64,000 nt of DNA. Source: Solirubrobacterales bacterium. Lineage in GTDB: Bacteria > Actinomycetota > Thermoleophilia > Solirubrobacterales > 70-9. The stretch lies in NCBI GenBank assembly GCA_021155855.1, contig JAJNAZ010000017.1:1-64000 (forward strand). The letters run 5' to 3'. The notes beneath the pieces were generated by a model, which worked only from the letters and a program-made list of their open reading frames with translations, was not told the origin of the DNA and made no database searches. Shown here piece by piece: positions 1 to 64,000 of this stretch. Position 1 is the first letter of the stretch, and each line of letters opens with the position of its first letter. The translations under genes were made by a program, and so were the position numbers.

Positions 1-1038
1 CTCGTCGGCGCCGTGGTCGTCCGCGATCGCGAGGTGATCGGCGAGGGTCACCACGCCGAGCTCGGCGGCGTCCATGCCGAGGTCGCCGCGCTCGCCGACT
101 GCCGCCGGCGAGGTCACGAGCCCGACGGCGCGACCATGTACGTCTCGCTCGAGCCCTGTGCGCATCACGGCCGCCAGCCTCCCTGCACCGACGCGATTCT
201 CGCCGCCGGGATCGCTCGGGTCGTGATCGCGGCCGACGATCCGAGCGAGAAGGCGAGCGGCCGCGGCCCCGGGATCCTCCGCGACGAGGGAGTCGAGGTC
301 GCCTTTTCCGACGGCGCCGAGGCCGCCGCCGCGCGGCTCGCCAACCAGCCGTTCCGAAAGCACGCCCGCACCGGCCGGCCGCTGGTGACGCTGAAGTCGG
401 CGCTCAGCCTCGACGGCTTCACCGCGACCCAGGCGGGGGATTCGAAGTGGATCTCGGGTACCGCGAGTCGCGCCCTCGTCCATGCCTGGCGCGCCGAGTC
501 GGATGCGGTGGCGGTCGGAATCGGCACCGCGCTCGCCGACGATCCCCTGCTGACCGCCCGCGACGTCCCGGCCCCGCCGCCGCGTCAACCGACGCGGGTG
601 GTCTTCGATTCTGCCGCCCGCCTGCCGCTCGACTCGAGGCTGATCGGCTCACTGGCCGAGGCGCCCGTGCGGGTGATCGTCGCGGCGGGTGGCGCCGACC
701 CGGCGCGCGTCGCGGCGCTGCGCGAGGCGGGCGCCGGGGTGCTCGAGGTCGCGGGCGACCGTCCGGCCCGGGTCGCTGCCGCGCTCGACCAGCTCGGCCG
801 CGACGGGATCACCTCGATCCTGCTCGAGGGCGGCGCCGGGCTCGGGGGCACCTTCCTCGACGCCGACGAGCTCGACGAGCTGCGCCTCTTTTACGCCCCG
901 GTGCTGCTCGGCGCCGGCCGGCCCCTGCTCGCGGGACGCGGCGCCGAGCGGATCGCGGGCTCACAGCGGCTGCTGGACATCGAATGGGAGCGCTCCGCCG
1001 AGGACATGCTGGCGCGCGGGCGCCTGCGGGAGTGGTGA
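1..1038 (+). CDS. ribD: Riboflavin biosynthesis protein RibD, 5' end cut by window edge
   Basis: Bifunctional deaminase/reductase that converts the pyrimidine formed by GTP cyclohydrolase II into 5-amino-6-ribitylaminouracil phosphate. The reading frame is open at base 1, and only about 20 N-terminal residues seem to be missing. The zinc deaminase motif HAE (in [10 protein letters not shown]) and the second half [12 protein letters not shown] are present. The reductase domain follows, from about residue 125 to the end, with [11 protein letters not shown] near the NADPH site. The stop overlaps the ATG of ribE by one base (TGATG), so the two are probably translationally coupled in a riboflavin operon. 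Confidence 0.95.
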
Positions 1039-1640
1039 TGTTCACGGGGATCGTGCACGAGCTGGGCCGGGTCGAAACGATCGAGCGCCGCGATGCGGGT
1101 GCCCGGCTTCGGATCTCCGCCGAGCTCGCCGCCGCGCTCGCCGCGGGCGACTCCGTCTCCGTCGAGGGCGCCTGTCTGACCGCTGCCGCGGTCGACGCCG
1201 GCGCGTTCGAGGCCGACGTGATGAACCAGACGCTCTCCCTGACCACGCTCGGGGCGCTCGCCGCCGGCGAGGCGGTCAACCTCGAGCCGGCGTTGCGGGC
1301 CGGCGACCCGCTCGGCGGCCACCTGGTCCAGGGCCATGTCGACGGCGTCAGCGAGGTCGTCGCGGTGATCGAGGACGGGATCGCAAGCCGGCTCACCATC
1401 CGCGTCCCCGGCGGCCTCGAGCGCTACCTGGTCGAGCGCGGATCGGTGACCGTCGCCGGCGCCAGCCTCACCGTCGCCGGCCTCGAAGGCGATCGGTTCG
1501 AGGTCTCGCTGATCCCGGAGACGCTCGCCCGCACCACCCTCGGCGCCGCCTCGCAGGGCACGAAGCTCAACCTCGAGCTCGACATCCTCGCCCGCTACGT
1601 CGAGCGCCTTCTAGGCTTCAGGGACGAAGAGAGTACGTAG
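1038..1640 (+). CDS. ribE: Riboflavin synthase alpha chain
   Basis: Converts two molecules of 6,7-dimethyl-8-ribityllumazine into riboflavin, the last step of the pathway. The 200-residue product has the two lumazine-binding repeats expected of the family: [12 protein letters not shown] at the N-terminus and [12 protein letters not shown] opening the second half. The ATG overlaps the ribD stop. The length is normal. ribBA follows after two bases, so the operon is tightly packed. Confidence 0.95.
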
Positions 1641-1642
1641 CC

Positions 1643-2968
1643 GTGTCCGAATCAATTGCCACGCAAACACCTTTCGCGACGATCGAGGAAGCGATCGACG
1701 AGATCCGTCGAGGACGCATGGTCGTGGTCTGCGACGATGAGACCCGCGAGAACGAGGGTGACCTGACCCTCGCCGCCCAGTTCGCCACCCCGGAGGCGAT
1801 CAACTTCATGGCCAAGGAGGGTCGCGGGCTGATCTGCTTGGCGCTGACCTCGGACCGCTGCGATCAACTCGACCTCAACCTGATGGCGGCCAAGAACGAG
1901 GCGCCGCTGCAGACGGCGTTCACGGTCTCGATCGAGGCCCGCCACGGAGTGACCACGGGGATCTCCGCCGCGGACCGGGCGCATACGATTCAGGTCGCGA
2001 TCGACGCCGGCTCCGCGCCCGAGGACCTCGTGCAGCCGGGCCACGTGTTCCCGCTCAAGGCCAAGGACGGGGGGGTGCTCGAGCGTGCCGGCCAGACCGA
2101 GGCGGCCGTCGACCTCGCCCGCCTCGCCGGGCTCAACCCGGCCGGGATTATCTGCGAGATCATGAACGACGACGGGACCATGGCCAGGGTGCCGGACCTG
2201 GTGCCCTACTGCGAGCGGCACGGCTTGAAGATGATCACCGTCGCCGATCTGATCGCCTACCGGCGGCGGACCGAGCGGCTGGTCGAGCGGATCGTCCAGA
2301 CGCGGCTGCCGACCGCGTTCGGCGAGTTCAGCGCGGTCGGTTACCGCTCGTTGCTCGACGAGAAGCATCATGTGGCGATGGTCAAGGGCGAGGTCGCCGG
2401 CGCCGAGGACGTGCTCGTTCGCGTCCACTCCGAGTGCCTCACCGGCGACGTCTTCCACTCCCTGCGCTGCGACTGCGGCGAGCAACTCGAGGCGGCGATG
2501 GCGATGATCGAGCGCGAGGGGCTGGGAGTGCTCCTCTACCTCTCGCAGGAGGGCCGTGGGATCGGGCTGCTGAACAAGCTGCGCGCCTACAAGCTCCAGG
2601 AGGAGGGCCTCGACACCGTGGATGCCAACCTGAAGCTCGGCCTGCCGGCCGACCTGCGCGACTACGGCATCGGCGCCCAGATCCTCGTCGACCTCGGCCT
2701 GACCAGCATCCGCATCCTCACCAACAATCCGAAGAAGATCCACGGGCTGGAGGGCTACGGGCTCTCGGTCACCGAGCAGCTGCCGATTCAGTCGGTGCCC
2801 AACGCGCACAACGAGGAGTACCTGAGGGCGAAGCGCGAGAAGCTCGGCCACGTCCTCCATCACCAGGGCCTGCCCCTGGACGAGGAGCTGATCCACGACG
2901 AGCACGAGCACGATCGCGCGGGGCCGACCGGCGGCGAACCCGCAGAGGAGGAGGGCGGCGCTGTCTGA
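1643..2968 (+). CDS. ribBA: RibBA: 3,4-DHBP synthase / GTP cyclohydrolase II
   Basis: Fusion enzyme feeding both branches of riboflavin synthesis. Residues about 10-210 form the DHBP synthase domain, with the acidic metal-binding stretch [12 protein letters not shown] and [14 protein letters not shown]. The rest is GTP cyclohydrolase II, with the zinc cysteines in [20 protein letters not shown] and [10 protein letters not shown] take GTG at 1643 as the start because it immediately follows ribE and gives the normal N-terminus; the frame is open further upstream only as a shadow. The product has 441 residues and a short acidic tail. Its 3' end overlaps ribH. Confidence 0.95.
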
Positions 2969-3389
2969 GTACGCGATCGTCGTCGCGACCTTCTACGAGG
3001 ACCTCGCGCAGCGGCTGGTCAACGCTGCCACCGAGGCGTTCGCCGACCACGACGTCAGTCCCGCCTCGCTTCATACGTTCGAGGTCCCCGGCGCCTTCGA
3101 GCTGCCGCTGGCGGCGAAGTGGTGCGCCGAGTCCGGTCGCTACGACGGCGTCGCCTGCCTCGGGGTCGTGATCCGCGGCGAGACCGACCACTACGACTTC
3201 GTCTGCGCCGAGGCCGCACGGGGGATCCAGGACGTGCAGCTGCGTGCCGGCGTCCCCTGTGCCTTCGGCCTGATCACCTGCGACACCCGCGAGCAGGCCG
3301 AGGCGCGTGCCGGCGGCGACAAACGTGACCAGGGTCGCAACGCGGCCGAGGCGGTGCTGCGGATGGCCGCATTGCGGGCGCGGCTCTGA
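2961..3389 (+). CDS. ribH: 6,7-dimethyl-8-ribityllumazine synthase (probable CTG start)
   Basis: Condenses the ribitylaminouracil with DHBP to form lumazine, the substrate of riboflavin synthase. The frame reads [19 protein letters not shown] at the N-terminus, then [14 protein letters not shown] and the family motif [17 protein letters not shown]. No ATG, GTG or TTG lies far enough upstream in frame. A strong Shine-Dalgarno (GAGGAGGAGGG, 2945-2955) sits 5 nt before CTG 2961, which overlaps the ribBA stop and restores the full 142-residue length. A GTG start at 3168 would remove the conserved core. The gene is certain; the CTG start is inferred. Confidence 0.85.
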
Positions 3390-3465
3390 ATCAGCCGACT
3401 CAACAGCGCCGGGGTGGCCTTCGGCTTCGGCCTCCGCCCCCTCGCGCGCTACGATCACCCGTCCG

Positions 3466-3657
3466 ATGGCGAAGGTCTGTCACAGCTGCGGCAAGAAGCC
3501 GGCGTTTGGCAATTCGCGCAGCCACTCGATGGTCGCCACCAGGCGGCGCTTCAACCCAAACCTGCAGAAGGTCCGGATCGACGACGGCGGCCGGCCCCGG
3601 CGGGTCTACGTCTGCGCTCGCTGCCTGAAGTCGAACAAGGTCACCAAGCACGCATAG
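3466..3657 (+). CDS. rpmB: 50S ribosomal protein L28
   Basis: Large-subunit ribosomal protein of 63 residues. It opens [20 protein letters not shown] and keeps the two CxxC pairs (CHSC and CARC) typical of zinc-binding L28. A hexamer TACGAT (3450-3455) lies 10 nt before the ATG and there is no Shine-Dalgarno, so the mRNA is probably leaderless or nearly so. It is followed by the fakA-like gene, as in many Gram-positive genomes. Confidence 0.95.
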
Positions 3658-3685
3658 CAGCACACCGGCGGTATCGTGCGGGCGC

Positions 3686-5323
3686 GTGTCGGATCCATCG
3701 GTAGAGCGCTTTCACCGCGTCGTCCGCGTCGCCTACGAGCACCTGCGCGAGCGCCAGCAGGAGATCAACGACCTGAACGTGTTCCCGGTTCCCGATGGGG
3801 ACACGGGGGACAACATGGCGGGGACGATACGGGCGGTGCTCAACGGCCTCGACGGGCTGCGATCGAACTCGCTGGCGGCGGTCGACCGCAACTACATCGT
3901 CCAGACCGTCGCCCACTCGGCGCTGATGGGAGCGCGCGGGAACTCGGGCGTGATCCTGAGCCAGATCGTCCGCGGCGCCGCCGAGGTGCTGAGCACCCGG
4001 CGCGGTGAGCTGATCGGGCCGGCCCTGGTCCGCGACGCGCTCGCGCGTGCCTCCGAGGAGGCCCAGAACGCGGTCGGGGACCCGCGCGAGGGCACGATGC
4101 TGACCGTGATCCGCGAGATCCACGCGGCCGTTGCGACCAAGGTCTCAGAGCACGAGCGCTCGGCGCTCGCCCCCGACGTCGCCGAACCCGAGCAGGACGC
4201 GATGCTCGCCGAGCTCATGGTCACCGCGATCGCCGCCGGCCAGGAGGCGCTCGAGCGGACCCCCGAGCAGCTCGACGTGCTCGCCGAGGCCGGCGTCGTC
4301 GATGCGGGCGCCTACGGTCTGCTCGTGATCCTGGCCGGGCTAGTCGCCGGGCTCACCGGCCAGGAGGCGGGCGACTCACCGGTGCCTCACCAGACCGCCT
4401 CGCCGGCTCACGGCGCCGTGTACATCGACTCGCGATTCCGCTACTGCACGAGCTGCATCGTCACCGGCCAGGAGCTCGATCCGCGGGCGGTGGCGCCGCG
4501 GCTCGAGGAGCTCGGCGATTCGATCGCCGTGGTCGGCGACGCAACGATGCTCAAGGTGCACGTCCACACCGACGCGCCGAGCCAGGCGCGCGCGGTCTGC
4601 GCCGAGCACGGCGACGTTCACCAGTTCGAGTTCACCGACATGCGCCGGCAGATCGCCGAGCGCGACGTCCGCCTCGCGGGCGGCGCCGGGATCCGCACCG
4701 GGGTCGTCGCGGTGGCCTGCGGGGACGGAATCGCCGGGCTGTTCGCCGGCGAGGGGGCTCGCGTCGTCGACGGCGGTCCCACCCTCAATCCGTCGATCAA
4801 CGAGATCCTCGAGGGGATTCGCGCGACCCATGGCGAGGAGGTGATCGTGCTGCCCAACTCCTCGAACGTGATCCTCGCCGCCGAGGAGGCCGCGCAGCTC
4901 GCCGATCGCCCGGTCCGGGTCGTCGCTTCGACCTCACAGCAGGCGGGCCTGGCGGCGCTCGTCGGCGCGCACGACCCCGGCGCCACCGTCGACGAGAACG
5001 CGTCGCGGATGGAGGCCGAGCTCGAGGCGATCTCCGACGGGCTGGTGGCGGCCGCCGATCGCGACGATCCCGACGGCCGCTACCTACGCGGCGACGCCGT
5101 CGGCTTCGTCGGCAGGGAGCTGGTCGCGTGGGGGCCCCCCGATCGCACGCTGAGGGCGGTCATCGGCACGCTTGCCCGCGACGCGGAGGTCGTCACGGTG
5201 CTCGAGGGAGCCGAGGCGCCCACCCGAGCGGGCGAGCTCGGCCTCGAGCCCGAGAACGGCGCGGAGCTGGAGATCCACGACGGCGGCCAGCCGACCTACT
5301 GGTGGCTGGTGGCGGCGCAATGA
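3686..5323 (+). CDS. fakA: DAK2/DhaL-domain protein, FakA (YloV) family
   Basis: Probable kinase subunit that phosphorylates fatty acids held by a FakB (DegV-family) partner; no FakB is in the window. Residues about 10-210 form the DhaL/DAK2 domain, with the Mg-ATP aspartates in NVFPVPDGDTGDNM and GARGNSGVILSQ. The middle and C-terminal parts match the FakA-specific domains (VVACGDGIAGLF, VLPNSSNVILAA). The 545-residue length is usual. GTG 3686 is preceded by TATCGT 8 nt upstream with no Shine-Dalgarno. The rpmB-fakA-recG order is conserved in Gram-positive bacteria. Confidence 0.9.
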   Translation: MSDPSVERFHRVVRVAYEHLRERQQEINDLNVFPVPDGDTGDNMAGTIRAVLNGLDGLRSNSLAAVDRNYIVQTVAHSALMGARGNSGVILSQIVRGAAEVLSTRRGELIGPALVRDALARASEEAQNAVGDPREGTMLTVIREIHAAVATKVSEHERSALAPDVAEPEQDAMLAELMVTAIAAGQEALERTPEQLDVLAEAGVVDAGAYGLLVILAGLVAGLTGQEAGDSPVPHQTASPAHGAVYIDSRFRYCTSCIVTGQELDPRAVAPRLEELGDSIAVVGDATMLKVHVHTDAPSQARAVCAEHGDVHQFEFTDMRRQIAERDVRLAGGAGIRTGVVAVACGDGIAGLFAGEGARVVDGGPTLNPSINEILEGIRATHGEEVIVLPNSSNVILAAEEAAQLADRPVRVVASTSQQAGLAALVGAHDPGATVDENASRMEAELEAISDGLVAAADRDDPDGRYLRGDAVGFVGRELVAWGPPDRTLRAVIGTLARDAEVVTVLEGAEAPTRAGELGLEPENGAELEIHDGGQPTYWWLVAAQ

Positions 5324-5339
5324 CGCCAATCGAGGTCGA

Positions 5340-6152
5340 ATGAGCAAAAGCGTGCTCTGGCACATCCCGGTGTCGCACTACAACGAGAAGGTGCGCTGGG
5401 CGCTGGCGTTGAAGCGGGTCGAGCACGAACGCAGGGCGCCACCCCCCGGGGCGCACATGGCGGTTGCGCTGTGGCTGACCCGGGGCGCCTGCAAGACCTT
5501 CCCGGTGCTGCGCCTCGACGGGCGCAACATCGGCGACTCGACCGCGATCATCGCCGCGCTGGAGCAACGGTTCCCGGACCCGCCCCTCTATCCGGATGAT
5601 CCCGAGCAGCGCCGCCGGGCGCTCGAGCTGGAGGATTTCTTCGACGAGGAGCTCGGACCCCACATTCGCCTGCTCGCCTGGCACGAGATCACAGCCGAGC
5701 CAGGCGGCGACGGCATGGACGCGATCAGCGATGAGGTCCTGCCCGAGGCGCTGCGCCGGATCGGCCCGGTCCGCGCCGCCGCGAGCGCGTTCGGCTCGGC
5801 CTATGTCGCGGTTCGGTTCCGCGTCCGCGATGCGGGGCGAGCGGCGCTCGCCCGGACGAAGGTCGTCGCCGCCCTCGACCGGCTCGAGGCGGAGCTGGGC
5901 GACGATCAGCACCTCGTCGGCGACCGGTTCAGCGTCGCCGATCTCACGGCCGCCTCGCTGCTGTACCCCCTCGTGCTGCCCCCGGAGGGGGCCCAGGTCC
6001 TGGTCACGATGCCGCCCCGGTTCGCTGAGTTCGTGGAGCCCCTGCGAGCCCGCCCCGGCTACGCCTGGGTCGAGGAGACCTTCCGCCGCTACCGCGAGCC
6101 CGCCACCTCGACCACCGCCTCGATCTCGACCGGGACGTCGAAGGGCAGCTGA
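5340..6152 (+). CDS. Glutathione S-transferase family protein
   Basis: Soluble protein of 270 residues. Its thioredoxin-like N-terminal domain begins LWHIPVSHYNEKVRWAL and contains the cis-Pro region FPVLRLDGRNIGDSTAI. An all-helical C-terminal domain follows, including DQHLVGDRFSVADLTAASLL. The substrate cannot be told; actinobacteria often use other thiols than glutathione. The ATG at 5340 is the first that gives the canonical N-terminus. The 3' end overlaps the convergent RidA-like gene by 64 bp. The gene sits between fakA and recG, where the conserved cluster normally has nothing. Confidence 0.85.
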   Translation: MSKSVLWHIPVSHYNEKVRWALALKRVEHERRAPPPGAHMAVALWLTRGACKTFPVLRLDGRNIGDSTAIIAALEQRFPDPPLYPDDPEQRRRALELEDFFDEELGPHIRLLAWHEITAEPGGDGMDAISDEVLPEALRRIGPVRAAASAFGSAYVAVRFRVRDAGRAALARTKVVAALDRLEAELGDDQHLVGDRFSVADLTAASLLYPLVLPPEGAQVLVTMPPRFAEFVEPLRARPGYAWVEETFRRYREPATSTTASISTGTSKGS

Positions 6153-6574
6153 GCCGCGCCGATCGCCGAGCGCGCGTGGCGACCGGCGTCGGCGCCCCAG
6201 ACGTCGAGCACGAGCTCGGTGAACCCGTTGATCACCGCCGGCGGCCTGTCGAAGCCCGATCCGCACTGGACCAGGCCGAGTGCCTTGACCCAGCCGCCGA
6301 CCCGGTCGAGGTCGCCGAGCTCGGCCTCGAGCGAGGCGAAGATCGAGAGTCCGGTGAGGCGGGCCGCCTCGTAGCCTTGCTGGAGGTCGAGCCCCTCGCC
6401 GACGCGCCCACTCACTAGCACCTCGGAGCCGTTCACGGGCAGGTGGCCCGAGACGTAGGCGTGTGCGCCGCTGACCTTGATCAGATCGAAGGGAAACTCG
6501 ATCCCCGGAGGAGGCGCGAAGGGCCGAGGAAGCTCGAGCTCGAGCTCGGCGAGCCTGTCGGCGATCCGTCCCAT
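6089..6574 (-). CDS. RidA (YjgF/YER057c/UK114) family protein
   Basis: Small trimeric enamine/imine deaminase-like protein of 161 residues. It carries the family features HAYVSGHLPVNG near residue 37 and a helix containing LGDLDRVGGWVKALGLV. It resembles the branch that also has FDRPPAVINGFTELVLDVWG and RSAIGAAQLPFDVPVEIEAVVEV at the C-terminus. It runs against its neighbours and is convergent with the GST-like gene, sharing 64 bp. Its start lies only 27 bp from that of the divergent recG. The exact substrate is unknown. Confidence 0.85.
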   Translation of the reverse strand: MGRIADRLAELELELPRPFAPPPGIEFPFDLIKVSGAHAYVSGHLPVNGSEVLVSGRVGEGLDLQQGYEAARLTGLSIFASLEAELGDLDRVGGWVKALGLVQCGSGFDRPPAVINGFTELVLDVWGADAGRHARSAIGAAQLPFDVPVEIEAVVEVAGSR

Positions 6575-6601
6575 CTAGCCCGCAGCCTAGTGTTATCGGG
6601 G

Positions 6602-8788
6602 ATGAGCGAGGTTGCGGTCGCGGAGCCGGGCGTCGAGGACGCGCCGCCACGGGCGCTGGGCAGCGGATCGGCGCAGGATCGGGCGGGCCTGCGCCGGGTG
6701 GCGCTGCGCAGCCGACCGCGCCCGAACCTGCTCGCCGCACCGCTGACCGCGCTGCGAGGGGCCGGGCCGAAGCTGGCCGCGGCCGCGGGAGAGCTCGGGA
6801 TCGCCAGCGTCGGCGATCTGCTCGCCCACGTGCCGCACGGCTACCGTGAACGCGCCCCCGTGCGCGAGGTGACCGAGCTGCGGATCGGTGAGCAGGCGAC
6901 GGTGATGGTCGAGGTGCGCTCGGTGGGCGTCCGCCCGACACGGCGGCGCAACCTGCGGATCGTCGAGGCGACGGTCGCCGACTCGAGCGGGCCTATGAAG
7001 GCGACCTGGTTCAACCAGTCCTGGCTCGCGCGACGCCTGGCCCCGGGGACCCGGCTGCTGCTCAACGGCAGGCTCGATCGCCACGGCTTCCGGGTCGAAG
7101 CGCACGAGATCCTCGGCGAGCAAGGCGGCGCGCAGGGCATCCACACCACCGGGCTGGTCCCGGTCCATCCGGCCTCCGAGCGGCTGCGGCCGAACCGGAT
7201 CCGCGAGTGGGCGTGGCAGGCCATCGACGCCGCGAGGCTGGCGGTCGACCCGCTGCCCGCCGAGCTGCGCGCCCGCCGCCGTCTGCCGGCCGAGGCGGAC
7301 GCGCTGCTCGAGGTCCACTTTCCGGGCTCGCGCGCGCGCGCCGCCCTGGCCCGGGAGCGGCTGGCGCTCGAAGAGCTGATCCTGCATCAGGTGGCGCTTG
7401 CGGCGAGCCGGTCCGAGCGGCGCGAGTCGCGGCCCGGGATCGCGATCGGGCCGGGCGGAGGACTGGTCGAGCGCTGGCTCGCGTCGCTGCCCTTCGCGCC
7501 CACCGCCGACCAGCGCGTCGCTTTCGCCGACCTTGACGCCGACCTTGCCTCGGGCCGACCGATGCAGCGGCTGCTGATGGGAGAAGTAGGCTCGGGCAAG
7601 ACGGTGTGCGCCCTATACGCGATGCTGCGGGCGCTCGAGGCGGGCCACCAGGCGGCGCTGATGGCGCCGACCGAGACCCTGGCCGAGCAGCATGCGGCAA
7701 CGGTCGATCGGCTGCTCGCCACCGAGCCGATCCCGTTCGCACTGCTCACCGGCGCGACCCCCGCCACCCGGCGCCGCGAAACGATGGCGAGGCTCGCGTC
7801 CGGCGAGCTCGGGCTGGTGGTCGGCACGCACGCGCTGATCGAGCCCGAGGTCGCATTCGCGAGCCTCGCAGTCTGCGTCGTGGACGAGCAGCACCGCTTC
7901 GGCGTCTCGCAGCGGGCGGCGCTCGACGCCAAGGGACCGGGTGAGGCGGCGCCGCACGTCCTGCACATGACCGCGACCCCGATCCCGCGCACGCTCTCGC
8001 TCACCGCCTACGGCGACCTCGACGCGACGACGATCCGTGAGCTGCCCGCGGGCCGGCGACCGGTGCGGACCTGGGTGGTGGGAGAGGAGAAGCGAGAGGG
8101 TGCGTATGAGTTCATCCGCGAGCGCCTGCGCGAGGGTCGCCAGGCCTACGTCGTCTGCCCGCTGGTGGCCGACTCCGAGAAGCTGCAGGCGAAGGCCGCC
8201 GGGGCCGAAGCGGAGCGACTTCGCCGTGGCGAGCTGGCCGAGTTCCGCGTCGGGCTCCTACACGGGCAGATGTCGTCGCGGGAGAAGTCCGGGGCGATGG
8301 AGGAGTTCGTCGCCGGGAGGGCCGACGTGCTCGTCGCGACGACGGTGATCGAGGTCGGAATCGACGTTCCCAACGCGACCGTGATGTTGGTCGAGGGGGC
8401 CGAGCGCTACGGCCTCTCACAGCTGCACCAGCTCCGCGGCCGGGTCGGGCGCGGCGCGCACCCCGGCCACTGCATCCTGTTCGCCGACCCGGACTCCGAG
8501 CTCGCCCGCCGGCGGATGGAGGCGATCGCGCGAATCGGCGACGGATTCGAGCTCGCCGAGGTCGACCTCACCCTGCGGGGGGAGGGCGAGATCCTCGGCA
8601 CCCGCCAGCACGGGCTGCCGCGTTTCCGGATCGCCGATCTGCCCGCCGACGCGGCGCTGCTCGCAGAGGCCAGGCGCGAGGTGCGGGCGATGCTGCGCCG
8701 CCTCCCGACCCTCACCGGGCCCGAGCTCGAGCCGCTGCTCGACGCGGCCCGCGAGCGCTTCGGCGGCGGCGACTGGATCCGCGCGTGA
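6602..8788 (+). CDS. recG: ATP-dependent DNA helicase RecG
   Basis: Branch-migrating helicase that remodels stalled replication forks. The wedge/OB domain is at about residues 50-230. Helicase motif I is GEVGSGKTVCALY, followed by a DEQH box in VVDEQHRFGV, motif III in MTATPIPRTL, and motifs V and VI in TTVIEVGIDVPNA and QLRGRVGRG. The 728-residue length is normal. ATG 6602 has TAGTGT 7 nt upstream and no Shine-Dalgarno, so the transcript is probably leaderless. rsmD overlaps its stop by 4 bp. Confidence 0.95.
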   Translation: MSEVAVAEPGVEDAPPRALGSGSAQDRAGLRRVALRSRPRPNLLAAPLTALRGAGPKLAAAAGELGIASVGDLLAHVPHGYRERAPVREVTELRIGEQATVMVEVRSVGVRPTRRRNLRIVEATVADSSGPMKATWFNQSWLARRLAPGTRLLLNGRLDRHGFRVEAHEILGEQGGAQGIHTTGLVPVHPASERLRPNRIREWAWQAIDAARLAVDPLPAELRARRRLPAEADALLEVHFPGSRARAALARERLALEELILHQVALAASRSERRESRPGIAIGPGGGLVERWLASLPFAPTADQRVAFADLDADLASGRPMQRLLMGEVGSGKTVCALYAMLRALEAGHQAALMAPTETLAEQHAATVDRLLATEPIPFALLTGATPATRRRETMARLASGELGLVVGTHALIEPEVAFASLAVCVVDEQHRFGVSQRAALDAKGPGEAAPHVLHMTATPIPRTLSLTAYGDLDATTIRELPAGRRPVRTWVVGEEKREGAYEFIRERLREGRQAYVVCPLVADSEKLQAKAAGAEAERLRRGELAEFRVGLLHGQMSSREKSGAMEEFVAGRADVLVATTVIEVGIDVPNATVMLVEGAERYGLSQLHQLRGRVGRGAHPGHCILFADPDSELARRRMEAIARIGDGFELAEVDLTLRGEGEILGTRQHGLPRFRIADLPADAALLAEARREVRAMLRRLPTLTGPELEPLLDAARERFGGGDWIRA

Positions 8789-9312
8789 GGGTCGTCGCCG
8801 GGCGCCTCGGCGGTCGCAGGATCGCCTCGCCGCCAAGCCGCTCGCGGGCGGTCCGGCCGACATCCGACCGCGCCCGCGAGACGCTCTTCGCGATCCTCGG
8901 CGACGTTTCCGACCTGCTCGTGCTCGACCTCTTCTGCGGCACGGGCGCGCTCGCGATCGAGGCGATCTCGCGCGGCGCCGACTCGGCGATCATGGTCGAT
9001 CGCAAGACTGCGCTCGCCCAACGCAACGTGACCGAGCTCGGGATCGCCAACCGCTGCGAGCTGGTCCGCTCGGACGCGCTCCGCTACCTGGAGCGCACCG
9101 AGCAGCGCTTTGGACTTATCTGCTGCGATCCGCCGTATAGACTCGCCGACCGCCTTGAGCCCGAGCTCGCCAAACACCTGCCGCCGCGCCTGGCCAGGTA
9201 CGGACGCCTGGCGGTCGAGTGCTCGCCCCGCCGCCCGCTCGACCTCGACCTGCCCTTGGTCGCCGAACGCCGGATCGGCGAGGCGCTGATCACGGTCTGG
9301 AGCGAGCGATGA
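8785..9312 (+). CDS. rsmD: 16S rRNA (guanine966-N2)-methyltransferase RsmD
   Basis: Methylates G966 of 16S rRNA using SAM. The protein opens MRVVAGRLGGRRIASPP, has the SAM-binding motif LDLFCGTGALAIEAISRGA and the catalytic (D/N)PPY motif as CDPPYRLA. The 175-residue length is normal. GTG 8785 overlaps the recG stop (GTGA), and coaD overlaps the end of this gene in the same way, so recG, rsmD and coaD form one translationally coupled unit. Confidence 0.93.
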   Translation: MRVVAGRLGGRRIASPPSRSRAVRPTSDRARETLFAILGDVSDLLVLDLFCGTGALAIEAISRGADSAIMVDRKTALAQRNVTELGIANRCELVRSDALRYLERTEQRFGLICCDPPYRLADRLEPELAKHLPPRLARYGRLAVECSPRRPLDLDLPLVAERRIGEALITVWSER

Positions 9313-9812
9313 GCGACGGGGAGCGAATCGCGGTCTGCCCGGGCAGCTACGACCCGGTCACCAACGGCCATCTCGACATCATCGGCCGCGCCTCCAGGGT
9401 GTTCGACCGGGTCGTGGTCGGTGTGGTCGGCAGCGCGCCGCGCAAGTCGGGGCACCTGTTCACGCCCGAGGAGCGTCAGCAGCTGATCGAGGAGGCGGTC
9501 GCCGGCAACGGGATCGACAACGTCGAGGTGCGCATCTTCCGCACGCTGCTGGTCGAGTTCGCGCGCGAGTGCGGCGCGACCACAATCGTCAAGGGCCTGC
9601 GCGCGATCTCGGACTTCGAGTACGAGTTCGAGATGAACCAGCTCAACCGCACCTTGGCCGAGGAGATCGAGTCGGTCTACATCCTCGCCTCGCCCGGCTA
9701 CAGCTTCATCCGCTCCAGCGGCGTGAAGGAGATCGCGGCCTTCGGCGGCGACGTCTCCGAGCTCGTGCCGGCGTCGGTGGCTGCGGCCCTGCGCGAGCGC
9801 GCCAAATCCTGA
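9309..9812 (+). CDS. coaD: Phosphopantetheine adenylyltransferase
   Basis: Penultimate enzyme of coenzyme A synthesis, transferring AMP to 4'-phosphopantetheine. The nucleotidyltransferase motif appears as CPGSYDPVTNGHLDII, with the ISSTxxR-like end as FIRSSGVKEIA. The 167-residue length is typical. ATG 9309 overlaps the rsmD stop by 4 bp. Confidence 0.95.
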   Translation: MSDGERIAVCPGSYDPVTNGHLDIIGRASRVFDRVVVGVVGSAPRKSGHLFTPEERQQLIEEAVAGNGIDNVEVRIFRTLLVEFARECGATTIVKGLRAISDFEYEFEMNQLNRTLAEEIESVYILASPGYSFIRSSGVKEIAAFGGDVSELVPASVAAALRERAKS

Positions 9813-9913
9813 CGCCGCCCGGCACGTGCCTGGGCAGGAGCTTGCAACGGGGCGCCGAAAACCGGCTCTTGCAGCCAGTCTGCGCCTAGCCCAATAAGCT
9901 TCCAGAACTTCGT

Positions 9914-10381
9914 ATGGACGTCCTGGTCCTGATAGACAAGCTCGATGACCTGATCCACAACGCACGCCCGGTGCCGTTGACGGACCAGGTGCGCGTCGAT
10001 CGCGAGGAGATCTACGACCTGCTCGACCAGATGCGGGCGACGATCCCGGAGGAGATCAAGCAGGCGCGGTGGATCGTCAAGGAGCGCCAGGAGATGCTCG
10101 CCGAGGCCAAGCGCGAGGCCGAGCGGGTGGTCAAGGAGGCGCGCGAGCAGCAGGAGCGTCTGATCTCCGACGAAGAGGTCTACAAGCAGGCCGAGCGCGC
10201 CGCCGAGGAGATCATCGAGGACGCCCGCGAGACCGAGCGCCAGATCCGCCTCGGTGCCGAGGACTACGCGGACGAGATCCTCTCCACGCTCGAGGTCAAC
10301 CTGGAGAAGTTCCTCTCCGCCGTGCAGCGCGGCCGCGACCGGCTCGCGGGGCGCGACGAGGAGCCGGTCGAGGTCCAGTAG
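9914..10381 (+). CDS. SepIVA/DivIVA-like coiled-coil protein
   Basis: A 155-residue, highly charged protein predicted to be largely coiled coil (about residues 40-140, rich in E, K, R and A). It opens MDVLVLIDKLDDLIHNARPVPLT, close to the mycobacterial cell-division factor SepIVA, which lies beside yceD and rnc in mycobacteria. Here it follows coaD and is separated from yceD by an inserted metabolic module. A role in septation or envelope growth is inferred from similarity and context. TAAGCT lies 13 nt before the ATG. Confidence 0.75.
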   Translation: MDVLVLIDKLDDLIHNARPVPLTDQVRVDREEIYDLLDQMRATIPEEIKQARWIVKERQEMLAEAKREAERVVKEAREQQERLISDEEVYKQAERAAEEIIEDARETERQIRLGAEDYADEILSTLEVNLEKFLSAVQRGRDRLAGRDEEPVEVQ

Positions 10382-10429
10382 CCGGCGCGGATACCCTCCG
10401 CCGTCGAGAGCGACGAGCGGAGGTTTGCT

Positions 10430-11140
10430 GTGGCCGAGCGGTGGTTCACCGACGACGAGCTGCGCGAGATGGCGCGGCCGACGATGGAGCGCGCGATCGA
10501 GGCGATCGAGGATGGCGACCTCGAGCGGGCGAAGTCGCTGTGCGAGGCGATGAAGTGGGAGTCGCAGTTCATGCACGACCTGCTGGTCGACGGCGTGGCC
10601 GGGCTGATCTCGTTCGTCAAGGAGAGGCTCGGCGACATTGGTGTGGAGCAGGCCTGGGAGTACTCGCTCGAGCGCAGCTGGCGCAAGCCGGTGGAGACGA
10701 TCTCGCGCTCCGACCGGCGCGCGATCGCCGAGGCGCTCGCGGCCACCTGGCGGGCGCACTCGACCAGCGGCGTGGGGCCGAACCCGGGCGCGTTCGAGAT
10801 CGCCGAGGACTCGGAGAAGCTCACCTTCACCATGAACCCATGCGGCTCGGGTCAGCGGCTGTGGCGAAACCGCCGCTACGGGCCGGATGGCTGGGGGGTG
10901 ACCGACGAGGCGCACAGCTGGAGCTACGGGCGCGAGGGGTTCCCGCTCTACTGCACCCACTGCGCGTTCATGAACGAGACCCTGCCGATCCGCTGGATCG
11001 GTCATCCCGTGTACCCGTCCGATCCCCCCGACGACTTCGACCGCGATCCCTGCACCTGGTACTGGTACAAGGATCCGGCAGCGATTCCGGAGCGCCATTT
11101 TAAGCGCCATGGGCTCACACGGGCCGAGGGTGACGGCTGA
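10430..11140 (+). CDS. Uncharacterised protein with possible Cys metal site
   Basis: A soluble 236-residue protein that I do not recognise. The N-terminal half is helical and acidic. The C-terminal half contains NPCGSGQ, then YCTHCAFMNE, a possible metal-binding pair, followed by an aromatic-rich segment (CTWYWYKDP). No signal peptide or membrane span is visible. GTG 10430 has a good Shine-Dalgarno (GCGGAGG, 10418-10424), and TACCCT about 33 nt upstream could be a -10 element. It overlaps the phosphotransferase gene by 32 bp if that gene starts at 11109. Confidence 0.75.
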   Translation: MAERWFTDDELREMARPTMERAIEAIEDGDLERAKSLCEAMKWESQFMHDLLVDGVAGLISFVKERLGDIGVEQAWEYSLERSWRKPVETISRSDRRAIAEALAATWRAHSTSGVGPNPGAFEIAEDSEKLTFTMNPCGSGQRLWRNRRYGPDGWGVTDEAHSWSYGREGFPLYCTHCAFMNETLPIRWIGHPVYPSDPPDDFDRDPCTWYWYKDPAAIPERHFKRHGLTRAEGDG

Positions 11141-12119
11141 GCCACCCGAGCCCCGGGCCGTGCGCGAGGTGCTCGCCGAGGTCGGCGAGGACCCGGGCGA
11201 CGTCGAGCTGGCACCGATCGAAGGCGGCGCCTCGAGGCAGACGTTCGTTGTCGCGGCGGCGGGAGAGCCGCGCTTCGTGCTCCGGCGCGAGCCCCACGAG
11301 GGCATGTCGTTCGCGCCGCTCGAGCTCGAGCTGCGGGCGATCGCGGCGGCGGATCTGGCGGGCGTCGCGGTCGTCCGCACCGTTGCCGCGGAGCCGGCGG
11401 GTGGGCGCTTCGGCCCCGGCGCCGGCTACCTGATGGAGTTCGTTGCCGGCACGTCGCTGGCGCCGCGCGTGCTTCGCCGCGAGGAGCTCTCCGTGGCCCG
11501 CGAGCGCCTGCCGGGGCAGCTGGCCTCGGCGCTCGCCCAGATCCATTCCGTCGATTCGGCTGCCGTCGACGGGCTCGCCGGGGGCGAGCGCGATCCGGCC
11601 CTCGAGGGGTGCGAGCTGTGGGAGCGCGAGCTGACCGAGATCGGCGAGCCGCTGCCGGCGGTCGAGGCGGGCCTGCGCTGGCTGCGCCTCAACCCGCCGC
11701 CTCCGCCGCCCGCGATCCGGCTCGTACACGGCGACTTCCGACTTGGCAACTTCATCGTCGACGGGCACGGGCTGGCGGCGGTAATCGACTGGGAGCTCTG
11801 CCATCTGGGCGACCCGGCCGAGGACATCGGCTGGCTCACGATCCGCTCCTGGCGGTTCGGCAACGACGACTGGCCGGTCGCGGGGTTGGCGGAGATGGAG
11901 CCATTCCTGGACGCGTACGAGGCCGCGGGCGGCGTCCGGCCCGACGCCGAGCGCCTGCGCTGGTGGGAGGCGATGGGCAACGTCAAGTGGGCCGTGATCT
12001 GCGCCCGCCAAGCGCACGACCACCTGACCGACGCTCGCCCGAGCACCGAGCTCGCATCGCTCGGGAGGCGGATCTGCGAGCCGGAGTGGGACCTGCTGGA
12101 GCTACTCGCGGAGGCCTAG
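11109..12119 (+). CDS. Aminoglycoside phosphotransferase-fold kinase family protein
   Basis: A 336-residue protein of the APH/choline-kinase fold. The catalytic loop is VHGDFRLGNFIV and the metal-binding aspartate follows in VIDWELCHLGDPAEDIGW; FVLRREP near residue 60 would hold the ATP-binding Lys/Arg region. This branch is usually linked to acyl-CoA dehydrogenases rather than drug resistance. GTG 11130 is an alternative start that shortens the overlap with the preceding gene. The next gene, DUF6285, is a regular neighbour of this branch, so the pair probably works together in acyl-CoA or hydroxyacyl metabolism. Confidence 0.85.
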   Translation: MGSHGPRVTAEPPEPRAVREVLAEVGEDPGDVELAPIEGGASRQTFVVAAAGEPRFVLRREPHEGMSFAPLELELRAIAAADLAGVAVVRTVAAEPAGGRFGPGAGYLMEFVAGTSLAPRVLRREELSVARERLPGQLASALAQIHSVDSAAVDGLAGGERDPALEGCELWERELTEIGEPLPAVEAGLRWLRLNPPPPPPAIRLVHGDFRLGNFIVDGHGLAAVIDWELCHLGDPAEDIGWLTIRSWRFGNDDWPVAGLAEMEPFLDAYEAAGGVRPDAERLRWWEAMGNVKWAVICARQAHDHLTDARPSTELASLGRRICEPEWDLLELLAEA

Positions 12120-12120
12120 C

Positions 12121-12504
12121 GTGCAGGACCGCCCGACAGCGCCGGAGATACTCGAAGCGATGACGGCGAAGCTGTTCGGCGAGGTCCGCGATTGGGTCCC
12201 CCGCGAGCGCCGCTTCCAGGTCCTCGTGCTCGCCAACCTGTGCGCCGTGATCGCCCGCGAGCTGCGCGCCGGCGCCTGGCCGTCCCTGGCCGACGTGAGC
12301 CTGTTTCGGAGTCTGGCCGGGACCGAGCGGCCCGAGCCGACCGTCGAGGACGCCGAGGGCGCCGCCCGCGAGGCCGCCGCCGAGCTCGGCGCCGCGATCC
12401 GGCGCGGGGAGCTCGACGACTCGCTGCCCGAGGTGCTCGCCGGCTTGCGCCAACACGTGCGCCGCAAGCTCGAGGTGGCGCGGCCGGGATACGCCGACCA
12501 CTGA
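12121..12504 (+). CDS. DUF6285 domain-containing protein
   Basis: A 127-residue helical protein with RFQVLVLANLCAVIARELRAG and a C-terminal helix ending LRQHVRRKLEVARPGY, as in DUF6285 proteins. These are repeatedly found directly after APH-fold kinases of the type encoded just upstream, with one base between the two here. The function is unknown; a partner role for the kinase is inferred from synteny. Confidence 0.75.
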   Translation: MQDRPTAPEILEAMTAKLFGEVRDWVPRERRFQVLVLANLCAVIARELRAGAWPSLADVSLFRSLAGTERPEPTVEDAEGAAREAAAELGAAIRRGELDDSLPEVLAGLRQHVRRKLEVARPGYADH

Positions 12505-12519
12505 GTGCGGCATTCCTCT

Positions 12520-13230
12520 CTAGTCCCGCTGCTCCCGCGTGAGCGCGAGCGTGTTCAGCCAGGCGCCGCCGTCGATGCCGATCTCCTGGCCGGTGACGTA
12601 GCCGGCCTCCTCTGAGGCGAGGTACGCGACCAAGGCGGCGACCTCGGATACCTCGCCCATCCGCCCCGAGGGCAGGAAGGTCGACTTGATCCGCTCGAAG
12701 AGCTCGGCCGGCATCGCGCGCACGCGCTCGCTGGCGATCAGCCCGGGAAGGACGGCGTTCGCGGTGATCCCGCGGCGCACGTTTTCGGCGGCGATCGTCT
12801 TCATCATCCCCAGCAGCCCGGCCTTCGAGGCCGCATAGGCGACCTGGCCGGGGAGGCCGACGACGGCGGCGCTCGAGGAGACGACCACGATTCGCCCGTA
12901 GCTGCGCTCGCGCATCCCTGGCAGGCATGCCTGGATGACTCGAAAGGCGCCGCCCAGGTTGACCGCGAGATCGCGCTCCCATTGCTCGGCGCTCATCCGG
13001 TGCGCGGGCGCGATCGTGTCGGTGATCGCGGCGTTCGAGACGCAGACGTCGACCTCGCCGAGCTCGGGCAGCTCCGCGCCGGCTAGGTCGAAGCGCAGGT
13101 CGCAGCCCTCGTCGCGGTCGGCGGTGACCACCTCGAGCCCGTCGGCACGCAGCCGCTGGGCGATCGCGGCGCCGATCCCGCGCCCGGCGCCCGTGACCAG
13201 CGCCCGCCTCGGGGTATCCGCAGCGCTCAA
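12520..13230 (-). CDS. SDR family NAD(P)-dependent oxidoreductase
   Basis: Short-chain dehydrogenase of about 236 residues. It has the Rossmann motif TGAGRGIGAAIAQRL, the NAA motif as VSNAAITD, the catalytic YxxxK as YAASKAG with the upstream Ser in VVSSSAAVVG, and a C-terminal GYVTGQEIGIDGG. The start is uncertain: TTG 13230 gives the usual short N-terminus, and the frame stays open upstream into the enoyl-CoA hydratase gene without a better start. It follows that gene on the same strand, so the two may oxidise acyl-CoA or 3-hydroxyacyl substrates in turn. Confidence 0.85.
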   Translation of the reverse strand: MSAADTPRRALVTGAGRGIGAAIAQRLRADGLEVVTADRDEGCDLRFDLAGAELPELGEVDVCVSNAAITDTIAPAHRMSAEQWERDLAVNLGGAFRVIQACLPGMRERSYGRIVVVSSSAAVVGLPGQVAYAASKAGLLGMMKTIAAENVRRGITANAVLPGLIASERVRAMPAELFERIKSTFLPSGRMGEVSEVAALVAYLASEEAGYVTGQEIGIDGGAWLNTLALTREQRD

Positions 13231-13277
13231 AGAACGCGCCTCAACGGCGGCGCGGCTCGGCTTCGCTTCGCTCCGCC

Positions 13278-14087
13278 TCACAGCTCGGTCTCGTGCTCGC
13301 CGGCGCGCCCCGGGTCGCGCTTTTCGTAGAAGCGATCGAGCATCGCCATGGTCTCGTCGGGGTCGGCGCACGTGTAGGCGTTCCAGGCCTCGGTGCGAAG
13401 CTGGAAGTCGAGCGGCTGGCCGATCACGTCGAGGATCGTCTGCTTCGCGGAGCGCACCGCTCGCTGGGAGTTGCGAAGGATCTGCCGCGCCACGGTCTCG
13501 GCTGCGGCGCCCAGCTCCTCGTGGCGCACCACCTTGGTCACCAGGCCCCATTCGAGCGCCTGGGGCGCGTCCACCGGCTCGGCGGTGAGCAGCATCTGCG
13601 AGGCGACGCCGACGCCGCAGGCGTTGACCAGCCGCACCAGGCCACCGTCGCCGTGGTGAAATCCGCGCCGCGCCTCGAACGACCCGAACATCGCCCTCTC
13701 GGAGGCGATCCGAATGTCGCAGGCGAGCGCCGTCTCCAGGCCGCCGGCGAGCGCCCAGCCGTTGACCGCGGCGATGATCGGTTTCGCGATCCGGTGCATG
13801 CCGCGGGTGAAGCCGTTCAGCCCCAGCTCGACGATCTCGCGGATGTCGTGGGGGCGGGCGGCCTCCATGATCGGCGGGATGTAGGTCTTCAGGTCGGCGC
13901 CGGCGCAGAACGCCTCGTCGCCGGCGCCGGTGAGGATCGCCACGTCGACCGCATCATCGGCCGCGAAGTCGGCCCAGGTCTCGATCATCGCCCCGTGGAC
14001 GTCCGGATCGATCGCGTTGCGGGCCTCGGGGCGATTGATGGTCACGTACGCGACTCGGTCGCGCTTTTCGTACAGCAGCTTCGGCAT
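13278..14087 (-). CDS. Enoyl-CoA hydratase/isomerase family protein
   Basis: Crotonase-fold protein of 269 residues. It opens with VAYVTINRPEARNAID and contains the oxyanion-hole segment AFCAGADLKTY and the second oxyanion region VNGWALAGGLETALACDIRIAS. A catalytic Glu in the second position is not obvious, so isomerase or another crotonase activity is possible. It starts 10 bp after the methyltransferase gene and precedes the SDR gene on the same strand, forming a small lipid or acyl-CoA operon. Confidence 0.88.
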   Translation of the reverse strand: MPKLLYEKRDRVAYVTINRPEARNAIDPDVHGAMIETWADFAADDAVDVAILTGAGDEAFCAGADLKTYIPPIMEAARPHDIREIVELGLNGFTRGMHRIAKPIIAAVNGWALAGGLETALACDIRIASERAMFGSFEARRGFHHGDGGLVRLVNACGVGVASQMLLTAEPVDAPQALEWGLVTKVVRHEELGAAAETVARQILRNSQRAVRSAKQTILDVIGQPLDFQLRTEAWNAYTCADPDETMAMLDRFYEKRDPGRAGEHETEL

Positions 14088-14096
14088 CTCGTCTCC

Positions 14097-14657
14097 TCAG
14101 TCGTCTCGGTCGTAGGTAGCGCGGATGACGGCGAGGTCGTCGGCCTCCCAGGTCACCTCGCCGTCGCACCACCGCGCGAGGTGGGCGGCGGGCGAGGGCA
14201 TGTCGAAGCCGCGCTCGAGCGGCGCCACGCGCCGCTCGGGTGGCACGTAGACGACGTCGCCGAGTACCAGCGCCCGCGATTGCTCGCGCACGCGTCGGAA
14301 CAGGTCGCGCTTGCCGTCGTCGGTGAGGTGGTGGATGGCGAGCACCGAGATCACCAGGTCCCAGGGGCCGTCCGGCAACGGGTCCTCCATCCGCGCCAGG
14401 CGAACCTCCTCGACCCCGAGCTCGCGCGCTCGGAAGACCATCTGGGGGCTCGAGTCGAGCCCGGTGACGATCGCCTCGGGGTGGCGGGCGAGCAGGCGCC
14501 GGGTGGTCTCACCGGTGCCGATCCCGAGCTCCAACACCCTCCCGACCGCAAACGGGATCGCCTTTACGGTCGCTTCCTGCAGCTCCTCGAAGCGCGGGAC
14601 CTCGGACGTGATCAGATCGAGATAGCGCTCCGGATCCCAATGGAACTGCGCGGCCAT
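14097..14657 (-). CDS. Class I SAM-dependent methyltransferase
   Basis: A 186-residue methyltransferase with motif I VLELGIGTGETTRRLL, motif II in VTGLDSSPQMV and the post-II segment DLVISVLAIHHLTD. The substrate is unknown. It is the first gene of the minus-strand trio and is divergent from yceD, leaving 31 bp for both start regions. Confidence 0.85.
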   Translation of the reverse strand: MAAQFHWDPERYLDLITSEVPRFEELQEATVKAIPFAVGRVLELGIGTGETTRRLLARHPEAIVTGLDSSPQMVFRARELGVEEVRLARMEDPLPDGPWDLVISVLAIHHLTDDGKRDLFRRVREQSRALVLGDVVYVPPERRVAPLERGFDMPSPAAHLARWCDGEVTWEADDLAVIRATYDRDD

Positions 14658-14688
14658 CGACGCTCGCTATCTTGAACGCGGGGAAGGC

Positions 14689-15210
14689 ATGGCGGCGGCG
14701 CAGTATCACACGATCGACCTGGCGCGGCTCGGCTTGAGCCGGGGCCAGGGCACCCGTCTCGAGCTCCGGGTCGATCCCGGCGCGCTCGAGCTCGCCGGCG
14801 GTGACTATCGCTTCGGCGAAGGGGCGGTCGAGACCCGGATCGACGTCTCGCGGACCGCCGCCGGCTACGCGCTGCGGCTGCGCTTCGGCGGCCCTGTGGC
14901 CGGGGCGTGCATGCGCTGTCTCGAGCCCGCCAGGGTCGAGGTCGAGGTCGACGCGCGCGAGGTCGATCAGCCCGTTTCGCGCGACGAGGAGCTGCTCAGC
15001 CCCTACGTCAGCGACGGGGTCCTCGACCTCACCGCCTGGGCCCACGACGCGCTCGCCCTCGCGCTGCCCGCGCAGATCCTCTGCCGGCCCGACTGCGCCG
15101 GTCTCTGCCCGGTCTGCGGCGAGGCGCTGAACGAGATCGACGCCGCCTCGCACCGCCACGAGCCGACGCCGGACCCGCGGCTGGCGAAGCTGCGCGAGCT
15201 ACTCGACTGA
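14689..15210 (+). CDS. yceD: YceD (DUF177) family protein
   Basis: A 173-residue protein of the YceD family, implicated in 23S rRNA maturation and always next to rpmF. A first Cys pair lies in CMRCLEPARVEVEV and a second cluster in CRPDCAGLCPVCGEALNEID, typical of the zinc-binding Gram-positive form. rpmF follows after about 180 bp, a gap that itself may hold a small minus-strand reading frame. Confidence 0.88.
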   Translation: MAAAQYHTIDLARLGLSRGQGTRLELRVDPGALELAGGDYRFGEGAVETRIDVSRTAAGYALRLRFGGPVAGACMRCLEPARVEVEVDAREVDQPVSRDEELLSPYVSDGVLDLTAWAHDALALALPAQILCRPDCAGLCPVCGEALNEIDAASHRHEPTPDPRLAKLRELLD

Positions 15211-15342
15211 CGGCACCGAGGGCTCAGTGCGCTCGAGCCGGATGTAGTTCGAGCGTTTGAGGAACGCATCGAGCACCTTGTAGGGACGGGCGCGGTCGGT
15301 GTAGCCGCCCGCTTGACGATCGACGCAAATTGCCGCCGGCAT
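15199..15342 (-). CDS. Candidate small protein antisense between yceD and rpmF
   Basis: A 47-codon frame from ATG to TAG on the minus strand, overlapping the end of yceD by 12 bp. The predicted product contains ARPYKVLDAFLKRSNYIRLE, with a residue mix (K, N, Y, I, F) unlike the Arg/Pro/Ala-rich shadow frames of this genome, and third positions are mostly G or C. No Shine-Dalgarno is clear and I do not recognise a family, so this is tentative. Confidence 0.35.
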   Translation of the reverse strand: MPAAICVDRQAGGYTDRARPYKVLDAFLKRSNYIRLERTEPSVPSVE

Positions 15343-15389
15343 CGGGTTCCATCCAGGTCCCGGTGCGCCCCGCTACTATCTCGCCGCCG

Positions 15390-15602
15390 ATGGCCGTACC
15401 GAAGAAGAGGACCTCCGCACAGCGCCGCGACAAGCGCCGCGCGTCGCACAAGGCGACGAAGCCGCGCCTGAACGAGTGCCCGCGCTGTCATAGCCCGCGG
15501 CTCCCGCACCGCGTCTGCCCGGTGTGTGGAACCTATGCAGGGCGCGAGGTGATCTCGCATGAGATCGCCGAGACCGAGCTCTCCAGCGGCCCGGAGGGCT
15601 AG
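15390..15602 (+). CDS. rpmF: 50S ribosomal protein L32
   Basis: Large-subunit protein of 70 residues starting MAVPKKRTSAQRRDKRRASH, with the zinc-binding pattern CPRCHSPRLPHRVCPVCG. TACTAT (15374-15379) lies 10 nt before the ATG with no Shine-Dalgarno, so it probably has its own promoter and a very short leader. The yceD-rpmF-plsX order is the standard bacterial arrangement. Confidence 0.95.
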   Translation: MAVPKKRTSAQRRDKRRASHKATKPRLNECPRCHSPRLPHRVCPVCGTYAGREVISHEIAETELSSGPEG

Positions 15603-15606
15603 CCCG

Positions 15607-16635
15607 GTGACAACGGTCGCCCTCGACGGCCGGGGGGCCGAGCGGGGGCCGGAGGCGATCGTCGGCGGCGCCCGCGCCGCAGCGGACGACGGGATCGCGC
15701 TGCGCGTGTTCGGCGATCCGCAGGAGCTCGGCGGCTTGGAGAGCGTCGCAGGGGTCGAACTCGTGCCCGCCGCGGATGAGATCGGCAACGAGGACGAGCC
15801 GGTCGCCGCGGTCCGCGGCAAGCCGGACTCCTCGGTGGTGCTCGCGGCCGCCGACGTCGCCGCCGGCCGCTCGGACGCGCTCGCGAGCGCCGGGCCCACC
15901 GGGGCGACGATGACGGCGGCATTGTTTGCGCTCCGCCGCCAGCACGGCGTGCGCAGGCCGGCGCTCACGGTGCAGCTCGCCGTCCCGGGCCGCGACGGGC
16001 CCCCGAGCCTGCTGCTCGACGTCGGGGCGAACGCGGAGGTCCGCGCCGGCGATCTGGTCCAGTTCGCCTACCTGGGCGCCGCCTTCAGCCAAGCGGTGCT
16101 GGGGGTGGAGCGCCCGCGCGTGGCGCTGCTCTCGGTCGGCGAGGAGGCGAAGAAGGGGACCCAGAACGTGGTCGACGCGCATGCGGCGCTGGCGACTGCG
16201 AGCGGGATCGATTTTCGCGGCAACCTCGAGGGCCGCGATCTGCTCGGCGAGGGCGTCGACGTGATCGTCACCGACGGGTTCACGGGCAACGTCGCGCTGA
16301 AGACGATCGAGGGCACGGCCAAGGCGGTCGCCGCCGCGGTCGGCGACGCGGCGAGGTCGAACCCGCTGGCGGCGGTCGGCGGGCTGATGCTGCGCCCGGC
16401 GCTCGGCGGGTTGCGGCGCGAGATGGACCCGGATACCACGGGCGGGGCGATTCTGCTCGGCCTGCGCGGCGTGGCGGTGGTCGGCCACGGCAGCTCCGGG
16501 CCCGAGGGGATCGCCAATGCGCTGCGTCTGGCCGCGCGGGCGGTCGAGCAGGACGCTGTCGGGCGGATCGCGGAGCTGCTCGAGCGGGCCGGCGCCACGC
16601 GAGCCGCCATGCGTGATGGGAGAATCGGGCAATGA
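15607..16635 (+). CDS. plsX: Phosphate acyltransferase PlsX
   Basis: Makes acyl-phosphate from acyl-ACP to start phospholipid synthesis at the membrane. The 342-residue product has VALDGRGAERGPEAIVGGA, where most PlsX read DxMGGD, then GPTGATMTAALF, LLDVGANAEVRAGDLVQFA and the C-terminal VIVTDGFTGNVALKTIEGTA. GTG 15607 follows the rpmF stop by 4 bp and has GGAGGG upstream. The stop overlaps acpP (ATGA). Confidence 0.93.
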   Translation: MTTVALDGRGAERGPEAIVGGARAAADDGIALRVFGDPQELGGLESVAGVELVPAADEIGNEDEPVAAVRGKPDSSVVLAAADVAAGRSDALASAGPTGATMTAALFALRRQHGVRRPALTVQLAVPGRDGPPSLLLDVGANAEVRAGDLVQFAYLGAAFSQAVLGVERPRVALLSVGEEAKKGTQNVVDAHAALATASGIDFRGNLEGRDLLGEGVDVIVTDGFTGNVALKTIEGTAKAVAAAVGDAARSNPLAAVGGLMLRPALGGLRREMDPDTTGGAILLGLRGVAVVGHGSSGPEGIANALRLAARAVEQDAVGRIAELLERAGATRAAMRDGRIGQ

Positions 16636-16883
16636 GCCTCAGCCGCGAGGAAGTGATGGCCAAGGTGCGGGAGCATCTGGCGACCGAGCTCGAGGTCGAC
16701 CCGGCGAAGATCTCCGACTCGACCAGCTTCAAGCACGATCTCGACGCCGACTCGCTCGACCTATACGAGCTGGTGATGGAGCTCGAGGACTCCTACGGGA
16801 TCGCCGTCTCCGAGCAGGAGGCCTCGCGGATCGAGACGGTGGGTGACGCGGTCGAGTTCGTGATCGGGCGCCTGCCCGCCTGA
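16632..16883 (+). CDS. acpP: Acyl carrier protein
   Basis: An acidic 83-residue carrier protein. The phosphopantetheine attachment Ser lies in DLDADSLDLYELVMELE, the expected DSL context. It overlaps plsX by 4 bp and precedes rnc by 4 bp, the conserved plsX-acpP-rnc arrangement. It would carry acyl chains for fatty-acid synthesis and for PlsX. Confidence 0.95.
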   Translation: MSLSREEVMAKVREHLATELEVDPAKISDSTSFKHDLDADSLDLYELVMELEDSYGIAVSEQEASRIETVGDAVEFVIGRLPA

Positions 16884-16887
16884 CGCG

Positions 16888-17619
16888 GTGGCCCGCGGGA
16901 TTCGCAGGCTCGGGCGCGGGGGCCGGGCCCGGCGCGCGCCGAGCAGCGGTCCGGACGCCCTGCGCGCGCTTCTCGATGAGCTGCCGCTCACCCTGCGTCG
17001 TCAAGGTCTCACGCACTCCTCCTGGGTCGAGCATCGGGCCGACTCATACGGCCGGCTCGCCTTCCTCGGCGACAGCGTCCTCGGCCTCGCGATCGCCGAG
17101 CATCTCTTTCGCCGCTTTCCGCGTGCTGACATCGGGCGGCTGACGAAGATGCACGGCCAGGCGGTCAGCGGGCGGGCATGCGCCGCGGTCGCGATCGCAC
17201 TCGGCGTACCGGCGCTGCTGCGAGACGCCTCGCCGCAAAGGCTCGAGGGCGGCATCGAGGTCGCCTCGCTGATCGCCTCCGAGCGCGCGCTCGCGTCGGT
17301 CTGCGAGGCCGTGATCGGCGCTTGCTATCTGCATCACGGCTTCGAGACCACCGCGGCGGCGACCGTGGCCGCGTTCACGGGCCAGCTCGAGATCGCCTCG
17401 GAGCGGCTGCTCGACTTCAAGTCGGCGCTCCAGGAGCGCCTCGCCCGCCACGGTGCCCGCGTAAGGTACGAGGTCACCGGCGAGTCCGGCCCTCCGCACG
17501 ACCGCGTCTTCGAGGTCACGGCGAGCGTCGACCGCGAGATCGTCGGTCAGGGCTCCGGACGCTCGAAGAAGGCGGCGGAGCAGGCGGCGGCCGAGCAGGC
17601 GCTGGACGGCCTCGGCTAG
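16888..17619 (+). CDS. rnc: Ribonuclease III family protein with degenerate active site
   Basis: RNase III fold followed by a dsRNA-binding domain (about residues 177-241, ending GQGSGRSKKAAEQAAAEQAL). The signature segment reads SYGRLAFLGDSVLG instead of NERLEFLGDxxL. By alignment with E. coli, E38 is G55, E41 is A58 and D114 is S137, while D45 (D62) and E117 (E140) remain. Two of the four conserved metal ligands are therefore gone. The gene position (acpP-rnc-smc) is orthologous, so this is the resident gene and not an obvious paralogue. It may bind dsRNA without cutting it, or cut by an altered mechanism. GTG start, 243 residues. Confidence 0.85.
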   Translation: MARGIRRLGRGGRARRAPSSGPDALRALLDELPLTLRRQGLTHSSWVEHRADSYGRLAFLGDSVLGLAIAEHLFRRFPRADIGRLTKMHGQAVSGRACAAVAIALGVPALLRDASPQRLEGGIEVASLIASERALASVCEAVIGACYLHHGFETTAAATVAAFTGQLEIASERLLDFKSALQERLARHGARVRYEVTGESGPPHDRVFEVTASVDREIVGQGSGRSKKAAEQAAAEQALDGLG

Positions 17620-17724
17620 CGGGGTTCCAGAGGCGCGAAATTCACGTCCGAGCGACCCGTGAGGCTATCCGGGCCTTAGCGCCCGGGAGGGTCGCGGCCA
17701 CAGAGGGCGAACGCCTCTTCTGAG

Positions 17725-20061
17725 ATGCATCTGAGCTCGATCACGATCAAGGGCTTCAAGTCCTTTCCCGAACGCACGAAGCTCGTCTTCTCGCCCGGCG
17801 TCAGCGTCATCGTCGGGCCCAACGGCTGCGGCAAGTCGAACGTCACAGACGCGGTTCTCTGGGCCCTCGGCGAGCAGAGCCCGCTCAGTGTCCGCGGCCA
17901 GACGATGCAGGACATGGTCTATGCGGGAGGCGACGGGATCGGTCCGAGCCGCTATGCCGAGGTCGAGGTCGTGCTCGACAACGACGGCGGCGAGGGCGAG
18001 TTCTCCGAGATCGCGATCCAAAGGCGGCTCGAGCGCGGGGGCGAGGGCAGCTACCGGATCAACGGCGCCCGGGCGCGGCTCGCGGATGTGATCGAGACGC
18101 TCGCAGACGCGAACCTCGGTCGCGAGATGCATTCGGTGATCAGCCAGGGCAGGGTCGAGGAGATCGTGCTCTCGGCGCCGCGCGAGCGCCGGCTGCTGGT
18201 CGAGGAGGCGGCGGGGCTCGGCAAGCATCGCAAGCGCCGGCGCCGCGCCCAGCTGAAGCTCGAGCGCACCCAGGACAACCTCGACCGTGCGCTCGACGTC
18301 GAGCGCGAGGCGCGCACCAGGCTGCGGCCGCTCAAGCGCCAGGCGCAGGCCGCCGACATCCACGCCCGGCTCGAACGCGAGAGCGCCGAGCTGCGCGCCC
18401 GACTTCTGGCTTCGGACCTGCATGCCCGGGAGGCGGAGCTTTCCACCGCAGAGGGTGACGCGGCGACCGCACGCGAGGCGCGAGAGCAGCTCGAGGGTCG
18501 GCTGGCCGAGGTCAACCGGCGCCGGACCGCGATCGAGGAGCGATTGGCCGACCGCGACCGCGAGCGCACCGAGGCGTGGGGGCGGTTGACCGCGGTGCGC
18601 GCCGCGCACGAGCGGCTCACCGTTCGGGGCGAGGCGCTCGCCGCCCGCCGCCTCGAGCTAGCGCGAACGCTCGACCGTGGCCGCGCCGCCTTCGGGGCGC
18701 TCGCCGAAGACCTGGCCGCGGCGGCCGGTGCCGGCTCCGGCGACGACCCGGTGGGCGCCGGGCTCGATCGAATCGCCGCGGCGCTCGAGCTTGCAGGGAC
18801 CGCGCTCGAGGCGGCCCGCGCGGCTGCCGCCGACGGGGATCGTGTTGCCGAGGTCGCCAGGATCCGCGAGGCGGCGGAGCGGGCGGGCCGGACCGCACGC
18901 CGGATCGAGGACCTGCTCGGCAGCCGCCGCCAGGATTCGCTCGCCGAGCGGGTCGAGCGCGAGGCCGTGCTGCTCGCTGCTTTGGCCGATCTCTGCGAGG
19001 CCGCCGCAGACGGTCGCGACGCCGCCGGCGAGCGAGCCGCGGCGCTCGAGCGACGGATGCTGGGCGGGAGCGGAGAGGACGATGTAACCGAGGCGCTGCG
19101 CGCCTGCTCGCGCCAGGAGGCGGAGCTGCAGGCGGAGCTGCGCACCACCGCCGAGACGGTGACCGCGGCCGAGGTCAGGGCCGCCCACCTCGGCGATCGC
19201 AGAGCGGAGGCCGCGGGCGAGCTCGAGCGGGTCGCGATCGTGCTCGGCCGCGAGGTCGCCGCCGCCGAGCAGCCGCTCGACGATCACGAGCGCGAGCAGA
19301 TCGAGGCCAAGCTCGAGCGGCTCGGGCGCCGACGCGAGCAGCTCGGGCCGGTCAACCCGCTGGCCGAGCGCGAGTACGAGGAGGCGCTGGCGCACGTCGA
19401 GAGCCTCGAGACCCAGCGGGCCGATCTCGAGACGGCGCTCGCCGAGCTCGAGTCGCTGATTCGCGAGACCGACGGCAAGATCCACGACGCCTTCGAGCAC
19501 ACGTTCGAGGCCACCCAGAGCAACTTCTCCGAGCTCGTCGAGCACCTGTTCCCGGGCGGCCGCGGCCGGCTGCGGCTGGTAGACGACAACCGTGGGCCGA
19601 AGCCGGTGTTGGGCGGGGCGGAGCCGGCCGATGCGGGCGTTGAGGCGGAGGCCGAGAACGAGGCGGAGCCGGGCGACGAGTTCGCCTCGCAGGGGGTGGA
19701 GATCGAGGTCACGCCCGCGGGCAAGGCCACTCGCCGGCTCAGCCTGCTCTCCGGCGGGGAGAAAGCACTGGTCGCGCTCGCCTTCGTCTTCGCCGTCTTC
19801 CTCGCCCGGCCCTCGCCGTTCTACATCCTCGACGAGGTCGAGGCTGCGCTCGACGATGCCAACATCGACCGCTTCCTGCAGCTCATTCGCCGGTTCTCCG
19901 ACCGGGCCCAGTTCATCATCGTCACCCACCAGAAGCGCACCATGGACGCCGCCGACGTCCTCTACGGCGTCTCGATGGGCAGGGGAGGCGTGACCAAGGT
20001 CGTCTCGCGCCGCTTCGAGCAGGAGCAGGCCGCGCTCGCGGGTGCCGCCGAAGCTGCCTGA
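17725..20061 (+). CDS. smc: SMC-type chromosome segregation ATPase, short, no visible hinge
   Basis: The N-terminal head has Walker A GPNGCGKSN (residues 31-39) and GQTMQDMVYAGG; the C-terminal head has the ABC signature LSLLSGGEKALVALAF and Walker B FYILDEVEAALDDAN, plus LGPVNPLAEREYEEA in the arm. The product is only 778 residues against about 1,150-1,200 for usual bacterial SMC. Between the heads there are about 425 residues of mainly Ala/Glu/Arg-rich coil, and no globular hinge sequence is recognisable. An acidic insert (about 630-655) lies just before the signature. The rnc-smc-ftsY position is the canonical one. No scpA or scpB is in the window. Confidence 0.85.
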   Translation: MHLSSITIKGFKSFPERTKLVFSPGVSVIVGPNGCGKSNVTDAVLWALGEQSPLSVRGQTMQDMVYAGGDGIGPSRYAEVEVVLDNDGGEGEFSEIAIQRRLERGGEGSYRINGARARLADVIETLADANLGREMHSVISQGRVEEIVLSAPRERRLLVEEAAGLGKHRKRRRRAQLKLERTQDNLDRALDVEREARTRLRPLKRQAQAADIHARLERESAELRARLLASDLHAREAELSTAEGDAATAREAREQLEGRLAEVNRRRTAIEERLADRDRERTEAWGRLTAVRAAHERLTVRGEALAARRLELARTLDRGRAAFGALAEDLAAAAGAGSGDDPVGAGLDRIAAALELAGTALEAARAAAADGDRVAEVARIREAAERAGRTARRIEDLLGSRRQDSLAERVEREAVLLAALADLCEAAADGRDAAGERAAALERRMLGGSGEDDVTEALRACSRQEAELQAELRTTAETVTAAEVRAAHLGDRRAEAAGELERVAIVLGREVAAAEQPLDDHEREQIEAKLERLGRRREQLGPVNPLAEREYEEALAHVESLETQRADLETALAELESLIRETDGKIHDAFEHTFEATQSNFSELVEHLFPGGRGRLRLVDDNRGPKPVLGGAEPADAGVEAEAENEAEPGDEFASQGVEIEVTPAGKATRRLSLLSGGEKALVALAFVFAVFLARPSPFYILDEVEAALDDANIDRFLQLIRRFSDRAQFIIVTHQKRTMDAADVLYGVSMGRGGVTKVVSRRFEQEQAALAGAAEAA

Positions 20062-20104
20062 GCCGCTCGGCGCGCTGCCCGTCGACGAGTAGCCTGCCGC
20101 CGAC

Positions 20105-21082
20105 ATGGAATGGGAAGAGCTGATCCCGAGCTCGGCTGGCCCACCGCCCGATGTGCGGCGGAAGCCGGAGCCGGGTGGACGCCTCGCGCGCCTGCGCGAG
20201 CGGCTCTCGAAGAGCCGCCGAGCGCTGCGGGCGGAGCTTTCGGCCAGCCTCTTCGACCGCCTCGACGCGCAGACGTGGGAGCGGCTCGAGGAGGCTCTGA
20301 TCGTGGCAGACGTCGGTGCCAAGGCGACGGCAGAGGTGGTGAGCAGGCTCGAGGCCGAGGTCGAGGCCGGCGAGGTGACCGGGCCCGAGGCGATCGAGGA
20401 GCGGCTGGTCGAGCTGCTCGCCGGGTTGGCCGGGCGCGAGACTCCGCGGCTGGAGCTCTCGGCGAAGCCGTCCCTGGTGATGGTGGTTGGGGTCAACGGC
20501 ACCGGCAAGACGACGACGATCGGCAAGCTCGCGGCGGCGCTGCGAGAGCGCTTCGGCCTCGAGGTGATTGTCGCCGCGGCCGACACCTATCGCGCCGCCG
20601 CGATCGAGCAGCTGGAGACGTGGGCCGAGCGGGCGGGGACGGAGATCGTCCGCGGTAACCAGGGCGGCGACCCCGGGGCGGTGATCTTCGACGCGATCGC
20701 GGCCGCCGAGGCGCGCGACGCCGATGTCGTGATCGCGGACACGGCCGGGCGCCTGCACACCCACGGCAACCTGATGGAGGAGCTGTCGAAGGTGCGCCGG
20801 GTGGCGGCGAAGCGCCTCGACGGCGCCCCGCACGAGACCCTGATCGTGATCGACGCGACCACCGGCCAGAACGGGCTCCGCCAGGCGCGGGCGTTCGCCG
20901 AGGCGGTCGAGGTCAGCGGCGTCGTGCTGACAAAGCTCGACGGCACCGCGAAGGGTGGGATCGCGCTCGCGATCGCCGGCGAGCTCGGGATCCCGGTGAA
21001 GCTGATCGGGGTGGGAGAGGCACTCGAGGACCTGCGCCCGTTCGACGCCGAGGAGTTCGCCCGGGCGCTGATCGCCGAGTAG
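20105..21082 (+). CDS. ftsY: Signal recognition particle receptor FtsY
   Basis: Membrane-associated SRP receptor GTPase of 325 residues. A short N-terminal extension is followed by the NG domain: VVGVNGTGKTTTIGKLAA (G1), ADTYRAAAIEQLE, IADTAGRLHTHGNLMEEL (G3), LTKLDGTAKGG (G4) and IGVGEALEDLRPFDAEEF. It lacks the long acidic A domain of E. coli FtsY, as is usual in actinobacteria. TAGCCT lies 9 nt before the ATG. It precedes ffh. Confidence 0.95.
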   Translation: MEWEELIPSSAGPPPDVRRKPEPGGRLARLRERLSKSRRALRAELSASLFDRLDAQTWERLEEALIVADVGAKATAEVVSRLEAEVEAGEVTGPEAIEERLVELLAGLAGRETPRLELSAKPSLVMVVGVNGTGKTTTIGKLAAALRERFGLEVIVAAADTYRAAAIEQLETWAERAGTEIVRGNQGGDPGAVIFDAIAAAEARDADVVIADTAGRLHTHGNLMEELSKVRRVAAKRLDGAPHETLIVIDATTGQNGLRQARAFAEAVEVSGVVLTKLDGTAKGGIALAIAGELGIPVKLIGVGEALEDLRPFDAEEFARALIAE

Positions 21083-21138
21083 CCTGGTGCTGCGATGCCA
21101 GGCGAGCGGCCGAGCGCACGGGGCTAAGCTCAGTCGCC

Positions 21139-22476
<1,338 letters not shown>

Positions 22477-22497
22477 CCGCTAACCTGCGCGGCCGCA

Positions 22498-22749
22498 ATG
22501 GTGAGAATTCGCTTGACAAGGGTGGGTTCGCGCAAGAACCCGGTCTGGCGGATCGTGGTAGCGGATCGGCGCTCGCCCCGCGACGGGCGCACGATCGAGA
22601 CGATCGGCCACTACAACGCGCAGACCGATCCCTCGGTCGTCGTCATCGACGAGGATCGCGCGCGCCACTGGCTCGATCACGGTGCCCAGCCGACCCGAAC
22701 GGTCGCCCACCTGCTGCGGACCAAGGGCATCGAAGCCGCGGGCGCCTAG
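22498..22749 (+). CDS. rpsP: 30S ribosomal protein S16
   Basis: Small-subunit protein of 83 residues opening MVRIRLTRVGSRKNPVWRIV and containing RDGRTIETIGHYNAQT, both diagnostic of S16. TAACCT lies 11 nt before the ATG. It is followed by khpA, as in most Gram-positive genomes. Confidence 0.95.
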   Translation: MVRIRLTRVGSRKNPVWRIVVADRRSPRDGRTIETIGHYNAQTDPSVVVIDEDRARHWLDHGAQPTRTVAHLLRTKGIEAAGA

Positions 22750-22758
22750 TGCCTGCGG

Positions 22759-22995
22759 ATGCGTGACCTGGTCGAGTTCCTGGTCCGGGCGCTGGTCGCC
22801 GAACCGGACGCGGTGCGGGTCTCGGAGATCGACGAGGACGACGGCACGGTGCTCGAGGTGCGGGTCGCCGACGAGGACCTCGGCCGGGTGATCGGCCGTG
22901 ACGGCAGGGTCGCGAACGCGATCCGCACGATCGCCAAGGCCGCCGCAACAGCGACCGACGGCGGCCGGGTGATGGTCGAGATCGTGGAAGACTGA
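22759..22995 (+). CDS. khpA: KH-domain RNA-binding protein KhpA
   Basis: A 78-residue single KH domain with the RNA-contacting GxxG loop in RVIGRDGRVANAIRTI. KhpA with a KhpB partner binds many RNAs and affects cell growth and envelope genes in Gram-positive bacteria. It follows rpsP by 9 bp. rimM, which normally comes next, is missing. Confidence 0.9.
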   Translation: MRDLVEFLVRALVAEPDAVRVSEIDEDDGTVLEVRVADEDLGRVIGRDGRVANAIRTIAKAAATATDGGRVMVEIVED

Positions 22996-22999
22996 ACAC

Positions 23000-23069
23000 C
23001 TCCCGTCGGCATCCTCAGCCGGGAACCCCTCGCGCCGGTTGCTAGCCCGGAACGAGCAGTCGACGGGAG
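23000..23069 (+). promoter_or_regulatory. Nested hairpin in the trmD 5' leader
   Basis: A 9-bp perfect inverted repeat (CTCCCGTCG 23000-23008 and CGACGGGAG 23061-23069) encloses CCGGG/CCCGG (23019-23023 and 23046-23050) and AACC/GGTT (23024-23027 and 23037-23040). The 3' arm includes GGGAG, the best Shine-Dalgarno-like run before the trmD ATG at 23081. The fold could therefore limit trmD translation. It occupies the site where rimM usually lies. Confidence 0.5.
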
Positions 23070-23080
23070 TTGTTACGGCG

Positions 23081-23740
23081 ATGCGCATAGACGTTTTCAC
23101 CCTGTTCCCGGAGTGGTTCGAGTGGTTCTCGGGCCAGCATCACGTCCGCAACGCGATCGAGCACGGTGCCGAGCTGCGCTTCTTCCACTACCGCGAGACC
23201 ACGCCGCTGACCGGCGGTCAGGTCGACGATGCTCCCTACGGCGGCGGCGCCGGCATGGTCCTGCGGGTGGACGTCGTCGACGCGGCGCTGCGGAGAGCCT
23301 ATGAGGCCGAGGGCGCCTCGCCTCGCGTGATCCTGCTCACCCCCGGGGGCCGCCGGCTCGACGACGCGCTCGCCCGCGAGCTAGTCGCCGAGCCGCATAT
23401 TTCGCTGTTGTCGGGACGCTACGAGGGGGTCGACGAGCGGGTCCGGGAGCGGCTCGCCGACGACGCGGTCTCGATCGGTCCCTACGTGCTCTCCGGCGGT
23501 GAGCTGGCGGCGATGGTGGTGGTCGACACCGTGATTCGCAAATTGCCCGGCGCGCTGGGTCACGCCGACAGCGCGGTCGAGGAGTCGTTCTCGGAAGCGC
23601 TCGAGGGCGCCCCCGAGTACCCGCACTACACCCGCCCGGCGGTCTACCGGGGTTGGAAGGTGCCCGATGTGCTGCTCTCCGGGGACCACGAGCGCGTGCG
23701 CCGGTGGCGGGCCGAGCAGGCTCGCCGACGCGCTCGGTGA
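23081..23740 (+). CDS. trmD: tRNA (guanine37-N1)-methyltransferase TrmD
   Basis: Methylates G37 of tRNAs using the knotted SAM fold. The 219-residue protein opens MRIDVFTLFPEWFEWF and contains DDAPYGGGAGMVLRVDV, LLSGRYEGVDERVRERL and SIGPYVLSGGELAAMVVVD, with the dimer motif EGAPEYPHYTRPAVYRGWKVP. ATG 23081 gives the canonical N-terminus; an upstream TTG at 23039 would lie inside the hairpin leader. rplS follows after a terminator-like element. Confidence 0.95.
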   Translation: MRIDVFTLFPEWFEWFSGQHHVRNAIEHGAELRFFHYRETTPLTGGQVDDAPYGGGAGMVLRVDVVDAALRRAYEAEGASPRVILLTPGGRRLDDALARELVAEPHISLLSGRYEGVDERVRERLADDAVSIGPYVLSGGELAAMVVVDTVIRKLPGALGHADSAVEESFSEALEGAPEYPHYTRPAVYRGWKVPDVLLSGDHERVRRWRAEQARRRAR

Positions 23741-23787
23741 GCCGCTTAGTCACCGCTTAGCGGCGAGTTGTCTACTATCTGACGCCC

Positions 23788-23815
23788 GCGCGGGCCCCGA
23801 GGTCCCGCGCTTTTT
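23788..23815 (+). terminator. GC-rich hairpin plus T-run between trmD and rplS
   Basis: The arms GCGCGGG (23788-23794) and CCCGCGC (23804-23810) are perfectly complementary around a 9-nt loop and are followed by TTTTT (23811-23815). This is the form of an intrinsic terminator. It lies 47 nt before rplS, so it either ends the trmD transcript or acts as an attenuator in an L19 leader. A TACTAT hexamer at 23773-23778 could be a -10 element just upstream, which would favour attenuation. Confidence 0.6.
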
Positions 23816-23862
23816 CCGGCCCATTCCGGGCGCCCGGCCGCCCACCCGGAGTCGACGCCACC

Positions 23863-24516
23863 ATGAGCACGATCATCGAGAGCATCGAGCAGCGCCAGCT
23901 GAAGAAGGTCCCGCGCTTCGAGCCCGGCGACCGGGTTCGCGTTCATTTCCAGGTGATCGAGGGCACCCGCCGGCGGACCCAGGTGTTCGAGGGCATCGTG
24001 ATCGGCCGCCAGGGGGATGGAGCGCGTGAGACCTTCACCGTGCGCAAGCAGTCGTTCGGAGTCGGGGTCGAGCGGACATTCCCGGTGCACTCGCCGAAGA
24101 TCGAGCGGCTCGAGGTCGTCGCCCGCGGCGACGTTCGCCGGGCGAAGCTCTACTACCTGCGCGGGCGCGTCGGCAAGCGCGCCCGGGTGGCGGAGCGCCG
24201 CTGGGGGATCGAGGACGACCTCGTCCTCGGCGAGGCGGAGGAGGTGGCGGCGGTCGACTCCGAGGGCGTCAGCCAGGAGGAGGCCGAGACCGTGACGCCC
24301 GAGGAGGGCGAGGGCGAGGGCAACGCCGAGGGCGAGGGCGCCGAGGTCGAGGCCGACGACACCGAGGGGGGCGAGGACGCTGAGGTGACAGCCGATGCCG
24401 ATGAGCAGGGGCCGGAGGAGGATGCATCCGCGGAGGCCCCCGGGGAATCCGCGACCGGGGGCGAGTCGGAGGGTGACGACGCCGAGGGCGAGGGTTCCGA
24501 GGAAGACCGGGCCTGA
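23863..24516 (+). CDS. rplS: 50S ribosomal protein L19 with long acidic C-terminal tail
   Basis: The first 115 residues or so are normal L19, with [41 protein letters not shown] and [16 protein letters not shown], then [15 protein letters not shown]. The protein then runs on to 217 residues with a tail dominated by E, G, D and A, including [13 protein letters not shown]. Family members usually stop at 115-130 residues. The tail would be disordered and strongly negative, unusual for a ribosomal protein. The stop overlaps the CTG start proposed for lepB copy 1. Confidence 0.92.
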
Positions 24517-25136
24517 TCCCGAAGCCGACAACGGGTCGCGGCGCACTTTTCGAGCTCGTCCTCATCGTCGGGCTCGCGATCGGCCTCGCGCTCGGGATCC
24601 AGGCGTTCGTGGTCAAGCCCTACCAGATCCCCTCGCCCTCGATGGAACCGACGCTCGACGTCGGCCAGCGGGTGTTGGTCAACCGGTTCTCGTTCCGGCT
24701 CGGCGGTGACCCCGAGATCGGCGACATCGTCGTCTTCCATCCTCCGGTCGGTGCCGAGCGCGGCAACCAGTGCGGCGTGGAGAAGCCCGAGCGCCGGCCC
24801 GGACAGCCGTGCCCGGAGCCGACTCCCGAAATGGCCGAGACGAACTTCATCAAGCGGGTCGTCGCCGGGCCCGGCGATCGGCTGCGGATCGAGGGCGGGA
24901 TCCCGATCGTCAACGGCGAGCCGCCGCCCGAGGAGGATTACGTCCGGCCCTGCCGGGGACTCGGCAGCTGCGACTTCGAGACCGAGATCACGATCCCTGA
25001 GGACCACTACTTCATGATGGGCGACAACCGCGGGGCGAGCGACGACAGCCGCTACTGGGGCCCGATTCCGCGCGGTTGGATGATCGGCGAGGCGTTCTTC
25101 ACCTACTGGCCGCCGAATCGCCTCGGCATCCTCTAG
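24513..25136 (+). CDS. lepB: Signal peptidase I, first tandem copy (probable CTG start)
   Basis: Membrane-bound serine protease that removes Sec/Tat signal peptides. A membrane segment spans about residues 13-33. The catalytic Ser is S43 in PSPSMEPTL, the general base Lys is K114 in [13 protein letters not shown], and box E reads [18 protein letters not shown]. The only GTG in frame (24609) would delete the membrane segment. CTG 24513, overlapping the rplS stop and preceded by GAGGAAGA (24499-24506), gives an N-terminus matching the second copy (IPKPT...RGALFELVL). 207 residues. Confidence 0.85.
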
Positions 25137-25140
25137 TTGC

Positions 25141-25761
25141 GTGGTCGGGATCCCGAAACCGACAAGCCGGCGCGGTGCGCTGTTCGAGCTCGTCCTGGTG
25201 GCGACGCTGGCGATCAGCCTGGCGCTCGCCGTGCAGGCGTTTGCGGTGAAGCCGTACCAGATTCCCTCGGAGTCGATGCAGCCGACCCTCGAGGTGGGCC
25301 AGCGCGTGTTGGTCAACCGGTTCTCGCACCAGCTCGGCGGCGACCCCGAGATCGGCGACATCGTCGTCTTCCACCCGCCGCGGGGGGCGCTCAGCGGCAG
25401 GGAGTGCGGGATCGAGCCGGCGCGGGGGCAGGCCTGCGCGCAGCCGGTCACCGAGATGGCCGACGAGAACTTCATCAAGCGGGTCGTCGCCGGGCCCGGC
25501 GACCGGCTGCGGATCGAGGGCGGGATCCCGATCGTCAACGGCGAGCCGCTCGAGGGCAACTGGGAAATTCGCCCATGTCGCGGACTCGGCGGCTGCGACT
25601 TTAAGACCGAGATCACGATTCCACCCGAGCATTACTTCATGATGGGCGACAACCGTGGCGCCAGCAAGGACAGCCGCTTCTGGGGACCCGTCCCCCGGGA
25701 CTGGATCATCGGCCAGGCCTTCGCCACCTACTGGCCGCCGAAGCGAATCGGCACGCTCTAA
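25141..25761 (+). CDS. lepB: Signal peptidase I, second tandem copy
   Basis: A close paralogue of the gene 4 bp upstream, 206 residues, GTG start. The layout is the same: N-terminal membrane segment, catalytic Ser S45 in PSESMQPTL, Lys in [14 protein letters not shown], and [18 protein letters not shown]. The two differ mostly in the variable loop between boxes C and D, which suggests a duplication followed by some divergence in substrate loop or regulation. Confidence 0.93.
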   Translation: MVGIPKPTSRRGALFELVLVATLAISLALAVQAFAVKPYQIPSESMQPTLEVGQRVLVNRFSHQLGGDPEIGDIVVFHPPRGALSGRECGIEPARGQACAQPVTEMADENFIKRVVAGPGDRLRIEGGIPIVNGEPLEGNWEIRPCRGLGGCDFKTEITIPPEHYFMMGDNRGASKDSRFWGPVPRDWIIGQAFATYWPPKRIGTL

Positions 25762-26446
25762 GGCCTCCGCCTCCGAGTCGGCCAAGCGCGCCGCGCGGCG
25801 CCGGCGACGCCGCGCCGCGAAGCTGTTTCGGTTCGACCGCGAGTTCGGCGCCCGCTTCGTCGCCGGCGCCGACGAGGCGGGCCGCGGCTCGCTCGCGGGG
25901 CCGCTGGTCGCGGCCGCGGTGCTGATCGACTACGAGCGCCTCGGCCTCGGCGATCGGCGGTCCCTGGGAATGCTCGACGATTCGAAGCAGCGCACGATCG
26001 AGGAGCGCGAGCAGCTCTACCCGGTGGTCGTCCGGGCAGCCGCTCGGGTCGCGGTCACGGTGCGCTGCGTGCGCGGGATCGACGGTCGCGGGCTGCACGT
26101 CACCAACCTCGCCGCGCTGGCGCGCAGCCTCGAGCGCGTCGCCGTGCCGGGTGCGGTCTGCCTCACGGACGGATTCCGGGTTCCGCAATGTGGGGTCGAG
26201 CATCGTGCGGTGATCGACGGCGATGCGCGCAGCGCCGCGATCGCCGCCGCCTCGGTGGTCGCGAAGGTCACCCGCGACCGCTACATGCATCGAATCGCCC
26301 GGTCATACCCCGGGTTCGGGTTCGATGGCAACGTCGGCTACTCGACTCCCGAGCACCGGGCGGCAATCGTCGAGCTCGGCCCCTCGGCACTGCACCGTCG
26401 CTCCTTCGCCTCGATCGCCTATTCGCAGCTGAGCTTCGGGGGTTAG
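25655..26446 (+). CDS. rnhB: Ribonuclease HII (start uncertain)
   Basis: Removes ribonucleotides and RNA primers from DNA. The catalytic acidic residues lie in FVAGADEAGRGSLAGPLVAAAVL and in the downstream VCLTDGF, with AASVVAKVTRDRYM and a C-terminal YPGFGFDGNVGYSTPEH. Translation must start either at GTG 25655, which overlaps lepB by 107 bp, or at a CTG at 25823 inside the basic stretch; no ATG, GTG or TTG lies between. The Arg-rich run just before KLFRFDREF looks like protein, which favours an upstream start, but this is undecided. Confidence 0.85.
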   Translation: MAPARTAASGDPSPGTGSSARPSPPTGRRSESARSKASASESAKRAARRRRRRAAKLFRFDREFGARFVAGADEAGRGSLAGPLVAAAVLIDYERLGLGDRRSLGMLDDSKQRTIEEREQLYPVVVRAAARVAVTVRCVRGIDGRGLHVTNLAALARSLERVAVPGAVCLTDGFRVPQCGVEHRAVIDGDARSAAIAAASVVAKVTRDRYMHRIARSYPGFGFDGNVGYSTPEHRAAIVELGPSALHRRSFASIAYSQLSFGG

Positions 26447-26829
26447 AGGGCGCCCCTGAGGTGCTCGTACTCCACCGGCCGGCCGGCCGCATCGAGCCGC
26501 AGCGCGACGACGTCGAAGCGAAGCTCGCGGTGGCGGGGCACGTCGTAGGCCCGCTCGCGCAGCCAGGCGGCCGCGAGCCCGCGCAGCCTGGCGCGCTTGC
26601 GCGGGCCGACCGCCATCGCCGGTGTCTCCGGGCCGCGCGTCGAGCCGGCCCGCCGGGCCTTGACCTCGACGAAGACGAGCGCCGCGCCGTCGAGGCCGAT
26701 CAGGTCGATCTCGCCCCGCATCTCGCTCGGGCGCGCATTGCGCGCGACGAGGCTCCACCCGGCCCGCTCGAGCCGCTCGGCGACGAGCGTCTCGGCCTCG
26801 CGTCCCAGCCTCTGGCGAGCGGCGGTCAT
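26443..26829 (-). CDS. yraN: YraN (UPF0102) family nuclease-like protein
   Basis: A 128-residue protein of the UPF0102 family, related to restriction-enzyme and Holliday-junction nuclease folds. It has GREAETLVAERLERAGW at the N-terminus and the PD-(D/E)xK-like EIDLIGLDGAALVFVEVKAR. In most genomes it is co-directional between rnhB and comM; here it is on the opposite strand and overlaps the end of rnhB by 4 bp, indicating a local inversion. Confidence 0.88.
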   Translation of the reverse strand: MTAARQRLGREAETLVAERLERAGWSLVARNARPSEMRGEIDLIGLDGAALVFVEVKARRAGSTRGPETPAMAVGPRKRARLRGLAAAWLRERAYDVPRHRELRFDVVALRLDAAGRPVEYEHLRGAL

Positions 26830-26935
26830 CGCGGCCGAGACTAGGTCGCACGAGCGCGCCCGATGCGCGGCGATCGGAACGGATTTGCCACGATTGAGCG
26901 GCCATTCGCGCGCTCGGCCGCCCTACGGTCGGCGC

Positions 26936-28420
26936 GTGCTCGCCGCCGTCCGCACGTTCGCAATCCTCGGGGTCGAGGCCCGGGAGGTCCTGGTCGAGGC
27001 CGACGTGCGCAACGGGCTGCCCTCATTCGCCCTCGTCGGCCTGCCCGACGCGGCGGTGCGCGAGTCGCGCGAACGGGTCCGCGCGGCGCTCGCCAATTCC
27101 GGGTTCGAGTTCCCGCAGATGCGGATCACCGCGAACCTGGCGCCGGCCGACCTGCGCAAGGCGGGGCCAGGCTTCGACCTCGCGATCGCCGCGGCGGTGC
27201 TCGCCGCCACCAAGCAGTTGCCGGAGGGAGCCTTGGCCGATGTCGCGCTGGCCGGTGAGCTCGCCCTCGACGGCTCGATCAGGGCGGTGCCGGGAACGCT
27301 GGCGATGGCCGAGGCGGCGAGCCGCGCGGGAGCGCGCGCGATCGTCGTCCCGGCTGCCTGCGGCCCCGAGGCCGCGCTGGTCGCCGGGTGCGGCATCGTC
27401 CCGGTCGAGCGCCTGGAGCAGCTCCAGCGACTCGGCGGCGAGGACGAGCCCCCTCGGCCGCCGGCGCTGTCTCCACCGCCGAACGGCGATGGCCCGGTGC
27501 CCGACCTCGCCGACCTGCGCGGCCAGCCCGCCCTGCGCCGCGGGCTCGAGGTCGCGGCCGCGGGCGGTCACAGCCTGCTGGTCAGCGGCCCGCCGGGCGC
27601 CGGCAAGTCGATGGCGGCACGACGCCTGCCCTCGATCCTGCCGCCGCTCGGCCCCGACGAGGCGATTGCGGCGGCGCGGGTGGCCAGCGCCTGCGGGCGG
27701 TCGGTCGGGCCCGCGGTTGCCCGCCGGCGCCCGTTTCGAGCGCCGCATCACACGGTCTCCACCGCGGGGCTGATCGGCGGCGGCAACCCGCCGCGTCCCG
27801 GCGAGGTGACCCTCGCTCACCAAGGGGTGTTGTTTCTCGACGAGCTGCCGGAGTTCGGCCGCGACACGCTCGAGGCGCTGCGCCAGCCACTCGAGGATGG
27901 CACCGTGCTCCTGGTCCGGGCCCGGTATGCGATCGAGCTTCCTTGCCGCTTCCAGCTCATCGCGGCCGCCAACCCCTGTCCCTGCGGGACCGGCCCACGG
28001 TCGGGGCAGTGCAGCTGCGACCCGGCCTCGGTGCGAGCCTACGAGGCGAAGCTGACCGGTGCCCTCGCCGACCGGATCGACATCTCGATGGCGGTTGAGC
28101 AGCCGGATCTGTCGTCGTTCACCGAGGCCGGCGAGAGCTCCGCCGCGATCCGCGACCGGGTGCTGGCCGCGCGTGAGCGCCAGCGAGCCCGCTCTCGCGG
28201 CGACCGGGCCAACGCGCAGCTGACGCCGGCCGAGATCGAGATCGGGGCCGAGATCGAACGGATGCTCGCCGACGCCGGGCTCGCGGCCGGGCTCAGCGGG
28301 CGCGGCCGCGGGCGCGTGATCCGCCTCGCGCGGACCGTGGCCGACCTCGATCAGGCCGAAGCGATCGAGGTCGCCCACGTCGACGAGGCGCTGACGCTGC
28401 GGCGCCGGGAGTCGCGATGA
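26936..28420 (+). CDS. comM: YifB/ComM family Mg-chelatase-like ATPase
   Basis: AAA+ helicase of the ComM family, which promotes branch migration during natural transformation. The 494-residue product has an N-terminal Lon-like region (VRNGLPSFALVGLPDAAVRESRERVR), Walker A SGPPGAGKSMAARRLPSILPP, the Mg-chelatase segment APHHTVSTAGLIGGG, Walker B GVLFLDELPEF and ANPCPCG. GTG 26936 has TACGGT 6 nt upstream and no Shine-Dalgarno, so it is probably leaderless. dprA overlaps its stop by 4 bp, and both act on incoming DNA. Confidence 0.92.
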   Translation: MLAAVRTFAILGVEAREVLVEADVRNGLPSFALVGLPDAAVRESRERVRAALANSGFEFPQMRITANLAPADLRKAGPGFDLAIAAAVLAATKQLPEGALADVALAGELALDGSIRAVPGTLAMAEAASRAGARAIVVPAACGPEAALVAGCGIVPVERLEQLQRLGGEDEPPRPPALSPPPNGDGPVPDLADLRGQPALRRGLEVAAAGGHSLLVSGPPGAGKSMAARRLPSILPPLGPDEAIAAARVASACGRSVGPAVARRRPFRAPHHTVSTAGLIGGGNPPRPGEVTLAHQGVLFLDELPEFGRDTLEALRQPLEDGTVLLVRARYAIELPCRFQLIAAANPCPCGTGPRSGQCSCDPASVRAYEAKLTGALADRIDISMAVEQPDLSSFTEAGESSAAIRDRVLAARERQRARSRGDRANAQLTPAEIEIGAEIERMLADAGLAAGLSGRGRGRVIRLARTVADLDQAEAIEVAHVDEALTLRRRESR

Positions 28421-29361
28421 GCGCGGGAGGGCCGTGGGCGATCGAGCGCAGCTCTACCGACTACCCGGTCTGCCTCACCGACCTCGACCCACCCGAGCAG
28501 CCGCTGCTCTACGGCGCCGGGCGCCGAGATGCGATCGCCGGGCTCGCCCGGGATCCGGTGGTGACGATCGTCGGCGCCCGGCAGGCGAGCGGCTACGGGC
28601 TGCGGGTCGCCGAGCGCCTCGGCCGTGACCTCGCAGTCGCCGGCGTCACGGTCGTCTCCGGGATGGCGCGCGGGATCGACGCGGCGGCACACCGGGGTGC
28701 GCTGCTCGGCGGCGGCGCCACGATCGCCGTGCTCGCCGGCGGGCCGGACAACGTCTATCCGCCGATGAACCGAGCCCTGTATCGGGAGATCCTGGGCGTC
28801 GGCGCGGTGATCTCCGAGCATCCGCCCGGCACCGAAGCGCGCAAGCATCAATTCCCGGCCCGCAACCGGATCATGGCCGCGCTCGGGGCGGTGGCGGTGA
28901 TCGTTGAGGCGGCGCAACCTTCGGGCAGCCTGATCACCGCCGACCTGGCGGCCAAGCTCGGGCGTACGGTCGGTGCGGTGCCCGGCCAGCTCGGCGTCCG
29001 GGTGGCCGAGGGGGCGAACGACCTGATCAAGGAGGGCGCCCACCTGATCCGCGACGCGCGCGACGTCCTCGACCTGCTCTTTGGGGTCGGCGTCGAGCCG
29101 GGCCGCCCCCAGCTGCACGCGGCGCCGGCCCCGCGCGCCGGCCCGCCGCTAAAGGCGCCGCTGCGCGCCGTGGTCGAGCTGGTCGGCGGCGGCGCCGCGA
29201 CCGTCGACCGAGTCGCCCTCGACGGCGACCTGGCGCCGCGCGAGGCGGCGGTGGCGCTGGCGCGGCTCGAGCGGCTCGGCTACGTCACCGCGGACCCATT
29301 CGGCCGCTGGGGGCGGACCGACCTGACGCCGCCCGACCGGGCGCCCGGGGGTAGGCACTAA
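28417..29361 (+). CDS. dprA: DNA-processing protein DprA
   Basis: Loads RecA on single-stranded DNA during transformation. The Rossmann-like core has VTIVGARQASGYGLRVAERL, VSGMARGIDAAAHRGAL, VLAGGPDNVYPPMN and FPARNRIMAALGAVAVIVEA. A C-terminal winged-helix domain extends from about residue 245. The length, 314 residues, is on the short side because the N-terminal SAM-like domain is reduced. ATG 28417 overlaps the comM stop. Confidence 0.92.
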   Translation: MSAGGPWAIERSSTDYPVCLTDLDPPEQPLLYGAGRRDAIAGLARDPVVTIVGARQASGYGLRVAERLGRDLAVAGVTVVSGMARGIDAAAHRGALLGGGATIAVLAGGPDNVYPPMNRALYREILGVGAVISEHPPGTEARKHQFPARNRIMAALGAVAVIVEAAQPSGSLITADLAAKLGRTVGAVPGQLGVRVAEGANDLIKEGAHLIRDARDVLDLLFGVGVEPGRPQLHAAPAPRAGPPLKAPLRAVVELVGGGAATVDRVALDGDLAPREAAVALARLERLGYVTADPFGRWGRTDLTPPDRAPGGRH

Positions 29362-29370
29362 GTTGCGGCC

Positions 29371-30180
29371 ATGCCGAATCAGACGCGCGTGCCCAGCTGT
29401 CTGGCGATCGCCGGATCGGACTCCGGCGGCGGAGCCGGGATCCAGGCGGACCTGAAGGCGTTCGCGCGCTGCCGCGTCCACGGAATGACCGCGATCACCG
29501 CCCTGACGGCGCAGAACACGGTCGGGGTCGAGATGGTCGCCCCGGTGTCGCCGAAGATGATCATTGCCCAGGTCGCGGCGGTGGCATCGGACATCGGCGT
29601 CGACGCGGTCAAGGTCGGCATGCTCGCCGACGAGCCGACGATCGAGGCGGTCGTCGAGGCACTCGAGCTCGTCGCCGGGGCCCCCGTGGTCGTCGACCCG
29701 GTGATGGTCTCCGAGAGCGGGGCGACACTGCTCGACCCCGGCGCCAAGGCGGCGCTGATCGAGCGCGTCCTCCCCCGGGCCAGCGTGGTGACGCCGAACC
29801 TGGCCGAGTCGCGCGCGCTCTCGGGACTCGGTGAGTCGACGACGCCGGAGCAGCTCGGGAGCGCGATCCTGGCGCTCGGGCCGGACGCGGTGGTGGTCAC
29901 CGGCGGGCACTCCGACGATGGCGCCGATGTGCTCACCGACGCCGGCGGGTCGCTGCGGATCGATGGGCCGCGCTACGCGGCGGGCGCCTCGCACGGCTCT
30001 GGCTGCACCCACTCATCCGCCCTGGCGGCGTTCCTGGCCCGTGGCGAGGAGCTCGCAGAGGCGGCCCGCAGGGCGAAGGAGGTGGCTGCCGAGGCGGTCG
30101 GCAACGGGCTGCGCGGGATCGGCAGGGGCGCCGGTCCCGTCGACGTATTCGGGATTGCGCGCGATACTTGGTCTCGATGA
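29371..30180 (+). CDS. thiD: Hydroxymethylpyrimidine/phosphomethylpyrimidine kinase ThiD
   Basis: Phosphorylates HMP twice for thiamine synthesis. The ribokinase-fold signature is IAGSDSGGGAGIQADLKAF and the anion hole lies in ASHGSGCTHSSALAAFL. The length of 269 residues is normal. TAAGTT (29359-29364) stands 6 nt before the ATG with no Shine-Dalgarno, the leaderless pattern. The stop overlaps the next small gene (ATGA). Confidence 0.93.
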   Translation: MPNQTRVPSCLAIAGSDSGGGAGIQADLKAFARCRVHGMTAITALTAQNTVGVEMVAPVSPKMIIAQVAAVASDIGVDAVKVGMLADEPTIEAVVEALELVAGAPVVVDPVMVSESGATLLDPGAKAALIERVLPRASVVTPNLAESRALSGLGESTTPEQLGSAILALGPDAVVVTGGHSDDGADVLTDAGGSLRIDGPRYAAGASHGSGCTHSSALAAFLARGEELAEAARRAKEVAAEAVGNGLRGIGRGAGPVDVFGIARDTWSR

Positions 30181-30419
30181 AGCTGGTTCGCATGAGGCCC
30201 GGCCGCGGTGACGTCCTGCTCGCAGAGGGCGACCCGGACGTCGCCGAGGACGAGGAAAGGCTGATCGAGGCGTTTCGGCGTCAGCTCGATCTGGGGATGT
30301 GGGCGGCGGTGCCGACCGCGCAGCACGGCAGGCGCGAGGCGGTGATGGTGCGCGACTTCGCCGAAGTGCCCCGCGACGCCGAGCGGGTCGTCTTCTATCC
30401 GCCGGCATCGGGCGGCTGA
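30177..30419 (+). CDS. Small uncharacterised protein
   Basis: An 80-residue soluble protein with no recognised domain. It begins MKLVRMRPGRGDVLLAEGDP and ends VFYPPASGG. ATG 30177 overlaps the thiD stop by 4 bp, and the next gene starts 2 bp after its stop, so it belongs to an operon running from thiD to ilvD. The segment MWAAVPTAQHGRREAVMVRDFAEVP resembles a short beta-rich fold, but no function follows from it. Confidence 0.65.
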   Translation: MKLVRMRPGRGDVLLAEGDPDVAEDEERLIEAFRRQLDLGMWAAVPTAQHGRREAVMVRDFAEVPRDAERVVFYPPASGG

Positions 30420-30421
30420 GC

Positions 30422-30828
30422 GTGGAGGCTGTCGAGCACCGTGCCCGCGAGCTGCTCCGAGCGGCGCTCGCGGCCGAGGACTTCGACGCCTACGATCGGC
30501 TCGGCTTCCTCAGCGTCCCCGGCCGAGGCGATCCGAGTAGCGGCTACGCGTACCTCGTCTATCCCCATCGCCCGCTGATCGCGTACGAGACGCGCACCGG
30601 GCGACTGCTCTCCGAGTACTGCGTCCGCTTTCGCGACGCCGGCGGGCGGCTCCCCGACGCCGACGATGTGCTCGCCAAGTGGCTGGCGCTGCAGGGGCGC
30701 GAGCGCGAGTTGATCGCGACCGCGAACCTCAACCCGCCGGGGCACCAGCTCGACCCCGACCACGTGCGCCGCGACCTCGCCCGCCTCGCCGAGTGGCGCG
30801 CCTCGCGGCATCTAGACTCGGCCGCCCG

Positions 30829-30832
<4 letters not shown>
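30422..30832 (+). CDS. Uncharacterised protein upstream of ilvD
   Basis: A 136-residue soluble protein that I do not recognise. It contains [38 protein letters not shown] and [21 protein letters not shown] 30422 lies 2 bp after the preceding stop, and its own stop overlaps the ilvD start (GTGA), so it is translated with ilvD. The frame stays open upstream, but an earlier start would overlap the previous gene. Confidence 0.65.
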
Positions 30833-32583
<1,751 letters not shown>

Positions 32584-32628
32584 CCCGGGTGCCGTCGCCA
32601 CCGCTGCCGTACCTCGGCCAGAACTACC

Positions 32629-32751
32629 TCAGCGGTACCGGCTATCGACGACGAGATCGCCGAAGGCGAAGCGCGCTGGGGAGGCGTCGGTGCGGGTGAC
32701 GAATGCGTAATCCACCTCGGTGCCGGCTGGGTTTGGGGTGATCCTGTTCAC
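32629..32751 (-). CDS. Candidate small protein coupled to the SGNH hydrolase gene
   Basis: A 40-codon frame starting at GTG 32751, which overlaps the stop of the SGNH hydrolase by 3 bases (GTGA arrangement). A very good Shine-Dalgarno (AGGAGGGAG) lies just before it, inside the end of that gene. The product contains AGTEVDYAFVTRTDASPARF and reads like protein, perhaps the C-terminal strand of a larger lost domain. The remaining bases between here and ilvD show nothing else. Confidence 0.4.
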   Translation of the reverse strand: MNRITPNPAGTEVDYAFVTRTDASPARFAFGDLVVDSRYR

Positions 32752-33860
32752 CTCTCCCTCCTCGGCTTCACGACCCGGAACTTGTCCTTCGCGGGCGTTC
32801 GGTCCGTGTTGCCCGCCGCGTCGATCGCCCGGACCTTGAACTTGTGCTTGCCTTCATCGAGCTGCTTGAGCTTCTTCGGCGATCTGCAGAGCTTCCAGGC
32901 CCTCTTGTCGAGCTTGCACTCGAAAGTCGAGTTCGGCTCCGAGGACTTGAACCTGAACTTGAGCTTGGTCTTCTCTGTCTTGTTTGGCGCGTCCTTGGTG
33001 ATCTGCGTCTCTGGAGCGCTGGCATCCGCAGGCGGTGGGGGCGGAGGCGGAGGCGGTGCAAGCTCGCACGAGATTGCGATCGCATCGCAGAAGGTCTGCG
33101 CGATCGCAGCTTGTCCTGCCGAGTTCGGGTGAATACCGTCTGCTTGCATGAACGCCTGCCCGTGGAGCTTGAACGCCGGATAGGGATCTGCGACAGGCAG
33201 CCCACGAGCCGCGGCCTCCTGGTGGATGACGTCGTTGAGGCCGACGTCGGTGCCGATGTCGCTCAGTCCCACCACGCCATTCGCCCCCAATAGAGCGCGG
33301 TCGTAGCCGGCCTCCTGCGCGGTCCCGACGCCCGGGTTGTAGTAGGCCATCACGGCAAAGGGCTCGCTGCCGGGGTCGCCCGCGAGTGCCCCCTCGAGAT
33401 CGTCGAGGGTGGCGGCGAAGTTGCCTCGGAACGGACAGGAATCCCACTGATCTGCGCAGGCGAAACGGTCGTTGCCGCCGATGTCGATCGTCACGACCGC
33501 GGTGTCGGATGCGGCGTTGATGTCGCCAAGAGCGGTTGCAAGCTGAAAGCCTCGGAGCGAGCCGCTCGTTGCGCCTCCCTGGGCGCGGTTCAGCAGCTGC
33601 GTGGTGCCTAGCTGCGACTGAAAGTTGGGAAAGAGAAGCCCGACATAGCTGGAGCTCGGAGCGGCGACCGAGTCGCCAAGTGCGACGTAGGGACGATCTA
33701 GCGCAGCCGCAGATCCGGCGATCACGAGAAGGAGAATCGCGATGAATCCGATCACCGCCAGCAAGGCGCCCCGGACGGACTCGAAGCTCGGTGGAATCTG
33801 CTTCATCGCCGATTGGCTGGGTGCCCGCGGCGAGCAGGCATGCCCAGAGCACTTCCGCAT
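32748..33860 (-). CDS. Secreted SGNH/GDSL-type hydrolase with C-terminal Ig-like domain
   Basis: Exported esterase-like protein. A signal segment around LLAVIGFIAILLLVIAGSAAA is followed by the GDSL-type block VALGDSVAAP, the oxyanion block TIDIGGNDRF and the catalytic DxxH as DGIHPNSAGQ. A run of ten prolines links the catalytic part to a C-terminal beta domain (STFECKLDKRAWKLC and HKFKVRAIDAAGNTD) common in Solirubrobacterales exoproteins. The start at 33860 forms TGATG with the preceding gene; ATG 33806 would give a shorter signal peptide. Confidence 0.85.
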   Translation of the reverse strand: MRKCSGHACSPRAPSQSAMKQIPPSFESVRGALLAVIGFIAILLLVIAGSAAALDRPYVALGDSVAAPSSSYVGLLFPNFQSQLGTTQLLNRAQGGATSGSLRGFQLATALGDINAASDTAVVTIDIGGNDRFACADQWDSCPFRGNFAATLDDLEGALAGDPGSEPFAVMAYYNPGVGTAQEAGYDRALLGANGVVGLSDIGTDVGLNDVIHQEAAARGLPVADPYPAFKLHGQAFMQADGIHPNSAGQAAIAQTFCDAIAISCELAPPPPPPPPPADASAPETQITKDAPNKTEKTKLKFRFKSSEPNSTFECKLDKRAWKLCRSPKKLKQLDEGKHKFKVRAIDAAGNTDRTPAKDKFRVVKPRRER

Positions 33861-34798
33861 CAGCTTTCCACGAACGTCTCGAGCACCCGGTTGAAGCGCA
33901 GTGGGCGCTCGGCCATCGGCAAATGGCCGGTGTCGTCGAAGATCACCGTGCTCGAGTTGCGCAGCAACTGTCCGTACTCGAGCGCGTCGCGGGGTGGGAC
34001 CACGTTGTCGTTGCGACCCCAAACGATCAGCGTCGGCGCCTCGACCTCCTCCAGGCGGTCGAGGATGTCATAGCCGGCGAGCGAGCCGAGCGCCTCGGCG
34101 AACGCATCGCCGCGCATCCCGCCCTGGAAGAACTCCCACAACAGCTCGGCCCGCAGCTGGCCGGGATGGCGATACAGGTTGCGAAACGCGGCGGCGCGCG
34201 CCCGCGGGCGCCTGAACAGGCGGTGCTGCAGATTGAACAGGTACGGGGCTCCGGCGGCGAGCATGCCGGCGACCGCCTCGGTCCGCTCGCGCCTCAGGCG
34301 GGCGCTCGAGATTCCGGCGGCCGAGACCAGCGCGAGCTTCTCGAACCGCTCGGGCTCGTTGATCACCGCCTCGGCCGCGACGAACCCACCCATCGAGTTG
34401 CCAATCACGGCGCAGTCGCTGACCTCGACCGCGTCGCAGAAGTCCCGCAGCAGCAGCCCGTAGCCGCTGATCGAGATCTTCCACGGCGGCTCGGGCGAGC
34501 AGCCGAAGCCGGGCAGGTCGAGCGCGATCACGCGATGACGGTGGGCGAAGTGGGGGAGCTGCTCGAGCCAGTTCTGCCAGCAGCCGCCGAGCCCGTGGAC
34601 GAAGACCAGCGCCAAAGGATGCTGCGCCTCGGGTGGCGGCCGCAGCTCGGCGTAGTTCACGCTCGTCTCACCGACGCTGGCATTCGCCAGATGAGCGCGC
34701 CAATCGATCCGCAGCCAGTCGGGATCCGGGTTCCCGTAGGGGTCGGGCCCCTCGGCCGCGGTCGGATCGGGGCGCGGGCCGTAGGGATCGAGCCTCAT
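33860..34798 (-). CDS. Alpha/beta hydrolase
   Basis: A soluble alpha/beta-hydrolase of about 312 residues. The nucleophile elbow is VIGNSMGGFVAAEAV, the oxyanion HG lies in VFVHGLGGCWQNW, and the catalytic acid and base are in LIVWGRNDNVVPP and DDTGHLPMAERP. The substrate is unknown. ATG 34798 has GTGAGGCG upstream; a GTG at 34834 is the alternative start. The stop overlaps the SGNH hydrolase start by one base, so both esterase-like genes are probably co-expressed. Confidence 0.85.
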   Translation of the reverse strand: MRLDPYGPRPDPTAAEGPDPYGNPDPDWLRIDWRAHLANASVGETSVNYAELRPPPEAQHPLALVFVHGLGGCWQNWLEQLPHFAHRHRVIALDLPGFGCSPEPPWKISISGYGLLLRDFCDAVEVSDCAVIGNSMGGFVAAEAVINEPERFEKLALVSAAGISSARLRRERTEAVAGMLAAGAPYLFNLQHRLFRRPRARAAAFRNLYRHPGQLRAELLWEFFQGGMRGDAFAEALGSLAGYDILDRLEEVEAPTLIVWGRNDNVVPPRDALEYGQLLRNSSTVIFDDTGHLPMAERPLRFNRVLETFVES

Positions 34799-34898
34799 GC
34801 GGAGCGCCTCACTACCCGCTTTGCCGTCTTGCACAAGACGCCTGCGGCCCGGCCCCTAGGTGAAGACTCCCGAGTTGCTCCCACCTCGCTTGAACGAC

Positions 34899-35510
34899 CT
34901 AGCGGCGGACCTTGAGCGGCCGATCGCGCTCACCGACGCCCTTGGCGACCAACGCATGGGGGAAGTCGCGGACGTCGCCGGCGGTGCCCCCGTATCCGCA
35001 GGAAAACAGCGCGCGACCTCCGCCGTGCGCAAGAAAGCACTCCCACCGCCCGCGGGATCGCCCCGTGTGGTCGTACGTCTTCGCGACCTTGCGAGCCTCG
35101 AGGCAACCGACCCCGCGGATCGCAATGACCTTCCCCCTCGCATAGCTCGACTCGCTGCGATAGGTCCCGCACTTCTTTCGCTTGGCGGCCGCCTTTCGCT
35201 TGTCGGCGGGGTGCCAGCCGAAATTTTTGTTCTTGAAGTCGTGGCGGCAGGCGGCGCCCTGGTTGAAGTGGCTATTCGAGGTACAGGTGAACCGGCGCGG
35301 CTGATCGCGCCCGTCGGTCTTGTAGAGGCGACGCGCGTAGTGCTTGGCCTTGTGACAGCGCATGTTGTGCTTGTAGAAGATCCGCGGTTCGCCGAGATTG
35401 ATCGAGCCGCACCCCCGCTTGTCGGAGCTGCCCTCGGGCGCATCGGCTGCGAGTGTGGCAAGCGCAGAGGTGGCCACGAAGCCCACGGCCACGATCGCAA
35501 GTCGATTCAC
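34899..35510 (-). CDS. Secreted Cys-containing protein with an internal duplication
   Basis: A 203-residue protein with a signal peptide (MNRLAIVAVGFVATSALATLA) and a basic mature part. Two segments look like copies of one module: one with CHKAKHYARRLYKTDG, FTC and ACRHD, the other with CLEARKVAKTYDHTG, WEC and SCGYGG. Each has three similarly spaced cysteines, suggesting disulfide-held repeats outside the cell. GTG 35510 has GGAGG 8 nt upstream. The function is unknown. Confidence 0.7.
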   Translation of the reverse strand: MNRLAIVAVGFVATSALATLAADAPEGSSDKRGCGSINLGEPRIFYKHNMRCHKAKHYARRLYKTDGRDQPRRFTCTSNSHFNQGAACRHDFKNKNFGWHPADKRKAAAKRKKCGTYRSESSYARGKVIAIRGVGCLEARKVAKTYDHTGRSRGRWECFLAHGGGRALFSCGYGGTAGDVRDFPHALVAKGVGERDRPLKVRR

Positions 35511-35615
35511 GGTCTCGGCCTCCGTCTCCTGGTCGACGTCCCCTTCACCCGAAGCTATCCCGGCTTGGTCCGAGCGTCAAGGGCACCCGGTGGAATTACA
35601 CCTTTGACGGATGGC

Positions 35616-35864
35616 CTAAGCGGGACGCGCCGGCCCCGAGCGCGTCTCCCAGAACTCGAAGTGAAGCCGGCGGGCTCGCTCGAGGTACTGCGGCGCGTAG
35701 CGATCGGACACTGTTCGCGGGACGGGAATCAGGGAAGCGCGGTCGAGAAGCGCCTCGCGGTCCTCGGCCTCGATCGCGCGATGGCACTTCTCGCAGGCCA
35801 GCCAGTCGCGCTCGGCGGGGTGGACCCATTTGATCATCCGGGAACCGCAGAAGTCGCACCGCAC
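35616..35864 (-). CDS. Small zinc-ribbon protein under a possible LexA box
   Basis: An 82-residue protein with a zinc ribbon formed by CDFCGS (residues 3-8) and CEKCHRAIE, then a helical part containing SDRYAPQYLERARRLHFEFWE. I do not recognise the family. GTG 35864 has TAGAGT 7 nt upstream (35872-35877 on the plus strand) and no Shine-Dalgarno, so it is probably leaderless. A perfect SOS-type box lies immediately beyond that -10, which suggests induction by DNA damage. Confidence 0.7.
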   Translation of the reverse strand: MRCDFCGSRMIKWVHPAERDWLACEKCHRAIEAEDREALLDRASLIPVPRTVSDRYAPQYLERARRLHFEFWETRSGPARPA

Positions 35865-35878
35865 GAACCCGACTCTAG

Positions 35879-35892
35879 CGAACAGGTGTTCG
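35879..35892. promoter_or_regulatory. SOS (LexA) box-like palindrome CGAACAGGTGTTCG
   Basis: CGAACAGGTGTTCG matches the actinobacterial and Bacillus LexA operator core GAAC-N4-GTTC exactly, with the flanking C/G pair. It lies 15 bp upstream of the zinc-ribbon gene start and just upstream of its predicted -10 (TAGAGT), where a repressor would block RNA polymerase. The other flanking gene ends about 120 bp away and points away. Confidence 0.6.
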
Positions 35893-36009
35893 TATCGGCC
35901 GGCGGACCCCCCCCTGCAGCCCTGCGGCTCCGAGATGCCTCGCCAGACTCGCGACCCACTCGTGCTCGGTGCCGGGTATCTGGCTTGATGGCTAGGTGAG
36001 CGATACCCG

Positions 36010-36723
36010 CTAGGCGTAGCCCATCCGTTCCAGAATCGGGATCTCGTGTATCTGCGGGGGCTGGAGGTGGTCCCAGAGGATGCCGCGCGGTCGTGGGAAC
36101 TCGCGCTCGACCTCGATCACGGCGCGTGGGGTCGCGATCAGGTCCACCGGCAGGTCGTGGTCGGTGACCAACAGGTTCTCGCGCAGGATCTGGATCGGGT
36201 GCACGGTGGTCGCGACCACGGTGTGGTCGTCGATCTTGCCCGCCTCGATCAGTAGCCCGTACTCGATGTCCGAGAAGCCGCCGCCCTTGCCGATCCGGGC
36301 TCCCTTGAGATTGACCGCCACCGAACCGGTGAGCACGATGTCGATCTCCGGCAGCTCCTCGTCGGCCATTACCCGGCCGTGGCGCAGCGCGCCCTTGATC
36401 GTCGCCGCCTCACGCACCTGCTCGGCCGACAGCGCCCGCGGGTCGAGCAGCCGGAACGGGTGCTGATCGCGCAGGCGCGGCACCGCCATCACGATCGTCT
36501 TTCCCTGCTCGAGCGCGCGACGGCGGACGTGGGTCTGGGGCGAATCGGGATTCGCCTTGATCACCTGGGCGCGCTTCCAGGTTCGGTGGCCGGCCAGCCT
36601 CTCGGCGGCGAGCTTCGCGCCGGCGAAGTTGGGAATCCGCCCCTCGGCCCCGGGAAACCGCGATACGCCCTCGCGGTCCATCCCCTTCCACACCGCCCGC
36701 CTGACCTGATCCTTGGAACGCAT
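36010..36723 (-). CDS. 5-formyltetrahydrofolate cyclo-ligase family protein
   Basis: A 237-residue protein of the MTHFS fold, which converts 5-formyl-THF to 5,10-methenyl-THF. Features include KANPDSPQTHVRRRAL, a long variant of the substrate-binding helix region, GARIGKGGGFSDIEYGLL, the conserved glycine loop, and VVATTVHPIQIL. It resembles the divergent subfamily also found in archaea and plants rather than E. coli YgfA, so the exact substrate is less certain. It starts 26 bp from the divergent PlsC-like gene. Confidence 0.8.
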   Translation of the reverse strand: MRSKDQVRRAVWKGMDREGVSRFPGAEGRIPNFAGAKLAAERLAGHRTWKRAQVIKANPDSPQTHVRRRALEQGKTIVMAVPRLRDQHPFRLLDPRALSAEQVREAATIKGALRHGRVMADEELPEIDIVLTGSVAVNLKGARIGKGGGFSDIEYGLLIEAGKIDDHTVVATTVHPIQILRENLLVTDHDLPVDLIATPRAVIEVEREFPRPRGILWDHLQPPQIHEIPILERMGYA

Positions 36724-36749
36724 CGGGGCCGGGATACTATGACCCGCCC

Positions 36750-37676
36750 ATGCCGCCCGAGCGAACTTCCCTCTCGCACGTCTCCGAGCCGGTCTCCGAC
36801 GAGGCCGCGCAGGCGCCGGCCGACCACCTCCCCGAGCGCCGTCCGGCCGAGCGGATGCGCGATCTGCTGCCCGCGATCGAGCCCGAGCGGCGGCTCGACG
36901 ACTGGGGGCGTTCGGAGCGGGTCGAGGGGGCGATGGACCGGACCCTGATCGAGTTCTTCTACCGCTACTGGTTTCGAGCCGAGGTCGAGGGGATCGAGAA
37001 CGTGCCCGCCGAAGGCGGTGCGCTGCTCGTTTCCAACCACTCCGGTGCGCTGCCCCCGGACGCGGCGATGATCGCCAAGGCGATTCGCGAGGAGCAGCCC
37101 GCCGGGCGCCCGCTCTACATCACCGTCGAGCACTTCTTCAAGGGCTATCCCGGGTTCTCAATGCTGATCCCGAAGATCGGCGGCGTCGCCGCCCATCCGG
37201 CGAACGTGCACCGGCTGCTCTACGACGAGCGCCAGCTCGTGCTCGTCTTTCCCGAGGGGCGCAAGGGGACCGAGAAGCTCTACAAGGATCGCTATCGGCT
37301 GCGGCGGTTCGGCCGCGGGGGCTTCGTCGAAGCGGCGATCCGCGCCGAGGCGAAGCTGGTGCCGGTCTGCGTCGTCGGCGCCGAGGAGGCCGCTCCGATC
37401 TTCGCCCACGTTGGCTTCATGCAGCGGCTCACGGGACTGCTCTACTTCCCGATCACCCCGACGTTCCCCTGGCTCGGCCCGCTGGGGATGCTCGGCTACC
37501 TGCCGGCGAAGTTCAAGCTCCGCTTTTTGGAGCCGATCGACACGGTCGAGCTCGGCGGCCCCGCCGCTGCCGAGGACAAGGCGCTCGTGCAGACGGTCGC
37601 CCAGGAGATCCGCGCCCGGATCCAGGAGAACCTGCACCAGATCGTCGCGCGAAGGAAATCGGTTTGGTTCGGGTAA
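36750..37676 (+). CDS. Lysophospholipid acyltransferase (PlsC) family protein
   Basis: Probable membrane-associated acyltransferase of 308 residues. The catalytic motif appears as VSNHSGALPPDAAMI, with the His and Asp spaced one residue further apart than in HxxxxD. The later block is LVFPEGRKGTEK, and PVCVVGAEEAAPIF follows. TACTAT lies 9 nt before the ATG. It could acylate glycerophospholipids or a glycolipid. The end of the gene holds one copy of a short repeat found again before the next gene. Confidence 0.82.
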   Translation: MPPERTSLSHVSEPVSDEAAQAPADHLPERRPAERMRDLLPAIEPERRLDDWGRSERVEGAMDRTLIEFFYRYWFRAEVEGIENVPAEGGALLVSNHSGALPPDAAMIAKAIREEQPAGRPLYITVEHFFKGYPGFSMLIPKIGGVAAHPANVHRLLYDERQLVLVFPEGRKGTEKLYKDRYRLRRFGRGGFVEAAIRAEAKLVPVCVVGAEEAAPIFAHVGFMQRLTGLLYFPITPTFPWLGPLGMLGYLPAKFKLRFLEPIDTVELGGPAAAEDKALVQTVAQEIRARIQENLHQIVARRKSVWFG

Positions 37677-37735
37677 TGCCCGCCGGCAGCGGAAGCGCGG
37701 CTGAGCATGCCGGCGGCAGGGATTGGTTCGGGTAG

Positions 37736-38824
37736 ATGCCGAGCCGTCGCATCCTGGTCACCGGCCTCTCGACCTACTGGGGCGCCCGCTTGGCGCAGGC
37801 GCTCGAGGGCTTCGAGCAGGTCGAGACGATCATCGGGGTCGATGCCACCGAGCCCCGGCGTGAGCTCGAGCGCACGGAGTTCGTCAAGGTCTCGAACCAG
37901 CACTCGCTGATCCAGCGGATCGTCCGCGCGGCCGAGATCGACACGGTGATCGACACGCGGCTGATCGTCAACTCGCTCGGCGCCGCCCCCCGCGAGGCGC
38001 ACGAGAACAACGTCATCGGGACGATGAACATCCTCGCCGCCTGCACGGGCTCCGATTCGCCGGTGCGGAAGTTCGTGTTCAAGAGCTCGACCAACTACTA
38101 CGGCTCCGAGCAGGACGACCCGGCCTTCTTCACCGAGCCGATGCGCCGCCCACACCCACCGCGGAGCAGGATCGAGCGTGATGTGGTCGAGGCCGACAAC
38201 GCGGTCGCGGACTTCGCCGACAAACGGCCGGAGGTCACCGTCACCGTGCTGCGCTGCGCGAACGTGCTCGGCCCCGACGTGGACACGAACTTCACCCGCA
38301 TGTTCTCGCTGCCCGTGGTGCCGACGGTGCTCGGCTTTGACCCGAGGCTTCAGTTCGTGCACGAGGACGACATCGTGCACGCGCTCGAGCACGCGGCCCT
38401 GAACTCGATCCCGGGTGTCTACAACGTCGCCGCGGACGGGGTCCTGGCGCTCTCGGAGGCGATCGGGCTGCTCGGCAAGCGGGCGCTGCCGGCGCTGCCC
38501 CCGTTCGGCACCGCTGCGCTGCTCGCCCCGCTGCGGCGGCTCGGCTTCCGCATTCCCGACGAGATGCTCAACCTGCTGCGCTTCGGCCGCGGCGTCGACA
38601 ACCGCCTCTACAAGGCGACCGGCTTCGACTACGGCTACACCTCACGCGAGACCGTGATCAGGCTCGGCGAGCACCTGCGGCTGGAGCCGGTCAGGCGCGG
38701 ACATGAGGAGGGCTATCACTACGAGCGCGAGGTGGAGGAGTTCTTGCGCTGGAGCCCACATGTGCGTCGTGGGCGGGCGGGCGACGACGGTGTCGCCGCC
38801 GATCGCGAGCCGCTCGGGATCTGA
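37736..38824 (+). CDS. NAD-dependent epimerase/dehydratase family protein
   Basis: Extended SDR-type protein of 362 residues with the nucleotide motif RRILVTGLSTYWGARLAQAL and the active-site-like KSSTNYYGSEQDDPAFF in place of the usual YxxxK surroundings. The C-terminal part is helical and varied. This form is typical of actinobacteria and often sits beside a PlsC-like acyltransferase, as here. A role in lipid or sugar metabolism is inferred from that pairing only. Confidence 0.8.
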   Translation: MPSRRILVTGLSTYWGARLAQALEGFEQVETIIGVDATEPRRELERTEFVKVSNQHSLIQRIVRAAEIDTVIDTRLIVNSLGAAPREAHENNVIGTMNILAACTGSDSPVRKFVFKSSTNYYGSEQDDPAFFTEPMRRPHPPRSRIERDVVEADNAVADFADKRPEVTVTVLRCANVLGPDVDTNFTRMFSLPVVPTVLGFDPRLQFVHEDDIVHALEHAALNSIPGVYNVAADGVLALSEAIGLLGKRALPALPPFGTAALLAPLRRLGFRIPDEMLNLLRFGRGVDNRLYKATGFDYGYTSRETVIRLGEHLRLEPVRRGHEEGYHYEREVEEFLRWSPHVRRGRAGDDGVAADREPLGI

Positions 38825-38893
38825 AGGCCTGATTGCAGGCTAGTCAGCTTTGCAACGGAACTCGACGAGCTTCGCCCTACACTAATCACGACG

Positions 38894-39931
38894 GTGGGAC
38901 GCAAGCTGCAGATAGCGGTCGTCTTGCTTATCGCGGTCATGCTGGTGGCCGCGGTCGGTGCCTATGCGTGGGACAACTCGCGCTCCGATCAGATCGCTGA
39001 AGGGGTGACGATCGGCGGCGTCAACGTCGGCGGGATGTCCCCCAAGGAGGCTCGCGAGGTGGTCGACTCCAAGCTGGTCGAGCCGCTGCAAAAGCACGTC
39101 GCCGTCGGTTTCGAGGGGATCAAGTACAAGCTCAGCCCGGAGAAGCTCGAGGTCGCCTCCGACGTCGACGGGATGGTCGATCGGGCGCTCGACGAGAGCC
39201 AGGACGGCGGCCTGCCGAGCCGGGTCTGGCGCTACGTGACCGACGGCGAGGTCGATGTCGCGATCTCGCCCCAGATCACCTACTCCGACAAGGCCCTGAC
39301 CGAGTTCATTGACAAGGTGGCCGCCGAGGTCAACCGTGACCCGATCGATGCCTCGATCGAGCCGACGCCGACCTCGCTGAGTCCGGTCGAGGCCCAGGAG
39401 GGGATCGCGGTGGTCGAGGAAAAGCTGCGCGCGAAGCTCGAGTCCGCGGTGCAAAGCCCCACCCAGCGCCGCGTGTCGCTGCCGATCGAGCGGATCGAGC
39501 CGGAGGTCACGACCGACGAGCTGGCGCAGAAGTATCCGACTTATCTGACCGTCAACCGCTCCACCTTCGAACTCAGCCTGTGGAAGGATCTGCAGCTCGC
39601 GAAGACCTACACGGTGGCGATCGGCGCCCAGGGCTTCGATACCCCGGCCGGCGTGTACAGCATCCAGAACATGGCCGTCGACCCGGCCTGGAACGTGCCC
39701 GACTCCGACTGGGCCGGCGACCTCGCCGGCACGGTTGTCCCCGGCGGGGCGCCCGAGAACCCGCTCAAGGAGCGCTGGATGGGCATCTTCGACGGCGCCG
39801 GCATCCACGGCACCGACGACGTCGCCTCGCTCGGCACCGCCGCCTCGCACGGCTGCGTCCGGATGTCGATCCCCGACGTGATCGAGCTGTACGACCAGGT
39901 CGACGTCGGAACCCCGATCTACATCGGCTGA
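38894..39931 (+). CDS. L,D-transpeptidase with N-terminal membrane anchor
   Basis: Cell-wall cross-linking enzyme of 345 residues. A membrane or signal segment (about residues 4-25) is followed by a VanW-type peptidoglycan-binding domain (about 60-200), then the YkuD catalytic domain with TVAIGAQGFDTPAGVYSI and the active-site block SHGCVRMSIPDVIELY, whose Cys is the nucleophile. It acts outside the membrane. GTG 38894 has TACACT 10 nt upstream. Confidence 0.9.
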   Translation: MGRKLQIAVVLLIAVMLVAAVGAYAWDNSRSDQIAEGVTIGGVNVGGMSPKEAREVVDSKLVEPLQKHVAVGFEGIKYKLSPEKLEVASDVDGMVDRALDESQDGGLPSRVWRYVTDGEVDVAISPQITYSDKALTEFIDKVAAEVNRDPIDASIEPTPTSLSPVEAQEGIAVVEEKLRAKLESAVQSPTQRRVSLPIERIEPEVTTDELAQKYPTYLTVNRSTFELSLWKDLQLAKTYTVAIGAQGFDTPAGVYSIQNMAVDPAWNVPDSDWAGDLAGTVVPGGAPENPLKERWMGIFDGAGIHGTDDVASLGTAASHGCVRMSIPDVIELYDQVDVGTPIYIG

Positions 39932-40094
39932 GGCGGCTGCAAACCTTCGCATCTCGGGGTCATCGGCCGAGCGTCTCGCTCACGTAGGCCATCCCTACGC
40001 TCGCCTCGCCGCTCGGCCTGCTTCCCCCGACCTGCTCGGTTGTCGCCGCCTCGGCGGCAGGCGTCGTGATTTTGGTGGCGAACTGTTCCCTTCG

Positions 40095-41024
40095 ATGGCC
40101 CTGGATGCGCCCAGGCGGGATCAGCTCGAGGCCAGTCGCGCGTGGGAGCGGGCGCTGGAGGGCTACGCGCGCGAGCTGAGCACCGGCGGCGCCTCGGCGG
40201 CGACGCTGCGCGCCTACGGCCGCGACCTGCTCGAGCTCGCCGCCTGGGCGACGGCGCGCAGGCGGGAGCCGGGACAGCTTGTCTACCGGGATCTGCGCGC
40301 CTACGCGGGGGTGCTCTCCGAGCGCCGCCTGGCGAGGGCGAGCGTGGCACGCAAGCTGGCCGCCGCCCGCGGCTTTCACGCCCACCTCGTCGCCACCGGC
40401 GCCGCGGCCGAGAACCCCGCCGACCTGTTGCCGACGCCGAAGCGCGACTCCCGCCTGCCGCGGGTGCTCGCCCGTGACGAGGTCGCCGCGCTGCTCGACC
40501 GGATTCCGGCGCGAAGCTCGCTCGAGCTCCGCGACCGGGCGCTCTTCGAGCTCGCCTACTCATGCGGGCTGCGAGCGGAGGAAATCGTCTCGCTCGATCT
40601 CGGCGACCCCGACTTCGACGCCGAGACCGTGCGCGTCACCGGCAAGGGGGACAAGGCCCGGGTGGTTCCGGTCGGCGAGCCGGCGCAGCGGGCGCTGCGA
40701 CGCTATCTCGAGCTGGCGCGCCGGGCGCTCGGACCGGCACCCGAGGAGCGGGCGTTGTTCGTCTCCCGCCGCGGCCGGCGCCTGTCGCCCTCCGACGTGC
40801 GCCGGCGGCTTGAGAAATGGGTCCGCGAGGCGGCGGTCGCCGGGCGGATCTCGCCGCACACGCTGCGGCACTCCTTCGCGACCCATCTGCTCGAGGGCGG
40901 CGCCGACCTGCGCTCGATCCAGGAGCTCCTCGGGCATTCGAGCGTCTCCACGACCCAGATCTACACCCGGGTCGAGCCCTCACGCCTGCGCAGCGAGTAC
41001 GCAAAGTCTCACCCGCGCGCGTAG
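40095..41024 (+). CDS. xerC: Tyrosine recombinase XerC/XerD
   Basis: Site-specific recombinase of 309 residues for chromosome dimer resolution. The N-terminal SAM-like domain is at about residues 15-100. The catalytic residues are seen in [15 protein letters not shown] (Arg), [11 protein letters not shown] (Lys), [15 protein letters not shown] (His, Arg), [15 protein letters not shown] (His and the Tyr nucleophile). The length and lack of an arm-binding domain match XerC/D rather than a phage integrase. Confidence 0.9.
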
Positions 41025-41075
41025 GCGTTTTGCCGCGATCATGGCCGAGCGCCCTCGTTCTATAGATTTCGGCGC

Positions 41076-43169
41076 ATGCCGCACAACCCGCCCGACCGCA
41101 TCCGAAACGTCGCGCTTGTAGGTCATCGGGGGAGCGGCAAGACGAGCCTCGCCGAGGCGATCCTGTTCGAGTCCGGCGTCGTCAACCGCCTCGGCCGGGT
41201 GGAGGACGGCTCGACCGTCTGCGATTTCGAGGACGACGAGCAGGAGCGCGGGATGTCGATCGGCGCCGCCGTGACCTCGTTTGAGCATGATGGGCGCAAG
41301 GTGAACATGATCGACACGCCGGGCGAGTCGAGCTTCATCGCCGACACGCTCGCAGCGCTGCGGATCGTCGACGCGGCGGTGTTCGTCGTCAACGGCGTCA
41401 TGGGCGTCGAGGTGCACACCGAGAGGCTCTGGCGGCGCGCCGATGAGCAGGGCCTGGCGCGATTGGTGTTCGTCAATATGCTCGACCGCGAGCGCGCCGA
41501 CTTCTTCCGCAGCCTCGACTCGCTGAAGACGGCCTTCGGCCAGCACGTGGTCGCGACCGAGATTCCGATCGGCTCCGAGCACGAGATGCGCGGGGTGATC
41601 GACCTGATCGACATGACAGCCTTCGAGTACGAGGGCGAGGAGCGCGGCAACGCGAAGCAGGTGGAGATCCCGGACGCGCTCCGTGCCCAGGCGGAGGAGT
41701 ACCGCGAGAAGCTCATGGACGAGGTTGCCGAGAACTCCGACGAGCTGATGGAGCGCTACCTCGAGGGCGAGGAGATCTCCCACGACGAGATCGTCGCGGC
41801 GCTGAAAAAGGGGGTCACCGAGGGCCACCTGTTTCCGGTCACCTGTGGCGTCGCCACTCGCAACCTGGGCACCAACCGGCTGCTCGAGGCGCTGGTCGAG
41901 GACGTCCCCTCGCCGGCGATGCGCGGGGCCGTCGCGGCGCTCGACGCCGACGGCGAGCGGGTCGAGATCGAGCCCGACGCGTCGGGCGACCTGATCGCCT
42001 ACGTCTTCAAGACGACCGCCGACCCCTACACCGGGCGGATCAACATGCTCCGCGTCTACGCCGGTGAGCTGAAGAGCGATTCCCACGTCCAAAACGCGGT
42101 CCAGCGCTCGAAGGAGCGGATCGGGCAGCTCGCGGCGCCCGAGGGCAAGGAGATGACCCCCATCGACGAGCTCGGTCCCGGCGACATCGGCGCGGTGGCG
42201 AAGCTGCGCGAGACCCGGGCCGGCGACGTGCTGGCCGGCAAGGACACGGCGATCCGCTTCCCGCCGCTCGCCCTGCCGGCACCGGTTATGGCATTCGCCT
42301 ATGAGCCGAAGTCGAAGGGAGACGAGGAGAAGGCGGCCAGCGCGGTGCGGCGCCTCACCGAGGAGGACCCGACCCTCGACGTCCACCGCGATCCGGAGAC
42401 GGGCGAGCAGATCATCGCCGGGCTGAGCCAGATCCACGTCGAGGTGATCGTCGACCGGATGAAGCGCCGCTTCGGCGCCGAGATCGAGCTGCATCCGCCG
42501 CGGGTGCCCTATCTCGAGACGATCCGCAAGCCGGCGAAGGCGCACGGCCGCTACAAGAAGCAGACCGGCGGCCGAGGGCAGTTCGGAGATTGCCGGATCG
42601 AGATCGAGCCGGCCCAGACGGGGGAGGGGTTCGAGTTCGTCAACGCGATCAAGGGCGGGGTCATCCCGGGCGGCTTCATCCCCGCGGTCGAGAAGGGCAT
42701 CGTCGAGGCGATGGCCGCCGGGGTGCTCGCGGGCTATCCGATGAAGGACGTCAGGGTGCGCCTCTTCGACGGCCAGCACCACAGCGTCGACTCCTCGGAG
42801 ATGGCGTTCAAGATCGCCGGTTCGATGGCGTTCAAGCAGGCCGTCGCCGAGGCCGACGCCTACCTGCTCGAGCCGATCATGCAGATGACGATCGCCGTGC
42901 CCGAGGACGTCGTCGGCGACGTGATCGGCGACCTCAACTCCCGCCGCGGAAGGCCTTTGGGGATGGAGCCGAAGGGCTCGGCGACCGAGATCAAGGCCGA
43001 GGTGCCGATGGCAGAGGTGCTGGACTACGCGCCCGACCTGCGCGCAATTACCGGTGGTCGGGGCGACTACACGATGGAGTTCCTGCGCTACGAGGAGGTC
43101 CCTGGCCACATCGCCCAGAAGGTCGTCGCCGAGGCGAAAGCCGGCGACGAGCGGGGCGTGAAGGCCTAG
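41076..43169 (+). CDS. Elongation factor G-like paralogue with altered GTPase motifs
   Basis: A five-domain EF-G-like protein of 697 residues. G1 is GHRGSGKTSLAEAILF; switch II reads DTPGESSF, where EF-G has DTPGHVDF, so the catalytic His is Glu; NKxD appears as NMLD. Domain IV contains GGRGQFGDCRIEIEP and domain V PLGMEPKGSATEIKAEVPMAE. It belongs to the EF-G2 type, whose function is unclear, and not to the main translocase; a canonical fusA should lie elsewhere. TAGATT is 7 nt before the ATG. Confidence 0.85.
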   Translation: MPHNPPDRIRNVALVGHRGSGKTSLAEAILFESGVVNRLGRVEDGSTVCDFEDDEQERGMSIGAAVTSFEHDGRKVNMIDTPGESSFIADTLAALRIVDAAVFVVNGVMGVEVHTERLWRRADEQGLARLVFVNMLDRERADFFRSLDSLKTAFGQHVVATEIPIGSEHEMRGVIDLIDMTAFEYEGEERGNAKQVEIPDALRAQAEEYREKLMDEVAENSDELMERYLEGEEISHDEIVAALKKGVTEGHLFPVTCGVATRNLGTNRLLEALVEDVPSPAMRGAVAALDADGERVEIEPDASGDLIAYVFKTTADPYTGRINMLRVYAGELKSDSHVQNAVQRSKERIGQLAAPEGKEMTPIDELGPGDIGAVAKLRETRAGDVLAGKDTAIRFPPLALPAPVMAFAYEPKSKGDEEKAASAVRRLTEEDPTLDVHRDPETGEQIIAGLSQIHVEVIVDRMKRRFGAEIELHPPRVPYLETIRKPAKAHGRYKKQTGGRGQFGDCRIEIEPAQTGEGFEFVNAIKGGVIPGGFIPAVEKGIVEAMAAGVLAGYPMKDVRVRLFDGQHHSVDSSEMAFKIAGSMAFKQAVAEADAYLLEPIMQMTIAVPEDVVGDVIGDLNSRRGRPLGMEPKGSATEIKAEVPMAEVLDYAPDLRAITGGRGDYTMEFLRYEEVPGHIAQKVVAEAKAGDERGVKA

Positions 43170-43225
43170 CTGCGTCGGTCCTTCCGTCCCGGGCGGGCGC
43201 GGGCCCGATCGTCTACGTTGCGGCC

Positions 43226-43837
43226 GTGGCCGAGTCGAACAGCGAGTTCCTGGTTTGCGCGGTCTGTCGACGGACGATCCTGCGCGGAGAGCGAGCGAGC
43301 GAGTACGTCGACCGCGATGGTGAGACCGTGCAGGTGTGCGCACTGTGCAAGCCGCGCGCGGAGACAGAGGGCTGGATCCCGGCGGCGTTCGCCGCGACGG
43401 CGACCCGCCACGCTCCCGAGCGCCGGCGGGCGCGGGTTGGAAGCGCCCTGCGCGAGGTGCTCGCCTGGCGCGCCGAGGCCGCGTCCGACGCTCGCCCCGC
43501 GCCCGCGCCCGCGGCCGCGGCCGCGGAGCCGGAGCCGGCCCCCGAGCCGGAGCCCGAGGAGGCCCGGGCGCCGCTCGACGTCTTCAACGCCAGCGGCGAG
43601 CCGCGCAAGATCGCCGGACTGTTGCGATCACTGGGTCAGCCGCGCGTCTCGGTGCACGACTCGGGAGCCAGCGGCGCGCTGATCGTCGTCGCCTGGGACC
43701 TCTCCTGGTATCGATGGCGGGTAAGGGGCGAGCACGTGAGCGAGCTCGCCAAGGGCGACGAGATCTCGGAGCTGCCCGCCGAGGATCGCAAGTGGAACGC
43801 GAGCGCCGCCGAGGACGGCACGCTCAGCCTTGACTGA
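43226..43837 (+). CDS. Uncharacterised protein with N-terminal zinc-finger-like motif
   Basis: A 203-residue protein. Two cysteine pairs, CAVCRRTILRGERASEY and CALCK, form a likely zinc site in the first 45 residues. An Ala/Pro/Glu-rich linker (about residues 85-115) leads to a C-terminal domain with DVFNASGEPRKIAGLLRSLG and IVVAWDLSWYRWRVR. GTG 43226 has TACGTT 6 nt upstream and no Shine-Dalgarno. It overlaps rnhA by 8 bp, so the two are coupled. Confidence 0.7.
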   Translation: MAESNSEFLVCAVCRRTILRGERASEYVDRDGETVQVCALCKPRAETEGWIPAAFAATATRHAPERRRARVGSALREVLAWRAEAASDARPAPAPAAAAAEPEPAPEPEPEEARAPLDVFNASGEPRKIAGLLRSLGQPRVSVHDSGASGALIVVAWDLSWYRWRVRGEHVSELAKGDEISELPAEDRKWNASAAEDGTLSLD

Positions 43838-44249
43838 GCGCTCGCGCCGCCTGGTGGTCAACGTCGACGGCGGCGCCAGGGGCAATCCCGGGCCGGCGGC
43901 GATCGCCGCGGTGCTCGCCACCGCGGACGGCGAGGTGTTCGAGGAGATCGGCGAGACGATCGGGCAGGCGACCAACAACGTCGCCGAGTACCGGGCGCTG
44001 CTGCTCGGGATCGAGCGAGCCCGGGCGCTAGGCGCCGCCGAGCTCGACCTCGTCGGCGACTCGGAGCTGGTCGTGCGCCAGGTCAAGGGCGAATATAAGG
44101 TCAAGGACGCGGGCCTGCGCGAACTGCACTCGCAGGTGCGTGCCGCGCTCGCCAACTTCGAGCGCTGGTCGATTCGCCACGTGCGTCGCGAGCACAACGC
44201 CGTGGCGGACCGGCTCGTCAACGAGGCGCTCGACGGCACCCTCGCCTGA
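43830..44249 (+). CDS. rnhA: Ribonuclease HI family protein
   Basis: Degrades RNA in RNA-DNA hybrids. The four acidic catalytic residues are in VNVDGGARGNPGP (Asp), NNVAEYRALLLGI (Glu), LVGDSELVV (Asp) and NAVADRLVNEAL (Asp). The 139-residue length and motif spacing match the compact actinobacterial type. TTG 43830 overlaps the preceding gene, which is consistent with coupling. Confidence 0.9.
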   Translation: MTERSRRLVVNVDGGARGNPGPAAIAAVLATADGEVFEEIGETIGQATNNVAEYRALLLGIERARALGAAELDLVGDSELVVRQVKGEYKVKDAGLRELHSQVRAALANFERWSIRHVRREHNAVADRLVNEALDGTLA

Positions 44250-44294
44250 GCGCCCCCACCCGACTGAAGCCATTACGGGGTCGCGGCCTGGAGC

Positions 44295-44822
44295 GTGGTT
44301 GACTACGCCGGAATGACCGCCGGCAACCCGGACAAGCCGATCGATCCCGCGGTCGACATCGGCCACGTCCACCTCAAGGTGGCCGACATCGAGCGGGCGC
44401 TCGGCTTCTACTGCGGGGTGCTCGGATTCGAGGTCCAGGCCCGCTGGGGGAGCGATGCGGCCTTCGTCTCGGCGGGCGGTTATCACCACCACATCGGCCT
44501 CAACACGTGGCAATCGCGCGGCGGCTCGCCGCCGCCGCCGGGTTCCACCGGCCTTTTTCACACCGCGATTCGCTACCCGACCCGCTCCGCGCTCGCCGAC
44601 GCGCTCGCCCGCGTGCGCGACGCCGACATCCCGCTCGATGGCGCCTCCGACCACGGCGTCAGCGAGGCGATCTATCTGCGCGATCCCGACCAAAACGGCG
44701 TCGAGCTCTACTGGGATCGTCCCGCCGAGGAGTGGCCGCGGCCCGCCGACGGCTCTGCGGGGGTCGAGATGTACACGCGCCCCCTCGACCTCGCCGGCCT
44801 GCTCGCCGAACTCGAGCGCTAG
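44295..44822 (+). CDS. VOC family protein (catechol 2,3-dioxygenase-like)
   Basis: A 175-residue protein with paired beta-alpha-beta modules. Likely metal ligands are His in GHVHLKVADIERALGFY, His in GLFHTAIRYP and Glu in NGVELYWDRP, the order found in extradiol dioxygenase-type VOC enzymes. HHHIGLNTW also matches that group. The substrate is unknown. Start GTG 44295 or ATG 44313. The tRNA-Gly gene follows 51 bp later. Confidence 0.82.
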   Translation: MVDYAGMTAGNPDKPIDPAVDIGHVHLKVADIERALGFYCGVLGFEVQARWGSDAAFVSAGGYHHHIGLNTWQSRGGSPPPPGSTGLFHTAIRYPTRSALADALARVRDADIPLDGASDHGVSEAIYLRDPDQNGVELYWDRPAEEWPRPADGSAGVEMYTRPLDLAGLLAELER

Positions 44823-44873
44823 TCGGGGCGATTCGGGCGGCCCCGCGCGGCTGAGCTAAACTCGGCGCCCGAC

Positions 44874-44947
44874 GCGGCTGTAGCTCAGTTGGCTAGAGCG
44901 TCTGCTTGCCATGCAGAAGGTCGTGGGTTCGAATCCCATCAGCCGCT
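44874..44947 (+). tRNA. tRNA-Gly (anticodon GCC)
   Basis: A complete cloverleaf: acceptor arms GCGGCTG and CAGCCGC with discriminator T, D-arm GCTCAGTTGGCTAGAGC, anticodon arm TCTGC-TTGCCAT-GCAGA with anticodon GCC, and T-arm GTGGGTTCGAATCCCAT. No CCA is encoded. Its 3' 28 bp are duplicated exactly at 49698-49725, so the gene has served as an integration target. Confidence 0.96.
44920..44947 (+). repeat. attL-like 3' end of tRNA-Gly (28-bp direct repeat, copy 1)
   Basis: The last 28 bases of tRNA-Gly, from the variable loop through the T-arm to the discriminator, recur exactly at 49698-49725 in the same orientation. Target tRNA 3'-end duplication is the usual footprint of tyrosine-recombinase integration. 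The element between the copies spans about 4.8 kb. Confidence 0.75.
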
Positions 44948-45016
44948 CTTTTCAGCGCCGTCTGGGCGCCGCGACAGCCACCAGTTGCCGCCTCGAGCCG
45001 GCGATTCGGGTGCGAG

Positions 45017-45035
45017 TGGTAGCTCTGCTGGTAGC
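45017..45035 (+). repeat. Paired TGGTAGC repeat, 12-bp period (first pair)
   Basis: Two TGGTAGC copies start 12 bp apart (45017 and 45029), 70 bp downstream of the tRNA-Gly end. The same pair with the same spacing occurs at 47023-47041. Short direct repeats next to a tRNA attachment site are typical of integrase arm-binding sites; that role is inferred. The bases from 44948 to 45178 hold nothing else that I can see. Confidence 0.5.
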
Positions 45036-45178
45036 GGACTATCCGCCGTTGATGTGGTCGAGGACTGGACGGAATTCATCGGTCGGCGAGAAATCTATGT
45101 ATGCAGGGCTGCACGCCGGCTCGGCGCGAACCCCGTCGGCCCTGTCCCCGAGACACGAGGTCAGCCCTGCCGCGAGGC

Positions 45179-46795
45179 TCAGGGAATCGGCTCTCCGAAG
45201 ACAGGGTCGAATGGCTGCCGATCAGAGGGGCATATCGTCCCCTGCGGTGGGGTGACAAGGTTGACCAGATACTCGCCGGTGGCGCTCTTGACACAGGCGC
45301 TGGGGTCTCGGGGGCTGGTGTGGCTATAGCCGTCGTGGGTCAGTAGGACCGCGTTGCCGAGCCGGCGCGCGGTGCGGCGGGCGTTCGCGTACGGCGTGTT
45401 CGGGTCGAACCGAGTGCCGATGACCAGGATCGGGTTCTTGGTCGAGGCGTTCCACGGCCCGGTGTAGCGATCGGCGCTGCGCGCGGGCCAGGAGGCACAG
45501 GGCGCCCAGCGCCACCACGTGATCACCGGCCCGTAGATGAAGCTGACGCGAGTGAGCCGATCGAGAACGTTCCGCCACGCCCCGGGGCCTTGCCGGGCGG
45601 GGCTGTCCGCGCACGTGAGCGCGATGCCGGGTAGGCCGGGAGCGACGTCCTGCGACGAGAACGCGGTCGTGAGCAGGCGACCCGCGGTCGCGAGCCCCGA
45701 TCCGTCACCGTCGGCGGCCGCCTCGAGCTGGGCGGCGAGATCCGGCCACGTGGCTGGCCCGGCGCTCATGTTGACGACGATCGCGGAGAGGGCGTCGCCG
45801 TAGGTCAGCTCGCCTGGCGGATCGGCGGACGGGGCCGAGATCGACGCGCGGCGCAGGCGTTCCAGCAGCCGATTCACACGCGGCGCCACGGGGCCGTCAC
45901 CGGCCAGCGCGCAGCGCTCCGGACCCGCGCTCTGGCACAGCGACAGGAAGCCCTCGAATCCTCGGTCGCTGAACCTGAGCTGGTTCGCATAGCCCGCCTC
46001 GGTTCCCCGGGTGTAGGCGACCGGGTCGACGACCCCGTCGAGGACCATCGCGCGCACCCGGCGGGGGAACATGTTGGTGTAGGTCTGGCCGATGAAGGTG
46101 CCGGCGGAGATGCCGAGGTACGTGAGCCTTCGGTCGCCGACCAGCCGGCGCAGGTAGTCGAGATCTCGGGCCGTGTCGGCGGTGGAGATGTGACGCAGCA
46201 GCCTGCCGCTGATCTCACCGCAGCGTCGCGCGAGCGCCGCTGTCTTGCGCGCGATGCGACGCGACTGGCGCCCCGTCGTCGGAATCGACCAGTTGCCGAA
46301 GAACCTCGCCCTGCGCTTCTCGCTGCGAAAGCATCGGACGTGGGTGCTGTCGCCGGCGCCGCGGATGTCCCACCCGACGACGTCGAACCGGCCCTGGCCT
46401 GCAGCGTCCAGACTCACTCCGTCGTCGCGGACCTGCTGGACGGAGCCGGCCGGCCCGCCCGGATTCACGAACATCGAGCCGATCCGCTCCTCGGGCCGGC
46501 TGGCGAGGTGGCGGATCACCGCGAGCTTGATCTGGCGCCCGCCCGGGCGGTCCCAGTCCAGCGGCACCCGCACCTTCGCGCACTCGAGCTGCTCGCCGCA
46601 GCCCGTCCAGGCGATGCCCCTACTCGCGGCCGCGGTCGTCGCAACGGTGGCCAGAAGCGACATGACGACGAGCGTCGAGAGGGCCATGAGCCCGGGCCGC
46701 AGGAGCTTGGTGCTCGACGCGGGCGCGGCTGAGGTGGTCGTGAAGTCGTAGGTCAGTTCGGAAGTCCCTCGCCAGGGGACGGCACCGTACCCCAT
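45179..46795 (-). CDS. Secreted alpha/beta hydrolase, tripeptidyl aminopeptidase (TAP) type
   Basis: Exported peptidase of about 538 residues. A signal segment (LMALSTLVVMSLLATVATTAAA) precedes the catalytic domain: oxyanion region FVNPGGPAGSVQQV, nucleophile in YLGISAGTFIGQTY, acid in VIGTRFDPNTPYANA and His in HDGYSHTSPRDPS. The C-terminal TAP-like domain is complete. Mature Cys pairs suggest disulfides. ATG 46795 is my choice; GTG 46828 is further upstream. It is the only intact large gene within the tRNA-Gly island. Confidence 0.85.
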   Translation of the reverse strand: MGYGAVPWRGTSELTYDFTTTSAAPASSTKLLRPGLMALSTLVVMSLLATVATTAAASRGIAWTGCGEQLECAKVRVPLDWDRPGGRQIKLAVIRHLASRPEERIGSMFVNPGGPAGSVQQVRDDGVSLDAAGQGRFDVVGWDIRGAGDSTHVRCFRSEKRRARFFGNWSIPTTGRQSRRIARKTAALARRCGEISGRLLRHISTADTARDLDYLRRLVGDRRLTYLGISAGTFIGQTYTNMFPRRVRAMVLDGVVDPVAYTRGTEAGYANQLRFSDRGFEGFLSLCQSAGPERCALAGDGPVAPRVNRLLERLRRASISAPSADPPGELTYGDALSAIVVNMSAGPATWPDLAAQLEAAADGDGSGLATAGRLLTTAFSSQDVAPGLPGIALTCADSPARQGPGAWRNVLDRLTRVSFIYGPVITWWRWAPCASWPARSADRYTGPWNASTKNPILVIGTRFDPNTPYANARRTARRLGNAVLLTHDGYSHTSPRDPSACVKSATGEYLVNLVTPPQGTICPSDRQPFDPVFGEPIP

Positions 46796-46828
46796 GGCAA
46801 GAGCGTGTGGTTCGCTGCGTGCCGCCAC

Positions 46829-47307
46829 TGAGCCCCGCGTGTGGTCGAGGCACCTCCGCGGGACGCCGGGGACCGCTCCTTCGCCTGTGATCGCAAGCTG
46901 TCGAGAGTTCGCCCCCCTCCCGCGTGCAAGCAGCAGCTGATCCGTGGGGGGTCGGATCGGCGGTGACGACGAGCGCGATGGGCACCTGCTACCGGTCAGC
47001 GTTGACCGCCGAGCTTAGAAACTGGTAGCAACGCTGGTAGCAGCGCGCCCGCAGCCCGCATGAACAAGCCAGATGGCGGGGATCTTGACCACATCAGCCG
47101 CTTCCCATTGCAGAGCCAAATCCGGCCTCGGCCCGTCTCCCGCCGTGGCCCCGATAGTGGCCCAAACGTCCGCGCAGAACGCAGGAGAGCCCGCCGAAGC
47201 GGCCCTCTTTAACGCGGCTTGCTCCGTCTCAGCGGTTCGCTCACGACGGACGGCTCGCTCTACGACTTAAGGGTGTGGGTGCTCAAAGAGCCGGGTAGCC
47301 GGTAAAC
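46829..47307. other. Gene-poor stretch inside the island
   Basis: No convincing gene. It holds the second TGGTAGC pair (47023-47041), then CATCAGCCGCTTC at 47092-47104, a 13-bp match to the end of the att copy at 49715-49727 including two bases beyond the tRNA. On the minus strand a frame of about 80 codons without a normal start ends at about 47020 inside the repeat pair, with GRAATSVATSF as its last residues; it may be a remnant. Confidence 0.4.
47023..47041 (+). repeat. Paired TGGTAGC repeat, 12-bp period (second pair)
   Basis: TGGTAGC at 47023 and 47035, the same unit and spacing as at 45017-45035, lying about 2 kb away inside the same island. It is followed 51 bp later by a 13-bp partial match to the att core. 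This could mark a second, nested integration or the far arm of the same element. Confidence 0.45.
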
Positions 47308-47586
47308 ATGGGAGTCGAGATCGGCGTCGGTGCCAGGGCAAAGAAGCTGCGGTTCAGGCGCAAACCGCGGGTCAAGGTGGATGCCGACGTCGAGAGCGAG
47401 ATCAACCCTGAACTCGCCCGCGCGACGGAGAGGATCGAGGGCGAGGCACACTCACACACCGTGCGGGAGAATCTCCCCGACGAGGTCGAGCCCGGCGTCA
47501 CCTACCGCGACGTCCGCGTCGGCTGGCTCGCCAAACTCAAGCGTGTCCGACCGCGGCGGGCCCCTGACTCGGGCGAGGAATGCTAA
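47308..47586 (+). CDS. Uncharacterised protein, possibly with an altered C-terminus
   Basis: A 92-residue frame starting ATG 47308. The first 70 residues look coding, with RFRRKPRVKVDADVESEIN and ENLPDEVEPGVTYRDVRVGW, a type I associate with small actinobacterial hypothetical proteins. The last 20 residues (RVRPRRAPDSG region) lie antisense to the DUF2652 remnant and look like read-through, so the true C-terminus may be lost. Confidence 0.5.
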   Translation: MGVEIGVGARAKKLRFRRKPRVKVDADVESEINPELARATERIEGEAHSHTVRENLPDEVEPGVTYRDVRVGWLAKLKRVRPRRAPDSGEEC

Positions 47587-47862
47587 GCGACTGAAGCGCA
47601 CGGTGCATGGCGACGGTCGCCCGGGTGATGGCGGAGAGCGTCGCAGGGCCGTCCAGCCCGTCGGCGTCGCGCGAGAGAAAGGCCGCGTCGCCCTCGCGCC
47701 CTCGATCTCGATCAGGTCGAAGTCCCGCGCGGCGTCGACGACCTTGTCGAGCATGCGAGTCGTGGCCGCCTCGGCGTGCCCGAGGATGCTGCGGTGGAAC
47801 TGCATGTATTCGGTGTAGCCGCCGATGTCGGCGATCAGGAGCAGCGCACGCCGAGTCGCCAT
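47537..47862 (-). pseudogene. DUF2652 protein remnant, frameshifted and truncated
   Basis: Minus-strand ATG 47862 begins LLLIADIGGYTEYMQFHRSI, the start of DUF2652 proteins related to adenylate cyclase domains. After LIEIEG the frame shifts: the next frame continues GDAAFLSRDADGLDGPATLS and AITRATVAMHRAL. The DNA there reads GAGGGCGCGAGGGCGAC, and removing 8 bp (a near-tandem GAGGGCGC) restores one frame. The gene then ends early, so both a duplication and a truncation have broken it. Confidence 0.65.
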
Positions 47863-47984
47863 GGGCGGACGCTAACACGCCGCGATGGGGCTGTTGGCAG
47901 ACCTCCGCCCGGGAGCCCGCTGAGGCGGGGCCGAAGCCGGTACGCTCGCGCCGTGCCCGATGCGTGGCTCGACACCCTAGCGAG

Positions 47985-49156
47985 TTGACCGCGCGCTCCG
48001 TGTCCCTTCGCGAATCCGAAGCGGCCTTCCTCGCGGGCGGAGCTCACCCGGCGGGGGACGCCGGCGCGACGTACTCGCGTGTCGCCGACCTGCCCCTTCG
48101 GATCGACCGATGCGAGCTGGTACCGCTGGTGCGCGACACCTCGAGCGGGTTTACCAAGGTCTCGATCGTGGTCCGGCTGACCGGGGACGGCCACGAGGGC
48201 CAAGGCGAGGACATCACCTGGGACCAAATCGACCAGATCGAGCAGCTCCGGCATGCGGGCGACCTCTCATGGCTCCGCGGGCGGCGCACGCTCGACGAGT
48301 TCTCCACGCTGTTGGGGCTGGCCGACCTCTTCCCGGTCGAGCCAGTCCGGGAGAGCGCCCGCGACTACCGCCGTTGGGCGTTCGAGAGCGCGGCGCTCGA
48401 CCTCGCCCTCCGCCAGAGCGGCGTCTCGCTCCAGGACGCCGTCGGTCGAGCGGCGCAGCCCGTCAACTTCGTCATGTCGACGCGGATCGCCGACTCCTCG
48501 GGCCTCGCCGCGCTCCGAGCGCTGCGCGGCATGGATGCGGCGCTGCGATTCAAGCTCGATCTGACGCCGAGCTGGGATCGCGCGCTTCTGGCGGAGCTGG
48601 CATCCCTCGCCGCCGTCGAGGTGGTCGACATGAAGGGGACCTACCGCAACGCGACCGTGGCCATGGAGCCGGACCCGGACCTCTACCGTCGCGTGTTCGA
48701 GGCGCTGCCCGGGGCCTGGATCGAGGACCCGGCCGTGGCCGACGACACCGTCGAGCTCCTCGACCGTCACCGTGAGCGGATCACCTGGGACGTGCCGATC
48801 CGCTCGGTCGGCGACATCGAGACCCTGCCCTGGCCGCCACGCCTCCTGAACCTCAAGCCCGCCCGCTTCGGCAGCGTTCGCCGGCTGTTCGAGACCTACG
48901 ACTACTGCGGGGCGCAAGGCATCTCCACCTACGGGGGGGCATGTTCGAACAGGGTCCGGGACGGGGGCAGCTCCAGTACCTCGCATCGCTGTTCCATCCC
49001 GACGGTCCAAACGATCTCGCCCCCGTGGAGTACAACCTGCAGCTCGGCGCGGGTGACCTCCCGCGCCCGCCGCTCCCGCCCGAGCCACACGAGACCGGCT
49101 TCCGCTGGGGCAGCTACGACGGGCGCCGTAGCATTCGCGAGCGACCGCCGCAATAG
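47985..49156 (+). pseudogene. Enolase-superfamily (mandelate racemase/OSBS-like) gene with frameshift
   Basis: Frame 1 from TTG 47985 or GTG 48000 carries an N-terminal capping domain (RVADLPLRIDRCELVPLVRD) and a barrel with RFKLDLTPSWDRALLAELA, EVVDMKGTYRN, WIEDPAVADDTVEL and LNLKPARFGSVRRLFETYD. At 48933-48939 a run of seven G breaks the frame; one more G would give YGGGMFEQGPGRGQLQYLA, which continues in the next frame to 49156. It is either a pseudogene or a homopolymer sequencing error. The substrate is unknown. Confidence 0.7.
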
Positions 49157-49274
49157 CCCGCGCCCCGAGTAGGACCGGGGCGCCTCGCTGAGCCGGGGTC
49201 TCCGGCCGGTCACTCCACGCAGCGCCTTGGCCGACGCGGGTCGGCAATGCGGGCGGCTGTCGGAGCAGACCCGG

Positions 49275-49574
49275 TTAGCCGGCGGTAGGCGACGGAGGTT
49301 CGCCCGGCGACTCTGGAGGTTCGCTCGAAGCCTCTGGCGCGCGGTCGGAGGTCGCGGCGGTCTCCGGCGTTGCTTCTCGCTTCTCCGCACGTTGTCGGGC
49401 GTCACTCGCCATGTCGTCCAGGCGTTGGGCGATGTTCCTCGCGGTCGCCGCCATCTTGTCGAGCGCGTCCGGCGCTTGCCGCTCGACTTGCTCGCGCGCC
49501 TCGTCCATCAAGCCCTCGAGCCGCTGCTTGTACTCCTGAAGCCGGGAAAGGTCATCGCCGCTCTGCTCGGCCAT
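49275..49574 (-). CDS. Small charged helical protein
   Basis: A 99-residue acidic protein. Residues 10-65 form one long amphipathic helix or coiled coil (SRLQEYKQRLEGLMDEARE, NIAQRLDDMASDARQRAEKR); the rest is a Pro/Glu/Ser-rich tail ending SPTAG. ATG 49574 has TATAGC 6 nt upstream and no Shine-Dalgarno. The function is unknown. It lies just inside the right end of the tRNA-Gly island. Confidence 0.6.
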   Translation of the reverse strand: MAEQSGDDLSRLQEYKQRLEGLMDEAREQVERQAPDALDKMAATARNIAQRLDDMASDARQRAEKREATPETAATSDRAPEASSEPPESPGEPPSPTAG

Positions 49575-49697
49575 GCAGAGGCTATACCCAGTATTACCAC
49601 TGCCATGCCAACGGTCGGGCACCGCGCGCGCCAGGTAACGGCTGCCACCGGGCCTGATCCACGAAGCAGTCGATGTAACCCTCGCTGAGCGGCACCC

Positions 49698-49725
49698 GTC
49701 GTGGGTTCGAATCCCATCAGCCGCT
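49698..49725 (+). repeat. attR-like copy of the tRNA-Gly 3' end (28-bp direct repeat, copy 2)
   Basis: Exact 28-bp copy of 44920-44947 (it contains GTGGGTTCGAATCCCATC) with no tRNA 5' half before it, so it is not a tRNA gene. It defines the right end of an approximately 4.8-kb insertion into tRNA-Gly. A truncated ABC transporter gene starts right at this boundary. Confidence 0.75.
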
Positions 49726-50108
49726 TCGAAGGGCCCGAGGAGGGGGCGCCTTGTGCGAGGGCCACGCGAAGTGGCAGGCGGCCGTGCCGTTGTCGCCGGG
49801 TCCCCACAACTCGGGCTCGAGCTCGGCGCACACGGATTGCGCCAACGGGCAGCGCGTTCGGAACCTGCAGCCGCTCGGGCGATCCACCGCTGAGGGCAGT
49901 TCCCCCGCAAGCGCCGCGGATCCCGACTCCTTACGCACTCCCAGCTTCGGCGCGGCCTTCATCAGCGCCCGCGTATAAGGGTGCTGCGCATCGTCGAAGA
50001 GCGCCTCGGTGGGCCGGTCCTCGACCACTGCGCCCAGGTAGAGCACAACTACGCGGCTGCTGACCTGACGGACCACCGTCAGGTCATGGCTGACGAAGAC
50101 GGAACGGT
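49717..50108 (-). pseudogene. C-terminal fragment of a peptide ABC transporter ATPase (OppF/DppF type)
   Basis: Residues VFVSHDLTVVRQVSSRVVVLYLGAV (switch His included) are followed by HPYTRALMKAAPKLG and the C-terminal Cys cluster GCRFRTRCPLAQSVCAELEPE, diagnostic of oligopeptide/dipeptide ATPases. The Walker A, signature and Walker B parts are missing, and unrelated sequence lies upstream of about 50108. The stop codon falls within the att copy. It is a truncated remnant, about 40% of the usual length. Confidence 0.75.
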
Positions 50109-50260
50109 CCTGCTCGGCAGCGGTGAGCGACGCGAAGTCGATCAGGCGGCGAAGGTGGCCCGCCACCGAGCGGGCCGTGCCACTGCCGGTGAGCGCCCTT
50201 GCCGCGCCGCCTCGACGGTGAGATGATTTCTGGGTCCAAGGCAGGGGGAAAGGCGGCACC

Positions 50261-50467
50261 ATGCTCGCCAGACTTCTCGCCCACCTTCGCGGACACTGGA
50301 TGGGGGTGCTTACCGTGTTCTTGGTTCTCGCCGGCGGCGTCGCCTACGCCGCCAACGCCGTGTTCAGCGAGGACATCGTCGACGGCGGGGTAAGGAGCGC
50401 CGACGTCTACTCCCTTAGCGGCCGTGGTATAGACGGAACCGTCTGCGTGACGACGTCGACCAACTGA
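50261..50467 (+). CDS. Short exported or anchored protein, probably truncated
   Basis: A 68-residue frame from ATG 50261. A basic N-terminus leads into a membrane/signal segment (MGVLTVFLVLAGGVAYAANA), then NAVFSEDIVDGGVRSADVYS, the opening of the longer surface proteins common in this lineage. The frame ends shortly afterwards, so it may be a truncated member. AGGGGGAAAGG upstream could act as a ribosome-binding site. Confidence 0.5.
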   Translation: MLARLLAHLRGHWMGVLTVFLVLAGGVAYAANAVFSEDIVDGGVRSADVYSLSGRGIDGTVCVTTSTN

Positions 50468-50644
50468 GGCGCAGCTAGCCGGGCTGCGGGAGTAGGACAC
50501 TCACGTCACGTCCCTGGCCGGCGTCTTGTAGATGCGTGCAGACCCCGGCGGGCAGCTCATGACGGTCCGGGTCATGCCGCCGCGCGGGTGGGTGCCACCC
50601 CACCAAGACGCTCCCAGGCAAGACCGCGGAAGTACGATGGCTGA

Positions 50645-50872
50645 ATGGCGCGTGTGCTGGTCGGTCTGATCCGCGAGGAGACTGGTGTGGCCGCGGACCG
50701 TATTCTCAGTCACCTCGATCAACGCTTCGACGTCGGCCTCGGCGGCGAGCCCTGGGTCGAGGTGATCGTCACCGAAGTCTCCGGTTTGGATGAAGCTCGC
50801 GCGCTGGTCGCCGAGGTCGCGGCGGAGGCCGATCCCGACTGGCGCAGATGCTTCCGTTTCGGAGAGGCTTAG
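50645..50872 (+). CDS. Small uncharacterised protein
   Basis: A 75-residue soluble acidic protein with no recognised family. It contains RVLVGLIREETGVAADRIL and WVEVIVTEVSGLDEARALVA, which suggests an alternating strand-helix fold. ATG 50645 has TACGAT 6 nt upstream and no Shine-Dalgarno. The 177 bp before it, from the end of the preceding small gene, show no other feature. Confidence 0.6.
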   Translation: MARVLVGLIREETGVAADRILSHLDQRFDVGLGGEPWVEVIVTEVSGLDEARALVAEVAAEADPDWRRCFRFGEA

Positions 50873-50983
50873 GTAGAACCGGGTTCATCAGCCGGGTGCC
50901 CCTAAGGCTCGCGCGGTCCCTGACTAGTCGAGCCCAGTCTTCGGGATTTCCCCCAGCCCCGGATCGATGGATACTGCGTTGCG

Positions 50984-51377
50984 ATGTCGCAAGAGAACGT
51001 GGAGCTCGCCTATCGGAGCTACGACGCCGTCAACCGCCGCGACCTCGATGGCCTTCTGGCGCTGATGGATGACGACGTCGAGGCGGTCTCGCGCATAGCC
51101 GCCATGGAGGGCGGGCTGCACGGCCACGACGGAATGCGTGCTGGTGGGATAGCTGGTTCAGCGCCTTCCCGGATACACGATCGAGGTCGTCGAAGTGCGC
51201 GACCGAGCGGATTTCGTGTTCGCCGCCTTTCGCGGCCACGGCCACGGAGCGGGCAGCCGGCTCCCCTTCGAGGACACGGTCTGGCATCTGAGCCGGTGGC
51301 GACGCGGGAAGTGCACCTGGTGGCGCGTTTATCCCAGTTGGCGGGAGGCCCTCGAAGCCGCCGGGCTGTCCGAGTAG
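50984..51377 (+). pseudogene. SnoaL/NTF2-like (MSQENVE family) gene with two frameshifts
   Basis: It opens MSQENVELAYRSYDAVNRRD and ends WREALEAAGLSE like the intact copies at 59-62 kb, but three frames are needed to read it. The shift after HGHDGM (near 51135-51141) leads to WWDSWFSAFP, and a second near 51166-51173 leads to YTIEVVEVRDRADFVFAAF. Each is consistent with loss of one base. GGATACT lies before the ATG as in the other copies, so promoter and ends are preserved while the body is broken. Confidence 0.7.
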
Positions 51378-51527
51378 GCCCGCGTTCACGGACTCGTCCC
51401 CGGCGCCGGGGCACTCCGACCCGCCTCTTTTGAGAAACTTGGCGCGCGCTGCCAGCCCCGTTCCCGGCGGTCCCGCATGTGACGCCGTTCCCGGAATGCT
51501 CCCCACCTCACCGGGTACCGGGATTGC

Positions 51528-51932
51528 GTGGCCCAGGAGGACGAGACGCGGGTGATCCCGCAAGAGGACGAGACGCGAGTGGCCCCGTCCCGGCGATGGG
51601 GCAATCCCGACCGAGTCCAGCTCGGTCTCGCCTTCGTCCTGGGCGTGTGTCTCACGCTCGCTGTCGGGGGATTGATTTTCTACTTCGCTGACCTTGAGGT
51701 CCGGGACGACTCGAAACGGGCTGCTTCCGGCCGCGTCTCGGTCCCGAACGTGCTCGGCCAGAGCACCTACGACGCGGAAATCGAACTGCGGACCGCCCGG
51801 CTTAAGCCCCGAAACGACTTTTCCGCCCGGTCACAGAACGTCTCGTTCTTCGATACGACGGTGAAGCTGCAGAGCCCTCCTCCAGGCACAAGGGTCAAGC
51901 TGGGCTCCACGGTGCAGCTTCAGGTCGAGTGA
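51528..51932 (+). CDS. Membrane-anchored single PASTA-domain protein
   Basis: A 134-residue protein. The cytoplasmic N-terminus has a short duplication (QEDETRV twice), a membrane span covers about residues 33-53 (LAFVLGVCLTLAVGGLIFYF), and one PASTA domain follows (VPNVLGQSTYDAEIELRTAR to KLGSTVQLQVE). PASTA domains bind peptidoglycan fragments, usually in serine/threonine kinases or PBPs; here no kinase is attached. GTG 51528. Confidence 0.78.
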   Translation: MAQEDETRVIPQEDETRVAPSRRWGNPDRVQLGLAFVLGVCLTLAVGGLIFYFADLEVRDDSKRAASGRVSVPNVLGQSTYDAEIELRTARLKPRNDFSARSQNVSFFDTTVKLQSPPPGTRVKLGSTVQLQVE

Positions 51933-52128
51933 CGGCCTCACCGGAAACCGAGACTCGGCGCGCAGCCCCGCGCGGCGACGACCGCATAGCACCTGCTCCT
52001 GACCCTCGTACGGGCTGCTCGTTCGAGCCTTGATCATTCCTTCTTCGGCGGTACGATAGGCACGTTCAAGCGGACGATCGGGGAGTCCCTGATCGGTGGC
52101 TTTCCGGTCGGCGAGAGAGGAGCCGGAC

Positions 52129-52650
52129 ATGAGCCGTAAGAGAGGAGCTGCGTTGGCAGCTGCGGCGCTGATCGCTGTCCTCGTAATCAGCGCAAGCGTG
52201 GTGCCGTCGTCGGCGCAGGAGCCCCCGCCACCCATTGGAATTGAGCTCTTGACAGACCGCGCCGAGTTCACCGACAACGTCGACCTCAAGCTCAAGAACA
52301 AGCTAGATGGCAAGGCGACCGAAGTCGTGAACGTCAAGGACCCGTCGCTCACCGTGACGGCGAGAATCACCGTGCAGCCCGGGGCAGAGTTTGGCTGGCA
52401 CACCCATCCCGGTCCCGTGATCGTCAACGTCGTCGAGGGTGAGCTCGTCTACGTCGCCGCCGACGACTGCGTGGAGCGTGAATACCCGGCGGACACCGCG
52501 TTTATCGACGCTGGTGGGGACCACGTCCACAACGCCTTCGGGGACCCCGACGCCGGTCCGACGGTTCTGGTGGCCACGTTCTTCCACGCGCCCCCGGCGC
52601 CGGGGCCGCTGCTCATTCCTGCGGACGCGCCTGAGGGTTGCGAGATCTGA
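52129..52650 (+). CDS. Secreted cupin-domain protein
   Basis: A 173-residue protein with a signal peptide (MSRKRGAALAAAALIAVLV) and one cupin domain. The metal-binding first motif is WHTHPGPVIVNVVEGELVY and the second is DAGGDHVHNAFGDPD. It would act outside the membrane; the substrate is unknown. ATG 52129 has GAGAGGAG about 6-13 nt upstream, which decides the start over an earlier ATG at 52096. Confidence 0.82.
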   Translation: MSRKRGAALAAAALIAVLVISASVVPSSAQEPPPPIGIELLTDRAEFTDNVDLKLKNKLDGKATEVVNVKDPSLTVTARITVQPGAEFGWHTHPGPVIVNVVEGELVYVAADDCVEREYPADTAFIDAGGDHVHNAFGDPDAGPTVLVATFFHAPPAPGPLLIPADAPEGCEI

Positions 52651-52821
52651 TCACGACGAGCAGGACTTCCCGCCCAGCCACCCACCGCTGAATCCGGTCG
52701 AGCTGGGTTTGGCTGGGCGGGGGGTGTTCATCTCGTCCCCCTCCATGCCCGTGAGCGCGGCTACCACCCGCTCAGCCGCCGGCTCATCGGACTGGGTAGG
52801 CCCGGCCGCTGGCACCGGCAC
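52651..52821 (-). CDS. Candidate small peptide gene antisense to a 309-bp gap
   Basis: The gap 52651-52959 has no ordinary gene. On the minus strand a frame from GTG 52821 to TGA 52651 (56 codons) contains DEPAAERVVAALTGMEGDEM and ends GFSGGWLGGKSCSS. An inner ATG (52731) has a strong GGAGGGGG before it and would give 26 residues. The residue mix differs from nearby shadow frames, but there is no family and no linked enzyme. Confidence 0.3.
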   Translation of the reverse strand: MPVPAAGPTQSDEPAAERVVAALTGMEGDEMNTPRPAKPSSTGFSGGWLGGKSCSS

Positions 52822-52959
52822 GGCGAAGGGGCCATGCGATCAGCGGCTAGCGATGAGTTTCCCCATCGGCGGTGGTCTTACTGACCGACACGGGTAGCGT
52901 GCGGGAGATCGTCCATTCGGTCGCCCCGGACGCGGCATCCACGAACGAAGGAGATGACA

Positions 52960-53697
52960 ATGCCCGAGCATCAGATCGGAACGCGCGAGGAGTGGCAGGC
53001 GGCACGCGACGAGCTGGCGAAGCTGGAAACCCAGCACGCCGAGCTCAATGAGGAGATCAAGAGGAAGCGGCTCGAGCTCCCCTGGGTCCCGGTCGAAAAA
53101 GAGTACGAGTTCGACACCGAGGACGGCAAGAAGACGCTCGCCGATCTCTTCGACGGCCGCTCGCAGCTCCTCGCCTACAACGTGATGTACGGGCCCGATT
53201 ACTCGGTCGGTGCATGCCCGGGATGCACGAGCCTCGCCGACGGGTTCGACGGCCAGCTCATCCATTTGAACAAGCGCGACGTCACGTTCCTCTGCTTCTC
53301 GCGGGCGCCGATCGACCGCCTCGCCGCCTACAAGCAGCGGATGGACTGGAAGTTCCCGTACGTCTCGACCTACGACACCGACTTCCCATGGGACTTCGAT
53401 CTCGCGCTGACCGAGGAGCAGGCAATGCAGATCCCCGAGGTCAAGCAGATGGTCGACGACCCGCCCGAGTGGCTCCAGGATTGGGGGGAGATGGTCGGGG
53501 CGGAGCTCAAGGACGGTCTCCGCGAGGGGCCGGGGTACATCGCCTTCGCGCGCGAGAACGGTTCGATCTACCACACCTACACGGTGATGGCGCCCGATCC
53601 GTTCGTCGCCCCGCACTTCAACATGCTGCTCGAGCGGACCCCGAAGCCACAGCCCGAGGAGCCGCGCGCCTGGCGCAAGGACGAGTATCCGGACTGA
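52960..53697 (+). CDS. DUF899 thioredoxin-like family protein
   Basis: A 245-residue protein with a charged N-terminal helix (EEWQAARDELAKLETQHAEL), then LPWVPVEKEYEFDTEDGKKT, LADLFDGRSQLLAYNVMYGP and ACPGCTSLADGF, where the CPGC cysteines sit at a thioredoxin-like active site. The family is widespread in soil bacteria; a redox role is inferred. GAAGGAG (52946-52952) is correctly spaced from ATG 52960 and too close to ATG 52954, so I prefer the second ATG. Confidence 0.85.
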   Translation: MPEHQIGTREEWQAARDELAKLETQHAELNEEIKRKRLELPWVPVEKEYEFDTEDGKKTLADLFDGRSQLLAYNVMYGPDYSVGACPGCTSLADGFDGQLIHLNKRDVTFLCFSRAPIDRLAAYKQRMDWKFPYVSTYDTDFPWDFDLALTEEQAMQIPEVKQMVDDPPEWLQDWGEMVGAELKDGLREGPGYIAFARENGSIYHTYTVMAPDPFVAPHFNMLLERTPKPQPEEPRAWRKDEYPD

Positions 53698-53706
53698 AGG
53701 GCGTCC

Positions 53707-54531
53707 TTGACGCGGATCGCTCACGCGCCTCGGTCTGATCAGCTCGCGTTGCTCGCAGGGCTGCTGGCGCTTGCCGGCGTGGCCTGGCTGGTGACGGGCG
53801 ACCGGATGGGTGCCATGGAGTCGATGCCGGGGATGGGACTCGGGGGCTTCGGGTTCTACGTCACCGTCTGGGTGGTGATGATGGCGGCGATGATGTTCCC
53901 GGCGGTGGCTCCGACCGTCCTGGCGTACGACCACCTTCGTGAGGACCATCACGCTCGCGGGCAGGGAGCGCCGGCTGACGCGACCGCGCTGTTCGTCTGC
54001 GGTTACCTGCTGGTGTGGACCGCGGCGGGCCTCGTCGCCTACGCGCTGTTCGAGCTCCTCCGTTCCCTCGATCCGCCGTTCCTGGCCTGGGACGAGGCGG
54101 GTCGGTATGTCGCCGCGGGCGTGATCGTGGCCGCGGTCACCTACCAGGTGACGCCGGTCAAGCGCGCGTGCCTGGTCAACTGCCGCAGCCCGAGGACGTT
54201 CCTCGCTAAGCGCTGGCGCCGCGGCCGGGCGGGCGCACTGGAGCTGGGGGTCCGCCATGGCGCCTGGTGCCTCGGTTGCTGCTGGGCGCTGATGGCGGCG
54301 CTGTTCGCGGTTGGCGTGATGAGCGTCGGGTCGATGGCGCTGATTGCGGCGTTCATTGCGGCCGAGCGGCTGCTGCCGTGGCCCAACGGGGCGCGGGCAG
54401 TCGCCGCCGTTGTCCTGCTCGCCCTCGGGCTTGGGGTCGCGCTTGCCCCGTCCGAGGTGCCGGGCTTCAACGAGCCGGGCGGCGCGATGCAGGGGGGCGA
54501 CGGCCACGGCGAGTCGATGCAGATGCGCTGA
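53707..54531 (+). CDS. DUF2182 integral membrane protein
   Basis: A 274-residue protein with about six to seven membrane helices, for example QLALLAGLLALAGVAWLV and VTVWVVMMAAMMFPAVAPTVL, the DUF2182 signature. Met-rich and His-rich ends (MGAMESMPGMGLG near the start, HGESMQMR at the end) and CLGCCWALM could bind copper or another soft metal. The family is often linked to metal handling; that is inferred here. TTG 53707 follows DUF899 by 9 bp. Confidence 0.82.
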   Translation: MTRIAHAPRSDQLALLAGLLALAGVAWLVTGDRMGAMESMPGMGLGGFGFYVTVWVVMMAAMMFPAVAPTVLAYDHLREDHHARGQGAPADATALFVCGYLLVWTAAGLVAYALFELLRSLDPPFLAWDEAGRYVAAGVIVAAVTYQVTPVKRACLVNCRSPRTFLAKRWRRGRAGALELGVRHGAWCLGCCWALMAALFAVGVMSVGSMALIAAFIAAERLLPWPNGARAVAAVVLLALGLGVALAPSEVPGFNEPGGAMQGGDGHGESMQMR

Positions 54532-54567
54532 ATCAGGCAGTCCGCTCGGCTGCCCAGGCCGGCTTTC

Positions 54568-54993
54568 TCACGTGGTCTTGACGACCAGCACCGAGCAGTC
54601 GGCCTTGTGCGTGACCGTGTTCGGGACGCTGCCGAGCACGCGGCGCCTCATGCCCTTGTTGCCGATCACGAGCAGATCAGCACCGCACTCGGCCGCAAGC
54701 CGGACCAGTACCTCCGCGGGGTCGCCCTCGTCGGCGTGCGTCTCGCACTCGATCCCCGCTTCGCGGAGATCCGCCTCGCTCCGCTCGAGGATCGTTCTCA
54801 CACGGGCCGACGAGCTCGCTGCCCACTGCAGCTCCACGTCCTTGCCCCCGTCTGCGGGTGCGCCCTTCGAATCCTGGAACGCGCTCAGGAGTACGAGCTT
54901 GGCGCCGAGGCGGCGGGCGATCTCGGCTGCTTGCTTGACGGCCTCGTCCGCGGTTGCCGATCCGTCAGTTCCGACAGCGACGATGGAAATCAT
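54568..54993 (-). CDS. Universal stress protein (UspA family)
   Basis: A single-domain USP of 141 residues. It opens SIVAVGTDGSATADEAVKQA and ends with the ATP-binding block VIGNKGMRRRVLGSVPNTVT, GxxG-(9)-G(S/T) included. GGATACT lies 8 nt before the ATG, the same -10-like element found before the MSQENVE genes, with no Shine-Dalgarno. The protein probably binds ATP and acts in stress survival. Confidence 0.88.
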   Translation of the reverse strand: MISIVAVGTDGSATADEAVKQAAEIARRLGAKLVLLSAFQDSKGAPADGGKDVELQWAASSSARVRTILERSEADLREAGIECETHADEGDPAEVLVRLAAECGADLLVIGNKGMRRRVLGSVPNTVTHKADCSVLVVKTT

Positions 54994-55176
54994 CAGAGCT
55001 CAGTATCCATGAATACGCGCGCCTTAGTTGGATCCGCAACCTCGAGAACTTTCTAGGCGCCCCCTTGCGACGGGCTGGGGACGCTGGGCACGAAACGGAT
55101 CGCCTAGCGCCCGCCGTCCGCTCGTGGCGCGGCGGGGCCCCCGAAAGGACTTGCCAGGCATTATCCTGGCCCGGCC

Positions 55177-56100
55177 ATGGACCTAGGCTACGACCGCAAG
55201 CTCCACATCCTCGCGTTCGACCACCGCGGCTCGTTCACGAAGCGGTTCGGGATCGAAGGGGAGCCGACGGCCGAGCAGACCGAGCGGATCGCCGACGGCA
55301 AGCACCTGATCTTCGAGGGGCTCGAGGTCGCATTGGGTCGCGGCGCCGATCCATCCGTGACCGGCGGTTTGGTCGACGAGCAGTTCGGAGGCCCAACACA
55401 GGTTCCCGAGCAGATCAAGGCCAGCGGCATCCGGCTCGCGATGCCGGTGGAGAAGAGTGGTCAGAAGGAATTCGACTTCGAGTACGGCGATGACTTCGGC
55501 GCCCACATCGAGCGCTACGACCCCGACTTCTCGAAGGTGCTCGTTCGCTACAACCCCGACGGCGACCCGGAGATGAACCGCCGGCAGGCCGAGCGGCTGC
55601 GACGCCTCTCGGACTGGCTTCACGACAACGATCGCAAGTTCCTCTTCGAGCTGTTGGTGCCGGCGGAGGAGGCCCAACTCGCATCGGTTGACGGCGACAC
55701 GGATCGTTACGACGCCGAGCTGCGCCCCCGGCTGATGGAGCGCGCGATCTCCGAGCTTCAGGACGCCGGCGTCGAGCCCGACATCTGGAAGATCGAGGGC
55801 GTCGACGAGCGCGCCGACTGCGAGCGGATCGCGGCTGGCTGCCGCGCCGGAGGTCGCGACGGCGTCGTCTGCGTGGTCCTCGGGCGCGGCGCCGACGACG
55901 ACAAGGTCGATCATTGGCTGCGTCAGGGAGCCCCGGTCGACGGATACGTCGGCTTCGCGATCGGCCGCTCGATCTGGGGCGAACCGCTCGCCGGTTTCAT
56001 CGACGGCAGCCTCACGCGCGAGGAGGCCGCCGCCCGATTGGCCGACAACTACCTGCGTTTCGTCGAGGTCTACACCTCCGCCGAGGCGCCGGTGGGCTAG
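55177..56100 (+). CDS. DUF2090 / 2-deoxy-5-keto-gluconate-6-phosphate aldolase-like protein
   Basis: A 307-residue TIM-barrel protein. It starts with DRKLHILAFDHRGSFTKRFG, the aldolase-like opening found at the C-terminal half of IolC-type fusions, and has VTGGLVDEQFGG, LAMPVEKSGQKEFDFEYG, FLFELLVPAEEAQL, DIWKIEGVD and YVGFAIGRSIWGEPL, which together fit DUF2090. It acts on an unknown sugar phosphate or related substrate. TATCCT lies 9 nt before the ATG. Confidence 0.8.
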   Translation: MDLGYDRKLHILAFDHRGSFTKRFGIEGEPTAEQTERIADGKHLIFEGLEVALGRGADPSVTGGLVDEQFGGPTQVPEQIKASGIRLAMPVEKSGQKEFDFEYGDDFGAHIERYDPDFSKVLVRYNPDGDPEMNRRQAERLRRLSDWLHDNDRKFLFELLVPAEEAQLASVDGDTDRYDAELRPRLMERAISELQDAGVEPDIWKIEGVDERADCERIAAGCRAGGRDGVVCVVLGRGADDDKVDHWLRQGAPVDGYVGFAIGRSIWGEPLAGFIDGSLTREEAAARLADNYLRFVEVYTSAEAPVG

Positions 56101-56287
56101 TGGTGCTTGCGGAGCCACCATCGCGTCGGTTTCCCGAACGCCTTTGCCGCGGAATTGCCGCAGTGAGGCGCGCGTCCGAGGCGCGCGTCCCCCCGGCAGG
56201 TGGAATGCGAGCCTAACCCCGTCCCGGTTTGCCGTCAACCTCTGGGTCGTTGAACGGCTCGGACCCGCGGCCTCTACCCTGCTCGGG

Positions 56288-57415
56288 ATGAGCTCCGCGG
56301 CAACCGGATCGACCGCGCCGGAGAGCGAGCTGCTCGAGGCGGCTGGCGCCGGTGACGAGCACGCCTTCGGTCGCCTCGTCGAGCCTCATCGGCGCGAGCT
56401 CCACGCGCACTGCTACCGGATGCTCGGCTCGGCGCACGATGCCGAGGACGCCGTTCAGGAGACGATGCTGCGTGCCTGGCGCGGGCTCGCCCGGTTCGAG
56501 GGCCGCAGCTCGCTTCGCTCCTGGCTTTACCGGATCGCGACCAACGCTTCGCTCGACGCGATCGGACGTCGGCCCAAGCGGGTGCTGCCGGTCGACTACG
56601 GCCCGGCCTCCGATCCCCACGACGGCCCGGGCGAGCCGCTGGTCGAGTCGGTGTGGGTCGAGCCCTACCCGGACGAGCAGCTCGGCGTCGAGGACGGCTA
56701 CGCCGCGCCCGAGGCCCACTACGAGCGCCGCGAGAGTGTCGAGCTGGCGTTCATCAGCGCACTTCAGCATCTGCCCGCCCGACAGCGCGCGGTGCTGATC
56801 CTGCGCGAGGTGCTCGGCTTCTCCGCCCGCGAGGTCGCCGAATCGCTGGAGACGACCCCGGCATCGGTCAACAGCGCCCTGCAGCGGGCCCGGAAGGCGG
56901 TCGACGAGCGCCTTCCGAAGCAGAGCCAGCAGGCGACGCTGCGCTCGCTCGGCGACGAGGGGCTGCGCCAGGTCATCGGTGGTTACGTCGACGCGTGGGA
57001 CCGCGGCGACATCGACGCGGTTGTCGAGATGCTGACCGAGGATGCCGCGTTCGCGATGCCTCCGCTTCGCACCTGGTTCGGTGGTTCCGAGGGAGGTCAC
57101 GAGGCGCTCAGGGGATTCCTCACCGTCGGGCCGCTCTCGGGGCTGTGGCGCTGGCGGCACCGCGCCGTGCGCGCGAACGGGCAGCCGGCGCTCGCCTTCT
57201 ATGCATGGGACGAGACCGCGCAGACCCACCTCCCCTTCGCACTCAACGTGCTCACCCTGCGCGGGGCGCGGATCAGCGCCGTGACCGCGTTCATCTGCCG
57301 CTCGATCGAGAGCTCCGATCCCGAGGCCTACGCGCGCTTCCCCGAGGAGCCCGCCGATCCGCGGCGACTCGCCGCCTACTTCGAGAGCTTCGGCCTGCCC
57401 GCGCGGGTGGACTGA
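56288..57415 (+). CDS. ECF sigma factor with C-terminal SnoaL-like domain (SigG/TIGR02960 type)
   Basis: RNA polymerase sigma factor of 375 residues. Region 2 is YRMLGSAHDAEDAVQETMLRA with WRGLARFEGRSSLRSWLYRI; region 4 is ALQHLPARQRAVLILREVLG with FSAREVAESLETTPASVNSA. The last 115 residues form an NTF2/SnoaL-like domain (YVDAWDRGDIDAVVEMLTED) that may sense a ligand, as in ECF groups without an anti-sigma factor. No anti-sigma gene is adjacent. TACCCT lies 7 nt before the ATG. The 187-bp upstream gap includes a tandem GGCGCGCGTCC repeat. Confidence 0.88.
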   Translation: MSSAATGSTAPESELLEAAGAGDEHAFGRLVEPHRRELHAHCYRMLGSAHDAEDAVQETMLRAWRGLARFEGRSSLRSWLYRIATNASLDAIGRRPKRVLPVDYGPASDPHDGPGEPLVESVWVEPYPDEQLGVEDGYAAPEAHYERRESVELAFISALQHLPARQRAVLILREVLGFSAREVAESLETTPASVNSALQRARKAVDERLPKQSQQATLRSLGDEGLRQVIGGYVDAWDRGDIDAVVEMLTEDAAFAMPPLRTWFGGSEGGHEALRGFLTVGPLSGLWRWRHRAVRANGQPALAFYAWDETAQTHLPFALNVLTLRGARISAVTAFICRSIESSDPEAYARFPEEPADPRRLAAYFESFGLPARVD

Positions 57416-57507
57416 TCCCCGACGACGCGATGATTCCCGGGCCCCCGTCCGGTCACTAGATCGAAGGCCAAAGGGTACCGACGGAGTGCCCGCGATAAAG
57501 GAGGCGC

Positions 57508-57900
57508 ATGTTCGAGCATACGAAGGCGTTCAGCGGTTATTCGGTCGACGACCTGCCCCGAGCGAAACGGTTCTACGGCGAGACGCTGGGCGTGAGGGTG
57601 TCCGAGCAGGACGATCTTTTGTTCCTGCACATCGCCGGTGATCGGGACACCCTCATCTACCCGAAGTCCGACCACCAGCCGGCCTCGTTCACAGTGCTCA
57701 ACTTCCCAGTCGACGACGTCGAGGCCGCAGTCGATGCGCTGACCGAGCGCGGGGTGCGGTTCGAGCGCTACGAGGGGACCGAGCTCGAGACCGACGAGAA
57801 GGGCATCTTTCGCGGTGAGGGCCCATTGATCGCCTGGTTCAAGGACCCGGCCGGCAACGTGCTCTCGGTGATCCAGGAGCCCGGATCCGAATCGAGCTGA
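57508..57900 (+). CDS. VOC family protein (glyoxalase/bleomycin-resistance fold)
   Basis: A 130-residue protein with two VOC modules: GYSVDDLPRAKRFYGETLGV opens the first and LIAWFKDPAGNVLSVIQEP closes the second. The canonical metal His at the start of module one is not clear, so the metal set may be reduced. AAAGGAGG lies 7 nt before the ATG, one of the best Shine-Dalgarno sequences in the window. It is convergent with the hydrolase at 57902. Confidence 0.82.
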   Translation: MFEHTKAFSGYSVDDLPRAKRFYGETLGVRVSEQDDLLFLHIAGDRDTLIYPKSDHQPASFTVLNFPVDDVEAAVDALTERGVRFERYEGTELETDEKGIFRGEGPLIAWFKDPAGNVLSVIQEPGSESS

Positions 57901-57901
57901 G

Positions 57902-58717
57902 CTAGGGGCTCAGGAAAATTAGGATCTCTTCGGCGCAGCGACGCGGCTGCTGGTCGAAGACGAAGTGTCCCGCGCCATCGACAACGACTAGCTTCGCGCC
58001 CGGGATCTCGCGCTCGAAGCGCCGCGCGCCCCCAAGGGGAGCGAACTCGTCCTCGGCGCCCCAGAGCAGCAGCGTCGGCACCTCGAGCTCGGCCAGCCGG
58101 CCCTCGTAGGGCGCGAGCTTCTCGAAGTCCATCGAGCGATAGAACTCGAGCGTCGCCTGGCGCCCGCGCCCTTCCTCGAACGGGCGCCAGTAAGCATTGA
58201 CGTCCTCGTCGTCGAAGACCTCGCCGGCGAGCGAACGAAGCATGGCAACGAACCCGTCGCGGTCGAGGGCGGCGACGATCGACTCGCCCTGCTCGCCGCG
58301 GATCGCCTGCGCCGGCCCGTGCCAGCGACCGTCGCTGAAAAACCCGGTGTCGCTGATCACCAGCGCCTCTACCTGTTCAGGGTGCTCGCAGGCCCAGGCG
58401 AGCCCGATGAAGCCGCCCCAGTCGTGGACGATGAGCGCGACCCGGTCGAGGCCGAATGCGCGATGAAGGTCGCTGAGGGCCTTCAGGTTGCGCTCGAAGG
58501 TCGCCGGGCCCTCGTCGGCGGAGTCACCGAGCCCATAGAGGTCGGGAGCGAGGCAGCGCCGCCCGGCGCCGGCGAGCGACTCCATCAACGGCACCCACAT
58601 CCGTGAGCTCTCAGGAAACCCGTGCAAGAGGAGGACCGGCGCGCCGCTCTCGGCGCCGTCGGGAACAGCCTCGCGGTACACGAGGCTTCCCTCGCGATGG
58701 AGCTCGACCACAGCCAT
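57902..58717 (-). CDS. Alpha/beta hydrolase, epoxide hydrolase/haloalkane dehalogenase-like
   Basis: A 271-residue hydrolase. The nucleophile position in ALIVHDWGGFIGLAW is Asp, which is typical of epoxide hydrolases and haloalkane dehalogenases, not of esterases. The oxyanion region is LLLHGFPESSRMW, and the base lies in VVDGAGHFVFDQQP. The true substrate is unknown. It lies convergent with the VOC gene, 1 bp apart. Confidence 0.85.
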   Translation of the reverse strand: MAVVELHREGSLVYREAVPDGAESGAPVLLLHGFPESSRMWVPLMESLAGAGRRCLAPDLYGLGDSADEGPATFERNLKALSDLHRAFGLDRVALIVHDWGGFIGLAWACEHPEQVEALVISDTGFFSDGRWHGPAQAIRGEQGESIVAALDRDGFVAMLRSLAGEVFDDEDVNAYWRPFEEGRGRQATLEFYRSMDFEKLAPYEGRLAELEVPTLLLWGAEDEFAPLGGARRFEREIPGAKLVVVDGAGHFVFDQQPRRCAEEILIFLSP

Positions 58718-58763
58718 CCGGGCACCCTAACGCGCGGCCTGCACCCCGCTACGCTTGCCCCGC

Positions 58764-58834
58764 GGCGCCTTGGCGGAGTGGTTACGCAGCGGCCTGCAAA
58801 GCCGTTTACGCCGGTTCGATTCCGGCAGGCGCCT
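58764..58834 (+). tRNA. tRNA-Cys (anticodon GCA)
   Basis: Acceptor arms GGCGCCT and AGGCGCC with discriminator T, D-arm with GGCGGAGTGGTTACGC, anticodon loop CTGCAAA with anticodon GCA, and T-arm GCCGGTTCGATTCCGGC. The gene is 71 nt long and encodes no CCA. A pair of short direct repeats lies 57 bp downstream, similar to the arrangement after tRNA-Gly, but I find no second copy of its 3' end in the window. Confidence 0.96.
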
Positions 58835-58890
58835 CTCCACGGAACCCCTGCTAACGCGGGGGATTCGGCTGTCGAGGATCTCGGTCGGCG

Positions 58891-58911
58891 GGTACCAATC
58901 GGGTACCAATC
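58891..58911 (+). repeat. Paired GGTACCAATC direct repeat after tRNA-Cys
   Basis: GGTACCAATC occurs twice, 11 bp apart (58891 and 58902), 57 bp after the tRNA-Cys end. By analogy with the TGGTAGC pair after tRNA-Gly it may be an integrase arm site left by an element at this tRNA. The flanking stretch 58835-59076 holds no gene that I can support. Confidence 0.4.
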
Positions 58912-59076
58912 CGGCGCCGGCCGCGCCTACAATTCCTGAAAGCAAGTCCGCTATTCGCATCACCGCTCCACGCGAAGGCCTACCGAGGGACGGAGCAGAC
59001 CTCAACAGGAGGTAGCCCCCCGGTGGCGCCAACGGAATCGTAGTCAGGCGCGGAGCGGACGATCGTCGCGAGCTGG

Positions 59077-59232
59077 GTGCCGCGCTCGCTCGCCGATGAG
59101 ATCAGGCGAAAGGCCGAGGTAGAGCGGCGGTCGGTCTCGTCGCTGATCCGCAACGCGGTCGAAGATCAGCTCCGCGGGGTCGAGGAGCGCCGCCATGAGC
59201 GCCGAGCAGATCCTCCGGGAGGCCGACTTTGA
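59077..59232 (+). CDS. Ribbon-helix-helix protein remnant (CopG/Arc-like)
   Basis: A frame of 51 residues from GTG 59077 containing PRSLADEIRRKAEVERRSVS and SSLIRNAVEDQLR, the two-helix pattern of RHH antitoxins. In frame upstream lies RTIVASWV, the expected beta strand, but no start codon before the stop at 59041, so the N-terminus seems to be lost. An overlapping ATG at 59195 opens a 23-codon frame that could be the start of a former partner gene. Confidence 0.45.
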   Translation: MPRSLADEIRRKAEVERRSVSSLIRNAVEDQLRGVEERRHERRADPPGGRL

Positions 59233-59273
59233 GATGCCGATCAGATCGCGAGCTTCGAGTGCTGATGCTCGGC

Positions 59274-59675
59274 CTACTCCGACAGCCCGGCGGCTTCGAG
59301 GGCTTCATCAAGGCTGGCGTACACCTGCCCTCGCTGGATAACTTCCCCCTCGATCGTGTAGACGATGGCGAAGCGGGCGTCGATCCACGAGTCGCTGCCG
59401 CGCGGTTTGCCGCGCTGGTGGACCGTCACCACGACCCGGTTCCCGCCCGCATCGAGAATCTTCTCGACCTCGTAGCTCCACCCCTCATATGGCTCCATCC
59501 AGGCGTCGAGGAAGTCGTTGAATTCGTCCAAGCCGCGAAACTCGCTGCGACCCGGCCAGCCAGAGAAGGTGCTCATATCCCAGACGACATCGGGGGCGAA
59601 GAACTCGGGCAGCCGCTCAGACTCAGCGAATGCGGCCACCCCCTTCCGGACGATCTCGACGTTCTCCTGCGACAT
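59274..59675 (-). CDS. SnoaL/NTF2-like protein, MSQENVE family
   Basis: A 133-residue cone-shaped-fold protein. It opens MSQENVEIVRKGVAAFAESE and ends LDEALEAAGLSE, with the core DVVWDMSTFSGWPGRSEFRG and GNRVVVTVHQRGKPRGS. The family may bind small hydrophobic molecules; no activity can be assigned. GGATACT lies 9 nt before the ATG with no Shine-Dalgarno. The 170 bp between it and the next gene upstream contain nothing else visible. Confidence 0.85.
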   Translation of the reverse strand: MSQENVEIVRKGVAAFAESERLPEFFAPDVVWDMSTFSGWPGRSEFRGLDEFNDFLDAWMEPYEGWSYEVEKILDAGGNRVVVTVHQRGKPRGSDSWIDARFAIVYTIEGEVIQRGQVYASLDEALEAAGLSE

Positions 59676-59846
59676 CGCCGGCTCAGTATCCGTCTATCTG
59701 ACTTGGGGGGGAACCCCGAGCGGCGAAATCTTCACGGGCCCGGCGTGGGGCTGGCAGCACGCGCCACGTCCCCAACAGGGGGGCAGGTCGGAGTGCCGGG
59801 GGAGCGGATCGTGAGCACTCCGCTCCCTCAGCTTTCCCTCAGGCGC

Positions 59847-59978
59847 TCAGAAAATGATCGCCATCAAGATCGCGATTCCGACGATGAAGATGATGCCCGC
59901 CATTGCGAACTTCACATCTCGGATGCCGACGTCGGACTTGACGTCGAGGTCATCGACGGACTGCCGATCCTGGTACAT
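59847..59978 (-). CDS. Small single-span membrane protein
   Basis: A 43-residue protein with a polar N-terminus (MYQDRQSVDDLDVKSDVGI) and one membrane helix at the C-terminus (FAMAGIIFIVGIAILMAIIF). ATG 59978 has AAGGAG 6 nt upstream, a clear ribosome-binding site, which argues that this short frame is real. The function is unknown; it could associate with another membrane protein. Confidence 0.6.
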   Translation of the reverse strand: MYQDRQSVDDLDVKSDVGIRDVKFAMAGIIFIVGIAILMAIIF

Positions 59979-60198
59979 GATCAACTCCTTCCGGCGCGCG
60001 GCTTCGGAGCCGAGGTGACGCCGGGCCAGGCGTAGCCGAGGGGGATGCCTCAGTGCCGGGGTGGTCCTGGTTGACGGTGCGGCTCGGAAAGATCGCGCGT
60101 ACCTCGCTGGGTCGCTTGCGTCTGTGCCGACCAGTCTTCCCGGCGCACCTGTGTCCAGATTACCGCGTTGGCCCAAAGGAGACAACGGGATGAGCGCG

Positions 60199-60225
60199 TC
60201 AACGCTCCACGTTCTCCTGCGACAT
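60199..60225 (-). pseudogene. Orphan MSQENVE start module
   Basis: On the minus strand GATACT, 9 nt, then ATG TCG CAG GAG AAC GTG GAG is followed two codons later by TGA, giving MSQENVER only. This is the promoter and first seven codons of the SnoaL family with no body attached. It lies in a 300-bp gap (59979-60279) that otherwise shows no gene. It points to recombination at the conserved 5' module. Confidence 0.6.
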
Positions 60226-60279
60226 CGCCCTCGAAGTATCGCGCGACGGGGAGGAGACCACGCTGAGTCGGGCAGGGAC

Positions 60280-60822
60280 CTAGCCGAAGTCGTCGATCAG
60301 CGACAGGAGGATGCCCGCGGCCAATCCGAACGCTCCATGTCCCACGACGCCGCGCAGGTGGCTTTCCACTGGATAATCCGTCACCTGTGAGATCGCTGTG
60401 CCCTCGTCGACCAGGACGAACGCAAGAACTCCGATCACCAGTCCGGCGGCGAGTGGCGGGGTACCCCTTCTGATCAGCGCCGAGGCGGCCATCCCGTAGC
60501 TCACGCCCAGCGTTCGGTGAACGGCCAGTCCGACCCGGCCCGCCTCTTCGTCCGTGAGGTTGCGTCCCACCGCACCGCCGAGCTGTTTCCCCATCTGCAC
60601 GAGTGTGCCTCCGGGCGCGAGTTCCTCCTCGCGGCGCTTCGACTCCTCGGTCTGCGAGGCATAGAACCAGGTTGTTGCCTGGTCCATGATCCTGCTGGCC
60701 GCGTAGCCGACAAGAGCGCCCACTCCGATGTTCTCGCTGTTGCCCATTGTTGCGATCGTACGCGCTTGAGCCCCCGCGGGGCCAAGTTCTGGCCCCGGGA
60801 CCAAGCCGTTCTCCTGCGACAT
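60280..60822 (-). CDS. Membrane protein (DUF1440/YagU-like) fused to an MSQEN start
   Basis: A 180-residue frame. Residues 1-25 begin MSQEN, then run through a Pro/Gly/Ala-rich stretch that does not look like SnoaL. From ATG 60747 the body reads MGNSENIGVGALVGYAASRI and continues with MDQATTWFYASQTEESKRRE, GLAVHRTLGVSYGMAASALI and LAAGLVIGVLAFVLVDEG, a membrane protein resembling DUF1440. The native start is probably 60747. The SnoaL start module, 3 bp after the previous SnoaL gene, has been joined upstream in frame. Confidence 0.65.
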   Translation of the reverse strand: MSQENGLVPGPELGPAGAQARTIATMGNSENIGVGALVGYAASRIMDQATTWFYASQTEESKRREEELAPGGTLVQMGKQLGGAVGRNLTDEEAGRVGLAVHRTLGVSYGMAASALIRRGTPPLAAGLVIGVLAFVLVDEGTAISQVTDYPVESHLRGVVGHGAFGLAAGILLSLIDDFG

Positions 60823-60825
60823 CGC

Positions 60826-61236
60826 CTACTCCGACAGCCCGGCGGCTTCGAGGGCTGCGGCCCGATCCGTGAATCCCAGCCAGCGGACGAGGCGGCCGTT
60901 CCGCACGGTCCACACGCTCAACGGGTCCCAACTCGTCTCCACACCACTGTGTTTGCCACGGCCGCGCAGGGTGGAGGAGGTGAACACCTGATCTCCGGCG
61001 TCGATCAGCTCGTGGAGCTCGATACGCGGGTCGTCGAACTCGGCCCAGAAAGTCTCAACGACCCGCCTGAACGCCTCAGGGCCGCGCTGAACGCTCGCAA
61101 GGTCTGGGATGAGGGCCCCGGAAGGCACAAACTCGAATTCGGGTGGAGTGTCCGCGAGCTCTATCCGGCCCTCAATGTCGCCTCGGTTGAAGGCCTCGAA
61201 TATTCGCCGGACCACCTCCACGTTCTCCTGCGACAT
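60826..61236 (-). CDS. SnoaL/NTF2-like protein, third gene of tandem array
   Basis: A 136-residue protein opening MSQENVEVVRRIFEAFNRGD and ending AAALEAAGLSE. The core includes FRRVVETFWAEFDDPRIELH, ELIDAGDQVFTSSTLRGRGK and VWTVRNGRLVRWLGF. It starts 3 bp after the previous copy (TAG GCG ATG). It is closest to the copy at 61240 in the segment RGRGKHSGVETSWD, so the two arose by a later duplication. Confidence 0.85.
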   Translation of the reverse strand: MSQENVEVVRRIFEAFNRGDIEGRIELADTPPEFEFVPSGALIPDLASVQRGPEAFRRVVETFWAEFDDPRIELHELIDAGDQVFTSSTLRGRGKHSGVETSWDPLSVWTVRNGRLVRWLGFTDRAAALEAAGLSE

Positions 61237-61239
61237 CGC

Positions 61240-61641
61240 CTACTCCGACAGCCCGGCGGCTTCGCGGGCTTCTGCCCTGCTCGTAAATGCCCGCCCGTGC
61301 ACGACCTTGCCGTGCTCCACGGTCCAGACGTGCCAGACATCCCAACTCGTCTCCACGCCGCTCTGCTTGCCGCGGCCACGCAGCGTCACCGCGGCCATCA
61401 CCTTATTTCCTGCGTCGACCAGCTCGTGGACCTCCATGCTCGGACGCTCGAACTCGCTCCAAATCCACTCGAGAAACCCCAGGATCCCCGCGCCGCCCCG
61501 GTAGACGCCGGTCATGCCGGGAATCGCGCCGGTCGTGGCGTATTCGAAGTTAGGCGCGAGGTTGGCGACCATCGTCTGCAGATCACCCCGGTTGAACGCC
61601 TCGTAGGCTCGGCGAGCGATCTCCACGTTCTCCTGCGACAT
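61240..61641 (-). CDS. SnoaL/NTF2-like protein, second gene of tandem array
   Basis: A 133-residue paralogue with MSQENVEIARRAYEAFNRGD at the N-terminus, HELVDAGNKVMAAVTLRGRG and WDVWHVWTVEHGKVVHGRAF in the core, and REAAGLSE at the end. It follows the first array gene with the same TAG GCG ATG junction. The function is unknown; the family may bind or isomerise small ligands. Confidence 0.85.
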   Translation of the reverse strand: MSQENVEIARRAYEAFNRGDLQTMVANLAPNFEYATTGAIPGMTGVYRGGAGILGFLEWIWSEFERPSMEVHELVDAGNKVMAAVTLRGRGKQSGVETSWDVWHVWTVEHGKVVHGRAFTSRAEAREAAGLSE

Positions 61642-61644
61642 CGC

Positions 61645-62052
61645 CTACTCCTTAAGCCCGGCGGCTTCGAGGGCTTCGGTCGGGGTGTCAAAGGCCCTGA
61701 ACCGAATCACCCTGGCGTCGCGGAAGGTCCACACGTGGCCGGACGTAGCCTCGATCTCCTGGCTGCTTCCCTTCAGCCGTCCGTACATGCGGACCACAAC
61801 CACAACGTCATCGCCTTCCTCGATGAACTCCTCGGCCTCCTGGCGGAACATCTCCCAAGCTTTGAATACGTCGCGAGTCGCTGCCTCGACACCCTCGACC
61901 CCGTGATAGGTCTTGACCCCGGTCAGACCCGACATGCTGGACGGCCAGGACCACTCGATCTCGGGGTCGAGGACCTCGCCAGCAGCCCAGAAGTCGCCGC
62001 GAGCCATTGCCTCGTAGACCTTGCGCATCGCGTCGACGTTCTCCTGCGACAT
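61645..62052 (-). CDS. SnoaL/NTF2-like protein, first gene of tandem array
   Basis: A 135-residue paralogue, the most divergent of the three: MSQENVDAMRKVYEAMARGD at the start, EIEWSWPSSMSGLTGVKTYH and FIEEGDDVVVVVRMYGRLKG in the core, ending EAAGLKE. GATACT lies 9 nt before the ATG, so the promoter of the whole array (transcribed toward lower coordinates) is probably here. Upstream, 62053-62343, I see no gene. Confidence 0.85.
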   Translation of the reverse strand: MSQENVDAMRKVYEAMARGDFWAAGEVLDPEIEWSWPSSMSGLTGVKTYHGVEGVEAATRDVFKAWEMFRQEAEEFIEEGDDVVVVVRMYGRLKGSSQEIEATSGHVWTFRDARVIRFRAFDTPTEALEAAGLKE

Positions 62053-62343
62053 CGCCCCCCGAGTATCTCGCGTCGTCCGCTGGTGAGACGTAATCCGGGT
62101 TTTGGCGTGGCGCTCGGTGTGGACCCGCGCCTAGCGCGCCGAGCAAAAAACGGCGGCTACGCGCTCCACCGCTCGTCGTCCGAACCGGGAGCGGGTTGCA
62201 TGTCAGCTCCGAGCGGCTTTCGCTCCTGCATCCACGCGGCAGCGGAAGCCAGTCCGCATCGCCTGGCCGGTCACGGGCGCCTGGCTGGCGGCGCGGTGGA
62301 ACTCCATCGACGGTTGCCGTGCCCGCAGGATCTGTGAGCGCCC

Positions 62344-63183
62344 CTAGGGCGCGAGCATCGCCGCCGCGACCTTACCGGCGGCCGCATCGGGGATCGCCGT
62401 CGCGGCCCGTTCGAGCACCAGCAGACGCGCATCGGGGATCTCGCGCGCGAGCGCTTCGCCGTTGCCGACAGGAAAGAACGGATCGCGGCGACCGTGCACT
62501 ACCAGCGCCGGGATCGCGAGCTCGGACAGGCGCTCGCGCCATCGCGGCTTGCAGTCGAGCTTGGAGAACACCATGCCCAGCTGGTTGGCCATCTGCACCG
62601 CCGGCTCCGTGCCCGGCGTGCGACCCCAGATGCGCCCGGCGGTCGCGCGCGCGGCGGCAGGGTCGTCGCCGAGGATCTCCGCCCCGCCGGCGGCGAACTC
62701 CGCGACCGCGGCGCGGTCGGACCAGTCGGGCATCGAGCGCGAGAACAGCCGGTCCATCGTCGCCGCGTCATGGTCGGGCAGGTCCTTGTCGACTCGGCCT
62801 GGAGCGACCGGGCGCGTACCGGCGAGGGTGAGCGCCGAGAACGCATCCGGGTGGTCAAGCGCAGCGACCTGGGCGACCATCCCGCCCACGCCGATGCCCG
62901 CCAGGTGCGCCGGCCGGCCGTCGAGCTCGCGGGCGAGCGCCGCGGCGTCGGCTGCGAGATCGCGCAGCGTGTACGCCGGCGCCTGGGGATCGACGGTGGT
63001 CGACGCGCCGGCATCGCGCAGGTCGTACCGCACGACGTGGCGCCCGCCGCGCGCGAGCGCCTCGCAGAGCGCGTCGGGCCAGGAGAGCATGGTCGTGGCG
63101 CCCGCGAGCAAGACGAGCGGCGCCGCCGCGTCGCCGAAGTGCTCGACCCCGAGCGTGACGCCGTTTGCATCAACCGTCGTCAT
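62344..63183 (-). CDS. Alpha/beta hydrolase-fold protein lacking Ser and His
   Basis: A 279-residue protein with the fold landmarks VLLAGATTMLSWPDAL, YDLRDAGAST and VVHGRRDPFFPV, which keeps the acid Asp. The nucleophile elbow reads AGIGVGGMVAQ, with Gly where Ser should be, and the region of the base reads LERAATAIPDA, without the His of GHxxP. It is therefore probably not a hydrolase by the usual mechanism, and may bind a ligand. It starts 5 bp after the NTF2-like gene and is co-transcribed with it. Confidence 0.8.
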   Translation of the reverse strand: MTTVDANGVTLGVEHFGDAAAPLVLLAGATTMLSWPDALCEALARGGRHVVRYDLRDAGASTTVDPQAPAYTLRDLAADAAALARELDGRPAHLAGIGVGGMVAQVAALDHPDAFSALTLAGTRPVAPGRVDKDLPDHDAATMDRLFSRSMPDWSDRAAVAEFAAGGAEILGDDPAAARATAGRIWGRTPGTEPAVQMANQLGMVFSKLDCKPRWRERLSELAIPALVVHGRRDPFFPVGNGEALAREIPDARLLVLERAATAIPDAAAGKVAAAMLAP

Positions 63184-63188
63184 CGCGC

Positions 63189-63602
63189 TCACTCGACGAA
63201 CTGGTAGTCGGTCGCGATCCGGCCGTCGGCGGCGAGGACCACGAACTGGAGGCCGGCGCCGAGCACCTCGCCATCCGGTGAGACCCCTTCCCATCGCCAG
63301 GTCACCACATCCCCGAGGCGCTTCGCGCCGTCCCGCGTCCGAAAGGCCATCTGGCCGGTCGCCACGAAATCCTCGTAGGCCGAGGTCACCCTGGCTTCGA
63401 GCTCGGCGTGGCCGCGCACCTGCCAGGTCGGGTTGACGGCCCGCTCAGCGGCGGCCTCGTAGACCTCCTGCGTGGGCTGGAGGATGTGGATCGCATCCTC
63501 GCTCCAGACATCGGCGATCGCCTTGCGGCGGCGATCGCCATCCGGCTCCATCCAGACCGCCGTGTAGCGCTCGGCGAGCTCGTTCGGATTATTGACGTTC
63601 AT
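63189..63602 (-). CDS. SnoaL/NTF2-like protein (nuclear transport factor 2 fold)
   Basis: A 137-residue protein with MNVNNPNELAERYTAVWMEP at the N-terminus, SEDAIHILQPTQEVYEAAAE and VVTWRWEGVSPDGEVLGAGL, then FVVLAADGRIATDYQFVE. It belongs to a different NTF2 branch from the MSQENVE genes. ATG 63602 has TGGAGG 5 nt upstream, which decides it over ATG 63614. It is divergent from the XRE regulator across a large palindrome and heads a two-gene operon with the hydrolase-fold gene. Confidence 0.82.
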   Translation of the reverse strand: MNVNNPNELAERYTAVWMEPDGDRRRKAIADVWSEDAIHILQPTQEVYEAAAERAVNPTWQVRGHAELEARVTSAYEDFVATGQMAFRTRDGAKRLGDVVTWRWEGVSPDGEVLGAGLQFVVLAADGRIATDYQFVE

Positions 63603-63658
63603 TCGAACCTCCATTGGGTTGCTTCGCCGTTAACGGTCCCGGAAGAACGGCCGCGCGT

Positions 63659-63706
63659 CCATTACCTCGCGTGTAACGCCGGCCGGCTTTACACGCCGGG
63701 TAATGG
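63659..63706. promoter_or_regulatory. 48-bp near-perfect palindrome, probable operator
   Basis: Outer arms CCATTACC (63659-63666) and GGTAATGG (63699-63706), inner arms GTGTAA (63671-63676) and TTACAC (63689-63694), and a central GCCGGCCGGC (63678-63687) all share one centre at 63682.5. It lies between the divergent NTF2/hydrolase operon and the XRE gene, 34 bp before the latter, so it is a strong candidate operator for that regulator acting on both sides. Confidence 0.65.
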
Positions 63707-63739
63707 AACCTGAGCGGACGCCCCGCTAACGTCGATCGG

Positions 63740-64000
63740 GTGGTCGCCCAGACCGAGCAGGAGCCCCGGACCGCGGGCGAGTTGATCCGCTTTTGGCGCA
63801 GGCGACGTGGCCTCAGCCAACTCGAGCTGTCCCTGGACGCCAACGTCTCGACCAAGCACCTGAGCTTCGTCGAGACCGGCCGATCCAGCCCGAGTCGCCA
63901 GCTCCTCGTCCACCTGGCCCAGCACCTCGACCTACCGATCGCCGAGCGCAACCGCCTGCTGCTCGCTGGGGGCTTCGCTCCGCCCTATCTGGAGCAGGCG
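63740..64000 (+). CDS. XRE-family transcriptional regulator, 3' end cut by window edge
   Basis: The frame from GTG 63740 runs off the window. The first 87 residues hold a helix-turn-helix of the XRE type (TAGELIRFWRRRRGLSQLEL, LSLDANVSTKHLSFVETGRS and SPSRQLLVHLAQHLDLPIAE), then NRLLLAGGFAPPYLEQ, typical of regulators with a C-terminal MmyB-like ligand domain. TAACGT lies 7 nt before the start. It probably controls the divergent NTF2/hydrolase operon through the palindrome. Confidence 0.85.
   Translation, partial: MVAQTEQEPRTAGELIRFWRRRRGLSQLELSLDANVSTKHLSFVETGRSSPSRQLLVHLAQHLDLPIAERNRLLLAGGFAPPYLEQA

What the first reader, a model, noticed from the sequence alone, without database searches (positions are those of the whole stretch)
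17725..20061. SMC protein without a recognisable hinge
Both ATPase head halves are intact (Walker A, signature LSGGEK, Walker B) and the gene sits in the orthologous rnc-smc-ftsY position, yet the protein has only 778 residues. About 425 residues join the heads and consist of Ala/Glu/Arg-rich helix-forming sequence; no globular hinge block is seen. The hinge is the SMC dimer interface, so this protein would need another way to pair, perhaps through residues about 330-460. If conserved in related genomes this would be a distinct SMC architecture.
Basis: partly seen in the sequence, partly recalled or inferred. Interest (0 to 1): 0.72.

Follow-up and report, generated by a model that had tools for sequence, protein, structure and literature searches.

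The report
Chromosome-organising SMC protein without hinge
In a family of soil and freshwater actinobacteria the only chromosome-organising SMC motor protein has lost the "hinge" by which such proteins normally pair up, and ends instead in a short conserved helical hairpin, so nature appears to have made the minimal "core-only" SMC that was so far built only in the laboratory.

Summary
Confirmed and widened. ORF 17725-20061 (+) is the sole SMC of a 96%-complete Solirubrobacterales genome. It passes the NCBI SMC equivalog cut-off, lies between rnc and ftsY, and has all ATPase motifs but no hinge: no Pfam hit, and no profile-profile match to the hinges of its own relatives. It is no assembly error. 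Homologues of about 775-820 aa, 54-72% identical, occur in nine genera of the same family, one in a single-contig genome. Three sister genera keep a 1072-1086 aa SMC with a hinge. Hingeless genomes keep ScpA and carry no second, hinge-bearing SMC. About 297 residues (hinge plus matching parts of both arms) are gone. The arm now ends in a predicted antiparallel helical hairpin with perfect heptads and an invariant patch (RRxExLLGxR) as conserved as the ATPase. There is no zinc-hook CxxC. Hinges were lost or eroded elsewhere in Actinomycetota too, at least four times on a quick tree. Hinge-less SMCs of ocean actinobacteria were reported in 2025, without host genomes, so the kind is known. The genomic proof, the shared tip, the intermediates and the recurrence are new. 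Most likely it is a natural core-only loop extruder closed by its hairpin tip; the dimer interface is untested.

The parts
17725..20061 (+). hingeless smc gene, 778 aa
   Evidence: homologues of about 775-820 aa in nine genera
17725..18219 (+). N-terminal half of the ATPase head (res 1-165), Walker A at 17815-17841
   Evidence: sequence; Pfam SMC_N; AF2 model
18220..18717 (+). N-terminal arm helix (res 166-331)
   Evidence: AF2 DSSP
18520..18600 (+). conserved N-arm patch (res 266-292, RR..EE..A.RDRxRT..WG.L..LR)
   Evidence: column counts of 31 homologues
18718..18747 (+). loop interrupting the N-arm near the tip (res 332-341), pLDDT below 50 at 334-340
18748..18918 (+). predicted antiparallel helical hairpin tip (res 342-398) that replaces the hinge; hydrophobic positions 343/347/350/354/357/361/364 and 377/380/384/387/391/394/398 follow 3-4 spacing
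   Evidence: AF2 helices 342-366 and 370-446; column composition
18895..18939 (+). conserved basic tip motif ARRxExLLGxRRQ/HRxx (res 391-405), conservation score 0.87 against 0.54-0.77 in most other arm blocks
18919..19548 (+). C-terminal arm (res 399-608) including the GPVNPLA joint motif (541-547)
19549..20058 (+). C-terminal half of the ATPase head (res 609-778): signature LSGGEK 19747-19764, Walker B 19819-19836
   Evidence: sequence
16888..17619 (+). rnc (ribonuclease III), upstream neighbour that marks the orthologous smc position
   Evidence: ORF translation, identification by sequence reading
20105..21082 (+). ftsY (SRP receptor), downstream neighbour
   Evidence: ORF translation, identification by sequence reading

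Best explanation
This is the orthologous chromosomal SMC of an Smc-ScpAB complex. In the ancestor(s) of one Solirubrobacterales family its toroidal hinge, and the matching distal parts of both arms, were deleted. It works as a natural core-only SMC: the ATPase heads, joint and about 200-residue arms with ScpAB bind and translocate or extrude DNA. The ring is closed at the far end not by a hinge but by a short, conserved, basic helical hairpin that self-associates, probably as a small helical bundle around invariant L397/G399. It should keep loop extrusion but lose the functions assigned to the hinge ring, such as single-strand gating and bypass of tethered obstacles. Shown: sole SMC, hinge absent, conserved, heads intact, ScpA retained. 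Inferred: hairpin geometry (AF2 plus heptads). Not shown: tip dimerisation and loop extrusion.
For: Equivalog hit and operon position. No hinge by Pfam, by whole-genome search or by profile comparison. Conserved over nine genera at 54-72% identity with invariant ATPase residues. ScpA in 47 of 50 family genomes and 26 of 26 good ones; scpA-scpB adjacent in this genome. Losses on both arms match: hinge at res 447-544 in the 1075-aa relative, about 80 residues lost from the N-arm and about 105 from the C-arm. AF2 gives an all-helical arm with helices 342-366 and 370-446. Tip heptads and an invariant off-heptad L397/G399 patch among conserved Arg/His. No CxxC. Published: Wadjet with the elbow-to-hinge segment replaced by nine residues still cleaved plasmid DNA (the loop-extrusion readout) if the subunits were crosslinked, and lost activity when the link was cut (PMC12647877). 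In Bacillus subtilis Smc the hinge can be replaced by a zinc hook (PMC5344682). So ring closure, not the hinge fold, is what the core needs.
Against: No dimer was modelled or measured. The conserved motif could bind DNA or another protein. The AF2 model has moderate confidence (mean pLDDT 76.8) and its coordinates were not inspected. In B. subtilis, losing hinge dimerisation makes Smc non-functional (PMC5344682), so compensation must exist but is not proven here.
Confidence: 0.55

Rival explanations
1. Open-tip SMC: the two subunits are held together only by ScpA bridging the heads and by ATP-driven head engagement; the tip is a mere helical end cap or a DNA contact.
For: ScpA is kept throughout. 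The conserved tip residues are largely Arg/His, which would suit DNA contact. The tips of another hingeless lineage (f16) are poorly conserved.
Against: In engineered Wadjet core, opening the distal link abolished activity (PMC12647877). An invariant L397/G399 patch is unnecessary for a passive cap.
Confidence: 0.22
2. Dimerisation moved along the arm: the subunits pair through an arm-arm interface, for example the conserved N-arm patch 266-292 (invariant W285) opposite the C-arm break at 447-450.
For: That patch is as conserved as the tip (0.87), and one search shows its invariant residues such as W285 missing from the aligned full-length f1 relatives.
Against: It may simply be a coil discontinuity or elbow contact; nothing shows intermolecular contact.
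Confidence: 0.12
3. The hinge is present but diverged beyond recognition, or is supplied by a separate protein.
For: L142/L143/L091 of another family keep a small alpha/beta cap that Pfam misses.
Against: The segment here is all helix, with no strand in AF2, 0.5% hhalign probability, hinge-type residue content near arm level, and no hinge profile elsewhere in the genome above cut-off.
Confidence: 0.04
4. The gene is decaying or repurposed and no longer organises the chromosome.
For: Loss of a domain that is essential in model species.
Against: It is the only SMC found, the ATPase motifs are invariant in 31 homologues, ScpA/ScpB are kept, synteny is kept, and the lineage has diversified over at least nine genera.
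Confidence: 0.05
5. Assembly or gene-prediction artefact.
For: Most genomes are MAGs.
Against: Similar lengths in about 30 independent assemblies, including the single-contig genome G087.
Confidence: 0.01

Closest known systems
Bacterial Smc of Smc-ScpAB (TIGR02168)
   Same: ATPase heads, joint motif, antiparallel arms, ScpA/ScpB in the genome, rnc-smc-ftsY position
   Different: no toroidal hinge; arms shorter; helical hairpin tip
Oceanic 'hinge-less' actinobacterial SMC (PMC12153180, 2025)
   Same: SMC heads, no hinge, no CxxC, Actinobacteria
   Different: known only from marine gene catalogues annotated to class Actinomycetes, without genome context; no tip motif or intermediates described; its sequences could not be compared here
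Engineered Wadjet JetC core (PMC12647877)
   Same: functional layout predicted here: core without the elbow-to-hinge periphery
   Different: artificial, linked by a disulfide; a plasmid-cleaving defence SMC, not chromosomal Smc
Rad50/SbcC and archaeal ASRP (coalescin, Sph)
   Same: SMC-like ATPases whose arms end in a small tip rather than a hinge
   Different: they dimerise by a zinc hook (CxxC), absent here; ASRP score 91 bits against a cut-off of 300
C. elegans SMCL-1 (PMC5373644)
   Same: SMC-like protein in a paper found by the words 'lacks a hinge' (from memory it lacks hinge and coils; paper not read)
   Different: a eukaryotic regulator beside normal condensin SMCs, not the sole SMC

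Membership tests
Chromosomal Smc (Smc-ScpAB) | split ABC ATPase head with Walker A, signature, Walker B | tested here: met
Chromosomal Smc (Smc-ScpAB) | NCBI equivalog TIGR02168 above cut-off | tested here: met
   621.8 bits against 567.35
Chromosomal Smc (Smc-ScpAB) | kleisin ScpA and KITE ScpB in the genome | tested here: met
   ScpA family-wide
Chromosomal Smc (Smc-ScpAB) | SMC hinge domain PF06470 | tested here: not met
   it is an orthologous Smc by descent that lacks this structural feature
Chromosomal Smc (Smc-ScpAB) | homodimerisation at the distal end of the arms | not testable with these tools
   only monomer prediction available
Rad50/SbcC | CxxC zinc hook at the arm tip | tested here: not met
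   no CxxC in any of the 31 homologues; Rad50 models far below cut-off
ASRP (coalescin/Sph) | NF045487 above cut-off and zinc hook | tested here: not met
   91.4 against 300 bits; no CxxC
Oceanic hinge-less SMC clade (PMC12153180) | SMC heads with no hinge and no zinc hook | tested here: met
Oceanic hinge-less SMC clade (PMC12153180) | common descent with that clade | not tested
   its sequences are not in the paper text; the window protein groups with Solirubrobacterales SMCs that have hinges, so a separate loss is likely

The most novel reading that the evidence does not exclude
Loss of the SMC hinge is a repeated evolutionary path in Actinomycetota. It occurred independently in several lineages, with intermediates that keep half a hinge, and in the Solirubrobacterales family a new conserved helical dimerisation tip replaced it, giving a natural core-only loop extruder.
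Probability: 0.4. Interest if true: 0.82.

Novelty: new variant of a known kind. Interest (0 to 1): 0.66.

Why it matters
The hinge was treated as an essential part of SMC complexes, and experiments have only recently suggested that it serves obstacle bypass rather than DNA loop extrusion. Whole lineages living with a single hingeless Smc would be a natural test of that idea: what a minimal SMC can do, how the ring is closed, and which cell features make the hinge dispensable. The series full hinge, half hinge, small cap, no hinge in one phylum offers ready material for that test.

Tried and rejected
Zinc hook: rejected, no CxxC. Hidden hinge: rejected by profile comparison and AF2. Second hinge-bearing SMC: none in this genome; L004 reads as RecN by sequence, and PF13558 found only this SMC and one sub-threshold hit at C61. 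Assembly deletion: rejected. One versus two losses inside the family: unresolved; the best tree puts the three full-length SMCs in an unresolved fork with two hingeless clades, and holding all hingeless together is not rejected (p-AU 0.343). Foldseek against the PDB mainly recovers SMC and Rad50 chains through heads and arms and says nothing about the tip. Class-wide searches with 300-400 genomes failed and were replaced by smaller ones. The f16 hingeless lineage does not share the tip motif. Literature searches for 'hingeless SMC' and Thermoleophilia SMC found nothing else.

Full report
Observation. The ORF at 17725-20061 (+) encodes 778 aa starting MHLSSITIKGFKSF. Pfam SMC_N spans it, and the NCBI equivalog model for chromosome segregation SMC scores 621.8 bits against a cut-off of 567.35. 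The gene lies between rnc and ftsY, with ffh following. The hinge model PF06470 does not match at E<=10, nor is it among the families shown for the 31 aligned homologues at E<=1, nor does it match anywhere else in the 2.83-Mb, 96.3%-complete genome above cut-off. SMC_N finds only one SMC; the next hits read as RecF, RecN and transporters by length and sequence. scpA and scpB are present side by side.

Conservation. In the window's family (code f1), 47 of 50 genomes carry a homologue. About 30 are intact, with stops at similar lengths (about 775-820 aa), 54-72% identical. Hingeless members occur in genera g1-g6 and g10-g12 (in g12 only fragments were held); one is in the single-contig genome G087. 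Genera g7, g8 and g9 of the same family have hinge-bearing SMCs, 1072-1086 aa where complete. Named records place the family among Solirubrobacterales MAGs, including isolates 67-14 and 70-9 (matched by contig coordinates to G254 and G313). Conexibacter and Solirubrobacter SMCs in the same scan are about 1070-1117 aa. No hingeless f1 genome in the hinge search had a hinge hit above cut-off, so no second hinge-bearing SMC was seen. ScpA is found in 26 of 26 good family genomes.

What was lost. Against the 1075-aa relative L053, whose hinge is res 447-544, the short protein lacks about 80 residues of the N-arm, the hinge, and about 105 residues of the C-arm (alignments), 297 in all. The losses on the two arms are of similar size, as an antiparallel coiled coil requires.

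The new tip. AF2 on the 31-row alignment (mean pLDDT 76.8) gives helices 166-331, 342-366, 370-446, 451-507, then joint and head, with no strand in the arm. Column composition shows hydrophobic or Ala positions 343/347/350/354/357/361/364 and 377/380/384/387/391/394/398, both with perfect 3-4 spacing. I infer a two-helix antiparallel hairpin with its turn near 367-371. Block 391-405 (ARRxExLLGxRR/H) has conservation 0.87, equal to parts of the ATPase head, against 0.54-0.77 for most arm blocks. R393, E395, L397, L398 and G399 are invariant. L397 lies off the heptad, and the surroundings are rich in Arg/His. The N-strand opposite is a flexible loop (332-341). There is no CxxC, so it is not a zinc hook. 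A second conserved arm patch (266-292, invariant W285) exists and might be a competing interface.

Phylogeny. On SMC heads plus FtsY, the family is a clade with full support. Within it two hingeless clades and one full-length clade form an unresolved fork, and a single loss is not rejected (p-AU 0.343). The shared tip motif favours one loss, but this is not proven.

Recurrence. In a second family (f7), several SMCs of 826-890 aa give weak or partial matches to PF06470. Three related proteins of 718-722 aa (L142, L143, L091) give none, yet AF2 of L142 shows a residual strand-helix-strand-strand cap; the f7 alignment as a whole matches hinges with 97.8% probability, the three alone only 7.6%. 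One Solirubrobacterales MAG outside f1 (L116, 961 aa) has no hinge hit and looks truncated there. Elsewhere in the phylum, f16 (736-790 aa), f34 (885-893 aa) and one f41 genome (916 aa) have SMCs without any hinge hit, while 33 of 35 long control SMCs from the phylum do match. On a quick head tree the label changes six times, at least four forced by well-supported branches. That tree warns of long branches joining f16 with f34. The f16 tips do not share the f1 motif.

Mechanism. Two published results frame it. In B. subtilis Smc, hinge dimerisation is needed, but a zinc hook can replace the hinge (PMC5344682). In E. [quoted passage not shown] obstacle bypass is lost (PMC12647877). The present protein looks like the natural counterpart, with the linkage most simply supplied by the conserved hairpin tip. 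Dimerisation at the tip is inference.

Prior art and novelty. PMC12153180 (2025) described an abundant oceanic clade of hinge-less SMC in Actinobacteria, lacking CxxC, without known hosts or mechanism. So hingeless SMC as such is not new. New here, as far as the held library shows, are the host genomes of another lineage, proof that it is the sole Smc with ScpAB retained, the conserved replacement tip, the hinge-bearing sister genera, and the series of intermediates. I rate it a new variant of a known kind.

Noticed in passing
L142:1655-3820, L143:485-2638, L091:3934-6099 (family f7 genera g66/g71 and a named Thermoleophilia MAG): Second group of short SMCs (718-722 aa) with no Pfam hinge but a predicted residual alpha/beta cap of about 40 residues; relatives of 826-890 aa keep about half a hinge, which suggests stepwise erosion.
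   Followed up: yes
L164-L169 (family f16, G+C 32-40%): Actinomycetota family outside this class whose SMCs are 736-790 aa with no hinge and a poorly conserved middle.
   Followed up: partly
L170, L171 (f34, G+C 26-28%) and L173 (f41): SMCs of 885-916 aa with no hinge hit and all-helical-looking middle regions, so long arms without a hinge.
   Followed up: partly
L116:2836-5718: A Solirubrobacterales MAG (palsa_744) SMC of 961 aa with the hinge apparently truncated, among relatives with full hinges.
   Followed up: partly
window 1-64000: No parS-like site (TGTTTCACGTGAAACA, up to 3 mismatches) in the window.
   Followed up: no
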